From Streptomyces uncialis (GTDB lineage: Bacteria > Actinomycetota > Actinomycetes > Streptomycetales > Streptomycetaceae), in NCBI RefSeq assembly GCF_036250755.1, contig NZ_CP109583.1, forward strand, positions 2,976,001-3,040,000: a stretch of 64,000 bases of DNA, given 5' to 3'. Shown here one piece after another: positions 1 to 64,000 of this stretch (position 1 is its first letter; the number at the start of each line of letters is the position of its first letter). The translations under genes and the position numbers were made by a program. A model generated the notes under the pieces. The model was not told where the DNA came from. It was given only the letters and a program-made list of their open reading frames with translations, and made no database searches.

Positions 1-1
1 C

Positions 2-745
2 CCCTTCCACTTCCCGCGCGCGATCCGCCGTTTCATGCCCCGCTACCGGCGCTCGGTGGACGCCCAGCGGACCCTGGAGCGGGAGTTGCGGCGGGCGCTC
101 GACGCCCCGGGCGGGGGCGGGCTCGTCGAGTCGCTCGCGGACGCGGGGCTGGACCCCGAGGCGTCGGTGCGGATGCTGGTGTCCAACGGGCTGGCCTCCT
201 ACCGGGTCCCGGCGGCGGCCGTGACCTGGACCCTCGTCGCGCTGGCCCGGAATCCGGCGGTCGCCGACGAACTCGCCGGACGGCTCGGCGGCGCGGGGAC
301 GGGTGACGGAGCAGGTGACGCGGACGGGGACCCGCTGCTGGCGTGGACGATCGCCGAGTCGCTGCGGCTGTGGCCCCCGAACTGGCTGATCCTGCGGACC
401 GCGAACGGCGAACAGAGCTGCGGCGGCTGGCGGTTGCCGCCCAGCGCCTCGGTGATCGTCTCGCCCTACGTGGTCCACCGGACGGCGCCCTCGTTCGCCG
501 GTGACCCCGACACGTTCCGTCCGGAGCGGTGGTCCGGGATGAACCCGGGTCCCGGCGAGTACCTTCCGTACGGCATCGGCAGCCGCTGGTGCGTCGGCAA
601 GGCGCTCGCCGATCTGGAGCTGAAGACCATCGTCGCGGCCCTCGCCCGTGAGTTCCGCTTCTCGGTGCGGACGATGGCCGAGCGGCCGGACGTCCGGACC
701 ACCCTGCTCCCGGCGTCCCTGACCCTCGGCCTGCGGCCACGTTGA
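2..745 (+). CDS. Cytochrome P450, C-terminal part (5' end outside window)
   Basis: The reading frame is open from the first bases of the window and ends at TGA 743-745, so about 247 C-terminal residues are visible. The K-helix motif reads ESLR followed by LWPP (ExxR), and the heme loop is YGIGSRWCVG with the thiolate Cys near 590-592, so this is a cytochrome P450. The I-helix is odd: ASYRVPAAAVTW occupies the place where most bacterial P450s have AGxE/D-TT, so the usual acid-alcohol pair is replaced by Arg, Val and Pro. Substrate and redox partner are unknown. The next gene is 800 bp away, so the context says little. Confidence 0.9.
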   Translation, partial: PFHFPRAIRRFMPRYRRSVDAQRTLERELRRALDAPGGGGLVESLADAGLDPEASVRMLVSNGLASYRVPAAAVTWTLVALARNPAVADELAGRLGGAGTGDGAGDADGDPLLAWTIAESLRLWPPNWLILRTANGEQSCGGWRLPPSASVIVSPYVVHRTAPSFAGDPDTFRPERWSGMNPGPGEYLPYGIGSRWCVGKALADLELKTIVAALAREFRFSVRTMAERPDVRTTLLPASLTLGLRPR

Positions 746-1548
746 GGACAGGCCGCCCCTCCCTCCGCCCGCGGCCACGTCGAGCATGGGGCGGCGCCCC
801 AGCCCGGGGCGCCCCCTCCCCCGGCACCCCGATCCGCACCCGACCGTTCACTTCCGGCCATGGGCGGGCCGGAAGCGCTCCCCCACCGAGGCGGCCCCCT
901 CCGCCCCAAGCCCGGCGCACACCGGTCCGCCCCCGGTCCGCGGCACGACCCCCAGGGCCTCCGTCCGGCACCCCGGACGGCCGTCCGGTCAACGGACGCG
1001 CACCGCGCGGAGCTCGCGAACCGGACGGCGGGCGTCCCCCGTAGCGGCCTTCGGCGCGGTCCCGGCCCGAGGGCACGGTGTGCCGGGCCGACGGCCGCCA
1101 CCGCGCCCCGGCCCGCTCTCCGGTTACCGAACATGACCATCCGTGCAACGGACCATTTCGAGCCAAGATAATGACGCGCCCCTGACAAGTACGTCACCGA
1201 GGTGCCAGTCTTCCCCTCGGTCGCCCTGCCGCACAGCTCAGTCCCCCGACCCCGGGCACGGCGTCCAGGCACCTGGTGCTCGGCGGCACCACGTGCCACC
1301 GCACGGCACGACATATCCGCGCGACCGGCAACGACGGCGCCACCCCCCACCCTCTACCGCAACGCGTCGCCGTCCCACCCGCACCACCGCGCCACGGCCC
1401 CCACGCCCCCGCGTCGGCGGCCGTTCCTCCCCGGTCGGAGGAAGCACGCGTGTCCACCCGCACATGGTTCCGCCCCGCTCTGCCCGGACGGCCACCCGCC
1501 GACCGGTCCCCCTGGCCGTGCCCGACGGCGGCCACGCAGAAGGAGTCC
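746..1548. other. Long intergenic region upstream of the metalloprotease
   Basis: About 800 bp with no convincing gene. The open frames here are Pro/Arg-rich and lack ribosome sites. A perfect 10-bp inverted repeat, GCCGTCCGGT at 980-989 and ACCGGACGGC at 1020-1029, may end the P450 transcript. An A+T-richer patch at about 1128-1200 is the likeliest place for the metalloprotease promoter, but I cannot assign its boxes with confidence. Confidence 0.4.
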
Positions 1549-3618
1549 GTGTTGAGACCCACCTCCCCCATACCCCCCACCTCCGGTTCCCGGCCCGTAC
1601 GACGCCGTCGTGCGGCGACCGGGGGCGCGCTCGTCGCCGTCGCCGCGCTGCTGGCGGTCGCCGTGCAGAGCGGTGCCGCGACCGCCGCGCCCGAGGGACG
1701 GCCCCTGGCCGCGCCCACCAAGGCCGACCCCGGCTCGCTGCCCGCGCAGCTCTCCCCCGCCCAGCGTGCCGCGCTGATCCGCGCCGCCCAGGCGAAGTCG
1801 GCGCGGACCGCCGGGGAACTCGGCCTCGGGGCCAAGGAGAAGCTCGTCGTCCGGGATGTGATCAAGGACCGTGACGGCTCCCTGCACACCCGCTACGAGC
1901 GCACCTACGACGGACTGCCCGTCCTCGGCGGCGACCTCGTCGTGGACAGCGCGAAGTCCGGTGCCACGCAGGGCGTGACCAAGGCGTCCAAGTCGGCCCT
2001 GAAGGGCATCGCCGCCGACGCGGCGGTGAAGCCCGCCACCGCCGAGAAGCAGGCGCTGCGCGAGGCGAAGGCCGAGGGGTCGAAGAAGACCTCCGCCGAC
2101 CGCGCCCCGCGCGAGGTCGTGTGGATGGCGTCCGGCAAGCCGGTCCTCGCGTACGAGACCGTCGTCGGCGGGTTCCAGCACGACGGCACGCCCAACGAGC
2201 TGCACGTCGTCACCGACGCGGCCACCGGCGCGAAGCTGTACGAGTGGCAGGCCATCGAGAACGGTGTCGGCAACACCCAGTACAGCGGCCAGGTCACCCT
2301 CGGCAGCACCCAGTCGGGCGGCAACTGGACGCTGACCGACGGGGCGCGCGGCAACCACCGCACGTACAACCTCAACCGGGGCACCACCGGCACCGGCACG
2401 CTGTTCTCGCAGACCAACGACACCTGGGGCGACGGCACCCCGGCGAACCTGTCGACGGCCGGCGCGGACGCGGCCTACGGTGCCGCCGAGACCTGGGACT
2501 ACTTCAAGGAGGTCTACGGGCGCAGCGGCATCCGGGGCGACGGGGTCGGCGCGTACTCACGCGTCCACTACGGCAACAACTACGTCAACGCCTTCTGGTC
2601 CGACTCCTGCTTCTGCATGACGTACGGCGACGGCGCGGGCAACGCGAAGCCGCTGACCTCGCTGGACGTGGCCGCGCACGAGATGACCCACGGCATCACG
2701 TCGAACACCGCGGGCCTGATCTACAGCGGGGAGTCCGGCGGTCTCAACGAGGCCACCTCGGACATCTTCGCGGCGGCCGTGGAGTTCTACGCGAACAACA
2801 CCTCCGACCCCGGTGACTACCTGGTCGGCGAGAAGATCGACATCCGTGGCAACGGCACCCCGCTGCGGTACATGGACCGGCCGAGCCGGGACGGCGCGTC
2901 CAAGGACTACTGGTACTCGGGCATCGGCTCGGTCGACGTGCACTACTCGTCGGGCCCGGCGAACCACTGGTTCTACCTGCTGTCCGAGGGCAGCGGTGCG
3001 AAGACCGTGAACGGCGTCGCGTACGACTCCCCCACCTCCGACGGACTGCCCGTCGCGGGGATCGGCCGGGACAAGGCCGCGCTGATCTGGTTCCGCGCGC
3101 TGACCACGAAGTTCACCTCGTCCACCAACTACGCGGGCGCCCGGACCGGGACCCTCGCGGTGGCCGGTGAGCTGTACGGGACGACGAGCCCCGAGTACCT
3201 GGCCGTCCAGCACGCGTGGGCCGGGGTCGCGGTCGGTGCCCGTCCCGGCACCGGCGAGCCGCCGACCGGCACGGTCTTCGAGAACACGGCCGATGTGGCC
3301 GTTCCCGACCGGGGCGCGGCCGTCACCTCGACGGTGAACGTGACCGGGCGCGCCGGCAACGCGCCGAGCAATCTGGCGGTCGGCGTGGACATCGTCCACA
3401 CCTGGCGGGGCGACCTGGTGGTCGACCTGGTCGCACCGGACGGCACCGCGTACCGGCTGAAGAACTCCAGCTCCGGCGACTCGGCGGACAACGTCGCGGA
3501 GACGTTCACCGTCAACGCGTCGTCCGAGGTCGCCAACGGCGCCTGGAAGCTGCGGGTGCAGGATGTCGCGGCGCAGGACACGGGGTACATCAACAGCTGG
3601 AAGCTGACGTTCCCGTAG
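1549..3618 (+). CDS. Secreted M4 (thermolysin-family) zinc metalloprotease with C-terminal P-domain
   Basis: A secreted neutral protease precursor of about 690 residues. The frame is open from further upstream, but AAGGAG at 1540-1545 points to GTG 1549 or, with better spacing, TTG 1552. Either gives an RRRR stretch, a hydrophobic core and an ATAAPEG signal-peptide end. Next come an inhibitory FTP/PepSY-type propeptide and the catalytic domain. The zinc motif HEMTH begins near residue 377, the third ligand Glu is in GGLNEATSD near residue 401, and the catalytic His is in VDVHYSSGPANHWF. The last 110 or so residues form a proprotein-convertase P-domain (GVDIVHTWRGDLVVDLVAPD), common in secreted Streptomyces proteases. 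It should act outside the cell after autocleavage of the propeptide. Confidence 0.93.
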   Translation: MLRPTSPIPPTSGSRPVRRRRAATGGALVAVAALLAVAVQSGAATAAPEGRPLAAPTKADPGSLPAQLSPAQRAALIRAAQAKSARTAGELGLGAKEKLVVRDVIKDRDGSLHTRYERTYDGLPVLGGDLVVDSAKSGATQGVTKASKSALKGIAADAAVKPATAEKQALREAKAEGSKKTSADRAPREVVWMASGKPVLAYETVVGGFQHDGTPNELHVVTDAATGAKLYEWQAIENGVGNTQYSGQVTLGSTQSGGNWTLTDGARGNHRTYNLNRGTTGTGTLFSQTNDTWGDGTPANLSTAGADAAYGAAETWDYFKEVYGRSGIRGDGVGAYSRVHYGNNYVNAFWSDSCFCMTYGDGAGNAKPLTSLDVAAHEMTHGITSNTAGLIYSGESGGLNEATSDIFAAAVEFYANNTSDPGDYLVGEKIDIRGNGTPLRYMDRPSRDGASKDYWYSGIGSVDVHYSSGPANHWFYLLSEGSGAKTVNGVAYDSPTSDGLPVAGIGRDKAALIWFRALTTKFTSSTNYAGARTGTLAVAGELYGTTSPEYLAVQHAWAGVAVGARPGTGEPPTGTVFENTADVAVPDRGAAVTSTVNVTGRAGNAPSNLAVGVDIVHTWRGDLVVDLVAPDGTAYRLKNSSSGDSADNVAETFTVNASSEVANGAWKLRVQDVAAQDTGYINSWKLTFP

Positions 3619-3876
3619 GACGTGACGCGTCGGTCGCGGGGCGGACACCGTCCCGCGACCGTACGGCTCCCCGACCCGTCCGCGCGTCCCCGCCCCTTTC
3701 CGGAGGCGGGGCCGCGCGGGCGGGTCTTCCGGTGCCCGGCGCACCTGGTGCACCGCGGGTACGGGACAGATCCCCGGCTCCGGAACATGACGGGCGCCAA
3801 GAGCAGGGCCTCGGAAGGTGCGGGACGGGCGTACCGTGGAGGGAGACCGTCCACCACACGTGTAAGGCGGGGAACC

Positions 3877-5121
3877 ATGGGCGCACTTGGTGACAACGTC
3901 CGCGACAAACGGTTGGCCGCCGGACTGACCCAGGAGACATTGGCGTACGCCGCCGGCTTGACACCTTCCACAGTCGCCAAGCTGGAGCAGGGCGGAAGCG
4001 TTCGTATCGAGACGCTGCACAAACTCGCGAAGGCCCTGCACCTGAAGACGTCCGAGTTGATGGCCTCCAGCACTCCTCAGGCTGTCGGTTGCGGGGAGGT
4101 CTCGCCGGTCGGACTGGTCGGTTTGCGGAATGCCCTCACACCACCTGTCGGGCTGGAGGATCTCAGGCCCGAGGTCGCGGGGGCCCCTGATCTGGCGGCG
4201 CTTCGCGAGGTCGTTCGCGGGGGATCATCGTCCTACAACGCACTCAAGTTCGAGCCGATAGCCGCTCATCTCCCCCAAGTCGTCACGGACTCGAACTCAG
4301 CGGTCGCCCACTTCGACAACGGGCCCGAACGTGAGACGGCCTTGTCGATCCGTTCGGAAGCGTTGCTGTTGGCCGGGCGGTATCTGACCGCCGTGCGGCA
4401 GTTCGATCTCGCCTACTACGCGCTTTCCGGTGCCATTCACGACGCGCGCGCGGTGGACGACACACATACCGCGTCCACCGCCATCGGCATCATGTCCTGG
4501 CTCATGACGCGGCAGGGCCGTTTCGATGACGCCGAACGCCTCGCGATCGAGACGGCGGACCGCATCGAACCTCGAATCTCGCAAGCGACGCCTGAGCGAT
4601 TGAGCTCCTGGGGCTGGCTGGCGCTGCACGCGGCTGCGGCGGCGATCCGGAACAACCGCGCGGAAGAAGCCGCGGCGGTCCGGCGCATCGCCGCGTCGGC
4701 CGCGTCCGCGCTGGGGAATCAGCCTGCTGGATCTGCCCGCTACGGCAGGTTCGACACGGCCGTCGTGGCGATGAAGAGCCTGGAGGACGAACTGATCAAG
4801 GACGGCGGAGATCCCTACCGCGTGATCGAGGAGTCCGCCGGGAAGGCACCCCTGTCCGACTTCTCCATGAGGGCCGCCGGCGTGTCCGAGACCGACAACG
4901 AGTGGAACCGGCATCGGCTGACGGTCGCGTCCGCCTGCGTGATGGTGGGCGATCACGACGGCGCGATGGACCGGCTGGTCCGCATCGAGTGCGACAACGC
5001 GGATTGGCTGAGGCACCAACGCCCCGCGCATGACGTGTTGCGGACGGTCGTGCGGGCACGCAAGCGGAAGCTCACCAGGGACATGCGCCGCTTGGGCGCC
5101 CTTCTGACGACCGACGCGTAA
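3877..5121 (+). CDS. XRE-family regulator with TPR-like C-terminal region
   Basis: About 414 residues. ATG 3877 was chosen because it follows a purine-rich AAGGCGGGGAACC and starts directly in the helix-turn-helix; the upstream extension of the frame looks non-coding. Residues 5-60 are a Cro/C1-type HTH (TQETLAYAAGLTPSTVAKLE). The rest is helical and Ala-rich, resembling the TPR-like sensor domains of large actinobacterial XRE regulators. The ligand is unknown. Codon use is less G/C-biased at the third position than in the flanking metabolic genes. Three very small genes on the same strand follow after a promoter-like region, so this protein is the obvious candidate regulator for them. DNA binding is well supported; the target is inferred. 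Confidence 0.85.
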   Translation: MGALGDNVRDKRLAAGLTQETLAYAAGLTPSTVAKLEQGGSVRIETLHKLAKALHLKTSELMASSTPQAVGCGEVSPVGLVGLRNALTPPVGLEDLRPEVAGAPDLAALREVVRGGSSSYNALKFEPIAAHLPQVVTDSNSAVAHFDNGPERETALSIRSEALLLAGRYLTAVRQFDLAYYALSGAIHDARAVDDTHTASTAIGIMSWLMTRQGRFDDAERLAIETADRIEPRISQATPERLSSWGWLALHAAAAAIRNNRAEEAAAVRRIAASAASALGNQPAGSARYGRFDTAVVAMKSLEDELIKDGGDPYRVIEESAGKAPLSDFSMRAAGVSETDNEWNRHRLTVASACVMVGDHDGAMDRLVRIECDNADWLRHQRPAHDVLRTVVRARKRKLTRDMRRLGALLTTDA

Positions 5122-5212
5122 CTGCCCCGCTCCGCGGTAGCTACCGCTCCGACCGGACGAGGCGGCCGGTGTGTCTGCTGCGTGACGTGACGGGCGACGG
5201 GCAGAGCGCTCA

Positions 5213-5261
5213 AGAAGTGCCGCTTTCCGCTCGTGAGCCCAACTCCACTTCTGGCTATGGT
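5213..5261 (+). promoter_or_regulatory. Candidate promoter and inverted-repeat operator of the small-gene operon
   Basis: An inverted repeat AGAAGTG (5213-5219) / CACTTCT (5246-5252) encloses GTGAGC (5233-5238) and lies just ahead of TATGGT (5256-5261). GTGAGC and TATGGT are 17 bp apart, a reasonable sigma-HrdB-type promoter. The site lies between the XRE regulator and the first small gene, so it may be the XRE operator. Confidence 0.45.
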
Positions 5262-5343
5262 CGTTGCACTCGAATCCGCGAGAGACCCCCGCGACGGGGC
5301 GAACCGTCCGGGGGCGTGGCCATCAGCCTGAGGAGCTGTTGAC

Positions 5344-5487
5344 GTGCCCAAGAATATCGGTCTGGTCTTCGAGTGCCTGTTGCGGGTGTTACTTCCACGG
5401 ACGGCGCGACGCCCGGCCTGTGCCCTGGCGCTCGATGGTGCCGGGGTGTCGCCCCGCGTCATTCATGCTGTGGAGCTGTGGCGGTGA
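5344..5487 (+). CDS. 47-residue protein with a TTA (bldA-type) codon, first gene of a small-gene cascade
   Basis: A short gene starting at GTG 5344, preceded by GAGGAG and a 7-8 nt spacer. It encodes 47 residues beginning VPKNIGLVFECLLRVLLP, a hydrophobic/amphipathic N-terminus followed by a basic stretch. Codon 16 (5389-5391) is TTA, the rare leucine codon read by the bldA tRNA in Streptomyces, so translation could be developmentally gated. The TGA at 5485-5487 overlaps the GTG of the next gene at 5484 (GTGA), implying translational coupling. I do not recognise a named family. The RBS, in-frame coupling and tail-to-head overlap with two more small genes are the reasons for calling it real. 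Confidence 0.6.
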   Translation: MPKNIGLVFECLLRVLLPRTARRPACALALDGAGVSPRVIHAVELWR

Positions 5488-5900
5488 CCGGCACGGAAGG
5501 GGCGATGTCCCCAGGGCCGGTGCGGCTGAGCGGCACCGGGTCGGTGCGGTTGCTGCCGTGGACGTCCACAGGCGGGAATCCGTGCTACCTCGTGACGGAC
5601 GACGGTGACGGGTATCTGTCGAGGGTCGCGGACAGCGTGGAGGCCGTGCAGCTCGACATGGCGGCTCGGCTCCTCTCGCATGCCGGGGAGTTGGTACGGG
5701 AGCCGAAGGCGAGTGCGCGGGAGTTGCGGTATGTGGCGGCGCGGCTGGTGGAGTCGTTGCACGAGACGCTGCGAGTGGCGCGTAGTCGTGGGGGGCGATT
5801 GCCTCGGCCCGTCGAACCTTTCGCATCGCCGGGCGGCGACCCGGTTCCCGGCGATGGCGATGGCGATGGCGATGACACGGAGCCAGGAGCGGGAGGGTGA
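5484..5900 (+). CDS. Small conserved-looking protein of unknown function (138 aa)
   Basis: GTG 5484 overlaps the preceding stop codon and has GGAG at 5472-5475. ATG 5505 is an alternative start. The central part, about residues 26-105, looks like a folded domain: PWTSTGGNPCYLVTDDGDGYLSR as short segments, then two Ala/Leu-rich amphipathic helices ending ESLHETLRVARSRGGRLP. The C-terminal tail is acidic and comes partly from a GCGATG tandem at 5851-5874 (DGDGDGDD). I recall similar small Streptomyces proteins beside XRE regulators, but this is memory and not a search result. Its stop overlaps the next GTG at 5897 (GTGA), so the three genes should be translated as one coupled unit. Function unknown. 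Confidence 0.72.
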   Translation: MTGTEGAMSPGPVRLSGTGSVRLLPWTSTGGNPCYLVTDDGDGYLSRVADSVEAVQLDMAARLLSHAGELVREPKASARELRYVAARLVESLHETLRVARSRGGRLPRPVEPFASPGGDPVPGDGDGDGDDTEPGAGG

Positions 5901-6100
5901 GAGTGAGTGCGTCGGACACGTCGTCCCCGGTGCCGTGTGCGGCGTGCGTGTCGGCACGGATCATGGGGCGTCCCTGGAGCGCGCATGGGTGTCATGGGGT
6001 GACCCGGCTGCGCGTGGTGGGCGCGCGACCGCCATTGCGGATTTCCCACCTACGGCACGCGTGCCCGTGCTCGTGCTCCGGGGTCGGTGCCGCCCGGTGA
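5897..6100 (+). CDS. 67-residue cysteine-rich small protein
   Basis: GTG 5897 overlaps the stop of the previous gene (GTGA), with GGGAGG just upstream. The 67-residue product has six Cys, at about positions 14, 17, 32, 56, 58 and 60 (CAAC, then a single C, then CPCSC), and His near 30, 33, 51 and 54. This pattern could bind a metal such as zinc or form disulfides. There is no signal peptide or membrane segment. It is the last gene before a hairpin at 6302-6334. Unrecognised; the case for a real gene rests on coupling and cysteine spacing. Confidence 0.5.
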   Translation: MRVSASDTSSPVPCAACVSARIMGRPWSAHGCHGVTRLRVVGARPPLRISHLRHACPCSCSGVGAAR

Positions 6101-6517
6101 ACCGCCAAGGCCAGGCCGCGTGGCCCGCCTGCCGCTGCCCGACCTGCCGCGTGGAGCCGATGCGGCTGGTCCCGTAGCAGCCCGCGAACAGGATCCTCCG
6201 CCCGCAGCCACCAACCGGGTTCCCTGCGGCCTTGAGGTCACGCCGCCTCGTGGTGCCGCGCGGTTCCCCGCGTTCCTTGGTGCGTGCACCTGAACGTACG
6301 TGTTCCCCGCGCCCCGATCAGGGGCGCGGGGAACCGGCCGAATCCACCGGCCGACGGCACAGGAACAGGGTGCACCCACCCGGGAGAACCCAGGGGCGCG
6401 GGGAACCCGCACCCCGTGCCACCCGTGCGGGAACACGTACGGCCAGCGGTACGGACCCCGGGGCGCCCGAAGCACACGCCGTACCGCGCCCCGTACCGCT
6501 CGCCGCGCCGGACGGCG
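6101..6517. repeat. Convergent intergenic region with G+C-rich inverted repeats
   Basis: Lies between the small-gene operon (+) and glgP (-). It holds a perfect 14-bp hairpin (6302-6315 / 6321-6334) and a further near copy of the window's dispersed 20-mer at 6392-6411. No gene is evident. Confidence 0.6.
6302..6334. terminator. Perfect 14-bp hairpin between convergent genes
   Basis: GTTCCCCGCGCCCC (6302-6315), a 5-nt loop GATCA, and the exact inverse GGGGCGCGGGGAAC (6321-6334). There is no U tract, as is usual for Streptomyces hairpin terminators. It could stop transcription from both sides. It is also a variant of the dispersed repeat described at 32201, 46271, 59126 and 62430. Confidence 0.55.
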
Positions 6518-9136
6518 TCAGCGGAGGAGGACGCCCGAGCCGTCGGACTTCGTGGTGACGGGGACGGCCACCAGGCCCAGTTCCGCCCCGGACGCCAGCA
6601 GCGGATGTGACGGGAGGATGCGGACCGTGTACCCGAACGGGCCGGTGCGGTCGAGGGCGAGTTCGCCCTCGAACACCCAGCGGCCCTCCAGGTCCGGGCC
6701 GCTCACGGACTTCAGCGCGACCGCCGACGCGTCCGCGATCCGGTCGTCGGGGTCGACCCGGCCCGCGACCGCCTGGACCTCCACGTCCTCGGGGCCCAGC
6801 TCCCCGAGCCGCACCCGGACCCGGAGGGTGAGGCTCGCCCCCAGTTCCGGCGCGGACGGCGCGCCGGACGGCTCGACATGGTCGACCCGGACCCGTGGCC
6901 ACCCCGCCCGGACCCGCGCCTTCCACTCCGCGAGCCCCCGCGCCGCGTCGTCCCGCAGCTCCCGGTGCGCGGCGGCGGCGGGAACGTACAGCCGCTCCAC
7001 GTACTCGCGGACCATCCGCCCCGCCAGCACCTTCGGGCCGAGCCGGGTGAGGGTCTCGCGGACCATCGCGATCCAGCGGTCGGGCAGCCCCTCGGGCCCG
7101 CGCTCGTAGAAGCGCGGGGTGATCCGCCGCTCCAGCAGGTCGTACAGGGCGCGCGCCTCCAGGTCGTCCCGGCGCTCCGGGTCGGTGGTGTCGCCGTCGG
7201 CGGTGGGGATCGCCCAGCCGAAGTCCGGCGCGAACCACTCGTCCCACCAGCCGTCGAGGACGGAGAGGTTCAGGCAGCCGTTCAGCGCCGCCTTCATCCC
7301 GGAGGTCCCGCACGCCTCCAGCGGACGCAGCGGATTGTTGAGCCAGACGTCGCAGCCGGGGTACAGCTTCTTCGCCATCGCCATGCCGTAGTCGGGCAGG
7401 AACACGATCCGGTGCCGCACCCGGGGGTCGTCGGTGAACCGGACGAGTTCCTGGATCAGCCGTTTGCCGCCGTCGTCGGCGGGATGCGCCTTGCCCGCGA
7501 CGACGACCTGCACCGGCCGTTCGGGGTGCAGCAGCAGCCGGGTGAGCCGGTCCCGGTCGCGCAGCATCAGGGTGAGCCGTTTGTACGAGGGGACCCGGCG
7601 GGCGAAGCCGATGGTCAGGACGTCCGGGTCGAGGACGGAGTCGATCCAGCCGAGCTCCGCGTCGGCCGCGCCGCGCTGCCGCCAGGACCGGTACAGCCGC
7701 TCGCGGACCTCGCCGACGAGCCCGGCGCGCAGGGTGCGGCGCAGCTCCCAGATGTCGGGGTCGGGGATCTCGGCGACGGCGTCCCAGCGGGTGCCCTCAC
7801 CGACGCTCAGCGCGTCCTCGGTACGGCGTGCCCCGAGCTGCCGGGCGCTGACCCGGATCACCTCCGGCGCGACCCAGGTCGGCGCGTGGACACCGTTGGT
7901 GACGGAGGTGATGGGCACCTCCTCGGCGTCGAATCCGGGCCACAGCCCGGAGAACATCTCCCGGCTGACCCGTCCGTGCAGCACGGAGACACCGTTGGCC
8001 CGCTGGCCGAGCCGCAGTCCCATCACGGCCATGTTGAACAGTCCGGGCTCGCCCCCGGGGTACGTCTCCGTCCCCAGCCGCAGCACCCGTTCCGCGTCGA
8101 TGCCGGGGAGTTCGGCGTCGGCGCCGAAGTGCCGGGCGATCAGGTCCCGGTCGAAGCGGTCGATCCCGGCGGGGACGGGGGTGTGCGTGGTGAAGACGGT
8201 CCCCGCGCGGACGGCCTCCAGCGCCGCGTCGAAGCCGAGGCCGCGCGTCACATGTTCGTGGATGCGCTCGACGCCGAGGAACCCGGCGTGCCCCTCGTTG
8301 GTGTGGAACACCTCCGGCGCGGGATGCCCGGTGAGCCGGCAGTACGTGCGCACCGCGCGGACCCCGCCGATCCCGAGCAGCATCTCCTGGAGCAGCCGGT
8401 GTTCGCTGCCGCCGCCGTAGAGCCGGTCGGTGACCTCGCGTTCCCCGCGGTCGTTCTCCTCCATGTCCGAGTCCAGCAGCAGCAGCGGTACCCGGCCGAC
8501 CTGGGCGACCCAGACCCGGGCGTGCAGGCTCCGGCCGCCGGGCAGCGCGAGCACCAGGTGCGCGGGGGTTCCGTCGGCCTCCTTGAGGACGGTCAGCGGC
8601 AGCTCGTCGGGGTCGAGGACCGGATAGTGCTCCTGCTGCCAGCCGTCCCGGGAGAGGGACTGGCGGAAGTAGCCGTGCCGGTAGAGGAGGCCGACACCGA
8701 TGAGTGGGACTCCGAGGTCGCTCGCCGCCTTGAGGTGGTCCCCGGCGAGGATGCCGAGGCCGCCGGAGTACTGCGGCAGGGCGGCGGTGATGCCGAACTC
8801 GGGCGAGAAGTAGGCGATGGCGGCCGGGGGTTCGCCGGGCTGGCGCTGGTACCAGCGCTCGCCCTCGGTGTACTCGCGCAGCTCGGCGGCGCACACGGCG
8901 AGCCGCTCCAGGAAGCCGGGGTCGGCGGCGAGCCCGGTGAGCCGGTCCGGGGCCACGGTGCCGAGCAGCCGTACGGGGTCGCCGTGGGCGGCGTCCCAGC
9001 CCTCGGGGTCCAGGGAGCGGAACAGTTCACGGGTCCCGTCGTGCCAGGACCAGCGCAGGTTCCGGGCCAGTTCGTTCAGTGGGGCGAGCGGCCCGGGGAG
9101 TACGGGTCGGACGGTGATGCGACGGATGGCCTTCAC
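6518..9136 (-). CDS. glgP: Alpha-glucan (glycogen/maltodextrin) phosphorylase
   Basis: Phosphorolyses alpha-1,4-glucan to glucose-1-phosphate in the cytoplasm. About 872 residues from GTG 9136, which has AAGGTGG a few bases upstream on the coding strand and gives the family-typical start VKAIRRITVRP. The pyridoxal-phosphate lysine is near residue 615 in EACGTSGMKAALNG. The N-terminal DUF3417-like segment (LNELARNLRWSWHDGTRELF) marks the actinobacterial/archaeal-type phosphorylases. In relatives it sits next to the glgE-treS-pep2-glgB cluster; here four other genes separate it from glgE. The long frames on the opposite strand are shadows of its G+C-rich codons. Confidence 0.95.
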   Translation of the reverse strand: MKAIRRITVRPVLPGPLAPLNELARNLRWSWHDGTRELFRSLDPEGWDAAHGDPVRLLGTVAPDRLTGLAADPGFLERLAVCAAELREYTEGERWYQRQPGEPPAAIAYFSPEFGITAALPQYSGGLGILAGDHLKAASDLGVPLIGVGLLYRHGYFRQSLSRDGWQQEHYPVLDPDELPLTVLKEADGTPAHLVLALPGGRSLHARVWVAQVGRVPLLLLDSDMEENDRGEREVTDRLYGGGSEHRLLQEMLLGIGGVRAVRTYCRLTGHPAPEVFHTNEGHAGFLGVERIHEHVTRGLGFDAALEAVRAGTVFTTHTPVPAGIDRFDRDLIARHFGADAELPGIDAERVLRLGTETYPGGEPGLFNMAVMGLRLGQRANGVSVLHGRVSREMFSGLWPGFDAEEVPITSVTNGVHAPTWVAPEVIRVSARQLGARRTEDALSVGEGTRWDAVAEIPDPDIWELRRTLRAGLVGEVRERLYRSWRQRGAADAELGWIDSVLDPDVLTIGFARRVPSYKRLTLMLRDRDRLTRLLLHPERPVQVVVAGKAHPADDGGKRLIQELVRFTDDPRVRHRIVFLPDYGMAMAKKLYPGCDVWLNNPLRPLEACGTSGMKAALNGCLNLSVLDGWWDEWFAPDFGWAIPTADGDTTDPERRDDLEARALYDLLERRITPRFYERGPEGLPDRWIAMVRETLTRLGPKVLAGRMVREYVERLYVPAAAAHRELRDDAARGLAEWKARVRAGWPRVRVDHVEPSGAPSAPELGASLTLRVRVRLGELGPEDVEVQAVAGRVDPDDRIADASAVALKSVSGPDLEGRWVFEGELALDRTGPFGYTVRILPSHPLLASGAELGLVAVPVTTKSDGSGVLLR

Positions 9137-9334
9137 GTTTCCACCTTCGCAGGGAACGCAGGAGGGAAGCCGCGCGTCCGGCTGCGGGCTCCACGTCAAG
9201 CTTCGAAGGTATCGGCGCGCGCGCCGCGTCGGTCACGGCGCACAGGGACCCGTCCGCGTGTCACACGTCCGGACCCGTAGGAGGGCTCCCCGGCGGACCG
9301 GGGCGGGACCGGGAAGGACGCGGTCCAGGACGGG

Positions 9335-9727
9335 TCAGGCCCAGTCGCCGCCGCGCATCGCCGGGTCGCAGAGCTCGACCACGACCTCGCCCGCCGTGAC
9401 ATCGGTGTCCGCCTCGGCCGTGTAGCGGACGCGCGCCCCGATCCACACCAGATGCGGTTCGGCGCCGACGACCCGGCAGCGGTACAGGAATCCCTCGGGG
9501 AACCTGATGAGCGACTCGTTGCGGGCGAGCCGGGTGTACCGGTGCACGACGGAGGAACGGACGACGACCCCCTCGCCGGTGCTGCGCTCGTTCTCCAGGT
9601 CGCTGGAGGCGCAGACCGGGCAGAGCAGCCGCCGGAAGGACGGCGTACCGCACCAGCGGCAGCGCTGATAGGTGAGACCGACGTCCTCGCGGGTGACTGT
9701 CGCGGTGTCGGTTCCGGGCTGGGACAT
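9335..9727 (-). CDS. Zn-ribbon / OB-fold (DUF35-type) acyl-CoA-associated protein
   Basis: About 130 residues from ATG 9727, which follows AGGGGG at good spacing. A rubredoxin-like zinc ribbon has four Cys at about residues 23, 26, 36 and 39 (CRWCG, CPVC), followed by an OB-fold (EGVVVRSSVVHRYTR). Such proteins usually partner with thiolases, acyl-CoA dehydratases or ketosteroid-degrading thiolase complexes and are thought to bind acyl-CoA. No thiolase is adjacent here. Its promoter carries the same paired 13-bp palindromes as the tetR/etfB promoter (9790-9824), so it is probably a member of the TetR regulon next door. Confidence 0.8.
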   Translation of the reverse strand: MSQPGTDTATVTREDVGLTYQRCRWCGTPSFRRLLCPVCASSDLENERSTGEGVVVRSSVVHRYTRLARNESLIRFPEGFLYRCRVVGAEPHLVWIGARVRYTAEADTDVTAGEVVVELCDPAMRGGDWA

Positions 9728-9789
9728 GAGGGACCCCCTGCGCTCGGCTCGGGTGCGCACCGGCTCGCGCCGACGCATCGGCACCATAT

Positions 9790-9824
9790 GACACTGAGTG
9801 CCGAAAGGCTAGGTACTGAGTGTC
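9790..9824. promoter_or_regulatory. Paired TetR-type operator upstream of the Zn-ribbon gene
   Basis: Two near-palindromic 13-mers, GACACTGAGTGCC (9790-9802) and GGTACTGAGTGTC (9812-9824), with centres 22 bp apart (two helical turns). Together they also form a larger inverted repeat. The same arrangement and spacing recurs at 10819-10853. Confidence 0.65.
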
Positions 9825-9923
9825 AGGATTTTCGGACACTCCGCCAAAAAGGCCCCTGACCTGCCCATTCGCCGCCACCCATGTCCCGCGCGCGCATCCC
9901 GTGACCCGTTCCCCGCCCCGGGT

Positions 9924-10787
9924 TCAGCCATCCTCCAGCGCCGACTCGATGCGCTGGACCACCCGCCACAGGGGCGCGTTCCGCTTGGCGACGACCACGA
10001 TCACGTCGTCCCCGTCGCCGCCTTCGCCCCCGGCGTCACCGTCACCGCGCCGGTCGCCGCCCGCCCCGGGACCCGTACCGCCCTCCGAGTCGCCGCCGTC
10101 CGCGCCGGTACGTTCGTCCGGGCGCGCCGCCGGGGCCGCGTCCGCCGGGTGGCCGTCCCACGACACCTGGCCGGACTCGGTCCACACCCGCAGGACGAGG
10201 TCCAGCGCGTGGTCCACCTCGGCGTCCGGATGCCCCTCGCCGCCCGAGCGCAGCCAGGTGCGCAGTCCGTTGTTGTGGGCGGCGACCACCGCCGCCGCGA
10301 TCATCTCCGCGCGCAGCGCCCCGTCCCGGGAGGTCCCGTACCGGCCGCGCAGATAGCTCGCGAGGGTCACCTCGTAGCGGCGGACCACGGACAGCTCGTA
10401 CGTCCGCAGCCCCGGCACCTCACGGGTGAGGCGGTAGCGCTGGACGGAGAACTCCGGGTTCGTCGCGTACAGCCGCAGCACGAGCCGGGCGGCGTCGCAG
10501 ACCCGGGCGACCGGGTCGCCGCCCGGGTGGTCCGCGAGGAAGGTCCGCATGTCGGCGAGGCACCGCTCATGGTCCGGGAAGACCGCGTCGTCCTTGGACG
10601 GGAAGTAGCGGAAGAAGGAGCGGCGGCCCACGCCCGCGCGCGCCACGATGTCGTCCACGGTCGTCTGCTCGAAGCCCCGCTCCATGAAGAGCTGAAAGGC
10701 GGCCTCGGCCAGCGCCTCCCGCATCGGGGTCTTCCCCTCACGGGTCGGCGCGGGGCCGGTCGTGGCGTCGTCTGCGTCTGCGGTCAT
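9924..10787 (-). CDS. TetR/AcrR-family transcriptional regulator
   Basis: About 287 residues from ATG 10787. A longer start at GTG 10823 would lie inside the operator and is less likely. The N-terminal HTH is typical: ALAEAAFQLFMERGFEQTTV, then DDIVARAGVGRRSFFRYFPS. The C-terminal ligand domain is divergent, and the last 60 residues carry an acidic Gly/Asp-rich insert (GGEGGDGDD). It is transcribed divergently from etfB, and both this promoter and that of the Zn-ribbon gene contain paired palindromes. The plausible reading is an autoregulated repressor of an electron-transfer/acyl-CoA cassette. The ligand could be an acyl-CoA, but nothing in the sequence proves this. Confidence 0.88.
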   Translation of the reverse strand: MTADADDATTGPAPTREGKTPMREALAEAAFQLFMERGFEQTTVDDIVARAGVGRRSFFRYFPSKDDAVFPDHERCLADMRTFLADHPGGDPVARVCDAARLVLRLYATNPEFSVQRYRLTREVPGLRTYELSVVRRYEVTLASYLRGRYGTSRDGALRAEMIAAAVVAAHNNGLRTWLRSGGEGHPDAEVDHALDLVLRVWTESGQVSWDGHPADAAPAARPDERTGADGGDSEGGTGPGAGGDRRGDGDAGGEGGDGDDVIVVVAKRNAPLWRVVQRIESALEDG

Positions 10788-10818
10788 GCCGGGAACGTAA
10801 CACCGCGACCCCCCATTT

Positions 10819-10853
10819 GGCACTAGGTACCTTTACAGAGGGTACTCAGTACC
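10819..10853. promoter_or_regulatory. Paired TetR-type operator in the tetR-etfB divergent promoter
   Basis: GGCACTAGGTACC (10819-10831) and the perfect palindrome GGTACTCAGTACC (10841-10853), centres 22 bp apart, exactly as at 9790-9824. The shared core is ACTnAGT or a close variant. It lies 31 bp from the tetR start and 40 bp from the etfB start. Confidence 0.7.
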
Positions 10854-10893
10854 ATACTGTCGAACGCATCCATCTCACCAGGAGGAGTTCGGT

Positions 10894-11679
10894 ATGACCC
10901 TGAAGATTGTCGTGTGTGTGAAGTATGTGCCGGATGCTTCGGGTGAGCGGGGGTTTTCGGGGGATTTGACGGTGGATCGTGTGGGTGTGGACGGTTTGTT
11001 GTCGGAGTTGGACGAGTATGCGGTGGAGCAGGCGTTGCGGGTTGCTGAGGCGTCGGGGGATGCGGAGGTGACGGTGGTGACGGTGGGTCCTGGGGATGCG
11101 CGGGATGCGGTGCGGAAGGCGTTGTCGATGGGGGCTGATCGTGGGGTGCATGTGGAGGACGGGGGTGTTGAGGGTTCGGATGTGATGGGGACGTCGTTGG
11201 TGCTGGCGGCGGCGGTGGGGAAGGCGGGGTTCGATCTGGTGGTGTGCGGGATGGCGTCGACGGATGGTGTGGCGGGGGTGGTTCCGGCGTTGCTGGCGGA
11301 GCGTCTGGGGGTGGCTCAGGTGTCGTTGCTGTCGGAGGTGTCCGTCCGGGACGGTGTGGTGCGGGGGCGTCGTGACGGGGATGCGGCGTCGGAGGTGCTG
11401 GAGGCGGGGTTGCCTGCGGTGGTGTCGGTGACGGATCAGTCGGGTGAGGCGCGGTATCCGTCGTTCAAGGGGATCATGGCGGCGAAGAAGAAGCCGGTGG
11501 AGTCGTGGGATCTGGATGATCTCGGGGTGGATGCGGGGTCGGTGGGTTCGGCGGGTGCGTGGACGGTGGTGGAGTCGGTGACGGAGCGTCCGGCGCGGGT
11601 GGCGGGGACGGTCGTGACCGACGAGGGTGACGGCGGGCTCCGGTTGGCGGAGTTCCTGGCGGGTCAGAAGTTCATCTGA
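10894..11679 (+). CDS. etfB: Electron transfer flavoprotein, beta subunit
   Basis: About 261 residues from ATG 10894, with AGGAGG upstream at 10880-10885. The sequence begins MTLKIVVCVKYVPDASGE and has the AMP-binding fold and VEQALRVAE region of ETF beta. With the alpha subunit it carries electrons from acyl-CoA and related dehydrogenases to the quinone pool. Base composition is striking: third positions are mostly G or T (GTG, GGT, TCG, TTG, GAT), quite unlike the C/G mixture of glgP and glgE on either side. This strand bias continues through etfA and suggests a different history or selection. Confidence 0.93.
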   Translation: MTLKIVVCVKYVPDASGERGFSGDLTVDRVGVDGLLSELDEYAVEQALRVAEASGDAEVTVVTVGPGDARDAVRKALSMGADRGVHVEDGGVEGSDVMGTSLVLAAAVGKAGFDLVVCGMASTDGVAGVVPALLAERLGVAQVSLLSEVSVRDGVVRGRRDGDAASEVLEAGLPAVVSVTDQSGEARYPSFKGIMAAKKKPVESWDLDDLGVDAGSVGSAGAWTVVESVTERPARVAGTVVTDEGDGGLRLAEFLAGQKFI

Positions 11680-11780
11680 CGGGCCCCCTTCCCGGAGGGG
11701 CCGGGGCCGGGGCCGGTGCGGGTGGTGTTCTCCCTGTGCGGGCGGCCGGGTGCGGGTTTCCCCTTTCGTTCTCTTCGGTC

Positions 11781-11793
11781 TTCGTTCTCTTCG
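11781..11793 (+). repeat. Second copy of a 13-bp direct repeat in the etfB-etfA gap
   Basis: TTCGTTCTCTTCG occurs at 11765-11777 and again at 11781-11793, in an unusually T/C-rich 100-bp stretch of the 186-bp etfB-etfA gap. The change from the G/T-rich coding strand to a pyrimidine-rich one is abrupt. No function is assigned. Confidence 0.5.
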
Positions 11794-11865
11794 TTCGTTC
11801 TGCGTTGTTCTTGGTTCGTTGTCGGGTGCCGGTGTGGCCGGCTGTTGTGGGATTGGGTGGTTGTG

Positions 11866-12824
11866 GTGGCGCAGGTTCTGGTTTTTGTGGATCAGGTGGA
11901 CGGTGTGGTGCGGAAGCCGTCGTTGGAGTTGCTGGCGGTGGCGCGGCGGTTGGGTGAGCCGGTGGCTGTGGTGGTGGGTGCGGGTGCGGGTGGTGCGGCG
12001 GGTGTGCTGGGTGGTCATGGTGCGGTGAGGGTGCTGGTGTCGGAGGCTTCGGAGTTCGCGGAGTTGTTGGTGGTGCCGAAGGTGGATGCGTTGGAGGCGG
12101 CGGTGGGGGTGGTGTCGCCGGTGGCGGTGCTGTTGCCGTCGTCGGGGGAGAACAAGGAGGTCGCGGCGCGGTTGGCGGTGCGGCTGGGTTCGGGTGTGCT
12201 GGTGGATGCGGTGGATGTGGTGGCGGGGGAGGGGGTCCGGTGGTGGTGCAGTCGGTGTTCGCGGCGGGGTTCTCGGTGCGGTCGCGGGTGTCGCGGGGGG
12301 TGCCGGTGGTGACGGTGAAGCCGAATGCGGCGGCGGTGGAGGAGGTTGCTGCGGCGGGTGCGGTGGAGGAGTTGGCGGTGGTGTTCGGTGGGGGTCCGGC
12401 GGCGCGGGTGGTGTCGCGGGAGGCGCGGGCGGTGTCGGGGCGTCCGGAGCTGACGGAGGCTGCTGTGGTGGTGTCGGGTGGTCGTGGTGTGGGGGGTGCG
12501 GAGGGCTTCGGGGTGGTGGAGGCTCTGGCGGATGCGCTGGGTGGTGCGGTGGGGGCGTCGCGGGCGGCGGTGGACGCGGGCTGGTATCCGCATGCGGGTC
12601 AGGTGGGTCAGACGGGGAAGAGTGTGTCGCCGCAGTTGTATGTGGCGAACGGGATCTCGGGGGCGATCCAGCACCGGGCGGGGATGCAGACGTCGAAGAC
12701 GATCGTGGCGGTGAACAAGGACGCGGAGGCGCCGATCTTCGATCTGGTGGACTTCGGTGTGGTGGGTGACCTGTTCAAGGTCCTGCCCCAGCTGACCGAC
12801 GAGATCAACCACCGCAAGAACTGA
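11866..12824 (+). pseudogene. etfA: Electron transfer flavoprotein alpha subunit, broken by a one-base frameshift
   Basis: The first half is read from GTG 11866 (AQVLVFVDQVDGVVRKPSLE) to about 12235. The second half is in the frame of 12240 ([17 protein letters not shown]) and ends at 12824 with the FAD-binding C-terminus ([48 protein letters not shown]). Together they make a normal-length ETF alpha. The join is the run of five G at 12231-12235: with six G the protein would read [14 protein letters not shown] without a break. So one G is missing. This could be a sequencing error in a homopolymer, a true inactivating mutation, or a -1 slippage site. Everything else about the gene looks intact and constrained. 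It shares the G/T-rich codon bias of etfB. Confidence 0.85.
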
Positions 12825-13189
12825 CCCACGACCCGAACAACCCGGCCCGACCCGAACGGCCCGGACCGCCCGGACGACCCGACCGGTCCGGCCGGCCCTG
12901 GCCGATCCGGCTGCCGGTCACCCACGGCCCCCGCGACCCCCACCGGTCACGGGGGCCCGGCCATGCCCCGGAACCGACCCCGGGGACACAGGGAACGATC
13001 CAGGCGACACAGGGAACGACCCCCGGGACAGAGGGGACGGCCGCAGGACAGGCCGAACGAGTGAACTGCGTGAACGCGGACTGAGGCTGTCATGCCCGCG
13101 CGCGGCCCGTCGGCCTTCCCGCGATACAAAGGGGGCAAAAGCCGCATAAAGTCGAGCCACCCGCCTCGCAGAGCCCCCAAGGTGATGCC
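12825..13189. other. Intergenic region between etfA and glgE
   Basis: 365 bp. The first 130 bp are C-rich on the + strand with many short CCGG-type inverted repeats that may end the etf transcript. A 14-bp direct repeat GACACAGGGAACGA occurs at 12985-12998 and 13006-13019. The A+T-richer stretch near 13120-13155 (ATACAAAG, ATAAAG) probably holds the glgE promoter. No gene is seen. Confidence 0.4.
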
Positions 13190-15205
13190 GTGAACTCGCC
13201 GATTGGCCGTATTCCCGTACTGGATCTCCACCCGCTCGTCGATCACGGGCGCAGGCCCGCCAAGGCGGTGGTGGATGAATCCTTCCAGGTCAGCGCCACC
13301 GTGTTCCGCGAGGGTCATGACGCCGTGTCGGCCGCGGTCGTCCTCACCGACCCGGACGGCCGGGCCGCGCCACCGGCTCCGATGCGCGAGCTCGCCCCGG
13401 GCACCGACCGCTGGGGCGCGACCGTCACCCCCACGGTCGAGGGACGCTGGACGTTCACCGTCGAGGCGTGGGGCGATCCGCTCGCGACCTGGCACACCCA
13501 CGCCGGGATCAAGATCCCGGCCGGGATCGACACCGAACTCGTGCTGGAGGAAGGGGCCCTGCTCCACGAGCGGGCCGCCGCCGGGGTGCCCAAGCGCAAG
13601 GGCCGCCGAGAGACCGTGCTCGCCGCGGTGGACGCGCTGCGGGACACCGCGCGGCCGCCCGCCGCCCGGCTCGCCGCCGCCCGTGACACGGGGGTCACGG
13701 AGGTGCTGGACCGGTATCCGCTGCGGGACCTGCTCACCGTGTCACGGCCCGCGCCGCTGCTCGTGGAGCGCGGACGCGCGCTGTTCGGGTCCTGGTACGA
13801 GTTCTTCCCGCGTTCCGAGGGGGCCAGGGTCGTCCCCGGGAAGCGGCCGGTCCCCGGGACCCTGCGGACCGCCGCCGAGCGGCTGCCCGCGATCGCCGCG
13901 ATGGGCTTCGACGTGGTGTACCTGCCGCCGGTCCATCCGATCGGGACCACCTTCCGCAAGGGGCCCGACAACTCCCTGACCGCCGGGCCGGACGACCCCG
14001 GGGTGCCCTGGGCGATCGGCTCGCCGGAGGGCGGCCACGACGCGATCCACCCGGAGCTCGGGACCCTCGCCGACTTCGACGACTTCGTCCGCAGGGCCCG
14101 TGACCTGCGCCTGGAGATCGCGCTGGACTTCGCGCTCCAGTGCTCCCCCGACCATCCGTGGGTGACCAAGCACCCGGACTGGTTCCACCACCGGCCCGAC
14201 GGCACGATCGCCTACGCGGAGAACCCGCCGAAGAAGTACCAGGACATCTACCCGATCGCGTTCGACAAGGACATGGACGGCCTGGTCCGGGAGACCGTGC
14301 GGGTGCTGCGGTTCTGGATGGCGCGGGGGGTGCGGATCTTCCGGGTCGACAATCCGCACACCAAGCCCGTGGTCTTCTGGGAGCGGGTCATCGCCAAGGT
14401 GAACGCGTCCGATCCGGACGTCGTCTTCCTGGCCGAGGCGTTCACACGCCCGGCCATGATGCGTACGCTGGCCGAGATCGGGTTCCAGCAGTCGTACACG
14501 TACTTCACCTGGCGCAACACCAAGCGGGAGCTGACGGAGTACCTGACCGAGCTGACGGGTAGGTCGGCGGCGGTGATGCGGCCCAACTTCTTCGTCAACA
14601 CCCCCGACATCCTGCCCGCCTACCTCCAGCGCGGCGGTCGTCCCGCGTTCGAGGCGCGGGCCGTCCTCGCGGCCACGCTGTCGCCGTCCTGGGGTGTGTA
14701 CAGCGGCTACGAGCTGTGCGAGAACACGCCCCTGCGGGAGGGCGGCGAGGAGTACCGGAACTCCGAGAAGTACGCGCTGCGGCCCCGCGACTGGGAGGCG
14801 GCCGAGCGCGCGGGGCGCAGCATCGCCCCGCTGATCACCGCGCTGAACCGGATCAGGCGGCGCAGTCCCGCGCTCCAGCAGCTGCGGGACCTGCACTTCC
14901 ACCACACCGACAAGGAGGAGGTGATCGCCTACTCGAAGAGCGCCGGGGGGCCCGCCGGATCGAACACGGTTCTGGTGATCGTGAACCTCGATCCGCACCA
15001 TACCCAGGAGACCACGGTGTCGTTGGACATGCCGCTACTCGGACTCGGCCGGCACGAGTCCGTACCGGTGCGCGACGAGCTCACCGGCGAGACCTACAAC
15101 TGGGGCAGGACCAATTATGTGCGCCTCGAACCGGGCCGCGCCCCCGCGCACATCCTCACCGTCCTGCGACCGTCCTCACCGATCGGAGGGTCACCCACAC
15201 CATGA
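13190..15205 (+). CDS. glgE: Alpha-1,4-glucan:maltose-1-phosphate maltosyltransferase
   Basis: Transfers maltose from alpha-maltose-1-phosphate onto alpha-1,4-glucan, the polymerising step of the GlgE pathway. 671 residues from GTG 13190. The GH13_3 barrel shows the nucleophile Asp near residue 387 ([14 protein letters not shown]) and the acid Glu near 416 ([11 protein letters not shown]). The N-terminal beta domain begins after [22 protein letters not shown]. Its TGA overlaps the ATG of treS by 4 bp (ATGA at 15202-15205), so the two are translationally coupled and the cluster glgE-treS-pep2-glgB is an operon. Confidence 0.96.
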
Positions 15206-16989
15206 TCGTCAACGAACCCGTCCCCGACACGTTCGAGGACACCCCGGCCAAGGACCGCGATCCGCAGTGGTTCAAACGGGCCGTCTTCTACGAGGTCCTC
15301 GTCCGCTCGTTCCAGGACAGCAACGGCGACGGCGTCGGTGATCTGAGGGGCCTCACCGCCCGGCTGGACTATCTCCAGTGGCTGGGCGTCGACTGTCTGT
15401 GGCTGCCGCCGTTCTTCAAGTCCCCGCTGCGGGACGGTGGTTACGACGTGTCGGACTACACGGCGGTCCTGCCCGAGTTCGGTGACCTGGCGGACTTCGT
15501 GGAGTTCGTGGACGCCGCCCATCAGCGGGGCATGCGCGTGATCATCGACTTCGTGATGAACCACACCAGCGATCAGCATCCGTGGTTCCAGGAGTCCCGC
15601 GCCGATCCCGACGGGCCGTACGGCGACTACTACGTCTGGGCGGACGACGACAAGCAGTACCAGGACGCGCGGATCATCTTCGTCGACACGGAGGCGTCCA
15701 ACTGGACGTTCGACCCGGTGCGCAAGCAGTACTACTGGCACCGGTTCTTCTCCCATCAGCCGGACCTGAACTTCGACAACCCGGCCGTGCAGGAGGAGAT
15801 CGTCGCCGCGCTGAAGTTCTGGCTGGACCTCGGCATCGACGGCTTCCGGCTCGACGCGGTCCCCTATCTGTACGTGGAGGAGGGCACCAACTGCGAGAAC
15901 CTGCCCGCCACCCACGAGATGCTGCGCCGGGTCCGCGCGGAGATCGACACCCACTACCCGGACACGGTGCTCCTCGCGGAGGCCAACCAGTGGCCGGAGG
16001 ACGTGGTCGACTACTTCGGGGATTACACCAAGGGCGGTGACGAGTGCCATATGGCGTTCCACTTCCCGGTGATGCCCCGGATCTTCATGGCGGTGCGGCG
16101 TGAGTCCCGCTACCCGGTCTCCGAGATCCTGTCGAAGACCCCGGCGATCCCCGACGGCTGCCAGTGGGGCATCTTCCTGCGCAACCACGACGAGCTGACG
16201 CTGGAGATGGTCACCGACGAGGAACGCGACTACATGTACGCGGAGTACGCCAAGGACCCGCGGATGCGGGCCAACATCGGCATCCGCCGCCGACTGGCGC
16301 CGCTGCTCGACAACGACCGCAACCAGATCGAGCTGTTCACCGCCCTGCTGCTGTCCCTGCCCGGCTCGCCGATCCTCTACTACGGCGACGAGATCGGGAT
16401 GGGCGACAACATCTGGCTCGGCGACCGCGACGCCGTGCGCACGCCCATGCAGTGGACCCCCGACCGGAACGCGGGCTTCTCGTCCTGCGACCCGGGGCGG
16501 CTGTATCTGCCGACCATCATGGACCCGGTCTACGGCTACCAGGTCGCCAATGTCGAGGCGTCGATGTCGTCCCCGTCGTCGCTGCTGCACTGGACCCGCC
16601 GGATGATCGAGATCCGCAAGCAGAACCCGGCCTTCGGCACCGGCTCGTACACGGAACTCCAGTCGTCCAACCCGGCGGTCCTCGCGTTCCTGCGGGAGGC
16701 GCCCGCGCGGGACGACGGCGGCGACGACGACCTGGTGCTGTGCGTGCACAACTTCTCCCGCTTCGCCCAGCCCACGGAGCTGGACCTGCGGCAGTTCAAC
16801 GGGCGGCATCCGGTGGAGCTGATCGGCGGGGTGCGGTTCCCCGCGATCGGTGAGCTGCCGTATCTGCTGACCCTGGCCGGGCACGGCTTCTACTGGTTCC
16901 GGCTGCGCGAGGAGTCCCGTCCGGACGCCGCCACGACGGTCGTCGGCCGCGCCGGCGCCCTGCCCCCGTCCGGCGACCGGGACGGCTGA
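15202..16989 (+). CDS. treS: Trehalose synthase (maltose-trehalose isomerase)
   Basis: Interconverts trehalose and maltose and feeds maltose to the kinase Pep2. 595 residues from ATG 15202, chosen for the ATGA overlap with glgE and GGAGG at 15185-15189; the longer open frame upstream is the shadow of glgE. GH13_16 motifs: nucleophile Asp near residue 218 ([11 protein letters not shown]), acid Glu near 260 ([12 protein letters not shown]) and RNHDEL. The N-terminus [20 protein letters not shown] is diagnostic. No maltokinase is fused to it; the kinase is the separate next gene. Confidence 0.96.
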
Positions 16990-17236
16990 GCCGGACCGGT
17001 CCGGCCGCCCGGTCGGGTCGGCCCGCATGGCCAGCCTGGCCCGCCTGGCCCGACCGGCCGGAGCGACCTGCCCGGTCGGCCCGGTCGGTCCGGTCGGCCG
17101 GGCGCACGGAGGTTCCCGGGGCGCGCCCGCCCCGGGGGCGCCGACCCGGCGGGCGCTCCCCGGCGCGGACCGGCGGCCCCGGCACCATCCACCCACCCGA
17201 ACCGCACAAGGCGCCCCGCCAGAAAGGAGCGACGCC

Positions 17237-18676
17237 ATGCCGGAAGCCGTCACCCGGGACGGCCGGACGCCCGCCCGCTCCCAGGAACTGATCGCGTCCC
17301 TCGGCCCCCTGCTGCTGACCTGGCTGCCCCGGCAGCGGTGGTTCGCCGGGAAGGGGCGTCCGGTGAACGGTTTCACGGTGGTGTCGGCGACGGAACTGCT
17401 CCCGCCGGGCGCCGTCCCCCGGCTGCTGCATGTGCTGGTACGGGCCGAGCAGAGCTCCCCCACCGGACCCACCGCCGACTGCTACCAGCTGCTCGTCGGG
17501 GTCCGGCGCACCCTGCCGCCGTCGCTCGCGCCCGCCCTCATCGGCCGCCCCGAACGCGGTCCGCTGCGCGGCGCCACCGTGTACGACGCGCTGTACGACC
17601 CGCGGCTGGCCGATGTCCTCCTCGAAGCGCTGCGGATGCGCGCCCGGGTCGGGGAACTGCGCTTCGAGCGGACCGGGGCCACCGAGATCCCGTCCGGTCT
17701 CGTCCCCCGGGTGCTCGGAGCCGAACAGTCGAACTCCTCACTGGTGTACGGAGATACGTTCATCCTCAAACTCTTCCGCCGGATCGTCCCCGGTACCCAC
17801 CCCGACCTGGAGCTGCCGCTGGCCCTCGCCACCGAGGGCTGCCGACGGGTGCCGCCGCCCGCCGCCTGGTTCTGCGCGGACGTGGGCACCCGGGGGACGG
17901 CGGTCGACGAGGGCACGGCCTCCGCGCGACGGGAGGGGGCCCTGGTGCTGGGCGTGCTCCAACCGTTCCTCAAGAGCGCCGACGACGGCTGGGAACTGGC
18001 CCTCGACTCGCTCGCCCGGGGCGGCCCCTTCACCCCGCAGGCCCACGCGCTCGGCCGGGCCACCGCCGAGGTGCACGGCGCGCTCGCCCGCGCGCTGCCC
18101 CCGGTCAGCCTCGGCCGCGCCCAGATCGAGGCACTGTCCCGGAGCATGGCGAACCGTCTCGACACCACCGCCCGCGCGGTGCCCGCGCTGCGCCCGTACG
18201 CCGACGGGCTGCGCACCGCCTTCGAAGCGCTCGGCGAACTCGGTACGGGACAGCGGTCCTGGACCGCCCAGCGGGTGCACGGCGATCTGCACCTCGGGCA
18301 GTGTCTGCGGGCCCCGGACGGCGAGTGGTCCCTGATCGACTTCGAGGGGGAGCCCGCGCGCCCGCTCGCGGAACGCCGACTGCCGCAGCCCACGGTCCGC
18401 GATGTCGCGGGGATGCTGCGGTCCTTCGACTACGCGGCCCGGCAGTACCGCCCCTGGTCCCCCGACTGGGCCGACGACTGCCGGGCCGCCTACTGCACGG
18501 GGTACGCGGAGGTGTCCGGCCGTGACCCCCGCCATGAGCCGGTGCTGCTGCGCGCCTACGAGACCGACAAGGCGGTGTACGAGGTGCTGTACGAGGCACG
18601 GCACCGCCCCGACTGGCTCCCCGTCCCGCTCGCCGCCGTGGCCCGGCTCGCCACCCCCTCGCTCCCCCGCCCCTGA
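17237..18676 (+). CDS. pep2: Maltokinase
   Basis: Phosphorylates maltose to maltose-1-phosphate with ATP, providing the GlgE donor. 479 residues from ATG 17237, which follows AAAGGAG. The protein starts with the cap region ([17 protein letters not shown]), and the kinase-like C-lobe carries the Brenner motif HGDLHLGQ near residue 348 and LIDFEGEP. The 247-bp gap after treS is filled with GGTCGG/CCGGCC-type simple repeats that can fold. Still, the order treS-pep2-glgB argues for one transcription unit. Confidence 0.95.
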
Positions 18677-18780
18677 CCGTCCCCTGTCCCCTGTGCCGTC
18701 CCTGGCCTTGTCCCGGTCCCCTGCCACCGTCCCGCAGTCCGAAGTCCATCGACCCGGCTCCGCCGAGGAGGCATTCCCCC

Positions 18781-21447
18781 GTGACACGTCGCCCCGCCAC
18801 CAGCGAACCGCCGGACCCCGAGGCCGTACCGACGGCCCCCGCGCCGACGGCCGCCGACCAGGCGCCGCCCGCCCCGCGCGCCCCCGGGCGGAAGACCGCG
18901 CCCGCCGCCCCGGACGGCCCGCCGCCCGCGAAGAGCGGCGCGGACACGGCACCGAGGACCGGGCGGACGGCGGGCCGTGCGCCCCGGATCACCGGGAAGG
19001 CGGCCGGGGACAAGGACCGGCGGTCGCCCCGTACCGCCAGGCCCGCCGCAGCCGCAGCCGCAGCCGCACCAGGATCCGAACCCGTCGCCCGCCCGGCCCC
19101 CGTGGACCCGGCACCGGCCCACCCGACCGTCGCGCACCTGGTCGCCGCCCGGCAGGTCACCGCACCGCCGGACCTGACGCACGACACCACGCCCGCGCAC
19201 GACTCGGTACCCGGCTCCCCCGACGACACCGCCACCGCCACCGCTCGCCAAGCACCCCCGTCCCCGGCCTCCGTGCCGGACGGTGACCGTGGGCGGCTGC
19301 TCGACGGGACGCATCACGACCCGCACGCCGTGCTCGGCGCGCACCCCGTGCCGGGCGGGACCGCCGTACGGGTGCTGCGGCCGTACGCGCTCGGGGTCAC
19401 CGTCGTCGCCGACGGGGTCCGGACCGCGCTGGCCGACGACGGGGACGGGTTCTTCAGCGGGCTGCTGACCGGCGCGCGGCCCGCGGCGTACCGGCTGCTG
19501 ATCGCGTACCAGGGCGCCGAGGTGGACACCGCCGACCCATACGCGCTGCTGCCCTCGCTCGGCGCGTTCGATCTGCATCTCATCGGTGAGGGGCGGCACG
19601 AGGAGCTGTGGACGGCGCTCGGGGCCCGGCCGCTGACGCACCAGGGGGTGGCGGGGACCCGGTTCACGGTGTGGGCGCCGAACGCGCGCGGGGTCCGGGT
19701 CATCGGGGCGTTCAACCACTGGGACGGTACGGGGTTCCCGATGCGGTCGCTGGGGTCCAGCGGGGTGTGGGAGCTGTTCCTGCCCGGGGTCGGGGAGGGT
19801 GAGCTGTACAAGTTCGAGATCACCCGCCCGGACGGCTCGCTGACCCGGCGGGCCGACCCGATGGCCCGGCACACCGAGGTGCCACCGGCGACCGCGTCGG
19901 TCGTGCACGCCTCGCACCACGAGTGGGGAGACGCCGAGTGGCTGGCCCGGCGCGGCACCCCGGCCGTGCACGAGGCCCCGTTCTCGGTGTACGAGGTGCA
20001 TCTCGCGTCCTGGCGGCCCGGGTTGACTTACCGTCAGCTGGCGGAGCAGCTGCCCGGGTATGTCAAGGATCTCGGGTTCACGCATGTGGAACTGATGCCG
20101 GTCGCGGAGCATCCGTTCGGCGGGTCCTGGGGCTACCAGATCACCGGCTTCTACGCGCCGACCTCCCGGCTGGGCTCCCCCGACGACTTCAAGTACCTGG
20201 TGGACGAGCTGCACCGGGCGGGGATCGGGGTGCTGGTCGACTGGGTGCCCGCGCACTTCCCCAGGGACGAGTGGGCGCTGGCCGAGTTCGACGGGCGCCC
20301 GCTGTACGAGCACGGGGACCCGGGACGGGCCGCGCACCCGGACTGGGGCACGCTGGAGTTCGACTACGGCCGCAAGGAGGTACGGAACTTCCTGGTGGCG
20401 AACGCCGTGTACTGGTGCGAGGAGTTCCATGTCGACGGGCTGCGGGTCGACGCGGTCGCGTCGATGCTGTACCTGGACTACTCCCGGGAGTCCGGTGAGT
20501 GGTCGCCCAACGAGCGCGGGGGCCGGGAGAACCTGGACGCGGTGGCGTTCCTCCAGGAGATGAACGCGACGGTGTACCGCAGGGTGCCCGGGGTGATCAC
20601 CGTGGCGGAGGAGTCGACGGCGTGGAACGGGGTGACCCGGCCCACGCACGAGGTGGGTCCGGACGGCTTCGGCGGGCTGGGCTTCGGGCTGAAGTGGAAC
20701 ATGGGCTGGATGCACGACTCGCTCCAGTACATCGCGCACGAGCCGGTGCACCGCAAGTACCACCACCATGAGATGACGTTCTCGATGGTGTACGCGTACA
20801 GCGAGAACTACGTACTGCCGATCTCGCACGACGAGGTCGTGCACGGCAAGCGGGCGCTGGTGTCGAAGATGCCCGGCGACTGGTGGCAGCAGCGGGCCGA
20901 CCACCGCGCGTACCTCGGTTTCATGTGGGCCCACCCGGGCAAGCAACTGCTCTTCATGGGGCAGGAGTTCGCGCAGGGCGCCGAGTGGTCCGAGGCGCAC
21001 GGACCGGACTGGTGGCTACTGGACCCGTCGTACTCGGCGGAGCCGGATCACCGGGGGGTGCGGGATCTGGTGCGGGATCTGAACACGGTGTACCGGCGGG
21101 AGGGCGCGCTGTGGCAGCGGGACACCGATCCCGGGGGGTTCTCGTGGGTGGTGGGGGACGCGGCGGAGGACAACGTCTTCGCGTTCCTGCGCTTCGCGGC
21201 CGACGGGACCCCGCTGCTGTCGGTGTCGAACTTCTCGCCGGTCGTCCGGCACGACTACCGGCTCGGGGTCCCCGAGGACGTACCGCTGTGGCACGAGGTC
21301 CTCAACACGGACGCGGTGCGGTACGGGGGCGGCGGGGTCGGCAACCCCGACCCGCTGAAGGCGGAACCCTGGGGCGCGCACGGGCGGGCGACGAGCCTCG
21401 GGCTGACGCTGCCGCCGCTGGCGACGGTGTGGCTGCGGCCGGTGTAG
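18781..21447 (+). CDS. glgB: 1,4-alpha-glucan branching enzyme with long disordered N-terminal extension
   Basis: Makes alpha-1,6 branches in glycogen. 888 residues from GTG 18781 (GAGGAGG upstream). The catalytic GH13_9 part has Asp near residue 557 ([12 protein letters not shown]), Glu near 610 (ITVAEEST) and [11 protein letters not shown]. The first 165 or so residues, before [16 protein letters not shown], are Pro/Ala/Arg/Thr-rich with no predicted fold. That makes this enzyme about 150 residues longer than typical GlgB proteins. The extension keeps the gene's codon bias and has no internal GTG/ATG with a strong ribosome site, so I keep the long form. Confidence 0.95.
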
Positions 21448-21460
21448 CGGGACGCGGACC

Positions 21461-21498
21461 CGGTCCGGCCGGTCCCCGCGCGGGGACCGGCCGGACCG
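21461..21498. terminator. 38-bp perfect palindrome between glgB and the HelD gene
   Basis: An 18-bp arm (21461-21478), CG, then its exact complement (21481-21498) fill the short gap between convergent genes. There is no U tract. The most likely role is a bidirectional terminator. Confidence 0.7.
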
Positions 21499-21508
21499 CA
21501 CGCCGGGA

Positions 21509-23785
21509 CTATCCGGCCGGGGCCGCGGACAGCGGGTCGTGGCCGGTGTGGACCAGGCCCAGGGACTGGGTGGCCCGGGTCATCGCCACATAGAGGTCGC
21601 TGGTGCGGTACTCCCCCGGCTCGACCACGATCACCGTGTCGAACTCCAGCCCCTTGGACTGCCGGGGGTCGAGCAGGACGACCCGCCGGGTCAGATCGGG
21701 TGCGGCCCCGGCGGTGACCCCGGGCAGCGAGCGGGCCAGTTCGGGGTGCAGGGCGCGGGGCGCGATCACGGCGAGCCGGCCCTCGTCGGGCAGGGCGCCC
21801 GCGACGGCGTCACCGACGGTCGCCGCGAGCTTCTCGGGGGTGGTCTCCCGGACCCAGGGGTGGGCGCCGGTGGAACGCACCGACTCCGGAGGTTCGAAAC
21901 CGGGGTGCTCGGCGCGGACGACCCGGGCCGCCGCGTCCATGATCTCCGCCGGGGTGCGGTAGTTGACGCCGAGGACGGTGTGCTCCCAGCGGTCCTGGAC
22001 ATAGGGGGCGAGGATGCGTTCCCAGGAGCCGACCCCGGCCTCGTCGGCGGTCTGCGCGGGGTCACCGACCAGGGTCATGGAGCGGGTGGGTGAGCGGCGC
22101 ATCAACAACCGCCATGCCATCGCGGACAGTTCCTGTGCCTCGTCGACGATGATGTGGCCGAAGGTCCAGGTGCGGTCGGCCGCCGCGCGTTCGGCGGCGC
22201 CGCGGTGGTCGTTCTCCTCGTGCCGCTCGGCCATCCGCTCGGCGTCGATGACATCGTGCGCGCCGAGCACCTCGGAGTCCTCGTCGTCCACGTCCTCGAA
22301 CTCGTAGGTCCGGGAGGCGTAGGACACATCGAGGACGCCCTGGGCGTAGGCGATCCGGCGCAGTCGTTCGCGTTCGGCTTCGGTGCGGGCGGCCCGGTCG
22401 TCCTCCCCGAGGAGTTCGGCGGCCTCGTCGAGCAGGGGTACGTCCGCGGTGGTCCAGTCGCCGCCGGTGCGCCGGACGGCCGCCGCGTCGGCGGGGGCGA
22501 GATGGGTGGGGTCCGCGAGGAAGTCCGCGAGCAGCCGCTGGGGGGTGAGCCGGGGCCACAGGGTGTCGATGACGGCGTGCACCTCGGGGTCGGCGCCGAG
22601 TTCGTCGCGGATCTGGGTGAGGTCGGAGGGGTCGAGGAGGTTGGAGCCGTCGTAGGGGTCGGTGCCGATGCGTTCCGCGACCAGGTCGGTGAGGGTGTTG
22701 AGGAGGTGGCCCTCGAAGTGTTCGCGGGCGGGGTTGTGCGGCAGGCCCAGGGCGCGGGTGCGGTCCCGGGCGACCCGGACGAGGTCCGCGTCCAGTCGCA
22801 GGATGTCGCGGTCGTGCTCGATCAGGACCGCCGGGTCGGGCAGGGCCTGGCGGTCGGCGACCACGGCCGCGAGCACCCCGGACATCTCCGCGCGGCCCTT
22901 GACCTCGGCGGCGCGGGGGGTGTCGGTGCGGGTGGCGCGGACGCCGGGGTAGAGCTCGCCGACGGTCGCGAGGAGGACACCGGTCTCACCGAGCGCCGGC
23001 AGCACCTCGCCGATGTAGCCGAGGAAGGCGGGGTTGGGGCCGACGATCAGCACCGCGCGTTTGGCGAGGAGTTCGCGGTACTCGTACAGCAGATACGCGG
23101 CGCGGTGCAGGGCGACGGCGGTCTTGCCGGTGCCGGGGCCGCCCTCGATGACCAGGACGCCCTGGTGGGGGGCGCGGATGACCCGGTCCTGACCGGCCTG
23201 GATGGTGCGGACGATGTCCCCCATCCGTCCGGTGCGGGCCGCGTCGAGCGCGGCGAGCAGCACGGCGTCGCCGGTGGGGTCCTCGTGGCCGGTGCGGGAG
23301 GTGTCCCCGAGGTCGAGGATCTCGTCGTGCAGGGCGGTGACCGTACGGCCCTCGCAGGTCAGATGTCTGCGGCGGCGCAGTCCCAGCGGGGTGTGACCGG
23401 TCGCGAGGTAGAAGGGGCGTGCGACGGGCGCGCGCCAGTCGATGAGGACGGGGACGCGTTCCCCGGTGGCGGGGTCCTCGTCGCGGATGCCGATCCGGCC
23501 GATGTGGTGGACGGTCCCCGAGGTGAGGTCGATCCGGCCGAAGCACAGGGAGCCCTCCACGGCGTCGAGCGCGGCGAGGAGGCCGGACCGCTCGTACACC
23601 TGGATGTCGCGTTCGATACGGGCCTGGAGGCCGTTGCCCACCGGGGCGAGCGCTCCGGCGACGGCGCGTTCGGTGCCGGAGCGCAGCAGATCGACCCGCT
23701 GGTGGAGTCCGTCGACGAATTCCTGTTCCGTCCGCAATTCCTTGTCCTCGTGTTCCCCGCCGCCCGGAATTCCACTGCTTGACAA
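21509..23785 (-). CDS. helD: HelD-type RNA polymerase-associated ATPase (UvrD/Rep-like)
   Basis: About 758 residues. TTG 23785 is preferred because TAGGAG lies 5 nt upstream; ATG 23845 would add 20 residues. The N-terminal 60-90 residues are a coiled coil (TEQEFVDGLHQRVDLL), as in the secondary-channel arm of HelD. Walker A is GGPGTGKT near residue 216. The split superfamily 1 fold continues with IIVDEAQELSAMAWRLLMRR, DPAQT, NYRTPAEI and YVAMTRATQ. HelD proteins remove or recycle RNA polymerase from DNA; some actinobacterial members (HelR) protect against rifamycins. I see no exact rifamycin-associated element upstream, so induction by rifamycin is not supported. An unusual promoter/hairpin lies at 23873-23918. 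Confidence 0.88.
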   Translation of the reverse strand: MSSSGIPGGGEHEDKELRTEQEFVDGLHQRVDLLRSGTERAVAGALAPVGNGLQARIERDIQVYERSGLLAALDAVEGSLCFGRIDLTSGTVHHIGRIGIRDEDPATGERVPVLIDWRAPVARPFYLATGHTPLGLRRRRHLTCEGRTVTALHDEILDLGDTSRTGHEDPTGDAVLLAALDAARTGRMGDIVRTIQAGQDRVIRAPHQGVLVIEGGPGTGKTAVALHRAAYLLYEYRELLAKRAVLIVGPNPAFLGYIGEVLPALGETGVLLATVGELYPGVRATRTDTPRAAEVKGRAEMSGVLAAVVADRQALPDPAVLIEHDRDILRLDADLVRVARDRTRALGLPHNPAREHFEGHLLNTLTDLVAERIGTDPYDGSNLLDPSDLTQIRDELGADPEVHAVIDTLWPRLTPQRLLADFLADPTHLAPADAAAVRRTGGDWTTADVPLLDEAAELLGEDDRAARTEAERERLRRIAYAQGVLDVSYASRTYEFEDVDDEDSEVLGAHDVIDAERMAERHEENDHRGAAERAAADRTWTFGHIIVDEAQELSAMAWRLLMRRSPTRSMTLVGDPAQTADEAGVGSWERILAPYVQDRWEHTVLGVNYRTPAEIMDAAARVVRAEHPGFEPPESVRSTGAHPWVRETTPEKLAATVGDAVAGALPDEGRLAVIAPRALHPELARSLPGVTAGAAPDLTRRVVLLDPRQSKGLEFDTVIVVEPGEYRTSDLYVAMTRATQSLGLVHTGHDPLSAAPAG

Positions 23786-23872
23786 TTCGACTCCTACCCC
23801 GATAGGCTTTGCCCTGTTGAGCTTCTTCGTGCTGTTCGCCTGCATTACGGCACGCGAAATCGCGAAACGACA

Positions 23873-23918
23873 AATATACGCAAGGCAAACCCCCGGATGT
23901 CAATTGTCCCGGGGGTTT
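23873..23918 (-). promoter_or_regulatory. Promoter of the HelD gene embedded in a hairpin
   Basis: On the minus strand TTGACA (23898-23903) and TATATT (23873-23878) are 19 bp apart. The -35 box sits in the loop of a 10-bp hairpin (AAACCCCCGG at 23887-23896, CCGGGGGTTT at 23909-23918). On the + strand this hairpin is followed by a T run (to 23921) and would be a classical terminator. Confidence 0.5.
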
Positions 23919-24134
23919 TTTGATCGCCTGATCCGCGTCGTGAAGCCGATCCCTACCGCCGTGATCGATATCCGGGTCCGCAGCCGACGCCGTCGTTCCC
24001 GTGTCCGTGTTCGCCCGTCCGTCCGGACGGTCCGGCGGCGCTCCACGGCATTCGCCGGGCGCGCACCGATGACTTCACGCCCCGCCGCCGGTCAACCCCG
24101 GGACAACGCACGGCACGACGATCGGAGCATCACC
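23919..24134. other. Intergenic region between the HelD gene and the RibD-like reductase
   Basis: Divergent gap. The half near the HelD gene is A+T-richer than the rest of the window. I see no clear promoter for the + strand gene and no gene. Confidence 0.35.
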
Positions 24135-24746
24135 ATGGGACACCTCGCAGCCGTCGAGTTCATGTCACTGGACGGGGTGACGCAGTCGGTGCTCTCCCCC
24201 GACGAGGACCGCGACGGCGGATTCGGGCACGGCGGATGGGTGCCGCCCTATGTGGACGCCACGGTGGAATCGTTCATGAGCACCGCCACCGCCGGGGCCG
24301 CCGCCCTGCTCCTGGGCCGCAGGACGTACGGCATCTTCGCCGCGACCTGGCCGTACGCGGACGCCTCCGACCCGGCGGTCGCCGCGATGAACGCCATGCC
24401 CAAGTACGTGGTGTCCCGGTCGCGACCCGAGCTGACCTGGGAGAACTCCTTCCAGCTCGGGGCCGACCTACCCGCGGAACTGGCCCGGGTACGGCGGGAG
24501 ACCGACGGGGAGATCCTGGTCCTCGGCAGCGGGGAACTGCTGCGGACCCTGATCGAGCTGGACGCCGTCGACGAGTACCGGCTGCTGACCTTCCCGCTGC
24601 TCCTCGGCACCGGTAAACGCCTCTTCGACCAGGGCTCGGCACCCCGGCGGCTGGCGCTGGTGGACAGCGGGGTCACGGAGAACGGGGTCCTGGTCACGAC
24701 GTACCGGCGGGCGGCGCCCGGGGACGGGGACAGGGACGGCGGCTGA
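24135..24746 (+). CDS. Dihydrofolate reductase / RibD C-terminal family protein
   Basis: About 203 residues from ATG 24135; the frame is open further upstream but without coding character. MGHLAAVEFMSLDGVTQSV, GRRTYGIFAATWP, PKYVVSRS and LGSGELLRTLIE are the family signatures for NADPH binding in RibD-C/DHFR-like proteins. Members of this group in actinobacteria are mostly uncharacterised reductases and not true folate enzymes. It stands alone, convergent with the VOC gene. Confidence 0.9.
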   Translation: MGHLAAVEFMSLDGVTQSVLSPDEDRDGGFGHGGWVPPYVDATVESFMSTATAGAAALLLGRRTYGIFAATWPYADASDPAVAAMNAMPKYVVSRSRPELTWENSFQLGADLPAELARVRRETDGEILVLGSGELLRTLIELDAVDEYRLLTFPLLLGTGKRLFDQGSAPRRLALVDSGVTENGVLVTTYRRAAPGDGDRDGG

Positions 24747-24772
24747 CCGGGCCGGGCCGGGCGGGACGGGTG

Positions 24773-24807
24773 CCCGGGCCGGGTCCGGAGGGGGCGCCCG
24801 GCCCGGG
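24773..24807. terminator. Hairpin between convergent genes
   Basis: CCCGGGCCGGG (24773-24783) and its exact inverse CCCGGCCCGGG (24797-24807), with a 13-nt loop. It lies just after the reductase stop and just before the VOC gene stop. Confidence 0.6.
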
Positions 24808-24814
24808 TCCGGGG

Positions 24815-25612
24815 TCAGGAACCGCCGGGCTGCATCGCGCCGAAGGGGGCGCCCCACGGGTCGACGAGCAGTGCCATCTCGCCCCAGGGCGTCCTCGTCG
24901 GTTCCTGGACGACCGTGCCGTTCGCCTCGCGGTGCGTCGCGACGGTGTCCGCGAGGTCGGCCACCGCGAACGTCGTCATCCAGTGCGGGGGCACCTCCGG
25001 CGGGAACCGGTCGCCCATGTCACCGACCCCGCCGACCGGGCGGTCCGGCGCGGCCTCGGTGAACAGGCCGAGATAGTCGCCGGACGCCTCGTCGACGCGG
25101 TGCGCCTTGAGTCCCAGGGCGGCCTCGTAGAACGCGGCGGCGGCCGGCAGATCACGGGTGTTGCAGTCGCACCAGATCACGGAACCGGGCTCGTTGACCC
25201 GGCCCGCGCCGATGAAGTCCTGAGGGTCCCAGACGCCGAACACCGCGCCCGTCGCGTCCGAGGCGACGACCATCCGGCCCAGGGTGCCCACGGCGTCCGG
25301 GCCGAACAGCACCGCGCCGCCCGCGTCGGAGATCCGCCGCGCGGTCGCGTCCGCGTCGTCGCTCGCCAGGAACGTCGTCCACACATGGGGCGGCGGTTCC
25401 GGCTGCCCCTCGGAGGCCATCGCCGGGCTGATCCCGGCGACCGCTCTGCCGTCCTTCTCCATCACGGCGTAACCGCCGTACTCCGCCGGGCCGACCTCAC
25501 CGGTCCAGCCGAAGAGCGTGCCGTAGTAATCCATCGCGGCACGCTGGTCCTGCGCCGTCAGACCCACCCAGCACGGGGTACCGGGCGCATAGGCTTCATT
25601 GATCTCGGGCAT
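24815..25612 (-). CDS. VOC (glyoxalase/bleomycin-resistance fold) protein with two domains
   Basis: About 265 residues from ATG 25612, preceded by GGAGG with good spacing. Two tandem VOC modules are visible. The first begins PCWVGLTAQDQRAAMDYYGTLF; the second contains WCDCNTRDLPAAAAFYEAAL and ends with PHWMTTFAVADLADTV and GMWG-like metal-site surroundings. Two-domain VOC proteins of this size in Streptomyces are usually annotated as hydroxylase-like or glyoxalase-family proteins of unknown substrate. A 22-bp minisatellite lies directly upstream (25714-25797). Confidence 0.9.
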   Translation of the reverse strand: MPEINEAYAPGTPCWVGLTAQDQRAAMDYYGTLFGWTGEVGPAEYGGYAVMEKDGRAVAGISPAMASEGQPEPPPHVWTTFLASDDADATARRISDAGGAVLFGPDAVGTLGRMVVASDATGAVFGVWDPQDFIGAGRVNEPGSVIWCDCNTRDLPAAAAFYEAALGLKAHRVDEASGDYLGLFTEAAPDRPVGGVGDMGDRFPPEVPPHWMTTFAVADLADTVATHREANGTVVQEPTRTPWGEMALLVDPWGAPFGAMQPGGS

Positions 25613-25713
25613 TTCGCGAGACCTCCAGAACACGGCCGTGCGCGGTACCGGAACCGGTACCGCGATATCCCCTCCGTTCCTCACTCTGGCACGGCGGCGG
25701 GCCGCTGTCCTTT

Positions 25714-25797
25714 CGGCGGCGGGCGGTGCGCGGTCCGGCGGCGGGCGGTGCCGGGGCCGGCGGCGGGCGGTGCGCGGTCCGGCGGCGGGCGGCCCGG
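25714..25797. repeat. 22-bp minisatellite, nearly four units
   Basis: Units begin at 25714, 25736, 25758 and 25780 (last one 18 bp). Each starts CGGCGGCGGGCGGTG and differs by few bases; units 1 and 3 are identical. It sits between the end of the thioredoxin gene and the promoter of the VOC gene. Confidence 0.75.
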
Positions 25798-25798
25798 C

Positions 25799-26131
25799 TC
25801 AGACCACCTCGGCCAGCTCCGCCAGGAGCTTGCGCTTGGGGCGGGCGCCCACCACCGACCACACCGGCTCGCCGCCCCGGAACACCGTGAGCGTCGGCGC
25901 CGACAGCACCCCGTAGCGGGCGGCGGTCGCCGGACTGGTGTCCACGTCGAGCTGGACGATCCGCAGCCGGTGGGACTCCTCCCGCGCGATCTCGGCCAGC
26001 ACGGGGGCGATCATGCGGCACGGCGGGCACCAGTCCGCCGTGAACTTCACCAGCACCGGCAGCTCCGCCCCCAGCACCACCTCCGCGAAGTCCTCGTCCG
26101 TCACCTCGGTCAGACCCTTGGTCCCGATCAT
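25799..26131 (-). CDS. trxA: Thioredoxin
   Basis: 110 residues from ATG 26131. The active site FTADWCPPC has Cys at about residues 35 and 38; the cis-proline is in SAPTLTVFRGG. The start overlaps the stop of the MerR gene (ATGA at 26128-26131), so it is the second gene of a two-gene operon under the MerR-type promoter at 26608-26638. A non-standard WCPPC (Pro-Pro) active site, instead of WCGPC, suggests altered redox potential. The link to a thiol-containing MerR suggests a redox- or metal-responsive role. Confidence 0.92.
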   Translation of the reverse strand: MIGTKGLTEVTDEDFAEVVLGAELPVLVKFTADWCPPCRMIAPVLAEIAREESHRLRIVQLDVDTSPATAARYGVLSAPTLTVFRGGEPVWSVVGARPKRKLLAELAEVV

Positions 26132-26601
26132 GTGTGTCCGTCCTCCGTTCCGTGTGTGTCCGTGGTCCCGTCCGGTACGTCCCCGGGGAACACGGCGCAT
26201 CCGGGCTCCGGGCCTCCCGGAACCAGCGCGTCGGCGGCCAGCGCGTCACGGGCCCGCTCGGCGCGCACGAGCTGCTCCCCGACCTGGCTCCTGACGGCCG
26301 CCAGCTCGGCCATCAGCAGATCGAGTTCGGCGAGCTTGCGGCGGTACACGTCGAGGGACGCGGGACAGGAGTCGCCCTCGGGGTGACCGGCCCGCAGACA
26401 CTCCACGAACGGCCGGGTCTCCTCCAGGTCGAAGCCGAAGTCCTGGAGCGTACGGATCTGCCGCAGCAGCCGCAGATCGTCCTCGTCGTAGACCCGGTGG
26501 CCGTTCTCCCCGCGTCGCGCGGACAGCAGCCCCCGTGTCTCGTAGTACCGCAGGGCACGGGGGGTCGTCCCCGCCCGCGCCGCGAGTTCACCGATGCGCA
26601 T
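26128..26601 (-). CDS. MerR-family regulator
   Basis: 157 residues from ATG 26601. The N-terminal winged helix is typical: MRIGELAARAGTTPRALRYY, then ETRGLLSARRGENGHRVY. Next comes the long dimerisation helix. Cys at about residues 68 and 79 (VECLRAGHPEGDSCPASLD) and another near the C-terminus could sense thiol oxidants or metal, but the SoxR four-Cys cluster is absent. It drives its own operon with thioredoxin: the promoter has a 19-bp spacer and a central 18-bp palindrome, the classic MerR target design. The -10 box is so close to the ATG that the mRNA is probably leaderless. Confidence 0.92.
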   Translation of the reverse strand: MRIGELAARAGTTPRALRYYETRGLLSARRGENGHRVYDEDDLRLLRQIRTLQDFGFDLEETRPFVECLRAGHPEGDSCPASLDVYRRKLAELDLLMAELAAVRSQVGEQLVRAERARDALAADALVPGGPEPGCAVFPGDVPDGTTDTHGTEDGHT

Positions 26602-26607
26602 ACCCCG

Positions 26608-26638
26608 ACGCTAGGGCCTGACGTCGGCGTCAGGGCAA
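26608..26638 (-). promoter_or_regulatory. MerR-type promoter with 19-bp spacer and 18-bp operator
   Basis: Minus strand: -35 TTGCCC (26633-26638), -10 TAGCGT (26608-26613), spacer exactly 19 bp. The spacer region holds the inverted repeat CCTGACGnnnnCGTCAGG (26617-26634). The start codon begins 7 bp after the -10 box, so transcription should begin at or next to the A of ATG. Confidence 0.75.
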
Positions 26639-26830
26639 GCACCCGGTCCGGCGGGCCGCCGTGCGCCGTCATCGGCAGCGGCCCGGCGGACCGTAGGCAC
26701 CAGGAGGGCCGGACGGGGGCGGCCGGGCCCCGGGAACCGGCGGCGGCCGACGGGACCGCCGCCCACGACGGCTCCCGCGCCGGGTGCCGCGCCCGACCGG
26801 GGTGCAGCGGTACCCGGCGCGCGGTGGCGC

Positions 26831-27787
26831 TCAGCTCCGGTCGGCGGGGCGCACCACGTCCACCGTCGCGGTCCAGCCCTCCTTGGCGCGGCCCGCGGCG
26901 AGGGTCCGGTCCGCGACGGACTTGATGGCGTGCAGGACACCGGTGTCCAGGCGCCGGTGCTCGGACACCTCGACCAGGTGCTCGACGGTGGCCGCCATCA
27001 TCCCGAGGTTCGCGCCGCCGCCGGGGTACTCGCCGGACGCCACCTCGGAGGCCATCTCCGCGGCGATGGGCGGCATGATCGCGGTGATGCTGTCGAAGAA
27101 CGGGCCGATGGCGAGCGGGTCGGCGCCCTCCGCCTCGGCGAGGGCGAAGGCGTGCACCAGCCCGGACATGCTCGCGTAGAAGTAGTCGAGCAGCGCCAGG
27201 TCGTAGGCGGCGGCCAGACCGTACTCGGCGCCGACGTACTCGATCCGTCCGCCGAGCGCGCCGAGGGTTTCGGCGTACCGGTCGAACAGTTCGCGGGGAC
27301 CGGCGTGGAAGAGCAGCGCGTGCGGGGTGCCGATGACGTCGACGGGGACCATGACGGAGCCGTCGAGGTAGTCGATGCCCCGGTCGGCGGCCCACGCGGC
27401 GGTCTCCCGGGCCCGGTCGGGGGTGTCGGCGGTCAGATTGACGAGGGTCCGGCCGGGCAGGTCGTCGGCGATCGCCTCGGTGACCGCGGTGACGGCCTTG
27501 TGGTCGAGCACGATGAGTACGACGAGCGGGCTGGCGCGGACGGCCTCGGCGGCGGTCGCGGCCTCCGTCGCGCCCTGGGCGACGAGTTCGTCGGCCCGGC
27601 CCGGGGAGCGGTTCCAGACGGTGGTCGGATGCCCGGCCCGCAGGAACGCGGCGGCGAGCGCCCGTCCCATCGCGCCGAGACCGAGCACCGTGACGGGGGT
27701 CTTGGCAGCGGCCGTGGCTCCCGTGGCGGCGGCGGTGGCGGCGGTGGCGGCGGTCGGGACGGCGGAGGTGGGGGCGTTGGATGACAT
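26831..27787 (-). CDS. NADPH-dependent imine-reductase-like / 6-phosphogluconate dehydrogenase-fold oxidoreductase
   Basis: 318 residues from ATG 27787. After a 28-residue Ala/Thr-rich leader comes a Rossmann fold, VTVLGLGAMGRALAAAFLRAGHPTTVWNRS as overlapping segments; the NRS motif favours NADP. Then DGSVMVPVDVIGTP, the long inter-domain helix, and the helical dimerisation domain with DLALLDYFYASMSG and GADPLAIGPF. The overall pattern matches actinobacterial imine reductases more than beta-hydroxyacid dehydrogenases, since the catalytic Lys of the latter is not evident. Physiological substrate unknown. Transcribed alone. Confidence 0.85.
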   Translation of the reverse strand: MSSNAPTSAVPTAATAATAAATGATAAAKTPVTVLGLGAMGRALAAAFLRAGHPTTVWNRSPGRADELVAQGATEAATAAEAVRASPLVVLIVLDHKAVTAVTEAIADDLPGRTLVNLTADTPDRARETAAWAADRGIDYLDGSVMVPVDVIGTPHALLFHAGPRELFDRYAETLGALGGRIEYVGAEYGLAAAYDLALLDYFYASMSGLVHAFALAEAEGADPLAIGPFFDSITAIMPPIAAEMASEVASGEYPGGGANLGMMAATVEHLVEVSEHRRLDTGVLHAIKSVADRTLAAGRAKEGWTATVDVVRPADRS

Positions 27788-27936
27788 CGGTAACTTCCTT
27801 CGTCGGAACGGTCGTTCGCGGTGTCTCCATCGTCGTGGGGGCCGGAAAGTCCCACAAGTACCGACTTTCTGGTGGGGTACGCACCTGTGGGTAAGGGACC
27901 CGCCGTCCAGGGGGGCCGGTCGCCGGATACGGCAAA

Positions 27937-27973
27937 GCCCCGGAGCCGTTCCCCTGGGGGGCGGTTCCGGGGC
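27937..27973 (-). terminator. Terminator of the dicarboxylate transporter gene
   Basis: A 12-bp stem with one G-T wobble, GCCCCGGAGCCG (27937-27948) and CGGTTCCGGGGC (27962-27973). On the minus strand it is followed by CTTTGCC. It lies 43 bp after the dctA stop. Confidence 0.6.
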
Positions 27974-28015
27974 CGAGAAGCCGGTGTGTGGGGGGCGGCG
28001 CGTCGAGGGTCCGCG

Positions 28016-29416
28016 TTACGCCTTCACCGGCTCCTTCCCGCCGTCGCGCGCGTCCGCTTCGCGCTGCGCCGGCACGTCGTCGTCCCCGGACCGCTCCGGC
28101 GTACCGCCGTGGCCGTCGTCCAGCAGGGTCCGCTCGTCGAAGGGCAGTTCACCGGCGAGGACCCGGGTGACCCGCTCGCGGTCGACCTCCTTGGTCCACA
28201 CCCCGATCAGCAGGGTGGCGACCGCGTTGCCCGCGAAGTTGGTGAGGGCGCGGGCCTCGCTCATGAAGCGGTCGATGCCGATGATCAGGCCGACGCCGTC
28301 GACCAGCGCGGGCTTGTGCGACTGGAGTCCGCTCGCGAGGACCGCGATCCCGGAACCGGACACCCCGGCCGCGCCCTTGGAGGCGATCATCATGAAGAGC
28401 AGCAGCCCGATCTGCTGGCCGATGCCCATCGGCTGGCCCATGGCCTCCGCGATGAACAGCGAGGCCATCGTCAGATAGATCATCGTGCCGTCGAGGTTGA
28501 ACGAGTACCCGGTCGGGACGGTGATCCCGACGACCGGGCGGCTCACCCCGACGTGCTCCATCTTGGCGATGAGACGGGGCAGCGCGGACTCCGACGACGA
28601 CGTCGACAGGATGAGCAGGAACTCCCGGCCCAGGTAGCGGAACAGATGCCAGATGTTGACCTTGGCGACGACCCAGGTCAGCAGGCCCAGCACCAGCGCG
28701 ACGAACAGCGCGCAGGTGACGTAGAAGCCGAGCATGATCGTGGCGAGCGCCTTGAGCGCGTCCACGCCGGTCTCCCCGATCACGGCGGCGATCGCGCCGA
28801 ACGCGCCCACCGGGGCCGCCCACATGATCATCGCGAGGACGCGGAACACCAGCCGCTGGATGTGCTCGACACCGCGCAGCACCGGCTCGCCGGTACGGCC
28901 CATCGCCTGGAGCGCGAAGCCCACGAGCAGTGCGACCAGCAGGGTCTGGAGGACCTCGCCCTCGGTGAACGCGGAGACCAGGGTCGCCGGGATGATCCCG
29001 AGCAGGAAGTCCACGGTCCCCTTGCTGCCCTCGGCGGCGGCGTGGCCGACCTCCTTGTCGGAGTCGGTGAGGTCCATCCCGGTGCCCGGGTCGAGGATGT
29101 TGCCGACGAGCAGACCGATGGCGAGCGCGGCGACGGACATCACCATGAAGTAGCCGAGCGCGAGACCGCCGACCTTGCCGATCTTCGCGGCCTTGCGGAC
29201 CGATCCGACGCCCAGCACGATCGTGCAGAAGATGATCGGCGAGATCATCATCTTGATCAGGGCGACGAACCCGGTGCCGAGCGGCTTGAGTTCCTTGGCG
29301 AAGTCCGGCGCGGCGAAGCCGATGGTGATGCCGAGAGCCACGGCGACGATGACGGCGATGTACAGATAGTGGGTGCGGTCCCGCTTGGCGGGCGGGGCGA
29401 CGGCGGTGTCGGCCAC
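28016..29416 (-). CDS. dctA: C4-dicarboxylate:cation symporter
   Basis: 466 residues from GTG 29416, which follows GAGGAGG at 5-nt spacing. A DAACS-family carrier: membrane segments begin with YLYIAVIVAVALGITIGFAAP, then the signature MISPIIFCTIVLGV, the re-entrant SSESALPRL and GYSFNLDGTMIYLT. It imports succinate, fumarate and malate with protons or sodium. It is transcribed divergently from a CitA/DcuS-type kinase and its response regulator, the usual arrangement for dicarboxylate-induced uptake. The C-terminal tail is charged and cytoplasmic. Confidence 0.95.
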   Translation of the reverse strand: MADTAVAPPAKRDRTHYLYIAVIVAVALGITIGFAAPDFAKELKPLGTGFVALIKMMISPIIFCTIVLGVGSVRKAAKIGKVGGLALGYFMVMSVAALAIGLLVGNILDPGTGMDLTDSDKEVGHAAAEGSKGTVDFLLGIIPATLVSAFTEGEVLQTLLVALLVGFALQAMGRTGEPVLRGVEHIQRLVFRVLAMIMWAAPVGAFGAIAAVIGETGVDALKALATIMLGFYVTCALFVALVLGLLTWVVAKVNIWHLFRYLGREFLLILSTSSSESALPRLIAKMEHVGVSRPVVGITVPTGYSFNLDGTMIYLTMASLFIAEAMGQPMGIGQQIGLLLFMMIASKGAAGVSGSGIAVLASGLQSHKPALVDGVGLIIGIDRFMSEARALTNFAGNAVATLLIGVWTKEVDRERVTRVLAGELPFDERTLLDDGHGGTPERSGDDDVPAQREADARDGGKEPVKA

Positions 29417-29665
29417 GGGTGCCTCCTCGGCAACGACGACTGGGGCGGACGGACAGGACGGCGGTCCGGCGGACGCGGGATGCCGTGAATTCCCGCGTGG
29501 CACGGAACGGGCGGGGCCGTCCCGCGTGGTGCGCTCAGTGCGTGCGGCTCACGTCCTGGCTGGCGGATCCCGGTGAATATCTCCCAGCCTGTGAGGGGGG
29601 TCACCCTTGCGTTCATTGAGTTCACGCGTCGTGGCCCGGCCGCGGGGAGCGTGCAGACTGTTGCC

Positions 29666-31426
29666 ATGTCCCCCGCCCGCCGGTCCCGGCCCTCCGCGCC
29701 CCTCGCCCGGCTGACCCGTGTACCGCGTGTGCCCCGGCCGCGCAGTCTGGCCGCTCAGCTCTTCGCGATGCAGGTCGTCCTGGTCGCGCTCGTCGTGGTG
29801 GGCTGCGCGCTGTTCACGTACCTGAGCGACGGGCACCAGGCGGAGCAGGCGGCCAGCAGGCAGGCGGAGGCGGCGGCCCGCGCGGTGGCCGCGTCCCCCT
29901 CGGTGCGGGAGGCGGTGCTCGGCCCGGACCCGACCCGGGAGCTCCAGCCGTACGCGGCGCGGGTGCAGCGGGAGACGGGGGTCGACTTCGTGACGATCAT
30001 GGATACGGCGGGTATCCGCTGGACGCACCCCGACGAGCGGCAGATCGGGGGCCCGTTCCTCGGTCACACCGGGCCCGCGCTGCGCGGGGAGACCTTCGCG
30101 GAGACGTACACCGGGACGCTGGGACCATCGATCCGTGTCGTCACCCCGGTGTACGCGAGCGCCGCGGACGGGGCGGTGACGGGTGACGGGGCGGGGGCCG
30201 GGGGCGCGGCGCCGGACGGGCCGATAGTGGCGCTGGTCAGTGCCGGGATCACCATCGAGGAGATCAGCGCGCAGGCCCGGGACCAGGTGATGGCGCTGCT
30301 CGCGGTCGCGGCGGGCGCGCTGGTGCTCGGCGGGATCGGTACGTATGTGATCAACGCGCGGCTGCGGCGGCACACCCACGGGATGAACGCGGCCGAGCTC
30401 AGCCGGATGCACGACTACCACCAGGCCGCGCTGCACGCGGTGCGCGAGGGGCTGCTGATGCTCGACGGACAGCGGAAGGTGGCCCTCCTCAACGACGGGG
30501 CGCGTGAGCTGCTCGGGGCCGGGGACGACACCGTGGGCCGTTCCGTCGCGGACCTGGGGCTGCCGCCGTCGCTGACGGGCGCGCTGCTGTCCGCCGAACC
30601 CCGGGTGGACGAGCTGCATCTGAGCGCGAGCCGGGTCCTCGTGGTGAACACCCAGCCGGTGTCCAGCGGGGGGCGGCGCGGAACGGTGGTGACACTGCGG
30701 GACCACACCGACCTCCAGTCGCTGATGGGCGAACTGGACTCGGAACGTGGGTTCACCCAGGCACTGCGCTCCCAGGCCCATGAGGCGGCGAACCGGCTGC
30801 ACACGGTGGTGTCGCTGATCGAGCTGGACCGGGCCGGGGAGGCCGTCGACTTCGCGACCGCCGAGCTGGAGCTGGCGCAGGCGCTCACCGACCAGGTGGT
30901 CGCGGCGGTCGGCGAGCCGGTGCTGGCGGCGCTGCTGCTGGGGAAGGCCGCGCAGGCCAACGAGCGGGGGGTGGAACTGCTGGTGTCCCCCGACAGCCGT
31001 CTGGACGACGGGGTGCTGCCGCCGTCGCTGCCCCCACGCGACCTGGTCACCGTCCTCGGCAACCTGATCGACAACGCGATGGACGCGGCGCAGGGCACCC
31101 ATCACGCCCGCGTCACGGTGACGGCCGGCGCGGGGGACGGGGTGCTGACCCTGGACGTCAGCGACACCGGGGCCGGGGTGGACCCGGCGCACACGGACGC
31201 CATCTTCGACCGCGGCTGGAGCACCAAGGCCGCGCCCGGACGGCCGGGCGGCCGGGGGCTGGGCCTCGCCCTGGTCCGCCAGACGGTGAGCCGCCACGGC
31301 GGCACCCTGACGGTCTCGGGCGCGCCCGGCGGCGGCGCCCGTTTCACGGCACGGCTGCCGTTGCGGCCACAGGGCGGGGCGGAATCAGGAGCCGTGGCGG
31401 GAGCGGGTACGGAGGTGGTCCGGTGA
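29666..31426 (+). CDS. CitA/DcuS-type sensor histidine kinase (dicarboxylate/citrate sensing)
   Basis: About 586 residues from ATG 29666; the start is uncertain because no ribosome site is obvious. The first TM segment is FAMQVVLVALVVVGCALFTYL. A periplasmic-type Cache/PAS sensor follows (RETGVDFVTIMDTAGIRWTHP), a second TM (VMALLAVAAGALVLGGIG), a cytoplasmic PAS, a phospho-acceptor helix around QAHEAANRLHTVVSLIELD, and an ATPase domain (DNLIDNAMDAAQ, DTGAGVDP, GRGLGLALVRQTV). Its stop overlaps the regulator start (GTGA at 31423-31426). Divergent from dctA, so C4-dicarboxylate sensing is the most likely role; citrate is the alternative. Confidence 0.92.
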   Translation: MSPARRSRPSAPLARLTRVPRVPRPRSLAAQLFAMQVVLVALVVVGCALFTYLSDGHQAEQAASRQAEAAARAVAASPSVREAVLGPDPTRELQPYAARVQRETGVDFVTIMDTAGIRWTHPDERQIGGPFLGHTGPALRGETFAETYTGTLGPSIRVVTPVYASAADGAVTGDGAGAGGAAPDGPIVALVSAGITIEEISAQARDQVMALLAVAAGALVLGGIGTYVINARLRRHTHGMNAAELSRMHDYHQAALHAVREGLLMLDGQRKVALLNDGARELLGAGDDTVGRSVADLGLPPSLTGALLSAEPRVDELHLSASRVLVVNTQPVSSGGRRGTVVTLRDHTDLQSLMGELDSERGFTQALRSQAHEAANRLHTVVSLIELDRAGEAVDFATAELELAQALTDQVVAAVGEPVLAALLLGKAAQANERGVELLVSPDSRLDDGVLPPSLPPRDLVTVLGNLIDNAMDAAQGTHHARVTVTAGAGDGVLTLDVSDTGAGVDPAHTDAIFDRGWSTKAAPGRPGGRGLGLALVRQTVSRHGGTLTVSGAPGGGARFTARLPLRPQGGAESGAVAGAGTEVVR

Positions 31427-32094
31427 GCGGGATCAGGGTGCTGGTCGTCGAGGACGACCCGGTGGCCGCGGACGCGCACATGATGTACGTGGAGCGGGTG
31501 CCCGGTTTCACGGCGGTCGGCAAGGTGCACACGGCCGCGCAGGCGCGGCGGGCGCTGGAGCGGCAGGCGGTGGACCTGCTGCTGCTGGACCTCCATCTGC
31601 CGGACGGCCACGGGCTGGCGCTGGCGCGGTCGTTGCGGGCGGCGGGGCATCACGCGGACGTGATCGCGGTGACCTCGGCGCGGGACCTCGCGATCGTGCG
31701 GGAGGGGGTGTCGCTGGGGGTCGTGCAGTACGTGCTGAAGCCGTTCACGTTCGCCACGCTGCGGGACCGGCTGGTGCGGTACTCGGAGTTCCGGACGGCG
31801 GCGGGGGAGGCGAGCGGGCAGGACGAGGTGGACCGGGCGCTGGCGACGCTTCGGGCGCCCGCGCCGGCGGAGTTGCCCAAGGGGTTGAGCGGGCCGACGC
31901 TGGAGCGGGTGGTGCGGACCTTGCGGGCCGCGCCGGACGGGGTGACCGCGGCGGGGGCCGCGGAGGTGGTGGGGATCTCGCGGATCACCGCGCGGCGGTA
32001 TCTGGAGCATCTCGCGGGGACGGGGCGGGCTACCCGGGCGCCGGTCTACGGGCAGATCGGGCGGCCCGAGCTGCACTACCGCTGGCGCGAGTAG
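31423..32094 (+). CDS. CitB/DcuR-type response regulator
   Basis: 223 residues from GTG 31423, coupled to the kinase. The receiver domain has the acidic pair VVEDD, phospho-acceptor Asp near residue 56 (LLLLDLHLPDGHG), a Thr in VTSARD and Lys in LKPF. The C-terminal winged-helix has VTAAGAAEVVGISRITARRYLEHL. It most likely activates dctA in response to external dicarboxylates. The gene ends at a repeat-rich convergent junction with pfkA. Confidence 0.93.
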   Translation: MSGIRVLVVEDDPVAADAHMMYVERVPGFTAVGKVHTAAQARRALERQAVDLLLLDLHLPDGHGLALARSLRAAGHHADVIAVTSARDLAIVREGVSLGVVQYVLKPFTFATLRDRLVRYSEFRTAAGEASGQDEVDRALATLRAPAPAELPKGLSGPTLERVVRTLRAAPDGVTAAGAAEVVGISRITARRYLEHLAGTGRATRAPVYGQIGRPELHYRWRE

Positions 32095-32200
32095 TCCTCC
32101 CGGGGGGCGTGTTCCTTCGGCCGCGGGTCACTTTCGCTTGCGCTTCCCAGGTCTGTCCGGCTGGGCGTACTTGTTGCCTGTGCCGTCGCTCGTGGGTTTT

Positions 32201-32446
32201 GCGCAGTTCCCCGCGCCCCTTTGGGGCGCGTCCGGTCGGTTCTTGGGGTCGGTGCCGGTCGGGATTCTCCGTCCTCGCTCCAACGCGCTCGGTACGGACG
32301 TCCAGCGGAGCTACTGAAGAGCATCGGAGTCTGCGGGCAGAGATTCCCGCCCACCCCCTCCCGCAGCAGCGCGAGTCCGCGAGGTGGGGGGTGAAACACA
32401 ACCTCAGGAGGCTGAGGCGCCCCCAAAGGGGCGCGGGGAACTGCGC
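32201..32446 (+). repeat. Dispersed 246-bp element A with 26-bp terminal inverted repeats
   Basis: Left end 32201-32226 (GCGCAGTTCCCCGCGCCCCT then TTGGGG) is the exact inverse of 32421-32446. Inside lie two segments conserved with the copies at 59198-59417 and 62430-62674: one beginning GGTCGGTGCCGGTCGGGATT and one beginning GACTGAAGAGCATCGGAGTC. The second contains a hairpin (CTGCGGG to CCCGCAG). No coding capacity. It resembles a MITE or a structured-RNA element in architecture, but no transposase or target duplication was recognised. Confidence 0.75.
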
Positions 32447-32764
32447 ACCCACGAACGGCCCGCACGGGAACAAGTACGTCCAGGTGTGGAACCCCAGGGG
32501 CGCGGGGAACTGCGCACCCACGAACGACCTGTGCGGGAAACAAGTACGTCCAGCCGGACAGACCTCGGAAGCGCAAGCGAAGGCGTCCCGCGGGGAACTG
32601 CGCACCCACGAACGACCCGCACAGGAACAAGTACGCCCAGCCGGACGGACCTCGGAAGCGCAAGCGAAGGCGACCCGCGGGGAACTGCGCACCCACGAAC
32701 GGCCCGCACGGGAACAAGTACGTCCAGCCGGACGGACCTCGGAAGCGCGAGCGAAGGCGACCCG
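32435..32764 (+). repeat. Tandem array of four 69-88 bp units abutting pfkA
   Basis: Units start with GGGGAACTGCGCACCCACGA at 32435, 32504, 32592 and 32679. Units 2-4 are 86-88 bp and nearly identical, containing GGAACAAGTACG and CGGAAGCGCAAGCGAAGGCG; unit 1 is shorter. The last unit runs into the pfkA stop codon. The flank of element A at 32140-32200 is an inverted partial copy. Confidence 0.75.
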
Positions 32765-33790
32765 TTAGAAGACCGACTCCGCCTCGTCCATGCGGTCCTT
32801 CGGGACCGTTTTGAGTTCGGTGACCGCGTCGGCGAGGGGAACCATGACGACGTCCGTACCCCGCAGCGCGGTCATCTTGCCGGACTCCCCCCGGTGCGCC
32901 GCCTCCACCGCGTGCCAGCCGAAGCGCGTGGCGAGGACGCGGTCGTACGCGGTGGGCGTCCCACCCCGCTGGACATGGCCGAGGATGACCGGCTTGGCCT
33001 CTTTGCCGAGGCGCCGCTGGAGCTCGAAGGCGAGCGCGGTGCCGATGCCCTGGAAGCGCTCGTGACCGAACCGGTCGATCTCGCCCTTCTGGTAGTCCAT
33101 CGACCCCTCGATCGGGTGGGCGCCCTCGGCGACACAGATCACGGCGAACTTCTTGCCGCGCGAGAAGCGTTCCTCGACCAGGGCGACCAGGTCGTCCGGG
33201 TCGAACGGGCGCTCCGGCAGACAGATGCCGTGGGCTCCCGCGGCCATCCCGGACTCCAGGGCGATCCACCCGGCGTGTCGTCCCATGACCTCGACGACCA
33301 TGACCCGCTGGTGGGACTCCGCCGTGGTCTTGAGCCGGTCCATCGCCTCGGTGGCGACCCCGACGGCCGTGTCGAAGCCGAAGGTGCGGTCGGTGGAGGA
33401 GATGTCGTTGTCGATGGTCTTGGGGACCCCGACGACCGGGAGACCCGCGTCGGCGAGCATCCGCGCGGCGGTCAGCGTGCCCTCGCCGCCGATCGGGATG
33501 AGGACGTCGAAGCCGATCTCCTTGGCCAGCTGGCGGATGTTCTCGCAGGCCGCGCGGAAGCGGTCCCGCTCCAGCCGGGAGGAGCCGAGGATGGTGCCGC
33601 CGCGGGCGAGGATGCCGCTGACGGCGTTGAGGTCGAGGGGACGGTAGCGCCCGTCGAGGAGCCCGGCGTAGCCGTCCTCGAAGCCGATGACCTCGTCGCC
33701 GTGATGGGTGACGGCCCGGTGCACGACCGAACGGATCACTGCGTTCAGGCCCGGGCAGTCGCCGCCTGCGGTGAGTACTCCGATACGCAT
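32765..33790 (-). CDS. pfkA: 6-phosphofructokinase
   Basis: Phosphorylates fructose-6-phosphate in glycolysis. 341 residues from ATG 33790 (GGAGA upstream); the longer frame is not coding. Motifs: MRIGVLTAGGDCPGLNAVIR for nucleotide/phosphate, GGEGTLTAARML, the catalytic PKTIDNDISSTDRTFG and the effector-site VEVMGRHAGWIAL. PKTIDND and GGEGT are typical of the actinobacterial ATP-dependent group. From memory it corresponds to the PfkA2-type gene beside pta-ackA-pyk in S. coelicolor. Divergent from pta, so the 277-bp gap holds both promoters. Confidence 0.95.
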   Translation of the reverse strand: MRIGVLTAGGDCPGLNAVIRSVVHRAVTHHGDEVIGFEDGYAGLLDGRYRPLDLNAVSGILARGGTILGSSRLERDRFRAACENIRQLAKEIGFDVLIPIGGEGTLTAARMLADAGLPVVGVPKTIDNDISSTDRTFGFDTAVGVATEAMDRLKTTAESHQRVMVVEVMGRHAGWIALESGMAAGAHGICLPERPFDPDDLVALVEERFSRGKKFAVICVAEGAHPIEGSMDYQKGEIDRFGHERFQGIGTALAFELQRRLGKEAKPVILGHVQRGGTPTAYDRVLATRFGWHAVEAAHRGESGKMTALRGTDVVMVPLADAVTELKTVPKDRMDEAESVF

Positions 33791-34067
33791 CGTGCTCTGT
33801 CTCCTGCTCGCTGCTGATCCTGATGAGCCGGTCCGATTGTTCCACGGTGGCACATCCGGCGCCGCGCCGTGTCCCCTCCCGCCACTTTGGACCGGCGGAT
33901 CGCGGGCAGGCTCCCCCGTCACGGGGCGGTCGCGGTCCGGCGGGCGCTGTAACCAGCCACACAGGTATTGTCAAGAGCAGACTACGAATCACACACCGAC
34001 CGCGCTGAAACGATCACAAATCGGACGCAGGCGAAAGCAGGGCGCGGCGACGAGATGGAGGGCACGC

Positions 34068-36188
34068 GTGACGCGCAGCGTGTACGTGACCGGGATCGAC
34101 AGGGGCGACGGCCGCCAGGTCGTGGAGCTGGGGGTCATGGAGATCCTGACCCGCCAGGTCGACCGCGTGGGGGTGTTCCGTCCCCTCGTCCATGACGGTC
34201 CGGACCGGCTGTACGACCTGCTGCGTGCCCGCTACCGGCTGTCCCAGGACCCCGCGTCGGCGTACGGCATGGACTACCACGAGGCGTCCACGATCCAGGC
34301 CGAGCAGGGCACCGACGAGCTGGTGTCACGGCTGGTGGACCGGTTCCACCGGGTCGCCGAGGAGTACGAGGTGGTCCTGGTGCTCGGGACCGACTACGCG
34401 GCGACGCAGCTCCCGGACGAGCTGGCGCTGAACGCCCGGCTCGCGAACGAGTTCGGGGCGTCGGTGCTGCCGGTGGTGGGCGGCCGTGGGCAGACCGCCG
34501 AGTCGGTACGCGCGGAGGCCCGTAACGCGTACCGCGCTTACGAGGCGCTGGGCTGCGATGTGCTCGCGCTGGCGGTGAACCGGGTGGACCCGAAGGACCG
34601 TGACGTCATCCATGAGCGGCTGGAGTCCCGGCTGCCGGTGCCGTGCTGGGTGCTGCCCGACGAGCCCGCGCTGTCGGCGCCGACCGTCGCGCAGGTGACG
34701 CACGCCCTCGGTGGCACGGTCCTGCTGGGCGACGACTCGGGGCTGGCCCGGGACGCGCTGGACTTCGTGTTCGGCGGGGCGATGCTGCCGAACTTCCTGG
34801 CGGCGCTGACCCCGGGCTGTCTGGTGGTGACGCCCGGGGACCGCGCGGACCTGGTGGTGGGCTCGCTCGCCGCGCACAGTTCGGGCACCCCGCCGATAGC
34901 CGGGGTGCTGCTGACCCTCGGGGAGCGGCCGCCGGAGCAGATCCTGACGCTGGCCGCGCGGCTCGCGCCGGGCACCCCGGTCGTCTCGGTGCCGGGGAAC
35001 AGCTTCCCGACGGCGGCGGAGCTGTCGGGTCTGGAGGGCAAGCTGAACGCGGCGACGCCCCGCAAGGCGGAGACCGCGCTCGGGCTGTTCGAACGGCATG
35101 TCGACACGGCGGCGCTGATGAGCCGGATCTCGGCGCCGAGCAGTACCCGGGTCACCCCGATGATGTTCGAGCACAAGCTGCTGGAGCGGGCGCGCGAGGA
35201 CCGCCGGCGGGTGGTGCTGCCGGAGGGCACCGAGGAGCGGGTGCTGCGCGCGGCGGACGTGCTGCTGCGGCGCGGGGTGTGCGACCTGACGCTGCTGGGC
35301 GATGTGGAGGTGATCCGCAAGAAGGCCGCCGACCTCGGGGTGAATCTCGCGGACGCCGATCTGGTCGATCCGCAGACCTCCGAGCTGCGGGACCGTTTCG
35401 CGGCGCGGTACGCGCAGCTGCGGGCGCACAAGGGCGTCAGTGTGGAGCTGGCGTACGACGTGGTCGCGGACGTGAACTACTTCGGCACGCTGATGGTCCA
35501 GGAGGGTCTGGCGGACGGCATGGTGTCCGGTTCGGTGCACTCGACGGCGGCGACGATCCGTCCGGCGTTCGAGATCATCAAGACCAGTCCGGGCGCGAAG
35601 ATCGTGTCGTCGGTGTTCTTCATGTGCCTGGCCGACAAGGTCCTCGTGTACGGCGACTGCGCGGTGAACCCGGACCCGGACGCGGAGCAGCTCGCGGACA
35701 TCGCGATCCAGTCGGCGGCGACCGCCGAGCAGTTCGGGGTGGATCCCCGGATCGCGATGCTGTCGTACTCGACGGGCACCTCGGGCTCGGGCGCGGACGT
35801 CGACAAGGTCCGGGAGGCGACCGGGCTGGTCCGCTCGCTGCGGAGCGATCTGCGGGTCGAGGGACCGATCCAGTACGACGCGGCGGTGGAACCGTCGGTC
35901 GCGGCGACCAAACTGCCGGAGTCGACGGTGGCGGGCCAGGCGAGCGTGCTGATCTTCCCCGACCTGAACACCGGCAACAACACGTACAAGGCCGTGCAGC
36001 GCTCGGCGGGCGCCATCGCGGTCGGCCCGGTGCTCCAGGGGCTGCGCAAGCCGGTGAACGATCTGTCGCGCGGCGCCCTGGTCCAGGACATCGTCAACAC
36101 GGTGGCCATCACCGCGATCCAGGCACAGGGCCCGGCCACCCGTCCCCCGGCACCGCCGTCGGACCCCTCCGGGACCCCCACCGTATGA
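34068..36188 (+). CDS. pta: Phosphate acetyltransferase (long form with N-terminal DRTGG region)
   Basis: Converts acetyl-CoA and phosphate to acetyl phosphate. 706 residues from GTG 34068, chosen because GGAGG lies 6 nt upstream. Residues 1-370 are the P-loop-like/DRTGG regulatory part (SVYVTGIDRGDGRQVVEL, then GGAMLPNFLAALTPGCLVVT). The catalytic PTA domain follows (EHKLLERAREDRRRVVLPEG, SYSTGTSGSGADVDKV, QYDAAVEPSVA). Its TGA overlaps an ATG at 36185, and ackA follows immediately, forming the standard acetate overflow operon. Confidence 0.95.
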   Translation: MTRSVYVTGIDRGDGRQVVELGVMEILTRQVDRVGVFRPLVHDGPDRLYDLLRARYRLSQDPASAYGMDYHEASTIQAEQGTDELVSRLVDRFHRVAEEYEVVLVLGTDYAATQLPDELALNARLANEFGASVLPVVGGRGQTAESVRAEARNAYRAYEALGCDVLALAVNRVDPKDRDVIHERLESRLPVPCWVLPDEPALSAPTVAQVTHALGGTVLLGDDSGLARDALDFVFGGAMLPNFLAALTPGCLVVTPGDRADLVVGSLAAHSSGTPPIAGVLLTLGERPPEQILTLAARLAPGTPVVSVPGNSFPTAAELSGLEGKLNAATPRKAETALGLFERHVDTAALMSRISAPSSTRVTPMMFEHKLLERAREDRRRVVLPEGTEERVLRAADVLLRRGVCDLTLLGDVEVIRKKAADLGVNLADADLVDPQTSELRDRFAARYAQLRAHKGVSVELAYDVVADVNYFGTLMVQEGLADGMVSGSVHSTAATIRPAFEIIKTSPGAKIVSSVFFMCLADKVLVYGDCAVNPDPDAEQLADIAIQSAATAEQFGVDPRIAMLSYSTGTSGSGADVDKVREATGLVRSLRSDLRVEGPIQYDAAVEPSVAATKLPESTVAGQASVLIFPDLNTGNNTYKAVQRSAGAIAVGPVLQGLRKPVNDLSRGALVQDIVNTVAITAIQAQGPATRPPAPPSDPSGTPTV

Positions 36189-36235
36189 CCGCCCCCGGCC
36201 CCCGACCCGTCCCCCCAGCAGAAGGCACCCCACCC

Positions 36236-37447
36236 GTGACCGAAGCCCGTCCGCACCGCGTCCTCGTCCTGAACTCCGGCTCCTCGTCGGTGAAGTACCA
36301 GCTCCTCGACATGCGGGACGGCTCCCGTCCGGCCGGTGGGCTGGTGGAGCGGATCGGGGAGGGTTCCTCCCGGCTGGTCCACACCCCGCCGGGGGGCGGT
36401 GAGGTCCGGGAGCGGACGGAGCCGATGGCCGACCACGCGGCGGCGCTGAAGGCGGTGGCCGCCGAACTGGCCGCCGACGGGCTGGGCCTGGACTCCCCGG
36501 AGCTGGCGGCGGTCGGGCACCGGGTGGTGCACGGCGGAAAGCACTTCACCGAGCCGACGCTGATCGACGAGGCGGTCCTCGCGGAGATCGAGCGGCTGAT
36601 CCCGGTGGCGCCGCTGCACAACCCGGCGAACCTGACCGGTATCCGTACCGCGCGGGAGCTGCGTCCCGATCTGCCGCAGGTCGCGGTCTTCGACACGGCG
36701 TTCCACACGACGATGCCGGAGGCGGCGGCGCGCTACGCGATCGACGTGGCGACCGCCGACGCGCACCGTATCCGCCGCTACGGCTTCCACGGCACCTCGC
36801 ACGCGTATGTGTCCCGGCGGACGGCGGAGCTGCTGGGCAAGGAGCCGTCCGAGGTCAATGTGATCGTGCTGCACCTCGGCAACGGCGCCTCGGCGTCGGC
36901 GGTGCGCGGCGGCCGGTGCGTGGACACCTCGATGGGGCTGACACCGCTGGAGGGGCTGGTGATGGGCACCCGTTCGGGGGATGTCGACCCGGCGGTCGTG
37001 TTCCATCTGAAGCGCGTCGCGGGCATGGACACCGATGAGATCGACACCCTGCTGAACAAGCGGAGCGGGCTGGTCGGGCTGTGCGGCGACAACGACATGC
37101 GGGAGATCCGGCGCCGGATCGAGGAGGGTGACGAGGCGGCGCGGCTCGCGTTCGACATCTACATCCACCGGCTGAGGAAGTACATCGGCGCCTACTACGC
37201 GGTGCTGGGCCGGGTGGACGCGGTGGTGTTCACGGCGGGTGTCGGCGAGAACGCGGCGCCGGTGCGGGAGGCCGCGATCGCCGGACTGGAGGAACTGGGG
37301 CTGGTGGTGGACGGTGAGCTGAACGCGGTGCGCGGGGACGAGCCCCGGCTGATCTCGCCCGTGTACGCGCGGGTCGCGGTGGCCGTGGTCCCGACCGACG
37401 AGGAACTGGAGATCGCCACGCAGACATACGCACTGGTACGGGGCTGA
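36236..37447 (+). CDS. ackA: Acetate kinase
   Basis: Converts acetyl phosphate and ADP to acetate and ATP. 403 residues from GTG 36236, which has GAAGG upstream and gives the usual start (VLVLNSGSSSVKYQ). ATG 36185, overlapping the pta stop as ATGA, is the alternative and would add 17 Pro-rich residues. Signature sequences: HRVVHGGKHF, FDTAFHTTMPE, RRYGFHGTSHAYV, HLGNGASASAV and FTAGVGENA. Operon partner of pta. Confidence 0.95.
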   Translation: MTEARPHRVLVLNSGSSSVKYQLLDMRDGSRPAGGLVERIGEGSSRLVHTPPGGGEVRERTEPMADHAAALKAVAAELAADGLGLDSPELAAVGHRVVHGGKHFTEPTLIDEAVLAEIERLIPVAPLHNPANLTGIRTARELRPDLPQVAVFDTAFHTTMPEAAARYAIDVATADAHRIRRYGFHGTSHAYVSRRTAELLGKEPSEVNVIVLHLGNGASASAVRGGRCVDTSMGLTPLEGLVMGTRSGDVDPAVVFHLKRVAGMDTDEIDTLLNKRSGLVGLCGDNDMREIRRRIEEGDEAARLAFDIYIHRLRKYIGAYYAVLGRVDAVVFTAGVGENAAPVREAAIAGLEELGLVVDGELNAVRGDEPRLISPVYARVAVAVVPTDEELEIATQTYALVRG

Positions 37448-37565
37448 GCGGGGCCCGCGCGGCCCGGTCCGCTCTCCCCGGAGATCCGCGTACGGCACGC
37501 CTGAGCGGGCATCCGCCCATTTGTATCTTCCGCCAGGCGGAATATTCCGCAGTGAAACAAACCGA

Positions 37566-37579
37566 TAGGATTAGCGTCA
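37566..37579 (+). promoter_or_regulatory. -10 box of a probably leaderless pyk promoter
   Basis: TAGGAT (37566-37571) is followed by 7 nt and the ATG at 37579, with no Shine-Dalgarno sequence. This predicts transcription starting at the start codon. No strong -35 hexamer is visible. Confidence 0.5.
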
Positions 37580-39009
37580 TGCGCCGTTCCAAGATCGTCT
37601 GTACGCTGGGCCCCGCCGTCGACTCGTTCGAGCAACTGAAGACGCTCATCGAGGCCGGGATGAACGTGGCCCGTTTCAACATGAGCCACGGAAGCCACGA
37701 CGAGCACAAGGCGCGGTACGAGCGCGTCCGGCAGGCGTCCGAGGTGACCGGGAAGGCCATCGGCGTGCTCGCCGACCTCCAGGGCCCCAAGATCCGGCTG
37801 GAGACCTTCGCCGAGGGCCCCGTCGAGCTGGTGCGCGGTGACGAGTTCACCATCACCACCGAGGACGTCCCCGGCGACAAGACCATCTGCGGCACCACGT
37901 ACAAGGGTCTGCCCGGCGACTGCCGTATCGGCGACGCGATCCTGATCAACGACGGCAACGTCGAGCTGCGGGTCACCGGTATCGAGGGTCCGCGGGTGCT
38001 GACGATCGTCATCGAGGGCGGTGTCATCTCCGACCACAAGGGCATCAACCTGCCCGGCGCGGCGGTGAACGTCCCGGCGCTGTCCGAGAAGGACATCGAC
38101 GACCTGCGGTTCGCCCTGCGGATGGGCTGCGACCTGGTCGCCCTGTCCTTCGTCCGCGACGCGGGCGACGTGAACGACGTCCACAAGATCATGGACGAGG
38201 AGGGGCGCCGCGTCCCGGTCATCGCCAAGGTGGAGAAGCCGCAGGCGGTCGCCAACATGGAGGACGTCGTCGCGGCGTTCGACGGAGTGATGGTCGCCCG
38301 TGGTGACCTCGCCGTCGAGTACCCGCTCGAAAAGGTCCCGATGGTGCAGAAGCGGCTCATCGAGCTGTGCCGCCGCAACGCCAAGCCGGTGATCGTGGCG
38401 ACCCAGATGATGGAGTCGATGATCACCAACTCCCGCCCCACCCGCGCGGAGGCCTCGGACGTCGCCAACGCGATCCTGGACGGCGCGGACGCGGTCATGC
38501 TCTCCGCGGAGTCCTCGGTCGGCGCCTATCCGATCGAGACCGTGAAGACGATGTCGAAGATCGTCATCGCCGCGGAGGAGGAGCTGATCTCCAAGGGCCT
38601 CCAGCCGCTGGTGCCCGGCAAGAAGCCCCGCACCCAGGGCGGTTCGGTGGCACGTGCCGCCTGCGAGATCGCGGACTTCCTCGGCGCCAAGGGCCTGATC
38701 GCCTTCACCCAGTCCGGTGACACCGCCCGGCGGCTGTCGCGCTACCGCGCGGCCCAGCCGATCCTGGCCTTCACCACCGACGAGAACACCCGCAACCAGC
38801 TCACCCTGAGCTGGGGCGTCGACGCGTACATCGTGCCGCACGTGGGCACCACCGACGAGATGGTCGGCCTGGTCGACGGCGAGGTCGTGAAGCTCAAGCG
38901 GTTCCACGACGGCGACAGCGTCGTGATCACCGCCGGTTCGCCTCCCGGGGTCCCCGGCACCACCAACATGGTCCGGGTCCACCACCTGGGCAACGGCGAG
39001 CGCGACTGA
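37579..39009 (+). CDS. pyk: Pyruvate kinase
   Basis: Last step of glycolysis, phosphoenolpyruvate plus ADP to pyruvate plus ATP. 476 residues from ATG 37579. MRRSKIVCTLGPA start, the catalytic MARGDLAVEYPLEKVP and the active-site Lys in VIAKVEKPQA are clear. The C-terminal allosteric domain (GLIAFTQSGDTARRLSRYR) is complete. The gene has its own leaderless-type promoter and a very strong terminator at 39028-39066, so it appears monocistronic despite following pta-ackA. Confidence 0.96.
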   Translation: MRRSKIVCTLGPAVDSFEQLKTLIEAGMNVARFNMSHGSHDEHKARYERVRQASEVTGKAIGVLADLQGPKIRLETFAEGPVELVRGDEFTITTEDVPGDKTICGTTYKGLPGDCRIGDAILINDGNVELRVTGIEGPRVLTIVIEGGVISDHKGINLPGAAVNVPALSEKDIDDLRFALRMGCDLVALSFVRDAGDVNDVHKIMDEEGRRVPVIAKVEKPQAVANMEDVVAAFDGVMVARGDLAVEYPLEKVPMVQKRLIELCRRNAKPVIVATQMMESMITNSRPTRAEASDVANAILDGADAVMLSAESSVGAYPIETVKTMSKIVIAAEEELISKGLQPLVPGKKPRTQGGSVARAACEIADFLGAKGLIAFTQSGDTARRLSRYRAAQPILAFTTDENTRNQLTLSWGVDAYIVPHVGTTDEMVGLVDGEVVKLKRFHDGDSVVITAGSPPGVPGTTNMVRVHHLGNGERD

Positions 39010-39027
39010 GCACCGCCCGCCACAAAC

Positions 39028-39066
39028 GCCGAGGGCGCCCCCCGTACGAAGGGGGGCGCCCTCGGC
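39028..39066. terminator. Strong hairpin terminator after pyk
   Basis: A perfect 16-bp stem (39028-39043 and 39051-39066, beginning GCCGAGGGCG) with a 7-nt loop GTACGAA, 19 bp after the pyk stop. It also faces the end of the convergent secreted-protein gene, so it may work in both directions. A short tandem of GGTCAGCCGG follows at 39088-39128. Confidence 0.85.
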
Positions 39067-39120
39067 GCTTCCCGTGCCCGGCCGGGCGGTCAGCCGGCCG
39101 GGTCAGCCGGGTCAGCCGGG

Positions 39121-40839
39121 TCAGCCGGTGACCGACTGATGGAGCTGCGGGATCGTCAGGTCCCCGCCGAACTGCCCGGCCTGGACGATCCGGACCTGGG
39201 TGAAGTAGGCGACCGGGATGTTCAGCGGCGGCGGGTGCTCCGGGTCGAACACCACCGGGATCAGCCCGAAGAGATTGCCTTCGAGCCGTTCCGTGTACAT
39301 CGTGACCGTCCCGCCCCTGATCGTGGAGATCGTGCCCCGGCCCGCCTGCACGTGGTACTTCCGGCCGCCCGGGGCGTCCACGATCTGATGCAGGTCCCCG
39401 ATGTCGACACCGTCGGCGGAGACGAACTTCAGGGCCTGCTTGGTACGGCCGTTCGGCATCGTCAGATTCACCACGCCCTGGTAGTCCAGGCCCTTGAGCA
39501 GCAGCGAACTGGCTTCCAGATGCCAGGGCTGGTTGGGGATCATGGCCGGTGGACGCTCGGCGTCCCCCGCGACCTTCCGCTCGACGACACAGGGGAAGGG
39601 CACCTTGCCGTCCGCGTCCGGCGCCATCGGATCGGCGGCCGACGGGGACTTCGTGGGCCCGGGGGTGGGCGTGGCTCCTGGGGTACCGGTGGGGGTGGGC
39701 GTGGGCGTCGCGCCGGGAGTGCCGGACGGGGTGGCGGGGGTGGGCGTGGCGGCGCCGGTGGGCTCGTCCGGCTGCGCAGGTCCGTCCGGCGCGTCCGGCG
39801 CGGTGGTCCCGGCGGACCCGGCCGGTCCGGTGGGCGTCGCGGGATCGCCGGTGCCCGGGGTGCCGGACTCCTCGTCGTCGGCGTCGGGCTGCTCGCCCTC
39901 GTCACCGCCGTCGCCGTCGTCGTCCCGCTCGCGCTCCGGTGTCCCGGTGCCGTGACCGCCGGGGGTCCGGGTCGGCGTGGGGGTGGCCGACCCGGTGATG
40001 GCGGGCACGCGGGGCCGCAGCGGTGAGAGAAGGTCCTCGACGGCCCGGCCGACGCCGAGCGGGTCCAGCGGATTCAGCCGGTCCAGCGGATGCGACGGCA
40101 GCCGGGTACGGGCGGGGGCGGGGGTCGGCGAGGTCCGGGTGACGGGCTCCCGGGCCCGGGCGGAGGGGGTCGGCGCGGAGGAGGTCGGCGCGGGTCCGGG
40201 GCCGGGTCCTGAGCCACGGTCGCGGTCGCGGTCCGAGTCCGGGTCCTCGTCGGCGTCCCGGTCCCGGTCGCCGGTGGGCGAGGGCGCCGGTGCGGGTTCC
40301 GGGCGGCCCGGGGTGCGTACGGCGTCCGGGCCCCGGGCTTCCGTGGTCCCGCCCGTCGGCTTCCCGGCCTCCGGTCTCCCGCTCGCCGGCTTCCCGGCCC
40401 GCGAGCCGTCACCGTCGCGCGCGTCCGGGCTCCGGGCGGCCGGGGCGTCGGTGGCCGGGTCCGGGGTCGGCGTGGCGGCCGCGCCGGACGGCTCGCCGGA
40501 TTCCGTGCCGGATTTCCCACCGGACTTCCCACCGGCCTCCGCGCCGGGCTTCTCCTCGGCCTCCGTGGCGGACTTCCCGGCCGGGACGGTGTCCGGCGCG
40601 GTGACGCACGGGCCGTCCTGGAACGGGTTGTCCGGCACCACGGGCCTGGCCTGGGCGAGCGTGGGGGTCAGCCCCATGCCCATCAGGACGGCGGTCGGCA
40701 TCGCGGCGATGGCTATCGCCTTCCCGGCGGGCATGTGCAGCCGGGTCAGCAGCGGTTTGCGGGGAGCGGCGTGCCGGGGCGCGTTCCGGCCGCGGGGCCG
40801 GGGCGCGCCGGACGCGGCGGTCTCCTCCTCAGTCGACAC
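39121..40839 (-). CDS. Secreted or membrane-anchored Pro/Thr-rich protein, third gene of the DUF6230-DUF6114 trio
   Basis: About 572 residues from GTG 40839, with GGGAGG upstream, overlapping the DUF6114 gene end by 11 bp. The first 65 residues have a basic region and one hydrophobic helix (AIAIAAMPTAVLMGMGLTPTL), then a long low-complexity linker of about 310 residues rich in Pro, Thr, Ala, Asp and Gly (TPTPTGTPGATPTPGPT). A compact C-terminal domain of about 180 residues starts near FPCVVERKVAG and contains LEASSLLLKGLDYQGVVNL and VTMYTERLEGNLFGL. That domain resembles the DUF6230 domain partner in content. Surface-exposed role likely; function unknown. Names such as 'cholesterol esterase' or 'HypF' sometimes given to this trio have no support here. 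Confidence 0.8.
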   Translation of the reverse strand: MSTEEETAASGAPRPRGRNAPRHAAPRKPLLTRLHMPAGKAIAIAAMPTAVLMGMGLTPTLAQARPVVPDNPFQDGPCVTAPDTVPAGKSATEAEEKPGAEAGGKSGGKSGTESGEPSGAAATPTPDPATDAPAARSPDARDGDGSRAGKPASGRPEAGKPTGGTTEARGPDAVRTPGRPEPAPAPSPTGDRDRDADEDPDSDRDRDRGSGPGPGPAPTSSAPTPSARAREPVTRTSPTPAPARTRLPSHPLDRLNPLDPLGVGRAVEDLLSPLRPRVPAITGSATPTPTRTPGGHGTGTPERERDDDGDGGDEGEQPDADDEESGTPGTGDPATPTGPAGSAGTTAPDAPDGPAQPDEPTGAATPTPATPSGTPGATPTPTPTGTPGATPTPGPTKSPSAADPMAPDADGKVPFPCVVERKVAGDAERPPAMIPNQPWHLEASSLLLKGLDYQGVVNLTMPNGRTKQALKFVSADGVDIGDLHQIVDAPGGRKYHVQAGRGTISTIRGGTVTMYTERLEGNLFGLIPVVFDPEHPPPLNIPVAYFTQVRIVQAGQFGGDLTIPQLHQSVTG

Positions 40840-41281
40840 GCTGCCTCCCGTCCGTCCCGGCGGCGGGGACCGGGGCGCCGGGGGCCCAGGCGATGGCCAG
40901 CGCGCCGCCGACCAGGGCGAGCGCGTAACCCGCCACCAGGCCGCCGAAGTTGGAGACGACCAGCGAGACCAGGGCGAGCAGGATGGCGGCCACCCCCGCG
41001 AAGATCCGCGAGTGCTTCTGGAACCACATCGTCAGTCCGAGCACGACCAGCAGCACGCCGATGATCAGCGATCCGGCACCGGCGGTGGTCGCCATCCGGA
41101 TCGTCATCGTGCCGAGCGTGAGGTTCGCGTACGGGAAGTACATGATGGGGAAACCGCCCAGCAGGGTCAGCACCCCGGCCCAGAACGGGCGGGTACCGCG
41201 CCAGTGCCGGAAGGACCGCCGCCAGACGACCGCCCGGTCGGCCAGCCTGTCGCTCAACCCTCCGTGCGCTTGGGCACTCAT
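40829..41281 (-). CDS. DUF6114 membrane protein
   Basis: 150 residues from ATG 41281, preceded by GAGGAG. Four hydrophobic segments: PFWAGVLTLLGGFPIMYFPY, then AGSLIIGVLLVVLGLTMWF, IFAGVAAILLALVSLVVSNF and LVAGYALALVGGALAIAW. It is the middle gene of a conserved actinobacterial trio, so it probably forms a membrane complex with the two exported neighbours. No enzymatic motif is visible. Confidence 0.88.
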   Translation of the reverse strand: MSAQAHGGLSDRLADRAVVWRRSFRHWRGTRPFWAGVLTLLGGFPIMYFPYANLTLGTMTIRMATTAGAGSLIIGVLLVVLGLTMWFQKHSRIFAGVAAILLALVSLVVSNFGGLVAGYALALVGGALAIAWAPGAPVPAAGTDGRQRVD

Positions 41282-41492
41282 GTCGTACAGCTCCTCGGGT
41301 GTCGCGTCTGCTTCTCGGTTCGGCGGTGCGTACGGGAGCGGGGGCGGCCGGGCGTGGTCGTGGCGCCCGGGACCGCCGCCGCGTCCGGCCGTGTCCCGGG
41401 CCCGGTCGCGGGTGCCCGGCACGGCCCCCTCGGGGGAACCGTACGAGCGGTCCGGGACACCTCGGGCCGGACCCCGGATCACGGCGGTGTGC

Positions 41493-42110
41493 TCAGTAGC
41501 ACTCGTTCTTGCCCCTCTGGACCTTCATCGCGAGGCCGGACAGCTGGAACGTACCGGCCGAGGTCGCCCAGGCACGCTGCTTCACATCGGTGAAGACCAC
41601 CGAATCGGCCTGCTGGGCAAAGGAGTCGGGGACGTAGTCGTCCCCCGCCGAGGGGCCGGGGCCCTTCGACGTCTCGTCGATCGAGACCCCGATGTCGATC
41701 TCGGTGAAGGTCGCGTTGGCCTGGAGGTCGTCGGCGTCGATGTACAGCTTGTTCGCCTTGACCTTCGGGTCACCGGGGCGGCCCGCGGTGAGCTTCATCG
41801 ACACATCGCCGAAGATCGGCACCGGGATCACCACCGACTGGCACAGATCGGTGATCGTCGCGTCCTCCAGCCCGATCACCGTGACGGGATGCTTCCCCGA
41901 ACCACTGACGTCCATCGCGCCGTAGTTCACGAACCCCTGTCCGTCGAGCCGGTCGGCCGTCACCTTGAACTGCTGGCCCGACACACTGAACGATGCCGCC
42001 AGCGCACCCTGCGAGAGTGCGACACCTATCGCGGCGGTCGCCGCGACGCTCGGCACCATGACCACGGCGAACCGTGTCCATCTGGTACCGCCACGAGCCA
42101 CGGACTCCAT
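41493..42110 (-). CDS. DUF6230 exported protein
   Basis: 205 residues from ATG 42110, which has AAGGAGG 6 nt upstream. N-terminal signal or anchor (RFAVVMVPSVAATAAIGVALSQGALA), then a beta-rich domain (FSVSGQQFKVTADRLDGQGFVNY, ITDLCQSVVIPVPIFGDVSM). Two Cys, one in the middle and one at the very C-terminus (NECY), could form a disulfide. First gene of the trio; the promoter region upstream carries a 13-bp palindrome TTACTTGCAGTAA (42612-42624). Function unknown. Confidence 0.88.
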   Translation of the reverse strand: MESVARGGTRWTRFAVVMVPSVAATAAIGVALSQGALAASFSVSGQQFKVTADRLDGQGFVNYGAMDVSGSGKHPVTVIGLEDATITDLCQSVVIPVPIFGDVSMKLTAGRPGDPKVKANKLYIDADDLQANATFTEIDIGVSIDETSKGPGPSAGDDYVPDSFAQQADSVVFTDVKQRAWATSAGTFQLSGLAMKVQRGKNECY

Positions 42111-42611
42111 GACTTTCCTCCTTCTCGGACGTACATCTCCGGCCCTGGTCGGCCGCGTTCGGCGGCCCGGCCGGGCAGGGATGGGAGAAGTGCGGCGTCG
42201 TCGGCGGGAAGAGCGCCCGCCCTCGGTGACGCGCACGCGCCCGAATCACCGGCGTTCACCCCCGAGCGACAGCCACCGGTCGCGTCCGACGGGTCGGACG
42301 CGACATGCGGACAGGCTCCGCCGGTCGGCGAAGACCCCCCTGTCCCGGACCGGTGCCCTTGTCACCGGCCGCCCGGTGGGGACCCAGGGTCCCAAGGGCC
42401 CGGACTGGCTGCCGGGTGGAGAGGGAATGGACCGAGCGTGGCCGATCGTGGTGTATTACGGCCGCTGGCACAAGGGGCTTCACTACTCGCCGGTAACGAA
42501 CCGGCCACCACCCCGCGACCGACAGACACCACACGGACACAACGAGTGAGCGGACACAAGTCGGCACATCCGGTCATCGGGGATGAATCGTGACGGACCG
42601 CCGACCATGAC
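42111..42611. other. Long 5' region of the DUF6230 operon
   Basis: About 500 bp between the DUF6230 start and the operator at 42612. It is A+T-richer than average between 42420 and 42600. Short open frames on both strands lack ribosome sites or family features. A long leader or an unrecognised small gene cannot be excluded. Confidence 0.35.
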
Positions 42612-42624
42612 TTACTTGCAGTAA
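42612..42624. promoter_or_regulatory. Perfect palindromic operator candidate
   Basis: TTACTTGCAGTAA, with perfect 5-bp arms and a 3-bp centre, in a locally A+T-rich stretch between the cnoX terminator and the DUF6230 operon. It looks like a TetR- or GntR-type site; no cognate regulator is adjacent. Confidence 0.45.
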
Positions 42625-42658
42625 CAGTAGCCGGTTCGACCAAGAGTAGGTAAAGAAC

Positions 42659-42684
42659 GAGGGGGCGGCGCACGCCGCCCCCTC
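42659..42684. terminator. Terminator of the CnoX-like gene
   Basis: A perfect 12-bp stem GAGGGGGCGGCG (42659-42670), loop CA, and its inverse (42673-42684). On the minus strand it is followed by GTTCTTT. It separates the cnoX transcript from the DUF6230 operon downstream. Confidence 0.7.
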
Positions 42685-42837
42685 AAGTTTCACAAGACCT
42701 TCACGCGAATACGGCGGGTGGCGGCCGACCGCGCATGTCCCGCCCGGCGAACGGGAGTTCGCCGGGCGGACGGACGGGAACGCGCCCGGCGGACGGACCG
42801 CGCGCCGGGCGGTCCGGCACGGGCCGGGCGCACGGGA

Positions 42838-43809
42838 TCAGAACAGGGCGCGCGCCAGCGCCTTGCGCGCGGCGCCCACCCGCGGGTCGTCGGCCCCGAT
42901 GACGTCGAAGAGCTGGATCAGCCGTACGCGTACGGCCTCCCGGTCGTCCCCCGCGGTGCGGCGCACGGCGTCGACGAGCCGCCCGAAGGCGTCCTCGACA
43001 TGCCCGCCGACCAGATCGAGGTCGGCCGCGGCGATCTGCGCCCCGGCGTCGCCCGGACGGTCGGCGGCGTCGCGGCGGACCTGCTGCGGGTCGGCCCCCT
43101 CCACCCGCTGGAGCAACTCGGCCTGCGCGAGACCGAGTTTGGCCTCGGGGTGCTGCGGGTCGTCGGTGAGGACATTGCGGTACGCCTGGACCGCGCCGCC
43201 CAGGTCACCGGAGTCCAGCGCGAGCGACGCGGCTTCGAGGAGCGCGTCGTACGGCCCCACAGGGGCGGCGGCCTGCGGCTCGGGCGCCCCTTGCGCGTCG
43301 GCGTCGACGGTCAGGCCCGTCAGACCGAAGCGCTCCTCCGCGACCTGGATCAGCTGGTCGAGCGTCTGCCGGATCTGCTCCTCCGGGGCGGCGCCCTGGA
43401 ACAGCGGCAGCGCCTGTCCGGCGACCACGGCGAAGACCGCCGGGATGCCCTGGACACCGAACTGCTGCATCAGCATCTGATTGGCTTCGACGTCGATCTT
43501 CGCGAGGACGAACCGGCCGTTGTACTCGACGGCGAGGCGTTCGAGCAGCGGGCTGAGCTGCTTGCACGGCTCGCACCACTCGGCCCAGAAGTCGATGACG
43601 ACGGGTACCTCGGCGGAGCGCTGGAGGACATCGTTCTCGAACCCGGCCTCATCGGCGTCGATCACGAGGCTGGACGGGGAGACGGCCCCGCCACCGCCCT
43701 GCCGGGCCGCTTCGGCGCGGGTCTGCTCGGCCTTCGCCTTGGCTTCCTGGGCGGCCTTCACCGCGGCGAGGTCGACGACCCCGCTCATGGACATGTTCCG
43801 TGGCTGCAT
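42838..43809 (-). CDS. cnoX: Thioredoxin-fold/TPR co-chaperone, CnoX (YbbN) type
   Basis: 323 residues from ATG 43809, which follows GGGGAGG at good spacing. A charged helical leader (VKAAQEAKAKAEQTRAEAA) precedes a thioredoxin domain with WCEPC (Cys at about 79 and 82) and GIPAVFAVVAGQ. The C-terminal half is TPR-like (ALDSGDLGGAVQAYRNVLTD, LGLAQAELLQRV). In bacteria such proteins protect chaperone clients from oxidative damage and may pass them to GroEL/DnaK. The promoter-side region contains a 23-bp minisatellite (43981-44138). Confidence 0.9.
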   Translation of the reverse strand: MQPRNMSMSGVVDLAAVKAAQEAKAKAEQTRAEAARQGGGGAVSPSSLVIDADEAGFENDVLQRSAEVPVVIDFWAEWCEPCKQLSPLLERLAVEYNGRFVLAKIDVEANQMLMQQFGVQGIPAVFAVVAGQALPLFQGAAPEEQIRQTLDQLIQVAEERFGLTGLTVDADAQGAPEPQAAAPVGPYDALLEAASLALDSGDLGGAVQAYRNVLTDDPQHPEAKLGLAQAELLQRVEGADPQQVRRDAADRPGDAGAQIAAADLDLVGGHVEDAFGRLVDAVRRTAGDDREAVRVRLIQLFDVIGADDPRVGAARKALARALF

Positions 43810-43980
43810 GGGTACATCCTCCCCCCTCGGCGGAGCACGGCGAAAAGCGGTGCGCCGGTACGCGGGGTACGGGGGTCCGGGCGCCCCGGCACCGCCCGCC
43901 GGAAGGCCGCCGTCCGGTCCCGCCGGGCGGGGGTGAGGGGCCGCCGGCGCTTTGACATCCGGCGCTCGGCGAAGCTCGGC

Positions 43981-44138
43981 GCGGGTGGTCGGCGGGGCTT
44001 GGCGCGGGCGGTCGGCGGCGCTCGGCCCGAGCGGTTGGCGGGGCTTGGCGCGGGCGGTCGGCGGGGCCAGGGGTGGGTGGTCGGCGGGGCCAGGGGTGGG
44101 CGGTCGGCGTTCGGCGCGGGTGGTCGGCGGCGTTCGGC
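43981..44138. repeat. 23-bp minisatellite, seven units
   Basis: Units begin at 43981, 44004, 44027, 44050, 44073, 44096 (20 bp) and 44116, each with a GTCGGCGGGG-type core (for example GCGGGCGGTCGGCGG), and an eighth degenerate unit follows. It fills the 364-bp gap between the MarR gene end and the cnoX start; the remaining 170 bp nearest cnoX must hold its promoter. Confidence 0.8.
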
Positions 44139-44173
44139 TCGGCCGGTCCACGGCTCGGGCGGCGGCCGGAGGG

Positions 44174-44755
44174 TCAGCGGCCGGACGGGCCGTCCGGCCG
44201 TCCGGGGCCGGGGTCCAGGGCGGCGCGCAGCTCCGTCAGCACGGCCTCGAACTCCTGGAGCAGTTCCGGCGGACGGCTTGCCAGCACGGCGTCCTGGCGG
44301 GCGTTGGCGGCGGCGAAGAACGCGGTGGCCAGCTCCTTGACGCGGGCGCTGCTGCGCAGGGTGACGACCCGCCGGTCGGCCCGCTCCCGGGTACGGGTCA
44401 CGTACCCGGCCTCCTCCAGCCGGTTGAGCAGCGCGGTCATGGCCCCCGAGGACAGCGCGACCCGCCGTCCCAGCAGCGCCGGGGACAGTGGCTCACCGGC
44501 CGCCTCGGCGGTGCTGATCTCCAGCAGGGCGAAGGCGTCGGTGGAGTGCACGCCCAGGTCCGCGGCGAAGCGTCGGCCCAGTTCCGTGAAGGCCGCCCCG
44601 TACGACCTGAGCTCCTCGGCCAGCCGTTCGCGCCGGGCGGCGACCTCGCCGGGCCCCGTTCCGTCCACTTCGCCCTCCGGTCCTGCGCCGTCCCTGGCGG
44701 TGCGCCCGGACGGCACGCGTCGACAGCCTGCCGGGGAGCACCTTACTTCGCGCAT
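44174..44755 (-). CDS. MarR-family regulator
   Basis: 193 residues from ATG 44755, with GGTGGAG 7 nt upstream; the first 40 residues are low-complexity, so a shorter start is possible. The winged helix is clear: LGVHSTDAFALLEISTAEAA, then LSPALLGRRVALSSGAMTALLNRLEEAGYV and TRERADRRVVTL (wing). It is divergent from a cytochrome P450, and a palindrome TTCACCGTAAA (44780-44790) lies between. It is likely an autorepressor controlling that P450, responding to an unknown phenolic or xenobiotic ligand. Confidence 0.88.
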   Translation of the reverse strand: MREVRCSPAGCRRVPSGRTARDGAGPEGEVDGTGPGEVAARRERLAEELRSYGAAFTELGRRFAADLGVHSTDAFALLEISTAEAAGEPLSPALLGRRVALSSGAMTALLNRLEEAGYVTRTRERADRRVVTLRSSARVKELATAFFAAANARQDAVLASRPPELLQEFEAVLTELRAALDPGPGRPDGPSGR

Positions 44756-44779
44756 GGAATCACTCCACCATGGAGCTAC

Positions 44780-44790
44780 TTCACCGTAAA
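44780..44790. promoter_or_regulatory. Operator candidate in the marR-P450 divergent promoter
   Basis: TTCACCGTAAA fits TTnACnGTnAA, an 11-bp imperfect palindrome, and overlaps the place where both promoters should lie. TATATG at 44793-44798 could be the -10 box for the P450. Confidence 0.45.
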
Positions 44791-44871
44791 GGTATATGGT
44801 CCGGAGGCGGAGCGCGCGGGACCGACCACCCCGTGCGCTCCGTCCCGACCCCCGACCCCCTTGGAGTCCTG

Positions 44872-46041
44872 GTGCTGAACGCCCCGCACGCCCCCGGTGC
44901 CGACCTGTTCGCGGCGACCGTCCGCGGCCTCGACGAACCCGACCCGGTGCACGCGGCGCTGCGGGCGGCGGGGCCGCTCGTCCAGGTGGACGCCCCTGCC
45001 GGGGGGCGGGTGTGGATCGTGACCGAGGAGGCCCTGGCCCGTGAGGTGCTGGCCCATCCCCTGATCGCCAAGGACCCCGCGTACGCGCCCGCCGACTGGG
45101 ACCGGTACGCCGCCGGACTCGAACCGACCGCCGCCGAGCAGCCGTCCCTCACCACGCTCGACGGCCCCGCCCACGCGGCGCTGCGCCGCGCGCACGCGCC
45201 GCTGTTCAGCGCGCGGCGGATACGGGAGCGGTCGGACCGGGTGCACGCCGTCGCGCGGAGCCTGCTCGGTGAGCAGGCCGCCCGGGGGACGACGGTCGAT
45301 CTGATGGCCGACTTCACGACCCGCTATCCGCTGACCGTGCTGCTGGACCTGCTCGGCATCCCCCTCCACCATGTCGACGGGGCCGCCGACGCGTGCCGGC
45401 GGATGCTGAGCTACGACGCGCGGGAGCAGGGCGGGGCCATGGCCGACCTCGCCCGGATCGCCTCGGCCGGGCTGGACGGGGACGAGCCGGGTCTCGCGGC
45501 GGCGCTACGGGACCGGCTGCCCGCGGACGCGCCCCGGGACGAGGTCGGGTACCACCTGTTCGCGCTGGTCTTCGCGGGTCAGCTCACCACGGACGCGGCG
45601 CTGGGGATGGTCGTCGCACGGGCCCTCGCGGGTGCCGGGGCGCCGGACGGCGGCGCGTCCGGTCCCGGGACACCGGTGGAGGAACTGGTCCGGGAGACGC
45701 TGGGACAGCATCCGCCCGCGCCGCTCACCCTGTGGCGGTTCACGACGGGGCCGGTCGAGCTGGCCGGTACGGTGCTTCCCGCGCGGGCGCCGGTGCTGGT
45801 GGACATCCAGGGGATCAACGCGGGGTCCTCGCGGGGCGGGGCGGATCTGACGTTCGGGGCGGGGCCGCACTTCTGTATCGGCGCGCAGCTGGCGCAGTTG
45901 GAGCTGCGGGCGGTGGTGCGGGTGCTGCGGGAGGATTTTCCCGGGGCGCGGCTCGCGGTGCCGTTCGGGGACCTCCGCCAGGGCCGGATCGGCGGCCTCC
46001 TCGGCAGCCGCGTCACCGCCCTCCCCGTCACCTTCACCTGA
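44872..46041 (+). CDS. Cytochrome P450 lacking the ExxR arginine
   Basis: About 389 residues from GTG 44872 (GGAG 5 nt upstream); ATG 44770 would put the coding region inside the operator. The heme loop FGAGPHFCIG is intact (Cys near residue 335). The K-helix reads RETLGQHPP, so Arg of the otherwise nearly invariant ExxR is Gly (near residue 278). The I-helix AGQLTTD lacks the acidic residue of AGxE/D-TT. Loss of ExxR is known in the CYP157-type P450s, but here both motifs are changed. It may use a non-monooxygenase mechanism or peroxide. Likely regulated by the divergent MarR protein. Confidence 0.9.
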   Translation: MLNAPHAPGADLFAATVRGLDEPDPVHAALRAAGPLVQVDAPAGGRVWIVTEEALAREVLAHPLIAKDPAYAPADWDRYAAGLEPTAAEQPSLTTLDGPAHAALRRAHAPLFSARRIRERSDRVHAVARSLLGEQAARGTTVDLMADFTTRYPLTVLLDLLGIPLHHVDGAADACRRMLSYDAREQGGAMADLARIASAGLDGDEPGLAAALRDRLPADAPRDEVGYHLFALVFAGQLTTDAALGMVVARALAGAGAPDGGASGPGTPVEELVRETLGQHPPAPLTLWRFTTGPVELAGTVLPARAPVLVDIQGINAGSSRGGADLTFGAGPHFCIGAQLAQLELRAVVRVLREDFPGARLAVPFGDLRQGRIGGLLGSRVTALPVTFT

Positions 46042-46270
46042 CGGGTCTCCCCCGGGGTTCTCGCGCCCCCGGGTCCCCGCCGGCCCCCTTGTCCCCGCGC
46101 GGTCCCCACGGAGTGCCCCAGCCCCCCACCGCCGGCCCGCCCACGCCGGTACGGGCCGGACCGAGCCGCCCCAGGTCCCGACCCGTCACCGCCCACGCCG
46201 GTACGGGCCGGACGGGGGCCCCAGGTCCCGACCCGTCACCGCCTCACGCCCGCACAGCCCGGACGGGGGT

Positions 46271-46678
46271 GCGCAGTTCCCCGCGCCCCTTTTCCTGTGC
46301 CCGCGCAGCCCTTCCCCTGCGGGTGGGTGGCGCCTGGATGGTGCGTTCCCCCGTTCCCGCCCGGCTGCGGGCAGGCTTCGCGCAGTTCCCCGCGCCCCTG
46401 AGGTCGCGCCACTCACGGTGTCCGTTCGCCCAGAACACGCCCCAAAGGGGCGCGGGGAACTGCGCAAAAGACGAGGGCGGACCCGCACCCGACGAACAAG
46501 CCCGAAGGGGCAGCATCCAGGGGCGCGGGGAACTGCGCGAGCAACCCAGAGCCATCCGCAGCCGAACAGGAACCGTAAGGGGCGCGACCTCAGGGGCGCG
46601 GGGAACTGCGCCCCACGAACGGCCCGCACCCGACGGAGTACGGCCAGAGGCACGGACCAGGGGCGCGGGGAACCGCGC
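46271..46678. repeat. Cluster of six 20-mer repeats in a convergent junction
   Basis: Copies of AGGGGCGCGGGGAACTGCGC: inverted at 46271-46290 and 46380-46399, direct at 46446-46465, 46519-46538, 46592-46611 and (one mismatch) 46659-46678. Direct copies are 73, 73 and 67 bp apart. The module between the first two direct copies (GACGAGGGCGGACCCGCACC) recurs at 59150-59198 and 62675-62727. The region between the P450 and icmA (46042-46778) otherwise has no gene. Confidence 0.8.
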
Positions 46679-46778
46679 ACCCCACGAGCGACGGCACAGG
46701 AACGGAGTACGTCCCGCACAGGCGACCCAGGGGCGCGAGCGAAGGCGACCCGCGGACGCGGCCGGGGACCGACGGGGG

Positions 46779-48479
46779 TCAGAAGCCCGCGGGCTCCGTG
46801 TAGACGCCCCACTCCGCACGGAGCGCGTCACAGATCTCCCCCATCGTGGCCTCGGCCCGCACCGCCTCCAGCATCGGCTCGATCATGTTGGCCCCCGACC
46901 GCCCCGCGCCGACCATCGCGTCGAGCGCGACCCGCACCCGCGCCCCGTCCCGCCGGGACCGACGGCCCGCCAGCTCCCGCACCTGCTCCCGCTCCACCTC
47001 ATGGCTGACCCGGAGGATCTCCAGATCCCCGGTGACGGACCCGTGGTGGACATTGACCCCGACGACCCGCTTCTCGTCCTTCTCCAGCGACCGCTGGTAC
47101 CGGAACGCGGACTCCGCGATCTCGCCGGTGAACCAGCCGTCCTCGATACCGCGCAGGATGCCGGAGGTGATGGGCCCGATCGGGTGCCGTCCGTCGGGAT
47201 GGGCGCGCAGCCCCCGTTCCTTGATCTGTTCGAAGATCGCCTCCGCCTCGGCCTCGATCCGGTCGGTGAGCTGCTCGACGTACCAGGAGCCGCCGAGCGG
47301 GTCGGCGACATTGGCGACGCCGGTCTCCTCCATCAGCACCTGCTGGGTGCGCAGCGCGATCTCCGCGGCCCGCTCGGAGGGGAGCGCGAGGGTCTCGTCG
47401 AGGGCGTTGGTGTGCAGCGAGTTGGTGCCGCCGAGGATCGCGGACAGGGCCTCGACCGCGGTGCGCACGACGTTGTTGTACGGCTGCTGGGCGGTGAGCG
47501 ACACCCCGGCGGTCTGGGTGTGGAACCGCAGCCACTGGGACTTCGGGGACTTCGCCCCGTACACGTCGCGCATCCAGCGGGCCCAGATCCGGCGGGCGGC
47601 CCGGAACTTGGCGATCTCCTCGAAGAAGTCGAGATGGGCGTCGAAGAAGAAGGAGAGTCCGGGCGCGAAGTCCTCGACGTCGAGACCGCGGGAGAGCCCC
47701 AGCTCGACGTAGCCGAAGCCGTCCGCGAGGGTGTACGCGAGCTCCTGCGCGGCCGTGGACCCGGCCTCGCGGATGTGGTAGCCGGAGACCGACAGCGGCT
47801 TGTACGCGGGGATGCGGGCCGCGCAGTGCTCCATGAGGTCACCGATCAGCCGCAGATGGGGCTCGGGCGGGAAGAGCCACTCCTTCTGCGCGATGTACTC
47901 CTTGAAGATGTCGGTCTGGAGCGTGCCGTTCAGGACGGCGGGGTCGACGCCCTGGCGTTCCGCGGCGACCAGGTACATGCAGAACGCGGGAACGGCGGGC
48001 CCGCTGATCGTCATCGAGGTGGTGACGTCACCGAGGGGGATGTCCTTGAAGAGGACCTCCATGTCGACGGCGGAGTCGATGGCGACCCCGCAGTGCCCGA
48101 CCTCGCCGAGCGAGCGTTCGTCGTCGGAGTCGCGGCCCATGAGCGTGGGCATGTCGAAGGCGACGGAGAGACCGCCGCCGCCCGCCGCGAGGATCATCTT
48201 GTAGCGCTCGTTGGTCTGCTCGGCGTTGCCGAAGCCCGCGAACTGGCGGATCGTCCAGGTGCGCCCCCGGTACCCGGTCGGATGCAGCCCGCGGGTGAAG
48301 GGGTACTCACCGGGCCACCCGATCCGCTCGAAACCGTCGTAGACGTCTCCCGGCCGGGGGCCGTAGACGGGCTCGACGGGGTCGCCGGAGAGCGTGGTGA
48401 AGTCCGCGTCACGCTTGTGTGCGGCGTCGTACCGGGCCTGCCAGCGACGGCGGCCCTCTTCGATCGCGTCAGCGTCCAT
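46779..48479 (-). CDS. icmA: Isobutyryl-CoA mutase, large subunit
   Basis: 566 residues, exactly the size of characterised IcmA proteins, from ATG 48479. It rearranges isobutyryl-CoA and n-butyryl-CoA with the B12-binding small subunit IcmB, which is not in this window. The start [20 protein letters not shown], the substrate-binding [20 protein letters not shown] and the Phe/Gln pattern [15 protein letters not shown] set it apart from methylmalonyl-CoA mutase. It should link valine catabolism, fatty-acid starter units and polyketide precursors. A 24-bp perfect palindrome lies just upstream, so it is likely under a dedicated repressor. MeaB, which protects such mutases, is encoded at 59514-60479. 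Confidence 0.95.
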
Positions 48480-48487
48480 ACCTTCGA

Positions 48488-48511
48488 ATTTACTAGGACG
48501 TCCTAGTAAAT
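48488..48511. promoter_or_regulatory. 24-bp perfect palindrome upstream of icmA
   Basis: Arms ATTTACTAGGAC (48488-48499) and the exact complement (48500-48511), ending 8 bp from the icmA start codon. This is a strong operator candidate, and it overlaps the place where the -10 box and transcription start should be. Confidence 0.75.
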
Positions 48512-48563
48512 GTCGATGGCAAACCGCCGGAGCCCATGGACGAGCTTCCGGCGGAAGGGCGGA

Positions 48564-48890
48564 TCACGCCTTGGCGGGCTCCTGCGGACGGTCCGTGACC
48601 AGCGGCTGGACCTCGCGGCTGATCTTCGGCTCCACGAAGAAGGACGCGACCGGGATGCAGCCCGCGGCGAGCACCCACAGCAGCTTGCCGAAGGGCCACT
48701 TCGCCTTGGACCCGAGATCGAAGGCGAAGACCACGTACACGATGAACAGGACGCCGTGGATCTGCGAGATCACCATGGTGTCGCCGGTCTCGAAGCCGTA
48801 CTTCGCGATGATGGCCGCGGTGAACACGAGCAGCCAGATGGCGGTGATGTACGCCATCACCCGGTAGCGGGTCAGCACCGTTTGTTTCAT
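48564..48890 (-). CDS. DUF3817 membrane protein
   Basis: 108 residues from ATG 48890. Two or three hydrophobic helices (AYITAIWLLVFTAAIIAKYG, IHGVLFIVYVVFAFDL, LLWVLAAGCIPVASFFVEP) with the family's HGVLFxxYxxFAxDLGxKxxW-type pattern. Function unknown. A paralogue is at 52677-53021; the MarR, MFS and ArsR genes lie between them. The position 63 bp after a MarR gene on the same strand suggests possible read-through. Confidence 0.9.
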   Translation of the reverse strand: MKQTVLTRYRVMAYITAIWLLVFTAAIIAKYGFETGDTMVISQIHGVLFIVYVVFAFDLGSKAKWPFGKLLWVLAAGCIPVASFFVEPKISREVQPLVTDRPQEPAKA

Positions 48891-48953
48891 GGCCCGAGGG
48901 TATCGACCCGAATGGCCCGATCCTCCGGCGGGTCGTCCCCGCCGGACGGCGGA

Positions 48954-49460
48954 TCACTCCTCGAAGTCCTCCGCCGCCACCCGCAGCGGGCGCAGCATCG
49001 CGAAGATCTCCGCGCACTCCTCCGCGTCGTACGCGCCGAGCCCGAAGTCCATCGCCATCAGCTCCCGGGTGGCCGTCTCGACCACCTCACGGCCCTTGCC
49101 GGTGATGGAGGCGAGGGTGCCCCGGCCGTCGTTGGGGTTGGGCCGCTTCTCGACCAGTCCGGAGCGCACGAGCCGGTCGACGGTGTTGGTCACGGAGGTC
49201 GGGTGGACCATCAGCCGCTCGCCGATCTTGGACATCGGCAGCTCGCCCGCCTTGGAGAAGGTGAGCAGCACCAGCGCCTCGTACCGGGCGAAGGTCAGCC
49301 CGTACGGCCTGACGACCGCGTCGACCTCGGCCAGCAGGATCTGCTGGGCGCGCATGATCGAGGTGATCGCGGCCATCGACGGGACGCTGCCCCATCGTTG
49401 CTTCCAGTGTTCGTCGGCGCGGGCGATGGGATCGAAGGCAAGGCTGAGCGGCTTCGGCAC
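48954..49460 (-). CDS. MarR-family regulator
   Basis: 168 residues from ATG 49460. The winged-helix core is KAGELPMSKIGERLMVHPTSVTNTVDRLVRSGLVEKRP with the wing NPNDGRGTLASIT. N-terminal IMRAQQILLAEVDAVVRPYGLTFARYEALVLL is the dimerisation helix. It starts 21 bp after the MFS transporter stop on the same strand, so the pair is an efflux/regulator operon. Ligand unknown. Confidence 0.92.
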   Translation of the reverse strand: MPKPLSLAFDPIARADEHWKQRWGSVPSMAAITSIMRAQQILLAEVDAVVRPYGLTFARYEALVLLTFSKAGELPMSKIGERLMVHPTSVTNTVDRLVRSGLVEKRPNPNDGRGTLASITGKGREVVETATRELMAMDFGLGAYDAEECAEIFAMLRPLRVAAEDFEE

Positions 49461-49481
49461 GCCGCCGACCCTACCGGCCGG

Positions 49482-50951
49482 TCATATGGCGGTCAGTCCT
49501 GTCTCGCCCTTCGGTCCGGGCGGCCCGGCCGTGGCCGCGACCGGCTCCCGGCGGAGCCCCGGCGGGCCTTGGCCGGGACCCCGCAGGACCCGGCGGACCT
49601 CCAGGGCGAGCAGGACGCACACCGTGGTGCCGAGCACCCCGGCGCCCGCGACGACCGTACTGACCGCGAACACCTCGGCGGCGGCCCCGGCGAGCGCCAT
49701 TCCGACACCCTGGATGGTCATGAGCCCGGCGGTGTGCACGGTCATCGCCCGCCCGCGCAGCTCTGCCGGCACCGAGTCGACGAACCACCGGTCGGCGCCG
49801 AGTGTGTACGCGAACCCGGCGCCCGACAGCAGCATCAGCGCCACCGCCCAGCCGGGCTCGGGGACCCACGCGTAGCCGACCAGCGGCAGCAGCAGGAACG
49901 CGCCCAGCGGGAGGGCGATCCGCGCCCGGGCCGCCGGGGAGAGCGCGGAGCCCACGTACAGCTCCGCCAGGACCGTGCCGACCGGCATCGCGCACATCAG
50001 CAGCCCGACCCAGACGGTGCTCAGCCCGAGCTGGTCCGCGTACGCGGCGGCCAGCGCCTCCGGGACGACCACGAACATCGGCGGCACCCACAGGAACAGC
50101 AGCAGCGCGCGCATCCGGCGGTCGGCGAGGACGGTACGGACCCCGCCGAGCGAGTAGCGGGCCAGCGAACCGCCCTCGCCGCTGCGCGCGGGACGGCGCT
50201 TCGTACCGGCCCGCAGCAGCAGGGCCGACAGCAGGAAGGTGCCCAGGGTGATCACGAGCGCGCCCCGGGGGGACACGACGGTGAGCAGCACCCCGCCGAT
50301 CCCGAACCCGGCGAGGACGGCGCTCTGCGACACGATCCGCAGCAGCGAACGGCCGAGGACGAACAGCTCGCCCTCGCCGAGGATGTCCACGAGGGTCGCC
50401 ATCCGGGTGCCGCTGAAGACGGGCGCGACCATGGCGATGGCGCAGCGCAGCGCGAGGAGCGCGACGACGGGTGTGGCGGGCAGGGCCATCAGCGCGGCGC
50501 ATCCGGCGCACACCAGATCGCAGGAGACGAGGACCCGGCGGGCCGGGTAGCGGTCGGCGATCCCGGCGAGCAGGGTGCCCCCGATGACGTACGGCAGCAT
50601 CCCCAGGGCGAACGCGAGGGCGCTGAGGAACGGGGAGCCGGTGAGCCGGTACACGAGCACGGTCAGCGCGATCTCGCTGACCACCACCCCGAGCAGCGAG
50701 AACAGATGGGCCATGAACACCCACCGGAACTCCCGGACCCGGAACACCTCCCGGTACCCCACGGACCCCCCGTCCCCGTCCCCGTCGCCCGCGCCCGGGT
50801 CCGGACCTGGACCTGGACCTGGATCGGGTCCTGGGGGCGCCGATGTGCCGGGCCTCGTGGGCGGTACGGCCGACGGGGGAACGGCCGTCGGAGGGGCGTC
50901 GGTGGCGGCCCCGGGCCGGGGCGGCTGCTCGGGCAGCGGCTTTTCAGACAT
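49482..50951 (-). CDS. Major facilitator superfamily transporter
   Basis: About 489 residues from ATG 50951. The first 60 residues are a Pro/Gly/Asp-rich cytoplasmic leader. Around 12 membrane segments follow, beginning FRWVFMAHLFSLLGVVVSEI and LVYRLTGSPFLSALAFALGML, with the loop GIADRYPARRVL (motif A-like). It resembles the actinobacterial EntS/MFS_3-type exporters. Gene order with a MarR on the same strand and an ArsR on the opposite strand suggests regulated efflux. Substrate unknown. The leader could be shorter if an internal start is used. Confidence 0.88.
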   Translation of the reverse strand: MSEKPLPEQPPRPGAATDAPPTAVPPSAVPPTRPGTSAPPGPDPGPGPGPDPGAGDGDGDGGSVGYREVFRVREFRWVFMAHLFSLLGVVVSEIALTVLVYRLTGSPFLSALAFALGMLPYVIGGTLLAGIADRYPARRVLVSCDLVCAGCAALMALPATPVVALLALRCAIAMVAPVFSGTRMATLVDILGEGELFVLGRSLLRIVSQSAVLAGFGIGGVLLTVVSPRGALVITLGTFLLSALLLRAGTKRRPARSGEGGSLARYSLGGVRTVLADRRMRALLLFLWVPPMFVVVPEALAAAYADQLGLSTVWVGLLMCAMPVGTVLAELYVGSALSPAARARIALPLGAFLLLPLVGYAWVPEPGWAVALMLLSGAGFAYTLGADRWFVDSVPAELRGRAMTVHTAGLMTIQGVGMALAGAAAEVFAVSTVVAGAGVLGTTVCVLLALEVRRVLRGPGQGPPGLRREPVAATAGPPGPKGETGLTAI

Positions 50952-51067
50952 ACGCGGCACCCTGGGGCCGGGCGGCGCACCGGACGTAGTCTTTCGGCCC
51001 CAGCCGAATGTCCCGCCCGCCCCGCCCTGCCGTTCCGCCCCTGATGTCCCGCGTGACCGGTCCGCGT

Positions 51068-51145
51068 GACCCGCCCGCACGACCCGTCCCCGCGACCCGC
51101 CCGCATGACCCGTCCCCGCGACCCGCCCGCATGACCCGTCCGCGC
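51068..51145. repeat. 26-bp minisatellite in a divergent promoter
   Basis: Three units of 26 bp start at 51068, 51094 and 51120, each GACCCGCCCGCAyGACCCGT followed by CC(C/G)CGC, with degenerate copies on both sides. They lie in the 270-bp gap between the MFS and ArsR genes. Confidence 0.7.
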
Positions 51146-51221
51146 AACCGTCCGCTTGACCCGTCCGTGCCCCGGAGCCGTCCGCCGCCCCGGGGCCGTC
51201 AGCCCGGGAGGCCCGAGGCCC

Positions 51222-52211
51222 GTGCCCCTGCATCTGCACTTCACCGAGGACGCCTACCTGGCCTCGCGGTTCGCGATCTCGCCGCTCTGGGAGACCCAGG
51301 AGGCGGTCCGTACGCTGAAGCGCCCCGACCGGCACGGCTACCACCCCCGGTGGCTGCGGCGCATCAAGGCCGCCGAGCCGCCGCTCGACCTCTCCCCCGT
51401 CTGGCTGCTGATGCCGCAGCGGGGGCACAGCCCCGACTGGCTGGGGCCGCCCCCGCTGGGTCCGGCGGCCACCTTCGCCGAGGAGATCGCGGCCGTCCGC
51501 ACCGCCGATCCGGCGATGGCCCGCGCGGAGATGGCCATCGCGCTGGGCCATACCCCGGGCGCCGCCCGCACCCCGCTCGCGCGGGAACTGCTCGCGGACC
51601 CGGCCCGCGCGGTCCAGCGGCTGGCGGATCTGCTGGAACAGGCGTGGCACACGCTGGTGGAGCCGGACTGGCCCCGTCTGCGGGCGCTGCTGGAGGCGGA
51701 TGTGGCGTACCACTCGCGCCGGCTCGCGGACATCGGTCTCGGCGCGCTGCTGGGCGAGCTGGACCGGCGGCTGAGCTGGTCCGACCGCACGCTCACGCTG
51801 GAGTACCACAGCGAGCACGTACGGCGGCTGGACGGGCGGGGTCTGGTGCTGATGCCGAGCGTGTTCTCGTGGCCCGATGTGATCAGCGGCTACGACCCGC
51901 CGTGGCAGCCGACGCTCGTCTATCCGGTGCGCGGCCTCGCCGGGCTGTGGGCCGGGGGGCCCGCGCCGGACGCGGTGCGCGGGGCGCTGGTGCGGCTGCT
52001 GGGCCGGGGCCGGGCGGCGGTCCTGACCGCGCTGGACGAGCCCGCGAGCACGACCGCGCTGGCCCTGCGGCTGGACCTCGCCCCGTCGTCGGTGTCGGCG
52101 CATCTGACCGCGCTGCGCGACACGGGCCTGCTGACCTCCCGCCGGTACGGGCACCAGGTGCTGTACGAGCGCAGCCCGCTGGGGATGGCCCTGCTCACGG
52201 CCGGGGAGTGA
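51222..52211 (+). CDS. ArsR-type winged-helix regulator with large N-terminal domain
   Basis: 329 residues from GTG 51222 (GGGAGG upstream). The first 240 residues resemble the DUF5937-type sensor region of actinobacterial ArsR-like proteins (LHLHFTEDAYLASRFAISPLWETQEAVRTL). The C-terminal winged helix is ALDEPASTTALALRLDLAPSSVSAHLTALRDTGLLTSRRYGHQVLY. There is no metal-binding CxC motif, so it is not a metal sensor of the classic kind. Divergent from the MFS transporter, which it probably controls. Confidence 0.88.
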   Translation: MPLHLHFTEDAYLASRFAISPLWETQEAVRTLKRPDRHGYHPRWLRRIKAAEPPLDLSPVWLLMPQRGHSPDWLGPPPLGPAATFAEEIAAVRTADPAMARAEMAIALGHTPGAARTPLARELLADPARAVQRLADLLEQAWHTLVEPDWPRLRALLEADVAYHSRRLADIGLGALLGELDRRLSWSDRTLTLEYHSEHVRRLDGRGLVLMPSVFSWPDVISGYDPPWQPTLVYPVRGLAGLWAGGPAPDAVRGALVRLLGRGRAAVLTALDEPASTTALALRLDLAPSSVSAHLTALRDTGLLTSRRYGHQVLYERSPLGMALLTAGE

Positions 52212-52343
52212 GCGTCGGCCCGGTGCGGCCCGGGGTGACTACGGCAGTGCGCGGAGCCGGTGGCCCCGGGCGCGGGGCGGGGGCCGGCGGGCGGACGGGG
52301 GCCGTCCGGCACCGGGAACCCGTACGGACCCCCGGACACGACA

Positions 52344-52371
52344 ACGGCCGCCCCCGGTCGGGGGCGGCCGT
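52344..52371. terminator. Hairpin between convergent genes
   Basis: ACGGCCGCCCCC (52344-52355), loop GGTC, and the exact inverse GGGGGCGGCCGT (52360-52371). It ends the ArsR gene and faces the thiamine-binding protein gene. Confidence 0.75.
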
Positions 52372-52383
52372 GTGCGGCATCCG

Positions 52384-52680
52384 TCAGCCGTTGGCGAGGT
52401 GGCGTTCGACGGTCTCGACCTTGCTGGTGAGGCCGTCGGTCACACCGGGGCGCAGATCGGCCTTGAGGACCAGGGAGACCCGTGGCGCGCGGGCCTCGAC
52501 GGCGGCGACGGCGCGCTTCACGACGTCCATCACCTCGTCCCACTCGCCTTCGACGGAGGTGAACATCGCGTCGGTGCGGTGCGGGAGCCCGGACTCGCGG
52601 ACCACCCGGACGGCGTCGGCGACGTACTCCCCGACGTCCTCGCCGACACCGAGCGGGGTGACGGAGAAGGCGACGATCAT
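52384..52680 (-). CDS. MTH1187-family thiamine-binding protein
   Basis: 98 residues from ATG 52680: [20 protein letters not shown], then [28 protein letters not shown] and [12 protein letters not shown]. Proteins of this YqgV/DUF77-type family form tetramers that bind thiamine or its derivatives, and may shuttle or buffer the vitamin. Its ATG overlaps the stop of the upstream DUF3817 gene (52677-52680), so they are coupled. Confidence 0.9.
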
Positions 52681-53021
52681 GCCTTCACGACCCCTTCGCG
52701 GCGGGCGCGCGAGGCGATGACCTCGTCCTCCGCCTCACGCTTGAGACGGCGCTCGGCGACGAACCCGCCGAACGGCAGGACGGAGAGCACGAAGTAGAGG
52801 GCCGCGGTACCGAACGACCACTTGGTGCGGTTCCAGGCGTCGGCCCAGAAGAGGGCGTACACCACGAACAGGACACCGTGGATCATGCCCATCGCGGGCA
52901 CCGCGTTGAAGTCGGTGGTCCGCTTCAGCACGGAGCAGACGAGCAGCAACAGGAACGAGACGGCCTCGGGCGCCGAGACCAGGCGCAGGCGTCGGAGTGC
53001 GGATGCGGTCTTGATGTCCAC
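52677..53021 (-). CDS. DUF3817 membrane protein (second paralogue)
   Basis: About 114 residues from GTG 53021 (AAGGTGA upstream), giving the start [25 protein letters not shown] 53033 is an alternative. Three hydrophobic segments ([49 protein letters not shown]). It is the first gene of a coupled pair with the thiamine-binding protein and divergent from the AIM24 operon. Function unknown. Confidence 0.88.
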
Positions 53022-53244
53022 GGGGAAGTTCACCTTCGGGCTTCGGGGCGGGACGTACTGGGCTGCGGCTCCACACGCTTTGTGAATGAAGGCACAAGCG
53101 CAGCTCATTGTGGCATCGCGTCCGGCACGTCCCCCGCCCGGGGGGCGGCCGGATTCTGACGAACGCGTCACATCCCGGCGACACAGGCGTCACGGGCACG
53201 GTCGTCCGGGGGGCGGGCCCTGTCCGGAATGCTCCTGGGCGGGC

Positions 53245-53257
53245 TACCGTCGCGGGG
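53245..53257 (+). promoter_or_regulatory. -10 box of a leaderless AIM24 operon promoter
   Basis: TACCGT (53245-53250) is followed by 6 nt and the GTG at 53257; TGTCCG (53221-53226) is a weak -35 box 18 bp upstream. No Shine-Dalgarno sequence precedes the start. Confidence 0.5.
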
Positions 53258-53895
53258 TGGCTATGTTCCGGCTCCAAGGGAGCAAAGTGCTCGCCGTCGA
53301 CATGTCCGGCGACTGCGTCAGGGCGAAGAACGGCTCGATGGTCGCCTACGACGGCCAGATGAGCTTCAAGAAGATGAGCGGCGGCGGCGAGGGCGTCCGC
53401 GGGATGGTGACGCGGCGCCTCACCGGTGAGCAGCTGACCGTGATGGAGGTGAGGGGGCAGGGCACCTGCTGGTTCGCCGACCGGGCGAGCGAGATCAATC
53501 TGGTGAACCTCCAGGGCGACACCCTGTACGTGGAGGCGAGCAATCTGCTGGCCACGGACGCGGGGCTGCGCACCGGGACGACGTTCACCGGGCTGCGCGG
53601 CGCCTCCCAGGGCGGCGGGCTGTTCACGACCACGGTCGAGGGCCATGGCCAGGCGGCGCTCACCTCGGACGGTCCGGCGATCGTGCTGCGGGTGTCGGCC
53701 CGGTACCCGCTGTCGGTGGACCCGGGGGCGTACATCGCGCACCAGGGGAACCTCCGGCAGAGCTTCCAGTCCGGTGTGACGTTCCGCACCCTGATCGGTG
53801 AGGGCGGCGGGGAGGCGTTCCAGATCCGCTTCGAGGGCGACGGTCTGGTGTACGTGCAGCCCAGCGAGCGCAACACGGTCGGAGGGGACGTCTGA
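53257..53895 (+). CDS. AIM24-family protein, copy 1
   Basis: About 212 residues from GTG 53257 (or ATG 53263, VAMFRLQG). A beta-rich TRAP-like fold: VLAVDMSGDCVRAKNGSMVAYDGQMSFKKM, GRGTCWFADRASEINLVNLQGDTLYVEASNLLA and HQGNLRQSF in pieces. Bacterial AIM24 proteins are poorly known; the mitochondrial relative supports inner-membrane organisation. It is followed by two paralogues, with a 1-bp and then a 4-bp overlap, so the three are one operon and probably one complex. Confidence 0.9.
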   Translation: MAMFRLQGSKVLAVDMSGDCVRAKNGSMVAYDGQMSFKKMSGGGEGVRGMVTRRLTGEQLTVMEVRGQGTCWFADRASEINLVNLQGDTLYVEASNLLATDAGLRTGTTFTGLRGASQGGGLFTTTVEGHGQAALTSDGPAIVLRVSARYPLSVDPGAYIAHQGNLRQSFQSGVTFRTLIGEGGGEAFQIRFEGDGLVYVQPSERNTVGGDV

Positions 53896-54545
53896 TGCCG
53901 TTCCGTGAGGTCAACGCCAAGATGATCGAGGCCACCGTCACCCCCGGGCAGCGGCTGTTCAGCCAGCGGGGCGCGATGCTCGGGTACCGGGGCGAGGTGT
54001 CGTTCACCCCCAACTCCGCGGGCGGGCAGGGCGGGCTGTCCTCGATGATCGGCCGCCGGGTCGCGGGTGAGGCGGCCCCGCTGATGACGGTCGAGGGCAG
54101 CGGCACGGTGCTGTTCGGGCACGGCGGCCATCACATCCAGCTGATCACCCTGACCGGCGACACCCTGTACGTGGAGGCGGACCGGCTGCTCGCGTTCGAG
54201 GGGACGCTCCAGCAGGGCACGATGTTCCTGGGCGCCCAGGGCGGGGTGATGGGCATGGTGCGCGGCCAGGTCTCCGGGCAGGGGCTGTTCACCACGACCT
54301 TGAAGGGACACGGCGCGGTGGCGGTGATGGCGCACGGCGGGGTGATCGAACTGCCGATCTCGCCGCAGCGCCCGGTGCATGTCGACCCGCAGGCGTACGT
54401 GGCGCACCACGGTGAGGTGCGCAACAAGCTGTCGACCGCGCTGGGCTGGCGGGACATGGTGGGCCGGGGCTCGGGCGAGGGGTTCCAGCTGGAACTGAGC
54501 GGGCACGGCGTGGTGTACGTCCAGGCGTCGGAGGAGAAGCTGTGA
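53895..54545 (+). CDS. AIM24-family protein, copy 2
   Basis: 216 residues from ATG 53895 (TGATG overlap with copy 1). Begins PFREVNAKMIEATVTPGQRL; repeats the family motifs (RGAMLGYRGEVSFTPN, ITLTGDTLYVEADRLLAFEG, QAYVAHHGEVRNKLST). Arose with its neighbours by tandem duplication but has diverged strongly, so the three are not recent copies. Function as for copy 1. Confidence 0.9.
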   Translation: MPFREVNAKMIEATVTPGQRLFSQRGAMLGYRGEVSFTPNSAGGQGGLSSMIGRRVAGEAAPLMTVEGSGTVLFGHGGHHIQLITLTGDTLYVEADRLLAFEGTLQQGTMFLGAQGGVMGMVRGQVSGQGLFTTTLKGHGAVAVMAHGGVIELPISPQRPVHVDPQAYVAHHGEVRNKLSTALGWRDMVGRGSGEGFQLELSGHGVVYVQASEEKL

Positions 54546-55336
54546 CCACCCTGAACATGTACGGGCCGCCGCCCGGACCGGTCGTGCACGATCCGGTGAC
54601 GCTGCCGTCGGACGACAACGTCAACAGTTACACCTTCTGTGTGGAACTCAAGGGCAACGAGTGGTTCCTCCAGAAAGGCAAGATGATCGCCTATTACGGG
54701 GCGATGGAGTTCAACGGCATCGGCCATGGGCGCCTCGACCGGCTGGTGCGCACGTCGTTCCACTCGCCGCTGCACGCGAGCGACTGGGTGGTGGCGTCGG
54801 GCTCGGGGAAGTTCCTGCTCGCCGACCGCGCCTTCGATGTGAACTCCTTCGACCTGGAGGACGGCAATCTGACGATCCGCTCCGGCAATCTGCTCGCTTT
54901 TCAGCCAAGTCTCGCGCTCAAGCAGTCGATCGTCCCGGGGTTCCTGACCCTGATCGGCACGGGAAAGTTCGTCGCCGCGTCGAACGGCCCGGTGGTCTTC
55001 ATGGAGCCGCCGATGCGGGTCGATCCGCAGGCCCTGGTGGGCTGGGCGGACTGCCCGTCGCCGTGCCACCACTACGACCACGCCTATATGACGGGGGTCA
55101 TGGGCGGTCTACGTGCGCTGACGGGCGTCGGCGGGGTGTCCGGGGAGGAGCACCAGTTCGAGTTCGTCGGTGCGGGTACGGTGCTGTTGCAGTCGAGCGA
55201 GCGGCTGATGGCGGAGCAGGCGACCGGCACGGTCCCCCATCAGGCGGGGGTGCCGGGAGGTCACGGCGGCCAGGGGCAGGGGGTACCGCGCCTTCCCGGA
55301 CAGCTCGGCGACCTCCAGCGCCGCTTCGGGCTGTGA
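54542..55336 (+). CDS. AIM24-family protein, copy 3
   Basis: 264 residues from GTG 54542 (GTGA overlap with copy 2). It has an N-terminal extension (TLNMYGPPPGPVVHD) and a longer C-terminus rich in Gly/Gln. Core motifs are recognisable (WFLQKGKMIAYYGAMEFN, VNSFDLEDGNLTIRSGNLLAF). The differing lengths suggest a hetero-oligomer. The operon ends before the absC promoter. Confidence 0.9.
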   Translation: MTTLNMYGPPPGPVVHDPVTLPSDDNVNSYTFCVELKGNEWFLQKGKMIAYYGAMEFNGIGHGRLDRLVRTSFHSPLHASDWVVASGSGKFLLADRAFDVNSFDLEDGNLTIRSGNLLAFQPSLALKQSIVPGFLTLIGTGKFVAASNGPVVFMEPPMRVDPQALVGWADCPSPCHHYDHAYMTGVMGGLRALTGVGGVSGEEHQFEFVGAGTVLLQSSERLMAEQATGTVPHQAGVPGGHGGQGQGVPRLPGQLGDLQRRFGL

Positions 55337-55403
55337 GCGGTAGTCTGCGGAGTGTGACATCGAACGCGTGCGCGCTGTGGAGCGCACCAGCTCTCGTTAA
55401 AGA

Positions 55404-55424
55404 TTCAACCTCTTAGGGTAGAAT
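55404..55424 (+). promoter_or_regulatory. absC promoter with overlapping inverted repeat
   Basis: -10 box TAGAAT (55419-55424) lies 7 nt from the ATG at 55432, indicating a leaderless mRNA. An inverted repeat TTCAACC (55404-55410) / GGGTAGAA (55416-55423, one mismatch) overlaps the -10 box, which fits autorepression by a MarR protein. Confidence 0.55.
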
Positions 55425-55431
55425 AGGATTC

Positions 55432-55908
55432 ATGGAGACCGAGACGGCTACGCCCTGGCTGACCGACGCCGAGCAGAGCGCATGGCGCACCCATCTGGAG
55501 GTCAACCGGCTGCTTCAGCACCAACTGGAGAGGGATCTCCAGCCGTTCGGCCTGACGATCAACGACTACGAGATCCTCGTCAATCTCTCGGAGTCCGACG
55601 ACCACCGGATGCGGATGAGTGATCTCGCCGCGTCGACACTCCAGTCCAAGAGCAGGCTGTCCCACCAGATCACGCGGATGGAGAACGCTGAGCTGGTACG
55701 GCGGGAGAACTGCGAGTCCGACCGCCGGGGACTGTTCGCCGTGCTCACGGAGCACGGACTGGTGACCATGCGGAAGGTGGCACCACACCATGTCGCCTCC
55801 GTACGGCGGCACTTCATCGACCTGGTCCCGCCGGGCGATCTGGAGCAGCTCCACAAGTCGCTCGCCCCGATCGCCGAACACCTCCGCGCACAACGCGGCC
55901 GCGCCTGA
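55432..55908 (+). CDS. absC: MarR-family regulator, AbsC-like
   Basis: 158 residues from ATG 55432: METETATPWLTDAEQSAWRT, then LEVNRLLQHQLERDLQPFGL, the winged helix RMRMSDLAASTLQSKSRLSHQITRMENAELVRRENCESDRRG and APHHVASVRRHFIDL. The length and neighbours match the pleiotropic regulator AbsC of S. coelicolor, as far as I recall. AbsC affects antibiotic production and has been linked to zinc-related genes. His and Cys residues (ENCES, HHV) are present that could bind zinc. The promoter suggests autoregulation. Confidence 0.85.
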   Translation: METETATPWLTDAEQSAWRTHLEVNRLLQHQLERDLQPFGLTINDYEILVNLSESDDHRMRMSDLAASTLQSKSRLSHQITRMENAELVRRENCESDRRGLFAVLTEHGLVTMRKVAPHHVASVRRHFIDLVPPGDLEQLHKSLAPIAEHLRAQRGRA

Positions 55909-55913
55909 CCCCC

Positions 55914-55936
55914 ACCCGGGGCCGTGCGCCCCGGGT
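55914..55936. terminator. Hairpin between absC and the kinase gene
   Basis: ACCCGGGGC (55914-55922), 5-nt loop, and the exact inverse GCCCCGGGT (55928-55936) in the 58-bp convergent gap. Confidence 0.6.
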
Positions 55937-55966
55937 ACCCGCGGCCTTCCCCCGCCCCGCGCGGCG

Positions 55967-57472
55967 TCAGACGGCCAGCGGCAGACTCAGCTCGAAGAGC
56001 GCGCCGCCCGCCGGACAGTCCCGGACGGTCAGCGTCCCCCCGTGCCTGCGTGCCACGTCCCGCGCGATCGCCAGCCCCAGCCCGGCCCCGCCGTCGTCAC
56101 GGCTACGCGCGTCGTCCAGCCGGACGAACCGCTCGAAGATCCGGTCCCGCTCCCCGGCCGGCACCCCGCTCCCGTCGTCCCCGACGGCCAGCACCGCCTC
56201 GCCGTCGCGCACCCGCACCGACACCGACACCGCGCCCTCGGCGTGCCGCTGCGCGTTGTCCACGAGATTGCCCAGAACCCGCGCCAACTGCCCACGGGAA
56301 CCGGCCACTTCCGCGTGCGCCAGCTCCTGGCCGACCGGCACCCGGTCCCCCACCCGCTGCGACAGCTCCTCCCGGACCAGCGCGGCCAGGTCCAGCCGGG
56401 CGTCCCCCGGCCGCTCCCCCGCGTCCAGCCGGGCCAGCAGCAGCAGATCGGCCGCGAGCTGCTGAAGCCGTACGGTGTCCGCGACCGCGCCCTCCAGATC
56501 CAGCAACTCGGGATGCGCGGCGCCCACTTCCAGCTGGGTGCGCAGCGAGGCGATCGGGCTGCGCAGCTCGTGCGAGGCATCCGCGACGAACCGCCGCTGC
56601 CGCTCCACGGACTCCTCCAGCGCGGCCAGGGTGACATTGGTGGTGCGGGCGAGCCGCGCCACCTCGTCGTGCGTACCCGGTACGGGCACCCTGCGCCGCA
56701 GGTCCTCGGACGCGGTGATCGCGGCCATCTCCCGCCGGATGCCCTCGACGGGCCGCATGGCCCGCCGGGTCACCAGCCAGGTCACCCCGGACACCACCCC
56801 GAGCAGCAGCGGGAAACCGATGAGCATCGCGGTGGTGGTCGTACCGACGGCGCTGCGCTCGGCGGACAGCGGGGCGCCCGCGTACACCCGCAGCTCACCC
56901 TTGCCGGGCGCGTCGACGCCGACCCGGGCGAAGCGGTACTCGGTGGAGTCGCCGTTCACGGTCGCCGAGCCGTCGGAGTACGCGACGTCCTCGGAGATGT
57001 CGCCGGGGTCCCGCGCGTTCTCGTCGTCGGCGTCGTCCGCGTCGTCGTCCTGGTCGTTGCCGTCCGGCTGGTCGTTGCCGTCCGGGCCGTTGCCGTCACC
57101 GGAGTCACCGTCCCCGTCGCCGTCCCCGGTGGGCGAGGCGGAGGGTCCCGGCTTCGGGCGCACCTCGTCGGACGCGGTCCCGCTGATCCGTTCCAGGCCC
57201 TCGCTGGCGGCCACGACCCGGCCCTGGGCGTCGAGCACCTGGACGGGGCTGTCCTCGCCCTCGGGCAGGTCCAGCCCGCCGTACGCGACGCCGGAGGCGA
57301 GCCGGGACGCGACCCGGTTCGCGGTGGACTCGGCCTGGGTGCCGGCCTGCTCGGTGAGGCTGATGCGCAGCGCGAGGAGCACCGCCGTACCGGCGGCGAC
57401 CAGCGCCACCGCGACGACCAGGGTGGCCCCCAGGGTCGCCTGCGCGCGGACCGATCCGAAGAGCCGCCTCAT
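55967..57472 (-). CDS. Sensor histidine kinase (two-component)
   Basis: About 501 residues from ATG 57472, overlapping the response-regulator stop by 4 bp. TM1 is ATLGATLVVAVALVAAGTAV; an extracytoplasmic region contains a long acidic Asp/Gly/Asn stretch (DGDGDGDSGDGNGPDGND); TM2 is MLIGFPLLLGVVSGVTWLV. Then HAMP, the phospho-acceptor His in DASHELRSPIASLR, and an ATPase domain (LGNLVDNAQRHAEG, GLGLAIARDVARRHGG). The acidic loop may bind calcium or another cation. Partner of the OmpR-type regulator and divergent from the PepSY gene. Confidence 0.94.
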   Translation of the reverse strand: MRRLFGSVRAQATLGATLVVAVALVAAGTAVLLALRISLTEQAGTQAESTANRVASRLASGVAYGGLDLPEGEDSPVQVLDAQGRVVAASEGLERISGTASDEVRPKPGPSASPTGDGDGDGDSGDGNGPDGNDQPDGNDQDDDADDADDENARDPGDISEDVAYSDGSATVNGDSTEYRFARVGVDAPGKGELRVYAGAPLSAERSAVGTTTTAMLIGFPLLLGVVSGVTWLVTRRAMRPVEGIRREMAAITASEDLRRRVPVPGTHDEVARLARTTNVTLAALEESVERQRRFVADASHELRSPIASLRTQLEVGAAHPELLDLEGAVADTVRLQQLAADLLLLARLDAGERPGDARLDLAALVREELSQRVGDRVPVGQELAHAEVAGSRGQLARVLGNLVDNAQRHAEGAVSVSVRVRDGEAVLAVGDDGSGVPAGERDRIFERFVRLDDARSRDDGGAGLGLAIARDVARRHGGTLTVRDCPAGGALFELSLPLAV

Positions 57473-58134
57473 CGGCCGCCCTCCAGCCGGTACCCGGCGC
57501 CGCGCACGGTCCGGATACGCGAAGCCCCCAGCTTGCGCCGCAGCGCGCTCACGTACACCTCGACGATGTTCGGGTCGCCGTCGTAAGCGAAGTCCCATAC
57601 GTGTTCGAGGATCTCGCTCTTGGAGACGACCTCGCCGGAGCGCAGCAGCAGTTGTTCGAGGACCGCGAACTCCTTCGCGGTGAGCGGCACTTCCTCCTCG
57701 CCGCGCAGCACGCGGTGGGCCGCGGTGTCCACCGTGAGATCACCGAGGACATGCACCGGGGAGCCGCCGACCCGCCCGCGCCGGCGCAGCAGCGCCTTCA
57801 CCCGGGCGACCAGCACGACGTACGAGAACGGCTTGGTCAGGTAGTCGTCGGCGCCGGTGTCCAGGCCCTCGGCCTCGTCGTACTCGCCGTCCTTCGCGGT
57901 CAGCATCAGGATCGGTACGTCGTGCCCGGCGGCGCGCAGCGCGGCACAGACCCGGTAGCCGTTCATCCCCGGCAGCATGATGTCGAGGACGACGAGGTCG
58001 TAGTCGCCCTCGCTCGCGCGGTGCAGGCCCTCCAGACCGTCGTGCACGACGTCCACGGCGTATCCCTCGGCGGTGAGTCCCCTGGCCAGGGACAGGGCCA
58101 GCCGCTTCTCGTCCTCCACGATCAAAAGGCGCAT
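57469..58134 (-). CDS. OmpR/PhoB-type response regulator
   Basis: 221 residues from ATG 58134. Receiver domain with VEDEKRLA, phospho-acceptor Asp near residue 51 (LVVLDIMLPGMNG) and KPF. The C-terminal winged helix has LLLRSGEVVSKSEILEHVWD and VEVYVSALRRKLG. The repeats CTTCAG at 58168, 58178 and 58189 and the inverse at 58158 lie between this gene and the divergent PepSY gene, so it probably controls both. Confidence 0.94.
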   Translation of the reverse strand: MRLLIVEDEKRLALSLARGLTAEGYAVDVVHDGLEGLHRASEGDYDLVVLDIMLPGMNGYRVCAALRAAGHDVPILMLTAKDGEYDEAEGLDTGADDYLTKPFSYVVLVARVKALLRRRGRVGGSPVHVLGDLTVDTAAHRVLRGEEEVPLTAKEFAVLEQLLLRSGEVVSKSEILEHVWDFAYDGDPNIVEVYVSALRRKLGASRIRTVRGAGYRLEGGR

Positions 58135-58157
58135 GGGACCAGCGTCCCAAACGGAAC

Positions 58158-58194
58158 CTGAAGATGCCTTCAGGCTGCTTCAGCGTCGCTTCAG
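58158..58194. promoter_or_regulatory. Direct-repeat operator for an OmpR-type regulator
   Basis: CTTCAG at 58168-58173, 58178-58183 and 58189-58194 (10- and 11-bp spacing, one helical turn) and the inverse CTGAAG at 58158-58163. The site lies 24 bp from the response-regulator start and 61 bp before the PepSY gene start. Confidence 0.7.
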
Positions 58195-58254
58195 CAAGGT
58201 TCCCCCAGATTGGTGTCCACAGTCACCACCGGCTCCGGACCAGGGAGAGAAACC

Positions 58255-58968
58255 ATGAAGCGCAAGATCGTGATCGCGACGGCCGCCGCGGCTCTGCTCG
58301 TCGGCGGGGGCACGGCCACCGCGTTCGCCGTGGTGGGCGGCGACGGCGACGGCGACCGTGGCGTCCACAAGTCGAGCGTGGAACTGAAGGGCGACGACCA
58401 CGACGACGCCGACGACCGGGACGACGACAAGAACGAGCGCGACGACCGGGACGACCGTGCCGATGACCGTGCCGACGGCAAGGACGACGCCGACGACCGT
58501 GCCGCCGCCCCGACCGGGGTGAAGGTCACCGCCGCGGAGGCGATCGCCACGGCGCTGAAGGAGCGGTCCGGGACCGTCGTGTCGGTCGACCTGGACGAGG
58601 ACGACTCCAAGGTGGCCTGGGACGTCGAGATCATCGGCGCCGACCGCAACGTCCACAACGTGACCGTGGACCCGGGCAACGGCAAGGTGCTCGGCTCGTA
58701 CGCCGAGAAGGACGACGACGACCGCGACGACGTGAAGCGGGACCTGGCGGCGCTGAAGGGTGCGCAGGTCAACGCGCAGGACGCGGTGCGGGCCGCCGCG
58801 GCGTACGGGACCGTGACGTCGCTGGACCTCGACGACGACGGTTCCGGTGCGTGGGACGCGGAGACGCGGGCCTCCGGCAAGGCGGCGGACTGGACGGTGT
58901 CCCTCACCTCGGCGAAGGTGGCTCCCGCCGCGGCCGACACCGACGACGACTCGGACTCCGACGACTGA
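58255..58968 (+). CDS. Exported PepSY-domain protein, very acidic
   Basis: 237 residues from ATG 58255 (GGGAGAG upstream). Signal peptide KRKIVIATAAAALLVGGGTATAFA, then an Asp-rich low-complexity segment, one clear PepSY domain (TAAEAIATALKERSGTVVSVDL, DVEIIGADRNVHNVTVDPGNG) and a second degenerate one (NAQDAVRAAAAYGTVTSLDLDD). Ends DTDDDSDSDD. PepSY proteins often act as peptidase inhibitors or metal/redox-linked sensors. The acidic tail fits cation binding. Controlled most likely by the divergent two-component system. Confidence 0.9.
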   Translation: MKRKIVIATAAAALLVGGGTATAFAVVGGDGDGDRGVHKSSVELKGDDHDDADDRDDDKNERDDRDDRADDRADGKDDADDRAAAPTGVKVTAAEAIATALKERSGTVVSVDLDEDDSKVAWDVEIIGADRNVHNVTVDPGNGKVLGSYAEKDDDDRDDVKRDLAALKGAQVNAQDAVRAAAAYGTVTSLDLDDDGSGAWDAETRASGKAADWTVSLTSAKVAPAAADTDDDSDSDD

Positions 58969-59125
58969 CCCGCCCCCCGGCACACACACTCCCCCCGGCT
59001 TCCCCGTGGCCTTCCCCCGGCCCACCCGGAACCCGGGGGGTCCCGTGTTCCCGGGGCCCCTTCGCGCCCGCCTCTGAGGTTCGCGGAGCTGGGCGTACTC
59101 GTCCCTGTGCGGGTCGTTCGTGGGT

Positions 59126-59197
59126 GCGCAGTTCCCCGCGCCCCTGGATGCTGCCCCCTTGCGGTCGCTCTTCGGGTGCGGGTCCGCCCTCGTCTTC
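59126..59197. repeat. Flanking 20-mer and module next to element B
   Basis: An inverted copy of AGGGGCGCGGGGAACTGCGC at 59126-59145, then a module with GGATGCTGCCCCCTTGCGG that also occurs (other strand) near 46466-46518 and 62675-62727. No gene is seen in the 58969-59513 gap. Confidence 0.7.
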
Positions 59198-59417
59198 GCG
59201 CAGTTCCCCGCGCCCCTGAAGGGGCACCCCCTTCCTCCCGCAGTCGCGCTGCTGCGGGAGGGGGTGGGCGGGACTCTCTGCCCGCAGACTCCGATGCTCT
59301 TCAGTCGGGTAAGGGGGATGTCCGACCGAGCGCGTTGGAGCGAGGACGGAGAATCCCGACCGGCACCGACCCGAAGAACAAACAGGTGGCGCCCCAAAGG
59401 GGCGCGGGGAACTGCGC
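59198..59417 (-). repeat. Dispersed 220-bp element B with 20-bp terminal inverted repeats
   Basis: The same element as at 32201-32446 and 62430-62674 but in the opposite orientation. Ends 59198-59217 and 59398-59417 are exact inverses. Both conserved internal segments are present, one containing GACCGAGCGCGTTGGAGCG and the other CTGCCCGCAGACTCCGATG on the + strand. It sits between the PepSY gene and meaB (convergent). Confidence 0.75.
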
Positions 59418-59513
59418 GAAACCACCGAGCGACGGCACAGGGACAAGCGCGTCCCGCCGGACAGACCCAGGACGACCTGTACAGGAACAAGTGCGTCCCG
59501 CCGGACAGGGCCC

Positions 59514-60479
59514 TCACCCGGAGGCCAGCGCCCGCGTCACCTCGTCCGCCGCCGCGTAGGCATCGAGCTCGCCCGCCAGGACCCGCTCCGCGAGCGAGAG
59601 AACCCGCACCCGCTGCCCCCCGTGCACATCCGCGAGCCGCTCCCGCAGCGCCGTGACCGCGATCACCTCGATCTCCTTCGCGGCCCGCTCCCGCCGCCGG
59701 TCGACCAGCACCCCCCGCCCGTCCATCCACCCCTTGTGCTTCTCCAGGGCCGCGACGACCTCGTCGATCCCCTCCCCCCGGGACGCGACGGTCCGCACGA
59801 TCGGCGGACGCCAGTCCCCGGGCCGCCGGGCCTCCCCGAGCCCGAGCATGTGGTTCAGCTCCCGGGCCGTCGCGTCCGCCCCGTCCCGGTCGGCCTTGTT
59901 CACCACGTACACGTCGCCGATCTCCAGGATGCCCGCCTTCGCGGCCTGGATACCGTCGCCCATCCCGGGCGCGAGCAGCACCACACTGGTGTCGGCCTGC
60001 GCCGCGATCTCGACCTCGGACTGGCCGACCCCGACGGTCTCCACCAGGATCACGTCGCACCCGGCGGCGTCCAGTACCCGGATCGCCTGCGGCGCGGCCC
60101 AGGCGAGGCCACCGAGATGCCCGCGGGTCGCCATCGACCGGATGTAGACCCCGGCGTCGGACGCGTGGTCCGACATCCGGACCCGGTCCCCGAGCAGCGC
60201 CCCGCCGGAGAACGGCGAGGACGGGTCGACCGCGAGCACCCCCACCCGCCGGCCCTGCCGCCGGTACGCGCCGACCAGCGCGGAGGTGGTGGTGGACTTG
60301 CCGACCCCGGGCGGCCCGGTGAGCCCGATGACGTACGCGTTGCCGGTCAGCGGCGCCAGCGCGGCCATCACCTCACGCAGCTGGGGTGACGCCCCCTCGA
60401 CCAGCGAGATCAGCCGGGCGACGGCCCGGGGCCGTCCTTCCCGCGCCTGTGCCACCAGCGAGGAGACGTCCTGGTTCAC
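59514..60479 (-). CDS. meaB: MeaB-type GTPase (methylmalonyl/isobutyryl-CoA mutase chaperone)
   Basis: 321 residues from GTG 60479. P-loop GPPGVGKST, then DPSSPFSGGALLGDR, GHLGGLAWAAPQAIRVLDAAG, VETVGVGQSEVEI, and the base-specificity NKAD. MeaB proteins load and protect adenosyl-B12 enzymes. The partner here is probably IcmA (46779-48479) or the methylmalonyl-CoA mutase elsewhere. It lies 120 bp after the thiolase gene on the same strand. Confidence 0.94.
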   Translation of the reverse strand: MNQDVSSLVAQAREGRPRAVARLISLVEGASPQLREVMAALAPLTGNAYVIGLTGPPGVGKSTTTSALVGAYRRQGRRVGVLAVDPSSPFSGGALLGDRVRMSDHASDAGVYIRSMATRGHLGGLAWAAPQAIRVLDAAGCDVILVETVGVGQSEVEIAAQADTSVVLLAPGMGDGIQAAKAGILEIGDVYVVNKADRDGADATARELNHMLGLGEARRPGDWRPPIVRTVASRGEGIDEVVAALEKHKGWMDGRGVLVDRRRERAAKEIEVIAVTALRERLADVHGGQRVRVLSLAERVLAGELDAYAAADEVTRALASG

Positions 60480-60599
60480 GCTTCACGGTTCCCTTCGTGG
60501 GACGACGGGTACACGCCGTACCCGCGGTCATAGGCGTACGACGCCAGGGTCACAGGTACGGCCACCGCACCCGGACCCACGCGCCGCGGCGCCGCCGTG

Positions 60600-61802
<1,203 letters not shown>

Positions 61803-61948
61803 GACGGGCGATCCCCTTTCAGCAAGCTGCTGAGGAGTGAACGAGGGTTTACCTCAAATGTACTGAGCGGTGCCGCCCGGGGTCATCGCCCGGTCGGTGT
61901 GATCGCGCGCACGTTGCGTAACCGGGGGGCCGGGGTTGCACTGGGGGG

Positions 61949-62371
61949 ATGCTGACGCGTATCGACCACATCGGGATCGCCTGCTTCGACCTCGACCGGA
62001 CCGTCGAGTTCTACCGGGCCACGTACGGGTTCGAGGTCCACCACTCCGAGGTCAACGAGGAGCAGGGGGTCCGTGAGGCCATGCTGAGGATCAACACCAC
62101 GGGGGACGGCGGGGCGTCGTACCTCCAGCTCCTCCAGCCGATCCGGGAGGACTCGCCGGTGGGCAAGTGGCTCGCGAAGAACGGCGAGGGGGTGCATCAC
62201 ATCGCGTTCGGGACCGCGGATGTGGACGGGGACGCGGCGGAGATCCGCGGGAAGGGGGTGCGGGTGCTGTACGACGAGCCTCGTCGGGGGTCGATGGGGT
62301 CCCGGATCACGTTCCTTCATCCGAAGGACTGCCACGGGGTTCTGACCGAACTGGTCACGTCGGCCGAGTGA
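61949..62371 (+). CDS. mce: Methylmalonyl-CoA epimerase
   Basis: 140 residues from ATG 61949. VOC fold with metal ligands: His in RIDHIGIACFDLD, Glu/His in GEGVHHIAFGTADVD and the terminal HPKDCHGVLTELV. Interconverts the R and S forms of methylmalonyl-CoA. Divergent from the thiolase gene. The short size is normal. Confidence 0.93.
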   Translation: MLTRIDHIGIACFDLDRTVEFYRATYGFEVHHSEVNEEQGVREAMLRINTTGDGGASYLQLLQPIREDSPVGKWLAKNGEGVHHIAFGTADVDGDAAEIRGKGVRVLYDEPRRGSMGSRITFLHPKDCHGVLTELVTSAE

Positions 62372-62429
62372 GCCCCTGAGGTCCGTCCGGCTGGGCGTAC
62401 TTCGTTCCCGCACAGGTCGTCCGTGGGGT

Positions 62430-62674
62430 GCGCAGTTCCCCGCGCCCCTTTGGGGCGCGTTCTGCCGTCTTTTGGGTCGGTGCCGGTCGGGATTCTCCGT
62501 CCTCGCTCCAACGCGCTCGGTCGGACTTCCCTCTTGCCCGACTGAAGAGCATCGGAGTCTGCGGGCAGAGATTCCCGCCCACCCCCTCCCGCAGCCATGC
62601 GACTGCACGAGGAGGATGCCGAAAAGCAACAGCAAGGGGCTGAGGCGCCCCCAAAGGGGCGCGGGGAACTGCGC
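62430..62674 (+). repeat. Dispersed 245-bp element C with 26-bp terminal inverted repeats
   Basis: Ends 62430-62455 and 62649-62674 are exact inverses (GCGCAGTTCCCCGCGCCCCT then TTGGGG). The internal segments match element A (32201) almost base for base (GGTCGGTGCCGGTCGGGATT; CTGAAGAGCATCGGAGTCTG), while the two intervening stretches differ. Another 20-mer follows at 62728-62747, separated by the recurring module also found at 46466 and 59150. Confidence 0.75.
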
Positions 62675-62747
62675 AAAAGACGAGGGCGGACCCGCACCCG
62701 AGAAGCAACCGCAAGGGGGCAGCATCCAGGGGCGCGGGGAACTGCGC

Positions 62748-63249
62748 ACCCACGTCCGACCCGCACAGGGACAAGTACGCCCAGCCGGAGAAACCCCGGG
62801 CGTGAGCGCGGACGGGTCTCTTTCGGGGATCTCTTGTGGGGGAATGCCGGGGGGCGGGAACCGGACGGAGCGGGGGGTCGGGCGGGGGTCGGAGGGGGCG
62901 GGGTACGGGCGGGGCGGGCGGGTGGGACTTCGCACGTGTCAGCCCGGCGCGCGGGGCGGCGCCACCCCGTGGGAGGGACCCGTTCCGGCCGGGCGGCGGC
63001 GACAACCCCCCTGCCGGGGCAGGAAAAGGTGGTCGGCCAGGCCAACGGGGAGACGGGGGCCGGTAGGGTTGTGTGCGGCCGCCCGTATGCCGGACGGTCA
63101 TGGCCGGGGTCCAGGTGTCGAAGGGCGTGCGTCGGGGCGGCAGTCCGGACCCCGCTGTTGATCTGACACCATTCCCCGGGGCGCCGTTCGGGCGGATGAC
63201 CGGTGCTCGTTGGAGAGTTTTGCGACCAGGGGACGGATGGGACCGCGCA
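62748..63249 (+). other. Long region upstream of scy
   Basis: About 500 bp. The first 60 bp are a partial copy of the repeat flank (CACAGGGACAAGTACGCCCAG). The rest is G-rich on the + strand and becomes A+T-richer at 63150-63230, where the scy promoter probably lies. Short frames here lack ribosome sites; nothing is called. Confidence 0.4.
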
Positions 63250-64000
63250 GTGCGGGGCTACGAACGCCAGGAGCGAGAGCGGGCTGACGTCGACCACCTC
63301 TCTCGGTTCGAGGCCGAGATGGAGCGGCTGAAGACCGAGCGGGAGAAGGCCGTTCAGCACGCCGAGGACCGCGGCTATCAGGTCGAGGTGCTGCGTGCGA
63401 AGCTGCACGAGGCACGTCGGTCCCTCGCGACGCGCCCCGCCTACGACGGCGGGGACCTCGGCTACCAGGCCGAGCAGATGCTGCGCAACGCCCAGATCCA
63501 GGCGGAACAGCTGCGCGCCGACGCGGAACGCGAGCTGCGTGACGTCCGCGCCCAGACCCAGCGCATCCGTCAGGAGCACGCGGAGCAGCAGTCCCGGCTC
63601 CAGTCGGAGCTGCACGCCGAGGCCGTCTCGCGCCGTCAGCAGCTGGACCAGGAGCTGTCGGAGCGCCGGGCGACCGTCGAGTCGCACGTCAACGAGAACG
63701 TCGCGTGGGCCGAGCAGTTGCGGGCCCGTACCGAGTCGCAGGCCCGCAGGCTGCTCGACGAGTCCCGCGCCGAGGCCGAGCAGGCGCTCGCGGCCGCCCG
63801 CGGCGAGGCCCAGCGGGTCGCGGACGAGGCACGTCAGCGGGTGGGCGCCGAGGCGGAGAGCGCCCGCGCCGAGGCCGAGGCGCTGATGCGCCGGGCCCGT
63901 GCCGACGCCGAACGGCTGCTGAACGCCGCGTCCGCGCAGGCCCAGGAGGCCGCCGACCACGCGGAGCAGCTGCGCAGCAGCAGTACCGCCGAGTCCGACG
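63250..64000 (+). CDS. scy: Scy-like polar coiled-coil protein (3' end outside window)
   Basis: GTG 63250 opens a frame that stays open to the window end (250 residues seen). It begins VRGYERQERERADVDHLSRF, then AEMERLKTEREKAVQHAEDRG and long heptad-rich Ala/Glu/Arg helices (AEQMLRNAQIQAEQLRADAE, QQSRLQSELHAEAVSRRQQL, NVAWAEQLRARTE). This N-terminus matches Scy, the hyphal-tip scaffold that recruits DivIVA and FilP and sets polarity. Scy is normally over 1,200 residues, so most of it is missing. From memory, scy follows the epimerase gene in S. coelicolor, as here. Confidence 0.9.
   Translation, partial: MRGYERQERERADVDHLSRFEAEMERLKTEREKAVQHAEDRGYQVEVLRAKLHEARRSLATRPAYDGGDLGYQAEQMLRNAQIQAEQLRADAERELRDVRAQTQRIRQEHAEQQSRLQSELHAEAVSRRQQLDQELSERRATVESHVNENVAWAEQLRARTESQARRLLDESRAEAEQALAAARGEAQRVADEARQRVGAEAESARAEAEALMRRARADAERLLNAASAQAQEAADHAEQLRSSSTAESD

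What the first reader, a model, noticed from the sequence alone, without database searches (positions are those of the whole stretch)
32201..32446. MITE-like dispersed element A, one of three copies in 31 kb
Elements at 32201-32446, 59198-59417 (inverted) and 62430-62674 share 20-26 bp perfect terminal inverted repeats and two highly conserved internal blocks of about 47 and 55 bp, separated by variable stretches. The second block can fold (CTGCGGG with CCCGCAG). Conserved blocks with variable linkers suggest selection for structure or protein binding rather than mere recent copying. No transposase is nearby.
Basis: seen in the sequence. Interest (0 to 1): 0.8.

Follow-up and report, generated by a model that had tools for sequence, protein, structure and literature searches.

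The report
Streptomyces dispersed hairpin repeat family
The repeats are copies of a short DNA element that folds like a long hairpin, present over 200 times in this Streptomyces genome, between genes wherever checked, and found with a conserved fold in other Streptomyces species.

Summary
The three elements are among about 213 copies in this 9.26-Mb Streptomyces genome; all 49 copies in a contiguous 1.2-Mb sample are intergenic by my gene calls. The interpretation needs correcting. The "terminal inverted repeats" are two units of a separate repeat (18-mer core, 1157 copies). They flank 44 of 49 copies here, but 15 of 75 homologues elsewhere have that core nearby. The element is the ~113-nt core: two conserved blocks that pair into a bulged rod with a variable loop. 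Model matches occur in 17 of 61 Streptomyces genomes, own included, with compensatory changes (17 of 33 pairs changed on both sides). No Rfam family matches. Positions are mostly inherited: 23 of 24 S. uncialis copies sit at the same place here. Loop and linker modules differ 8-13% between such orthologues, blocks 1% or less; 70% of new loop 10-mers occur in other copies, against 3.5% for random change, so copies exchange modules. The nearest known kind is the ERIC/NEMIS-type palindromic miniature repeat. No Y1 transposase was found; how it spread and what it does are inferred.

The parts
32246..32358 (-). Core hairpin of copy 1 (favoured folded strand: minus); intergenic between a response-regulator gene and a phosphofructokinase gene (convergent)
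   Evidence: model R1, 130 bits on the minus strand, 20.7 on the plus strand (this copy is in the model's own alignment); Pfam of neighbours; gene calls
59260..59372 (+). Core hairpin of copy 2 (favoured folded strand: plus); intergenic between a PepSY-protein gene and meaB (convergent)
   Evidence: model R1, 129.1 bits against 20.5 (copy is in the model's alignment)
62474..62586 (-). Core hairpin of copy 3 (favoured folded strand: minus); downstream of a glyoxalase-family gene
   Evidence: model R1, 132 bits against 22.4 (copy is in the model's alignment)
32313..32366 (.). Conserved block 2 of copy 1: 5' arm of the rod on the favoured strand (its last bases lie outside the core model)
32243..32293 (.). 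Conserved block 1 of copy 1: 3' arm of the rod on the favoured strand
32201..32229 (.).
   Evidence: 1157 genome copies of the 18-mer core; core present near 15 of 75 homologues
32416..32446 (.). REP-like unit flanking copy 1 on the right, first of an array continuing to about 32766
59198..59417 (.).
62430..62674 (.).

Best explanation
It is a family of dispersed intergenic palindromic miniature elements, seen here only in Streptomyces. The unit is a ~113-nt rod: an outer helix of about 25 pairs with two single-A bulges, a CAGY bulge, an inner helix of about 8 pairs, and a variable apical loop. Shown: conserved fold, high copy number in some species, intergenic siting away from divergent promoters, mostly inherited positions, and exchange of loop and linker modules between copies. 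Inferred: the copies arose long ago as a non-autonomous (ERIC/NEMIS-like) element moved by machinery not identified here. Also inferred: it persists because the hairpin, at or between the 3' ends of genes, is harmless or useful as an RNA rod or protein site. Short ectopic gene conversion between copies, anchored on the conserved blocks, is the most likely cause of the shuffled loops.
For: Copy numbers 213/153/1157 with zero controls. All 49 copies in 1.2 Mb are intergenic; 2 of 49 are in divergent gaps against 11-12 expected, p = 5e-4. The fold holds in a MAFFT-only alignment of 54 homologues from 26 other genomes plus 4 own copies: 91.5% of cells paired against 81.2% shuffled, 17 of 33 pairs with double changes (2 of 500 shuffles reach this), covariation 0.256 against 0.098 shuffled and at most 0.075 for slid partners. 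Model R2 finds 1-42 copies in 16 of 60 other Streptomyces genomes, among them G007, G014, G026 and G073, which gave no sequence to the model. 23 of 24 S. uncialis copies are present at the same site. Slots 2, 4, 6 diverge 12.8, 13.1, 8.3% against 0.6 and 1.0% in the blocks over 21 of 24 pairs. New loop 10-mers occur in other copies 363/522, control 394/11158. Orientation to neighbouring genes is not consistent.
Against: No transposase partner was identified, and no clean, repeated target-site duplication: one candidate junction with a 7-bp direct repeat; the second absent site is a messy replacement. No plasmid match by blastn for an own element or a homologue, and no phage match for a homologue, unusual for a mobile element. 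Near-absolute block conservation is more than neutral decay predicts and favours a function. Single-sequence folding does not single out one strand.
Confidence: 0.6

Rival explanations
1. A host-beneficial multi-copy structured RNA (small RNA or mRNA 3'-end protein-binding/processing element) amplified in some lineages; each copy is under selection.
For: Blocks nearly invariant in 162 parsed copies (162 of 177 found) while adjacent slots diverge about ten times more than the ~1-2% of most flanks. Fold conserved across species. G-U rather than A-C departures on one strand, 118 against 22 cells, and at all four polymorphic rod pairs that stay paired in own copies.
Against: No consistent orientation to neighbouring genes: on the favoured strand ++10, +-18, --19, -+2 in this genome and ++13, +-10, --4, -+3 elsewhere. 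Per base pair the strand preference is 15 against 8, p = 0.21. Copy number ranges from none found to over 200 among species.
Confidence: 0.2
2. REP/REPIN-type system: the flanking REP pairs are the mobile unit, moved by a REP-associated Y1 transposase (RAYT), and the core is cargo.
For: 44 of 49 copies lie between inverted REP-like units; 1157 REP cores, often in arrays.
Against: No Y1 transposase (PF01797) in this genome at E up to 10, while 10 of 14 control genomes ring. 60 of 75 homologues lack the REP core within about 300 nt.
Confidence: 0.05
3. Ordinary recent MITE with the REP units as its terminal repeats.
For: Copy number, inverted ends, intergenic location.
Against: Conserved unit and covarying fold end inside the REPs; no empty site among 24 orthologous comparisons.
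Confidence: 0.08
4. Folded single-stranded DNA recombination site (attC-like logic, recalled: imperfect hairpin, extrahelical bases, variable terminal loop).
For: Bulged As on one strand and a variable loop; copy-to-copy exchange.
Against: No bias of element strand with chromosome arm, p at least 0.137 at the four origin positions tried; copies dispersed, not in cassette arrays; no recombinase tested.
Confidence: 0.05

Closest known systems
ERIC / IRU / RU-1 (127-bp enterobacterial repeat)
   Same: Small intergenic repeat whose transcript forms a long stem-loop; very variable copy number between species; transposase mobilisation only hypothesised (passages of PMC2229807 and PMC10969869)
   Different: Very GC-rich, reassorting variable loop modules, seen only in Streptomyces; ERIC has TA at its ends and target-site duplications in those passages; no alignment to ERIC was made
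NEMIS / Correia elements (Neisseria)
   Same: Small inverted-repeat element whose transcript stem is an RNase III substrate (passages)
   Different: Correia/NEMIS has 24-bp terminal repeats and duplications; here the rod extends over most of the element and the REP 'ends' are separate
REP / REPIN with RAYT transposase
   Same: Short palindromic units, 1157 cores here, in intergenic arrays next to the element
   Different: No Y1 transposase in this genome; the core is a distinct ~113-nt unit
'Mobile/repeat sequence candidates' (MRSC) of the 50-genome RNA survey, NAR 2024, PMC11109978
   Same: Same operational class: structured motif, many copies, inconsistent orientation (passages read); the survey reports several Streptomyces motifs
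   Different: Cannot say whether this motif is one of its 250 MRSCs: supplements could not be read here

Membership tests
MITE (non-autonomous TIR element) | Terminal inverted repeats bounding the mobile unit | tested here: inconclusive
MITE (non-autonomous TIR element) | Target-site duplication at empty orthologous sites | tested here: inconclusive
   One absent site with a 7-bp direct repeat, one messy, none empty in 24 comparisons
MITE (non-autonomous TIR element) | Related autonomous transposase with matching ends | not tested
   Only the Y1 family was searched genome-wide; 10 nearby ORFs had no transposase domain
ERIC-type palindromic intergenic repeat | Intergenic, multi-copy, long imperfect palindrome | tested here: met
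ERIC-type palindromic intergenic repeat | Sequence homology to ERIC | not tested
   No alignment to ERIC was made
ERIC-type palindromic intergenic repeat | TA at the termini and TA target | tested here: inconclusive
   True ends are not fixed; no shared TA seen by eye in the alignments
REP/REPIN-RAYT | Y1 (HUH) transposase in the genome | tested here: not met
   with positive controls
Any Rfam family | Score above gathering threshold | tested here: not met
   Whole window (only a che1 RNA elsewhere); copy 3 at E up to 5 gave two weak hits far below threshold, MIR168 and DUF805b; eight homologue loci, none at E up to 0.5
Intrinsic terminator | Hairpin followed by a U run | tested here: not met
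   By eye, no U run after the rod on either strand in the sequences printed
Orientation-dependent cis-regulatory RNA (riboswitch, leader) | Consistent position and strand to a gene | tested here: not met

The most novel reading that the evidence does not exclude
A new class of structured nucleic-acid replicator in Streptomyces. An invariant bulged rod is recognised by a dedicated protein or RNA-guided system, and its variable loop and linkers are actively rewritten from other copies, so that hundreds of copies keep one rod but carry ever-changing loop modules.
Probability: 0.17. Interest if true: 0.82.

Novelty: new member of a known kind. Interest (0 to 1): 0.55.

Why it matters
A much-studied genus carries a structured repeat, over 200 copies in this genome and up to 42 found in the other genomes scored with the model, that matches no Rfam family here. 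It gives Streptomyces an ERIC-like system with a deep structural record, a natural assay of copy-to-copy sequence exchange (slots changing about ten times more than the flanks, around fixed blocks), and a testable 3'-end RNA or protein site near many genes. It also warns that repeat-flanked gaps in Streptomyces genomes are modular and conversion-prone.

Tried and rejected
(1) REP/RAYT: rejected, no Y1 transposase. (2) Covariation inside variable slot 4: my first impression of compensatory stems failed the control. Swapping right halves among copies folds as well (observed -9.61, swapped -9.83 kcal/mol on one strand; -9.80 against -9.73 on the other), so the apical stem is not claimed. (3) Strand by folding energy: a first pair of folds suggested the minus strand (z -4.1 against -1.4), but over the exact core the two strands are comparable (own copies z -1.5/-1.0, -2.4/-3.8, -3.9/-2.7, favoured strand first), and in both homologues tried the other strand has the lower energy. 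The strand rests on G-U against A-C counts (118 against 22 cells), which per pair is 15 against 8, p = 0.21. (4) Lagging-strand ssDNA model: no arm bias; an early count by eye of a subset had looked biased and did not hold. (5) Four homologue loci (L229, L245, L246, L269) lie beside purine nucleoside phosphorylase genes; this genome has its nearest copy on the other side of that gene, so no gene association is claimed. (6) L402/L409 was first taken as a shared element but is a coding-type chance match. (7) Single pattern matches per genome are often not elements: of the 30 per-genome loci L240-L269, 15 were elements (my count). Fifteen that I had set aside were rescanned with R2: none gave a full match, one (L254) a partial one. 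Hence I use model R2 (17 of 61) and genomes with at least 4 matches (63 of 392 with own, hand count), not 230 of 392. (8) Plasmid and phage collections: no match. (9) The slot pattern used parsed 48 of 49 own copies in the sample and 114 of 128 S. uncialis copies. Most of the 14 missed differ in slots; a few carry single changes in block 2. The pattern fixes most block letters, so block invariance is biased upward. The less biased check is that mismatch-tolerant and model searches found no further diverged copy in 1.2 Mb except one weak hit. (10) In one search two pairs of the structure string were misplaced; one search is the corrected run.

Full report
Observation. Their inverted ends, two conserved blocks and variable linkers are confirmed. 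Block 1 occurs 213 times (up to 3 mismatches in 26), block 2 153 times (up to 3 in 51), and the 18-mer of the ends 1157 times in the 9.26-Mb genome; the reversed-pattern controls are 0. The only Rfam hit of the window at gathering threshold is a che1 RNA elsewhere. Copy 3 at a relaxed threshold gives two weak hits far below theirs.

Anatomy. In a contiguous 1.2 Mb I found 49 copies. 48 parse into fixed blocks and slots: block 1, an 11-nt slot 3 with two main types, a variable slot 4 (41 distinct in 48), a short slot 5, block 2, and a variable slot 6 (35 distinct in 48). The four rod pairs that vary and still pair do so through G-U. One further rod pair breaks in 21 of 45 sequences, and the pairs nearest the loop vary the other way or fail in a few. 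A covariance model of this fold (R1) scores the three window copies at 129-132 bits on the favoured strand and 20-22 on the other; they are among its own 45 sequences. Model R2 recovers 48 full copies in the window plus 1.14 Mb, and one weak extra.

What the ends are. All 49 copies have the REP-like unit on one side (within 120 nt) and 44 also on the other (within 420 nt). These units form arrays of their own. Of 75 homologues in other species, 15 have the REP core within about 300 nt, while the rod is conserved. So the REP pair is a neighbourhood, not the element's ends.

Family across the genus. A blastn of the core found nothing in 60 other genomes (at most 14 candidates scored per genome). 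Model R1 found five other species at E about 1e-4, with compensatory changes. A gap-free pattern then showed many copies in other Streptomyces: own 215, next highest 30; 230 of 392 genomes have any match, 63 of 392 at least four (hand count); the control is 0 in most genomes and at most 2. Single matches are often not elements, so the firmer figure is model R2: 17 of 61 genomes at E up to 0.001, own included, with 1 to 42 copies in the other 16 and own at the 63 scored. In 296 genomes of the class, 268 of them outside the genus, the non-Streptomyces ones have 0-2 pattern matches; four of those loci scanned with R2 gave no match. R2 itself was not run on whole non-Streptomyces genomes.

Structure test. 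I aligned 54 of 72 non-identical homologues (near-duplicates left out by eye) from 26 genomes plus 4 own copies with MAFFT, without fitting to a structure. With the named structure, 91.5% of 1902 cells pair (shuffled 81.2%), 17 of 33 pairs change on both sides (2 of 500 shuffles reach this), and the covariation score is 0.256 (shuffled 0.098, 0 of 500; slid partners at most 0.075). The fold is therefore conserved. The heart is CCGCCCGCAG opposite CGAGGACGG, with two single-A bulges on the 3' side and a CAGY bulge on the 5' side. The strand is only favoured: 118 G-U against 22 A-C cells, but 15 against 8 pairs, p = 0.21, and folding energies do not separate strands. Eight homologue loci have no Rfam match at E up to 0.5.

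Siting. All 49 copies lie between genes called by a simple codon-usage caller of mine (80% of the sequence coding). There are 18 convergent, 29 tandem and 2 divergent, against 10-11, 26-27 and 11-12 expected; the divergent depletion has p = 5e-4. On the favoured strand neighbours are ++10, +-18, --19, -+2 here and ++13, +-10, --4, -+3 in 30 of 75 homologue loci; the other 45 lacked a call on at least one side, and 2 of 75 overlapped a called frame. So orientation is free and divergent gaps are avoided. None of 114 copies from the complete parts of the lists lies in the outer 0.9/0.57 Mb of the chromosome (limits chosen after seeing the data). No arm-strand bias was found.

Dynamics. 24 S. uncialis copies could be placed in the 1.2 Mb by flanks of about 95-99.5% identity. 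In 23 the element is at the same site here; the other is a copy here that lacks most of the rod (the listing was cut). In the 21 of 24 pairs that parse, slots 2, 4 and 6 differ by 12.8, 13.1 and 8.3%, blocks 1 and 2 by 0.6 and 1.0%. Slot 4 differs in 19 of 21. Of 522 ten-mers new in one orthologue, 363 occur in another copy of the same genome's sample; random substitution gives 394 of 11158. This is copy-to-copy exchange, most simply short gene conversion. Swapping slot-4 halves between copies does not weaken folding, so loop pairing is not what is conserved. Between two other species (G148, G009), seven of the G148 places could be compared: five are shared and two are not, one of these with a 7-bp direct repeat at the joint.

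Mechanism. Best reading: a formerly mobile, ERIC/NEMIS-like palindromic miniature element that is now mostly inherited, with its loops shuffled by conversion. Its rod may act at transcript 3' ends (inferred). No Y1 transposase was found in the genome, with positive controls, so RAYT-driven REP movement is not the likely driver today. A selected host RNA function is the main rival.

Prior work. Searches for the element's letters in 5.39 million open papers found none for the REP and block strings, and 53 papers for shorter strings, of which the 20 listed are unrelated by title. Topic searches listed no paper that by title or abstract is about this repeat; these were listings only. Passages were read of PMC11109978, PMC2864571, PMC2229807 and PMC10969869. 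The first reports 250 mobile/repeat sequence candidates whose list I could not read, so prior listing there is possible.

Noticed in passing
window 42250-42346 (-): che1 RNA (RF02935) at 75 bits, above its gathering score.
   Followed up: no
window 32427-32766, 46380-46750, 59057-59200, 62649-62816: Arrays of REP-like units (AGGGGCGCGGGGAACTGCGC plus spacers, period about 70-87 nt); units are gained or lost between S. uncialis and this genome.
   Followed up: partly
window 43961-44152: Tandem repeat with a 23-nt period, about six overlapping copies of the repeat finder's unit.
   Followed up: no
L229, L245, L246, L269: In four species the element lies beside a purine nucleoside phosphorylase gene, in L229 between it and a phosphomannomutase-like gene, a gap that lacks it in this genome.
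   Followed up: partly
L268 and L228 flanks: In other species the element abuts tandem intergenic repeats whose unit begins like the element's own 5' end.
   Followed up: no
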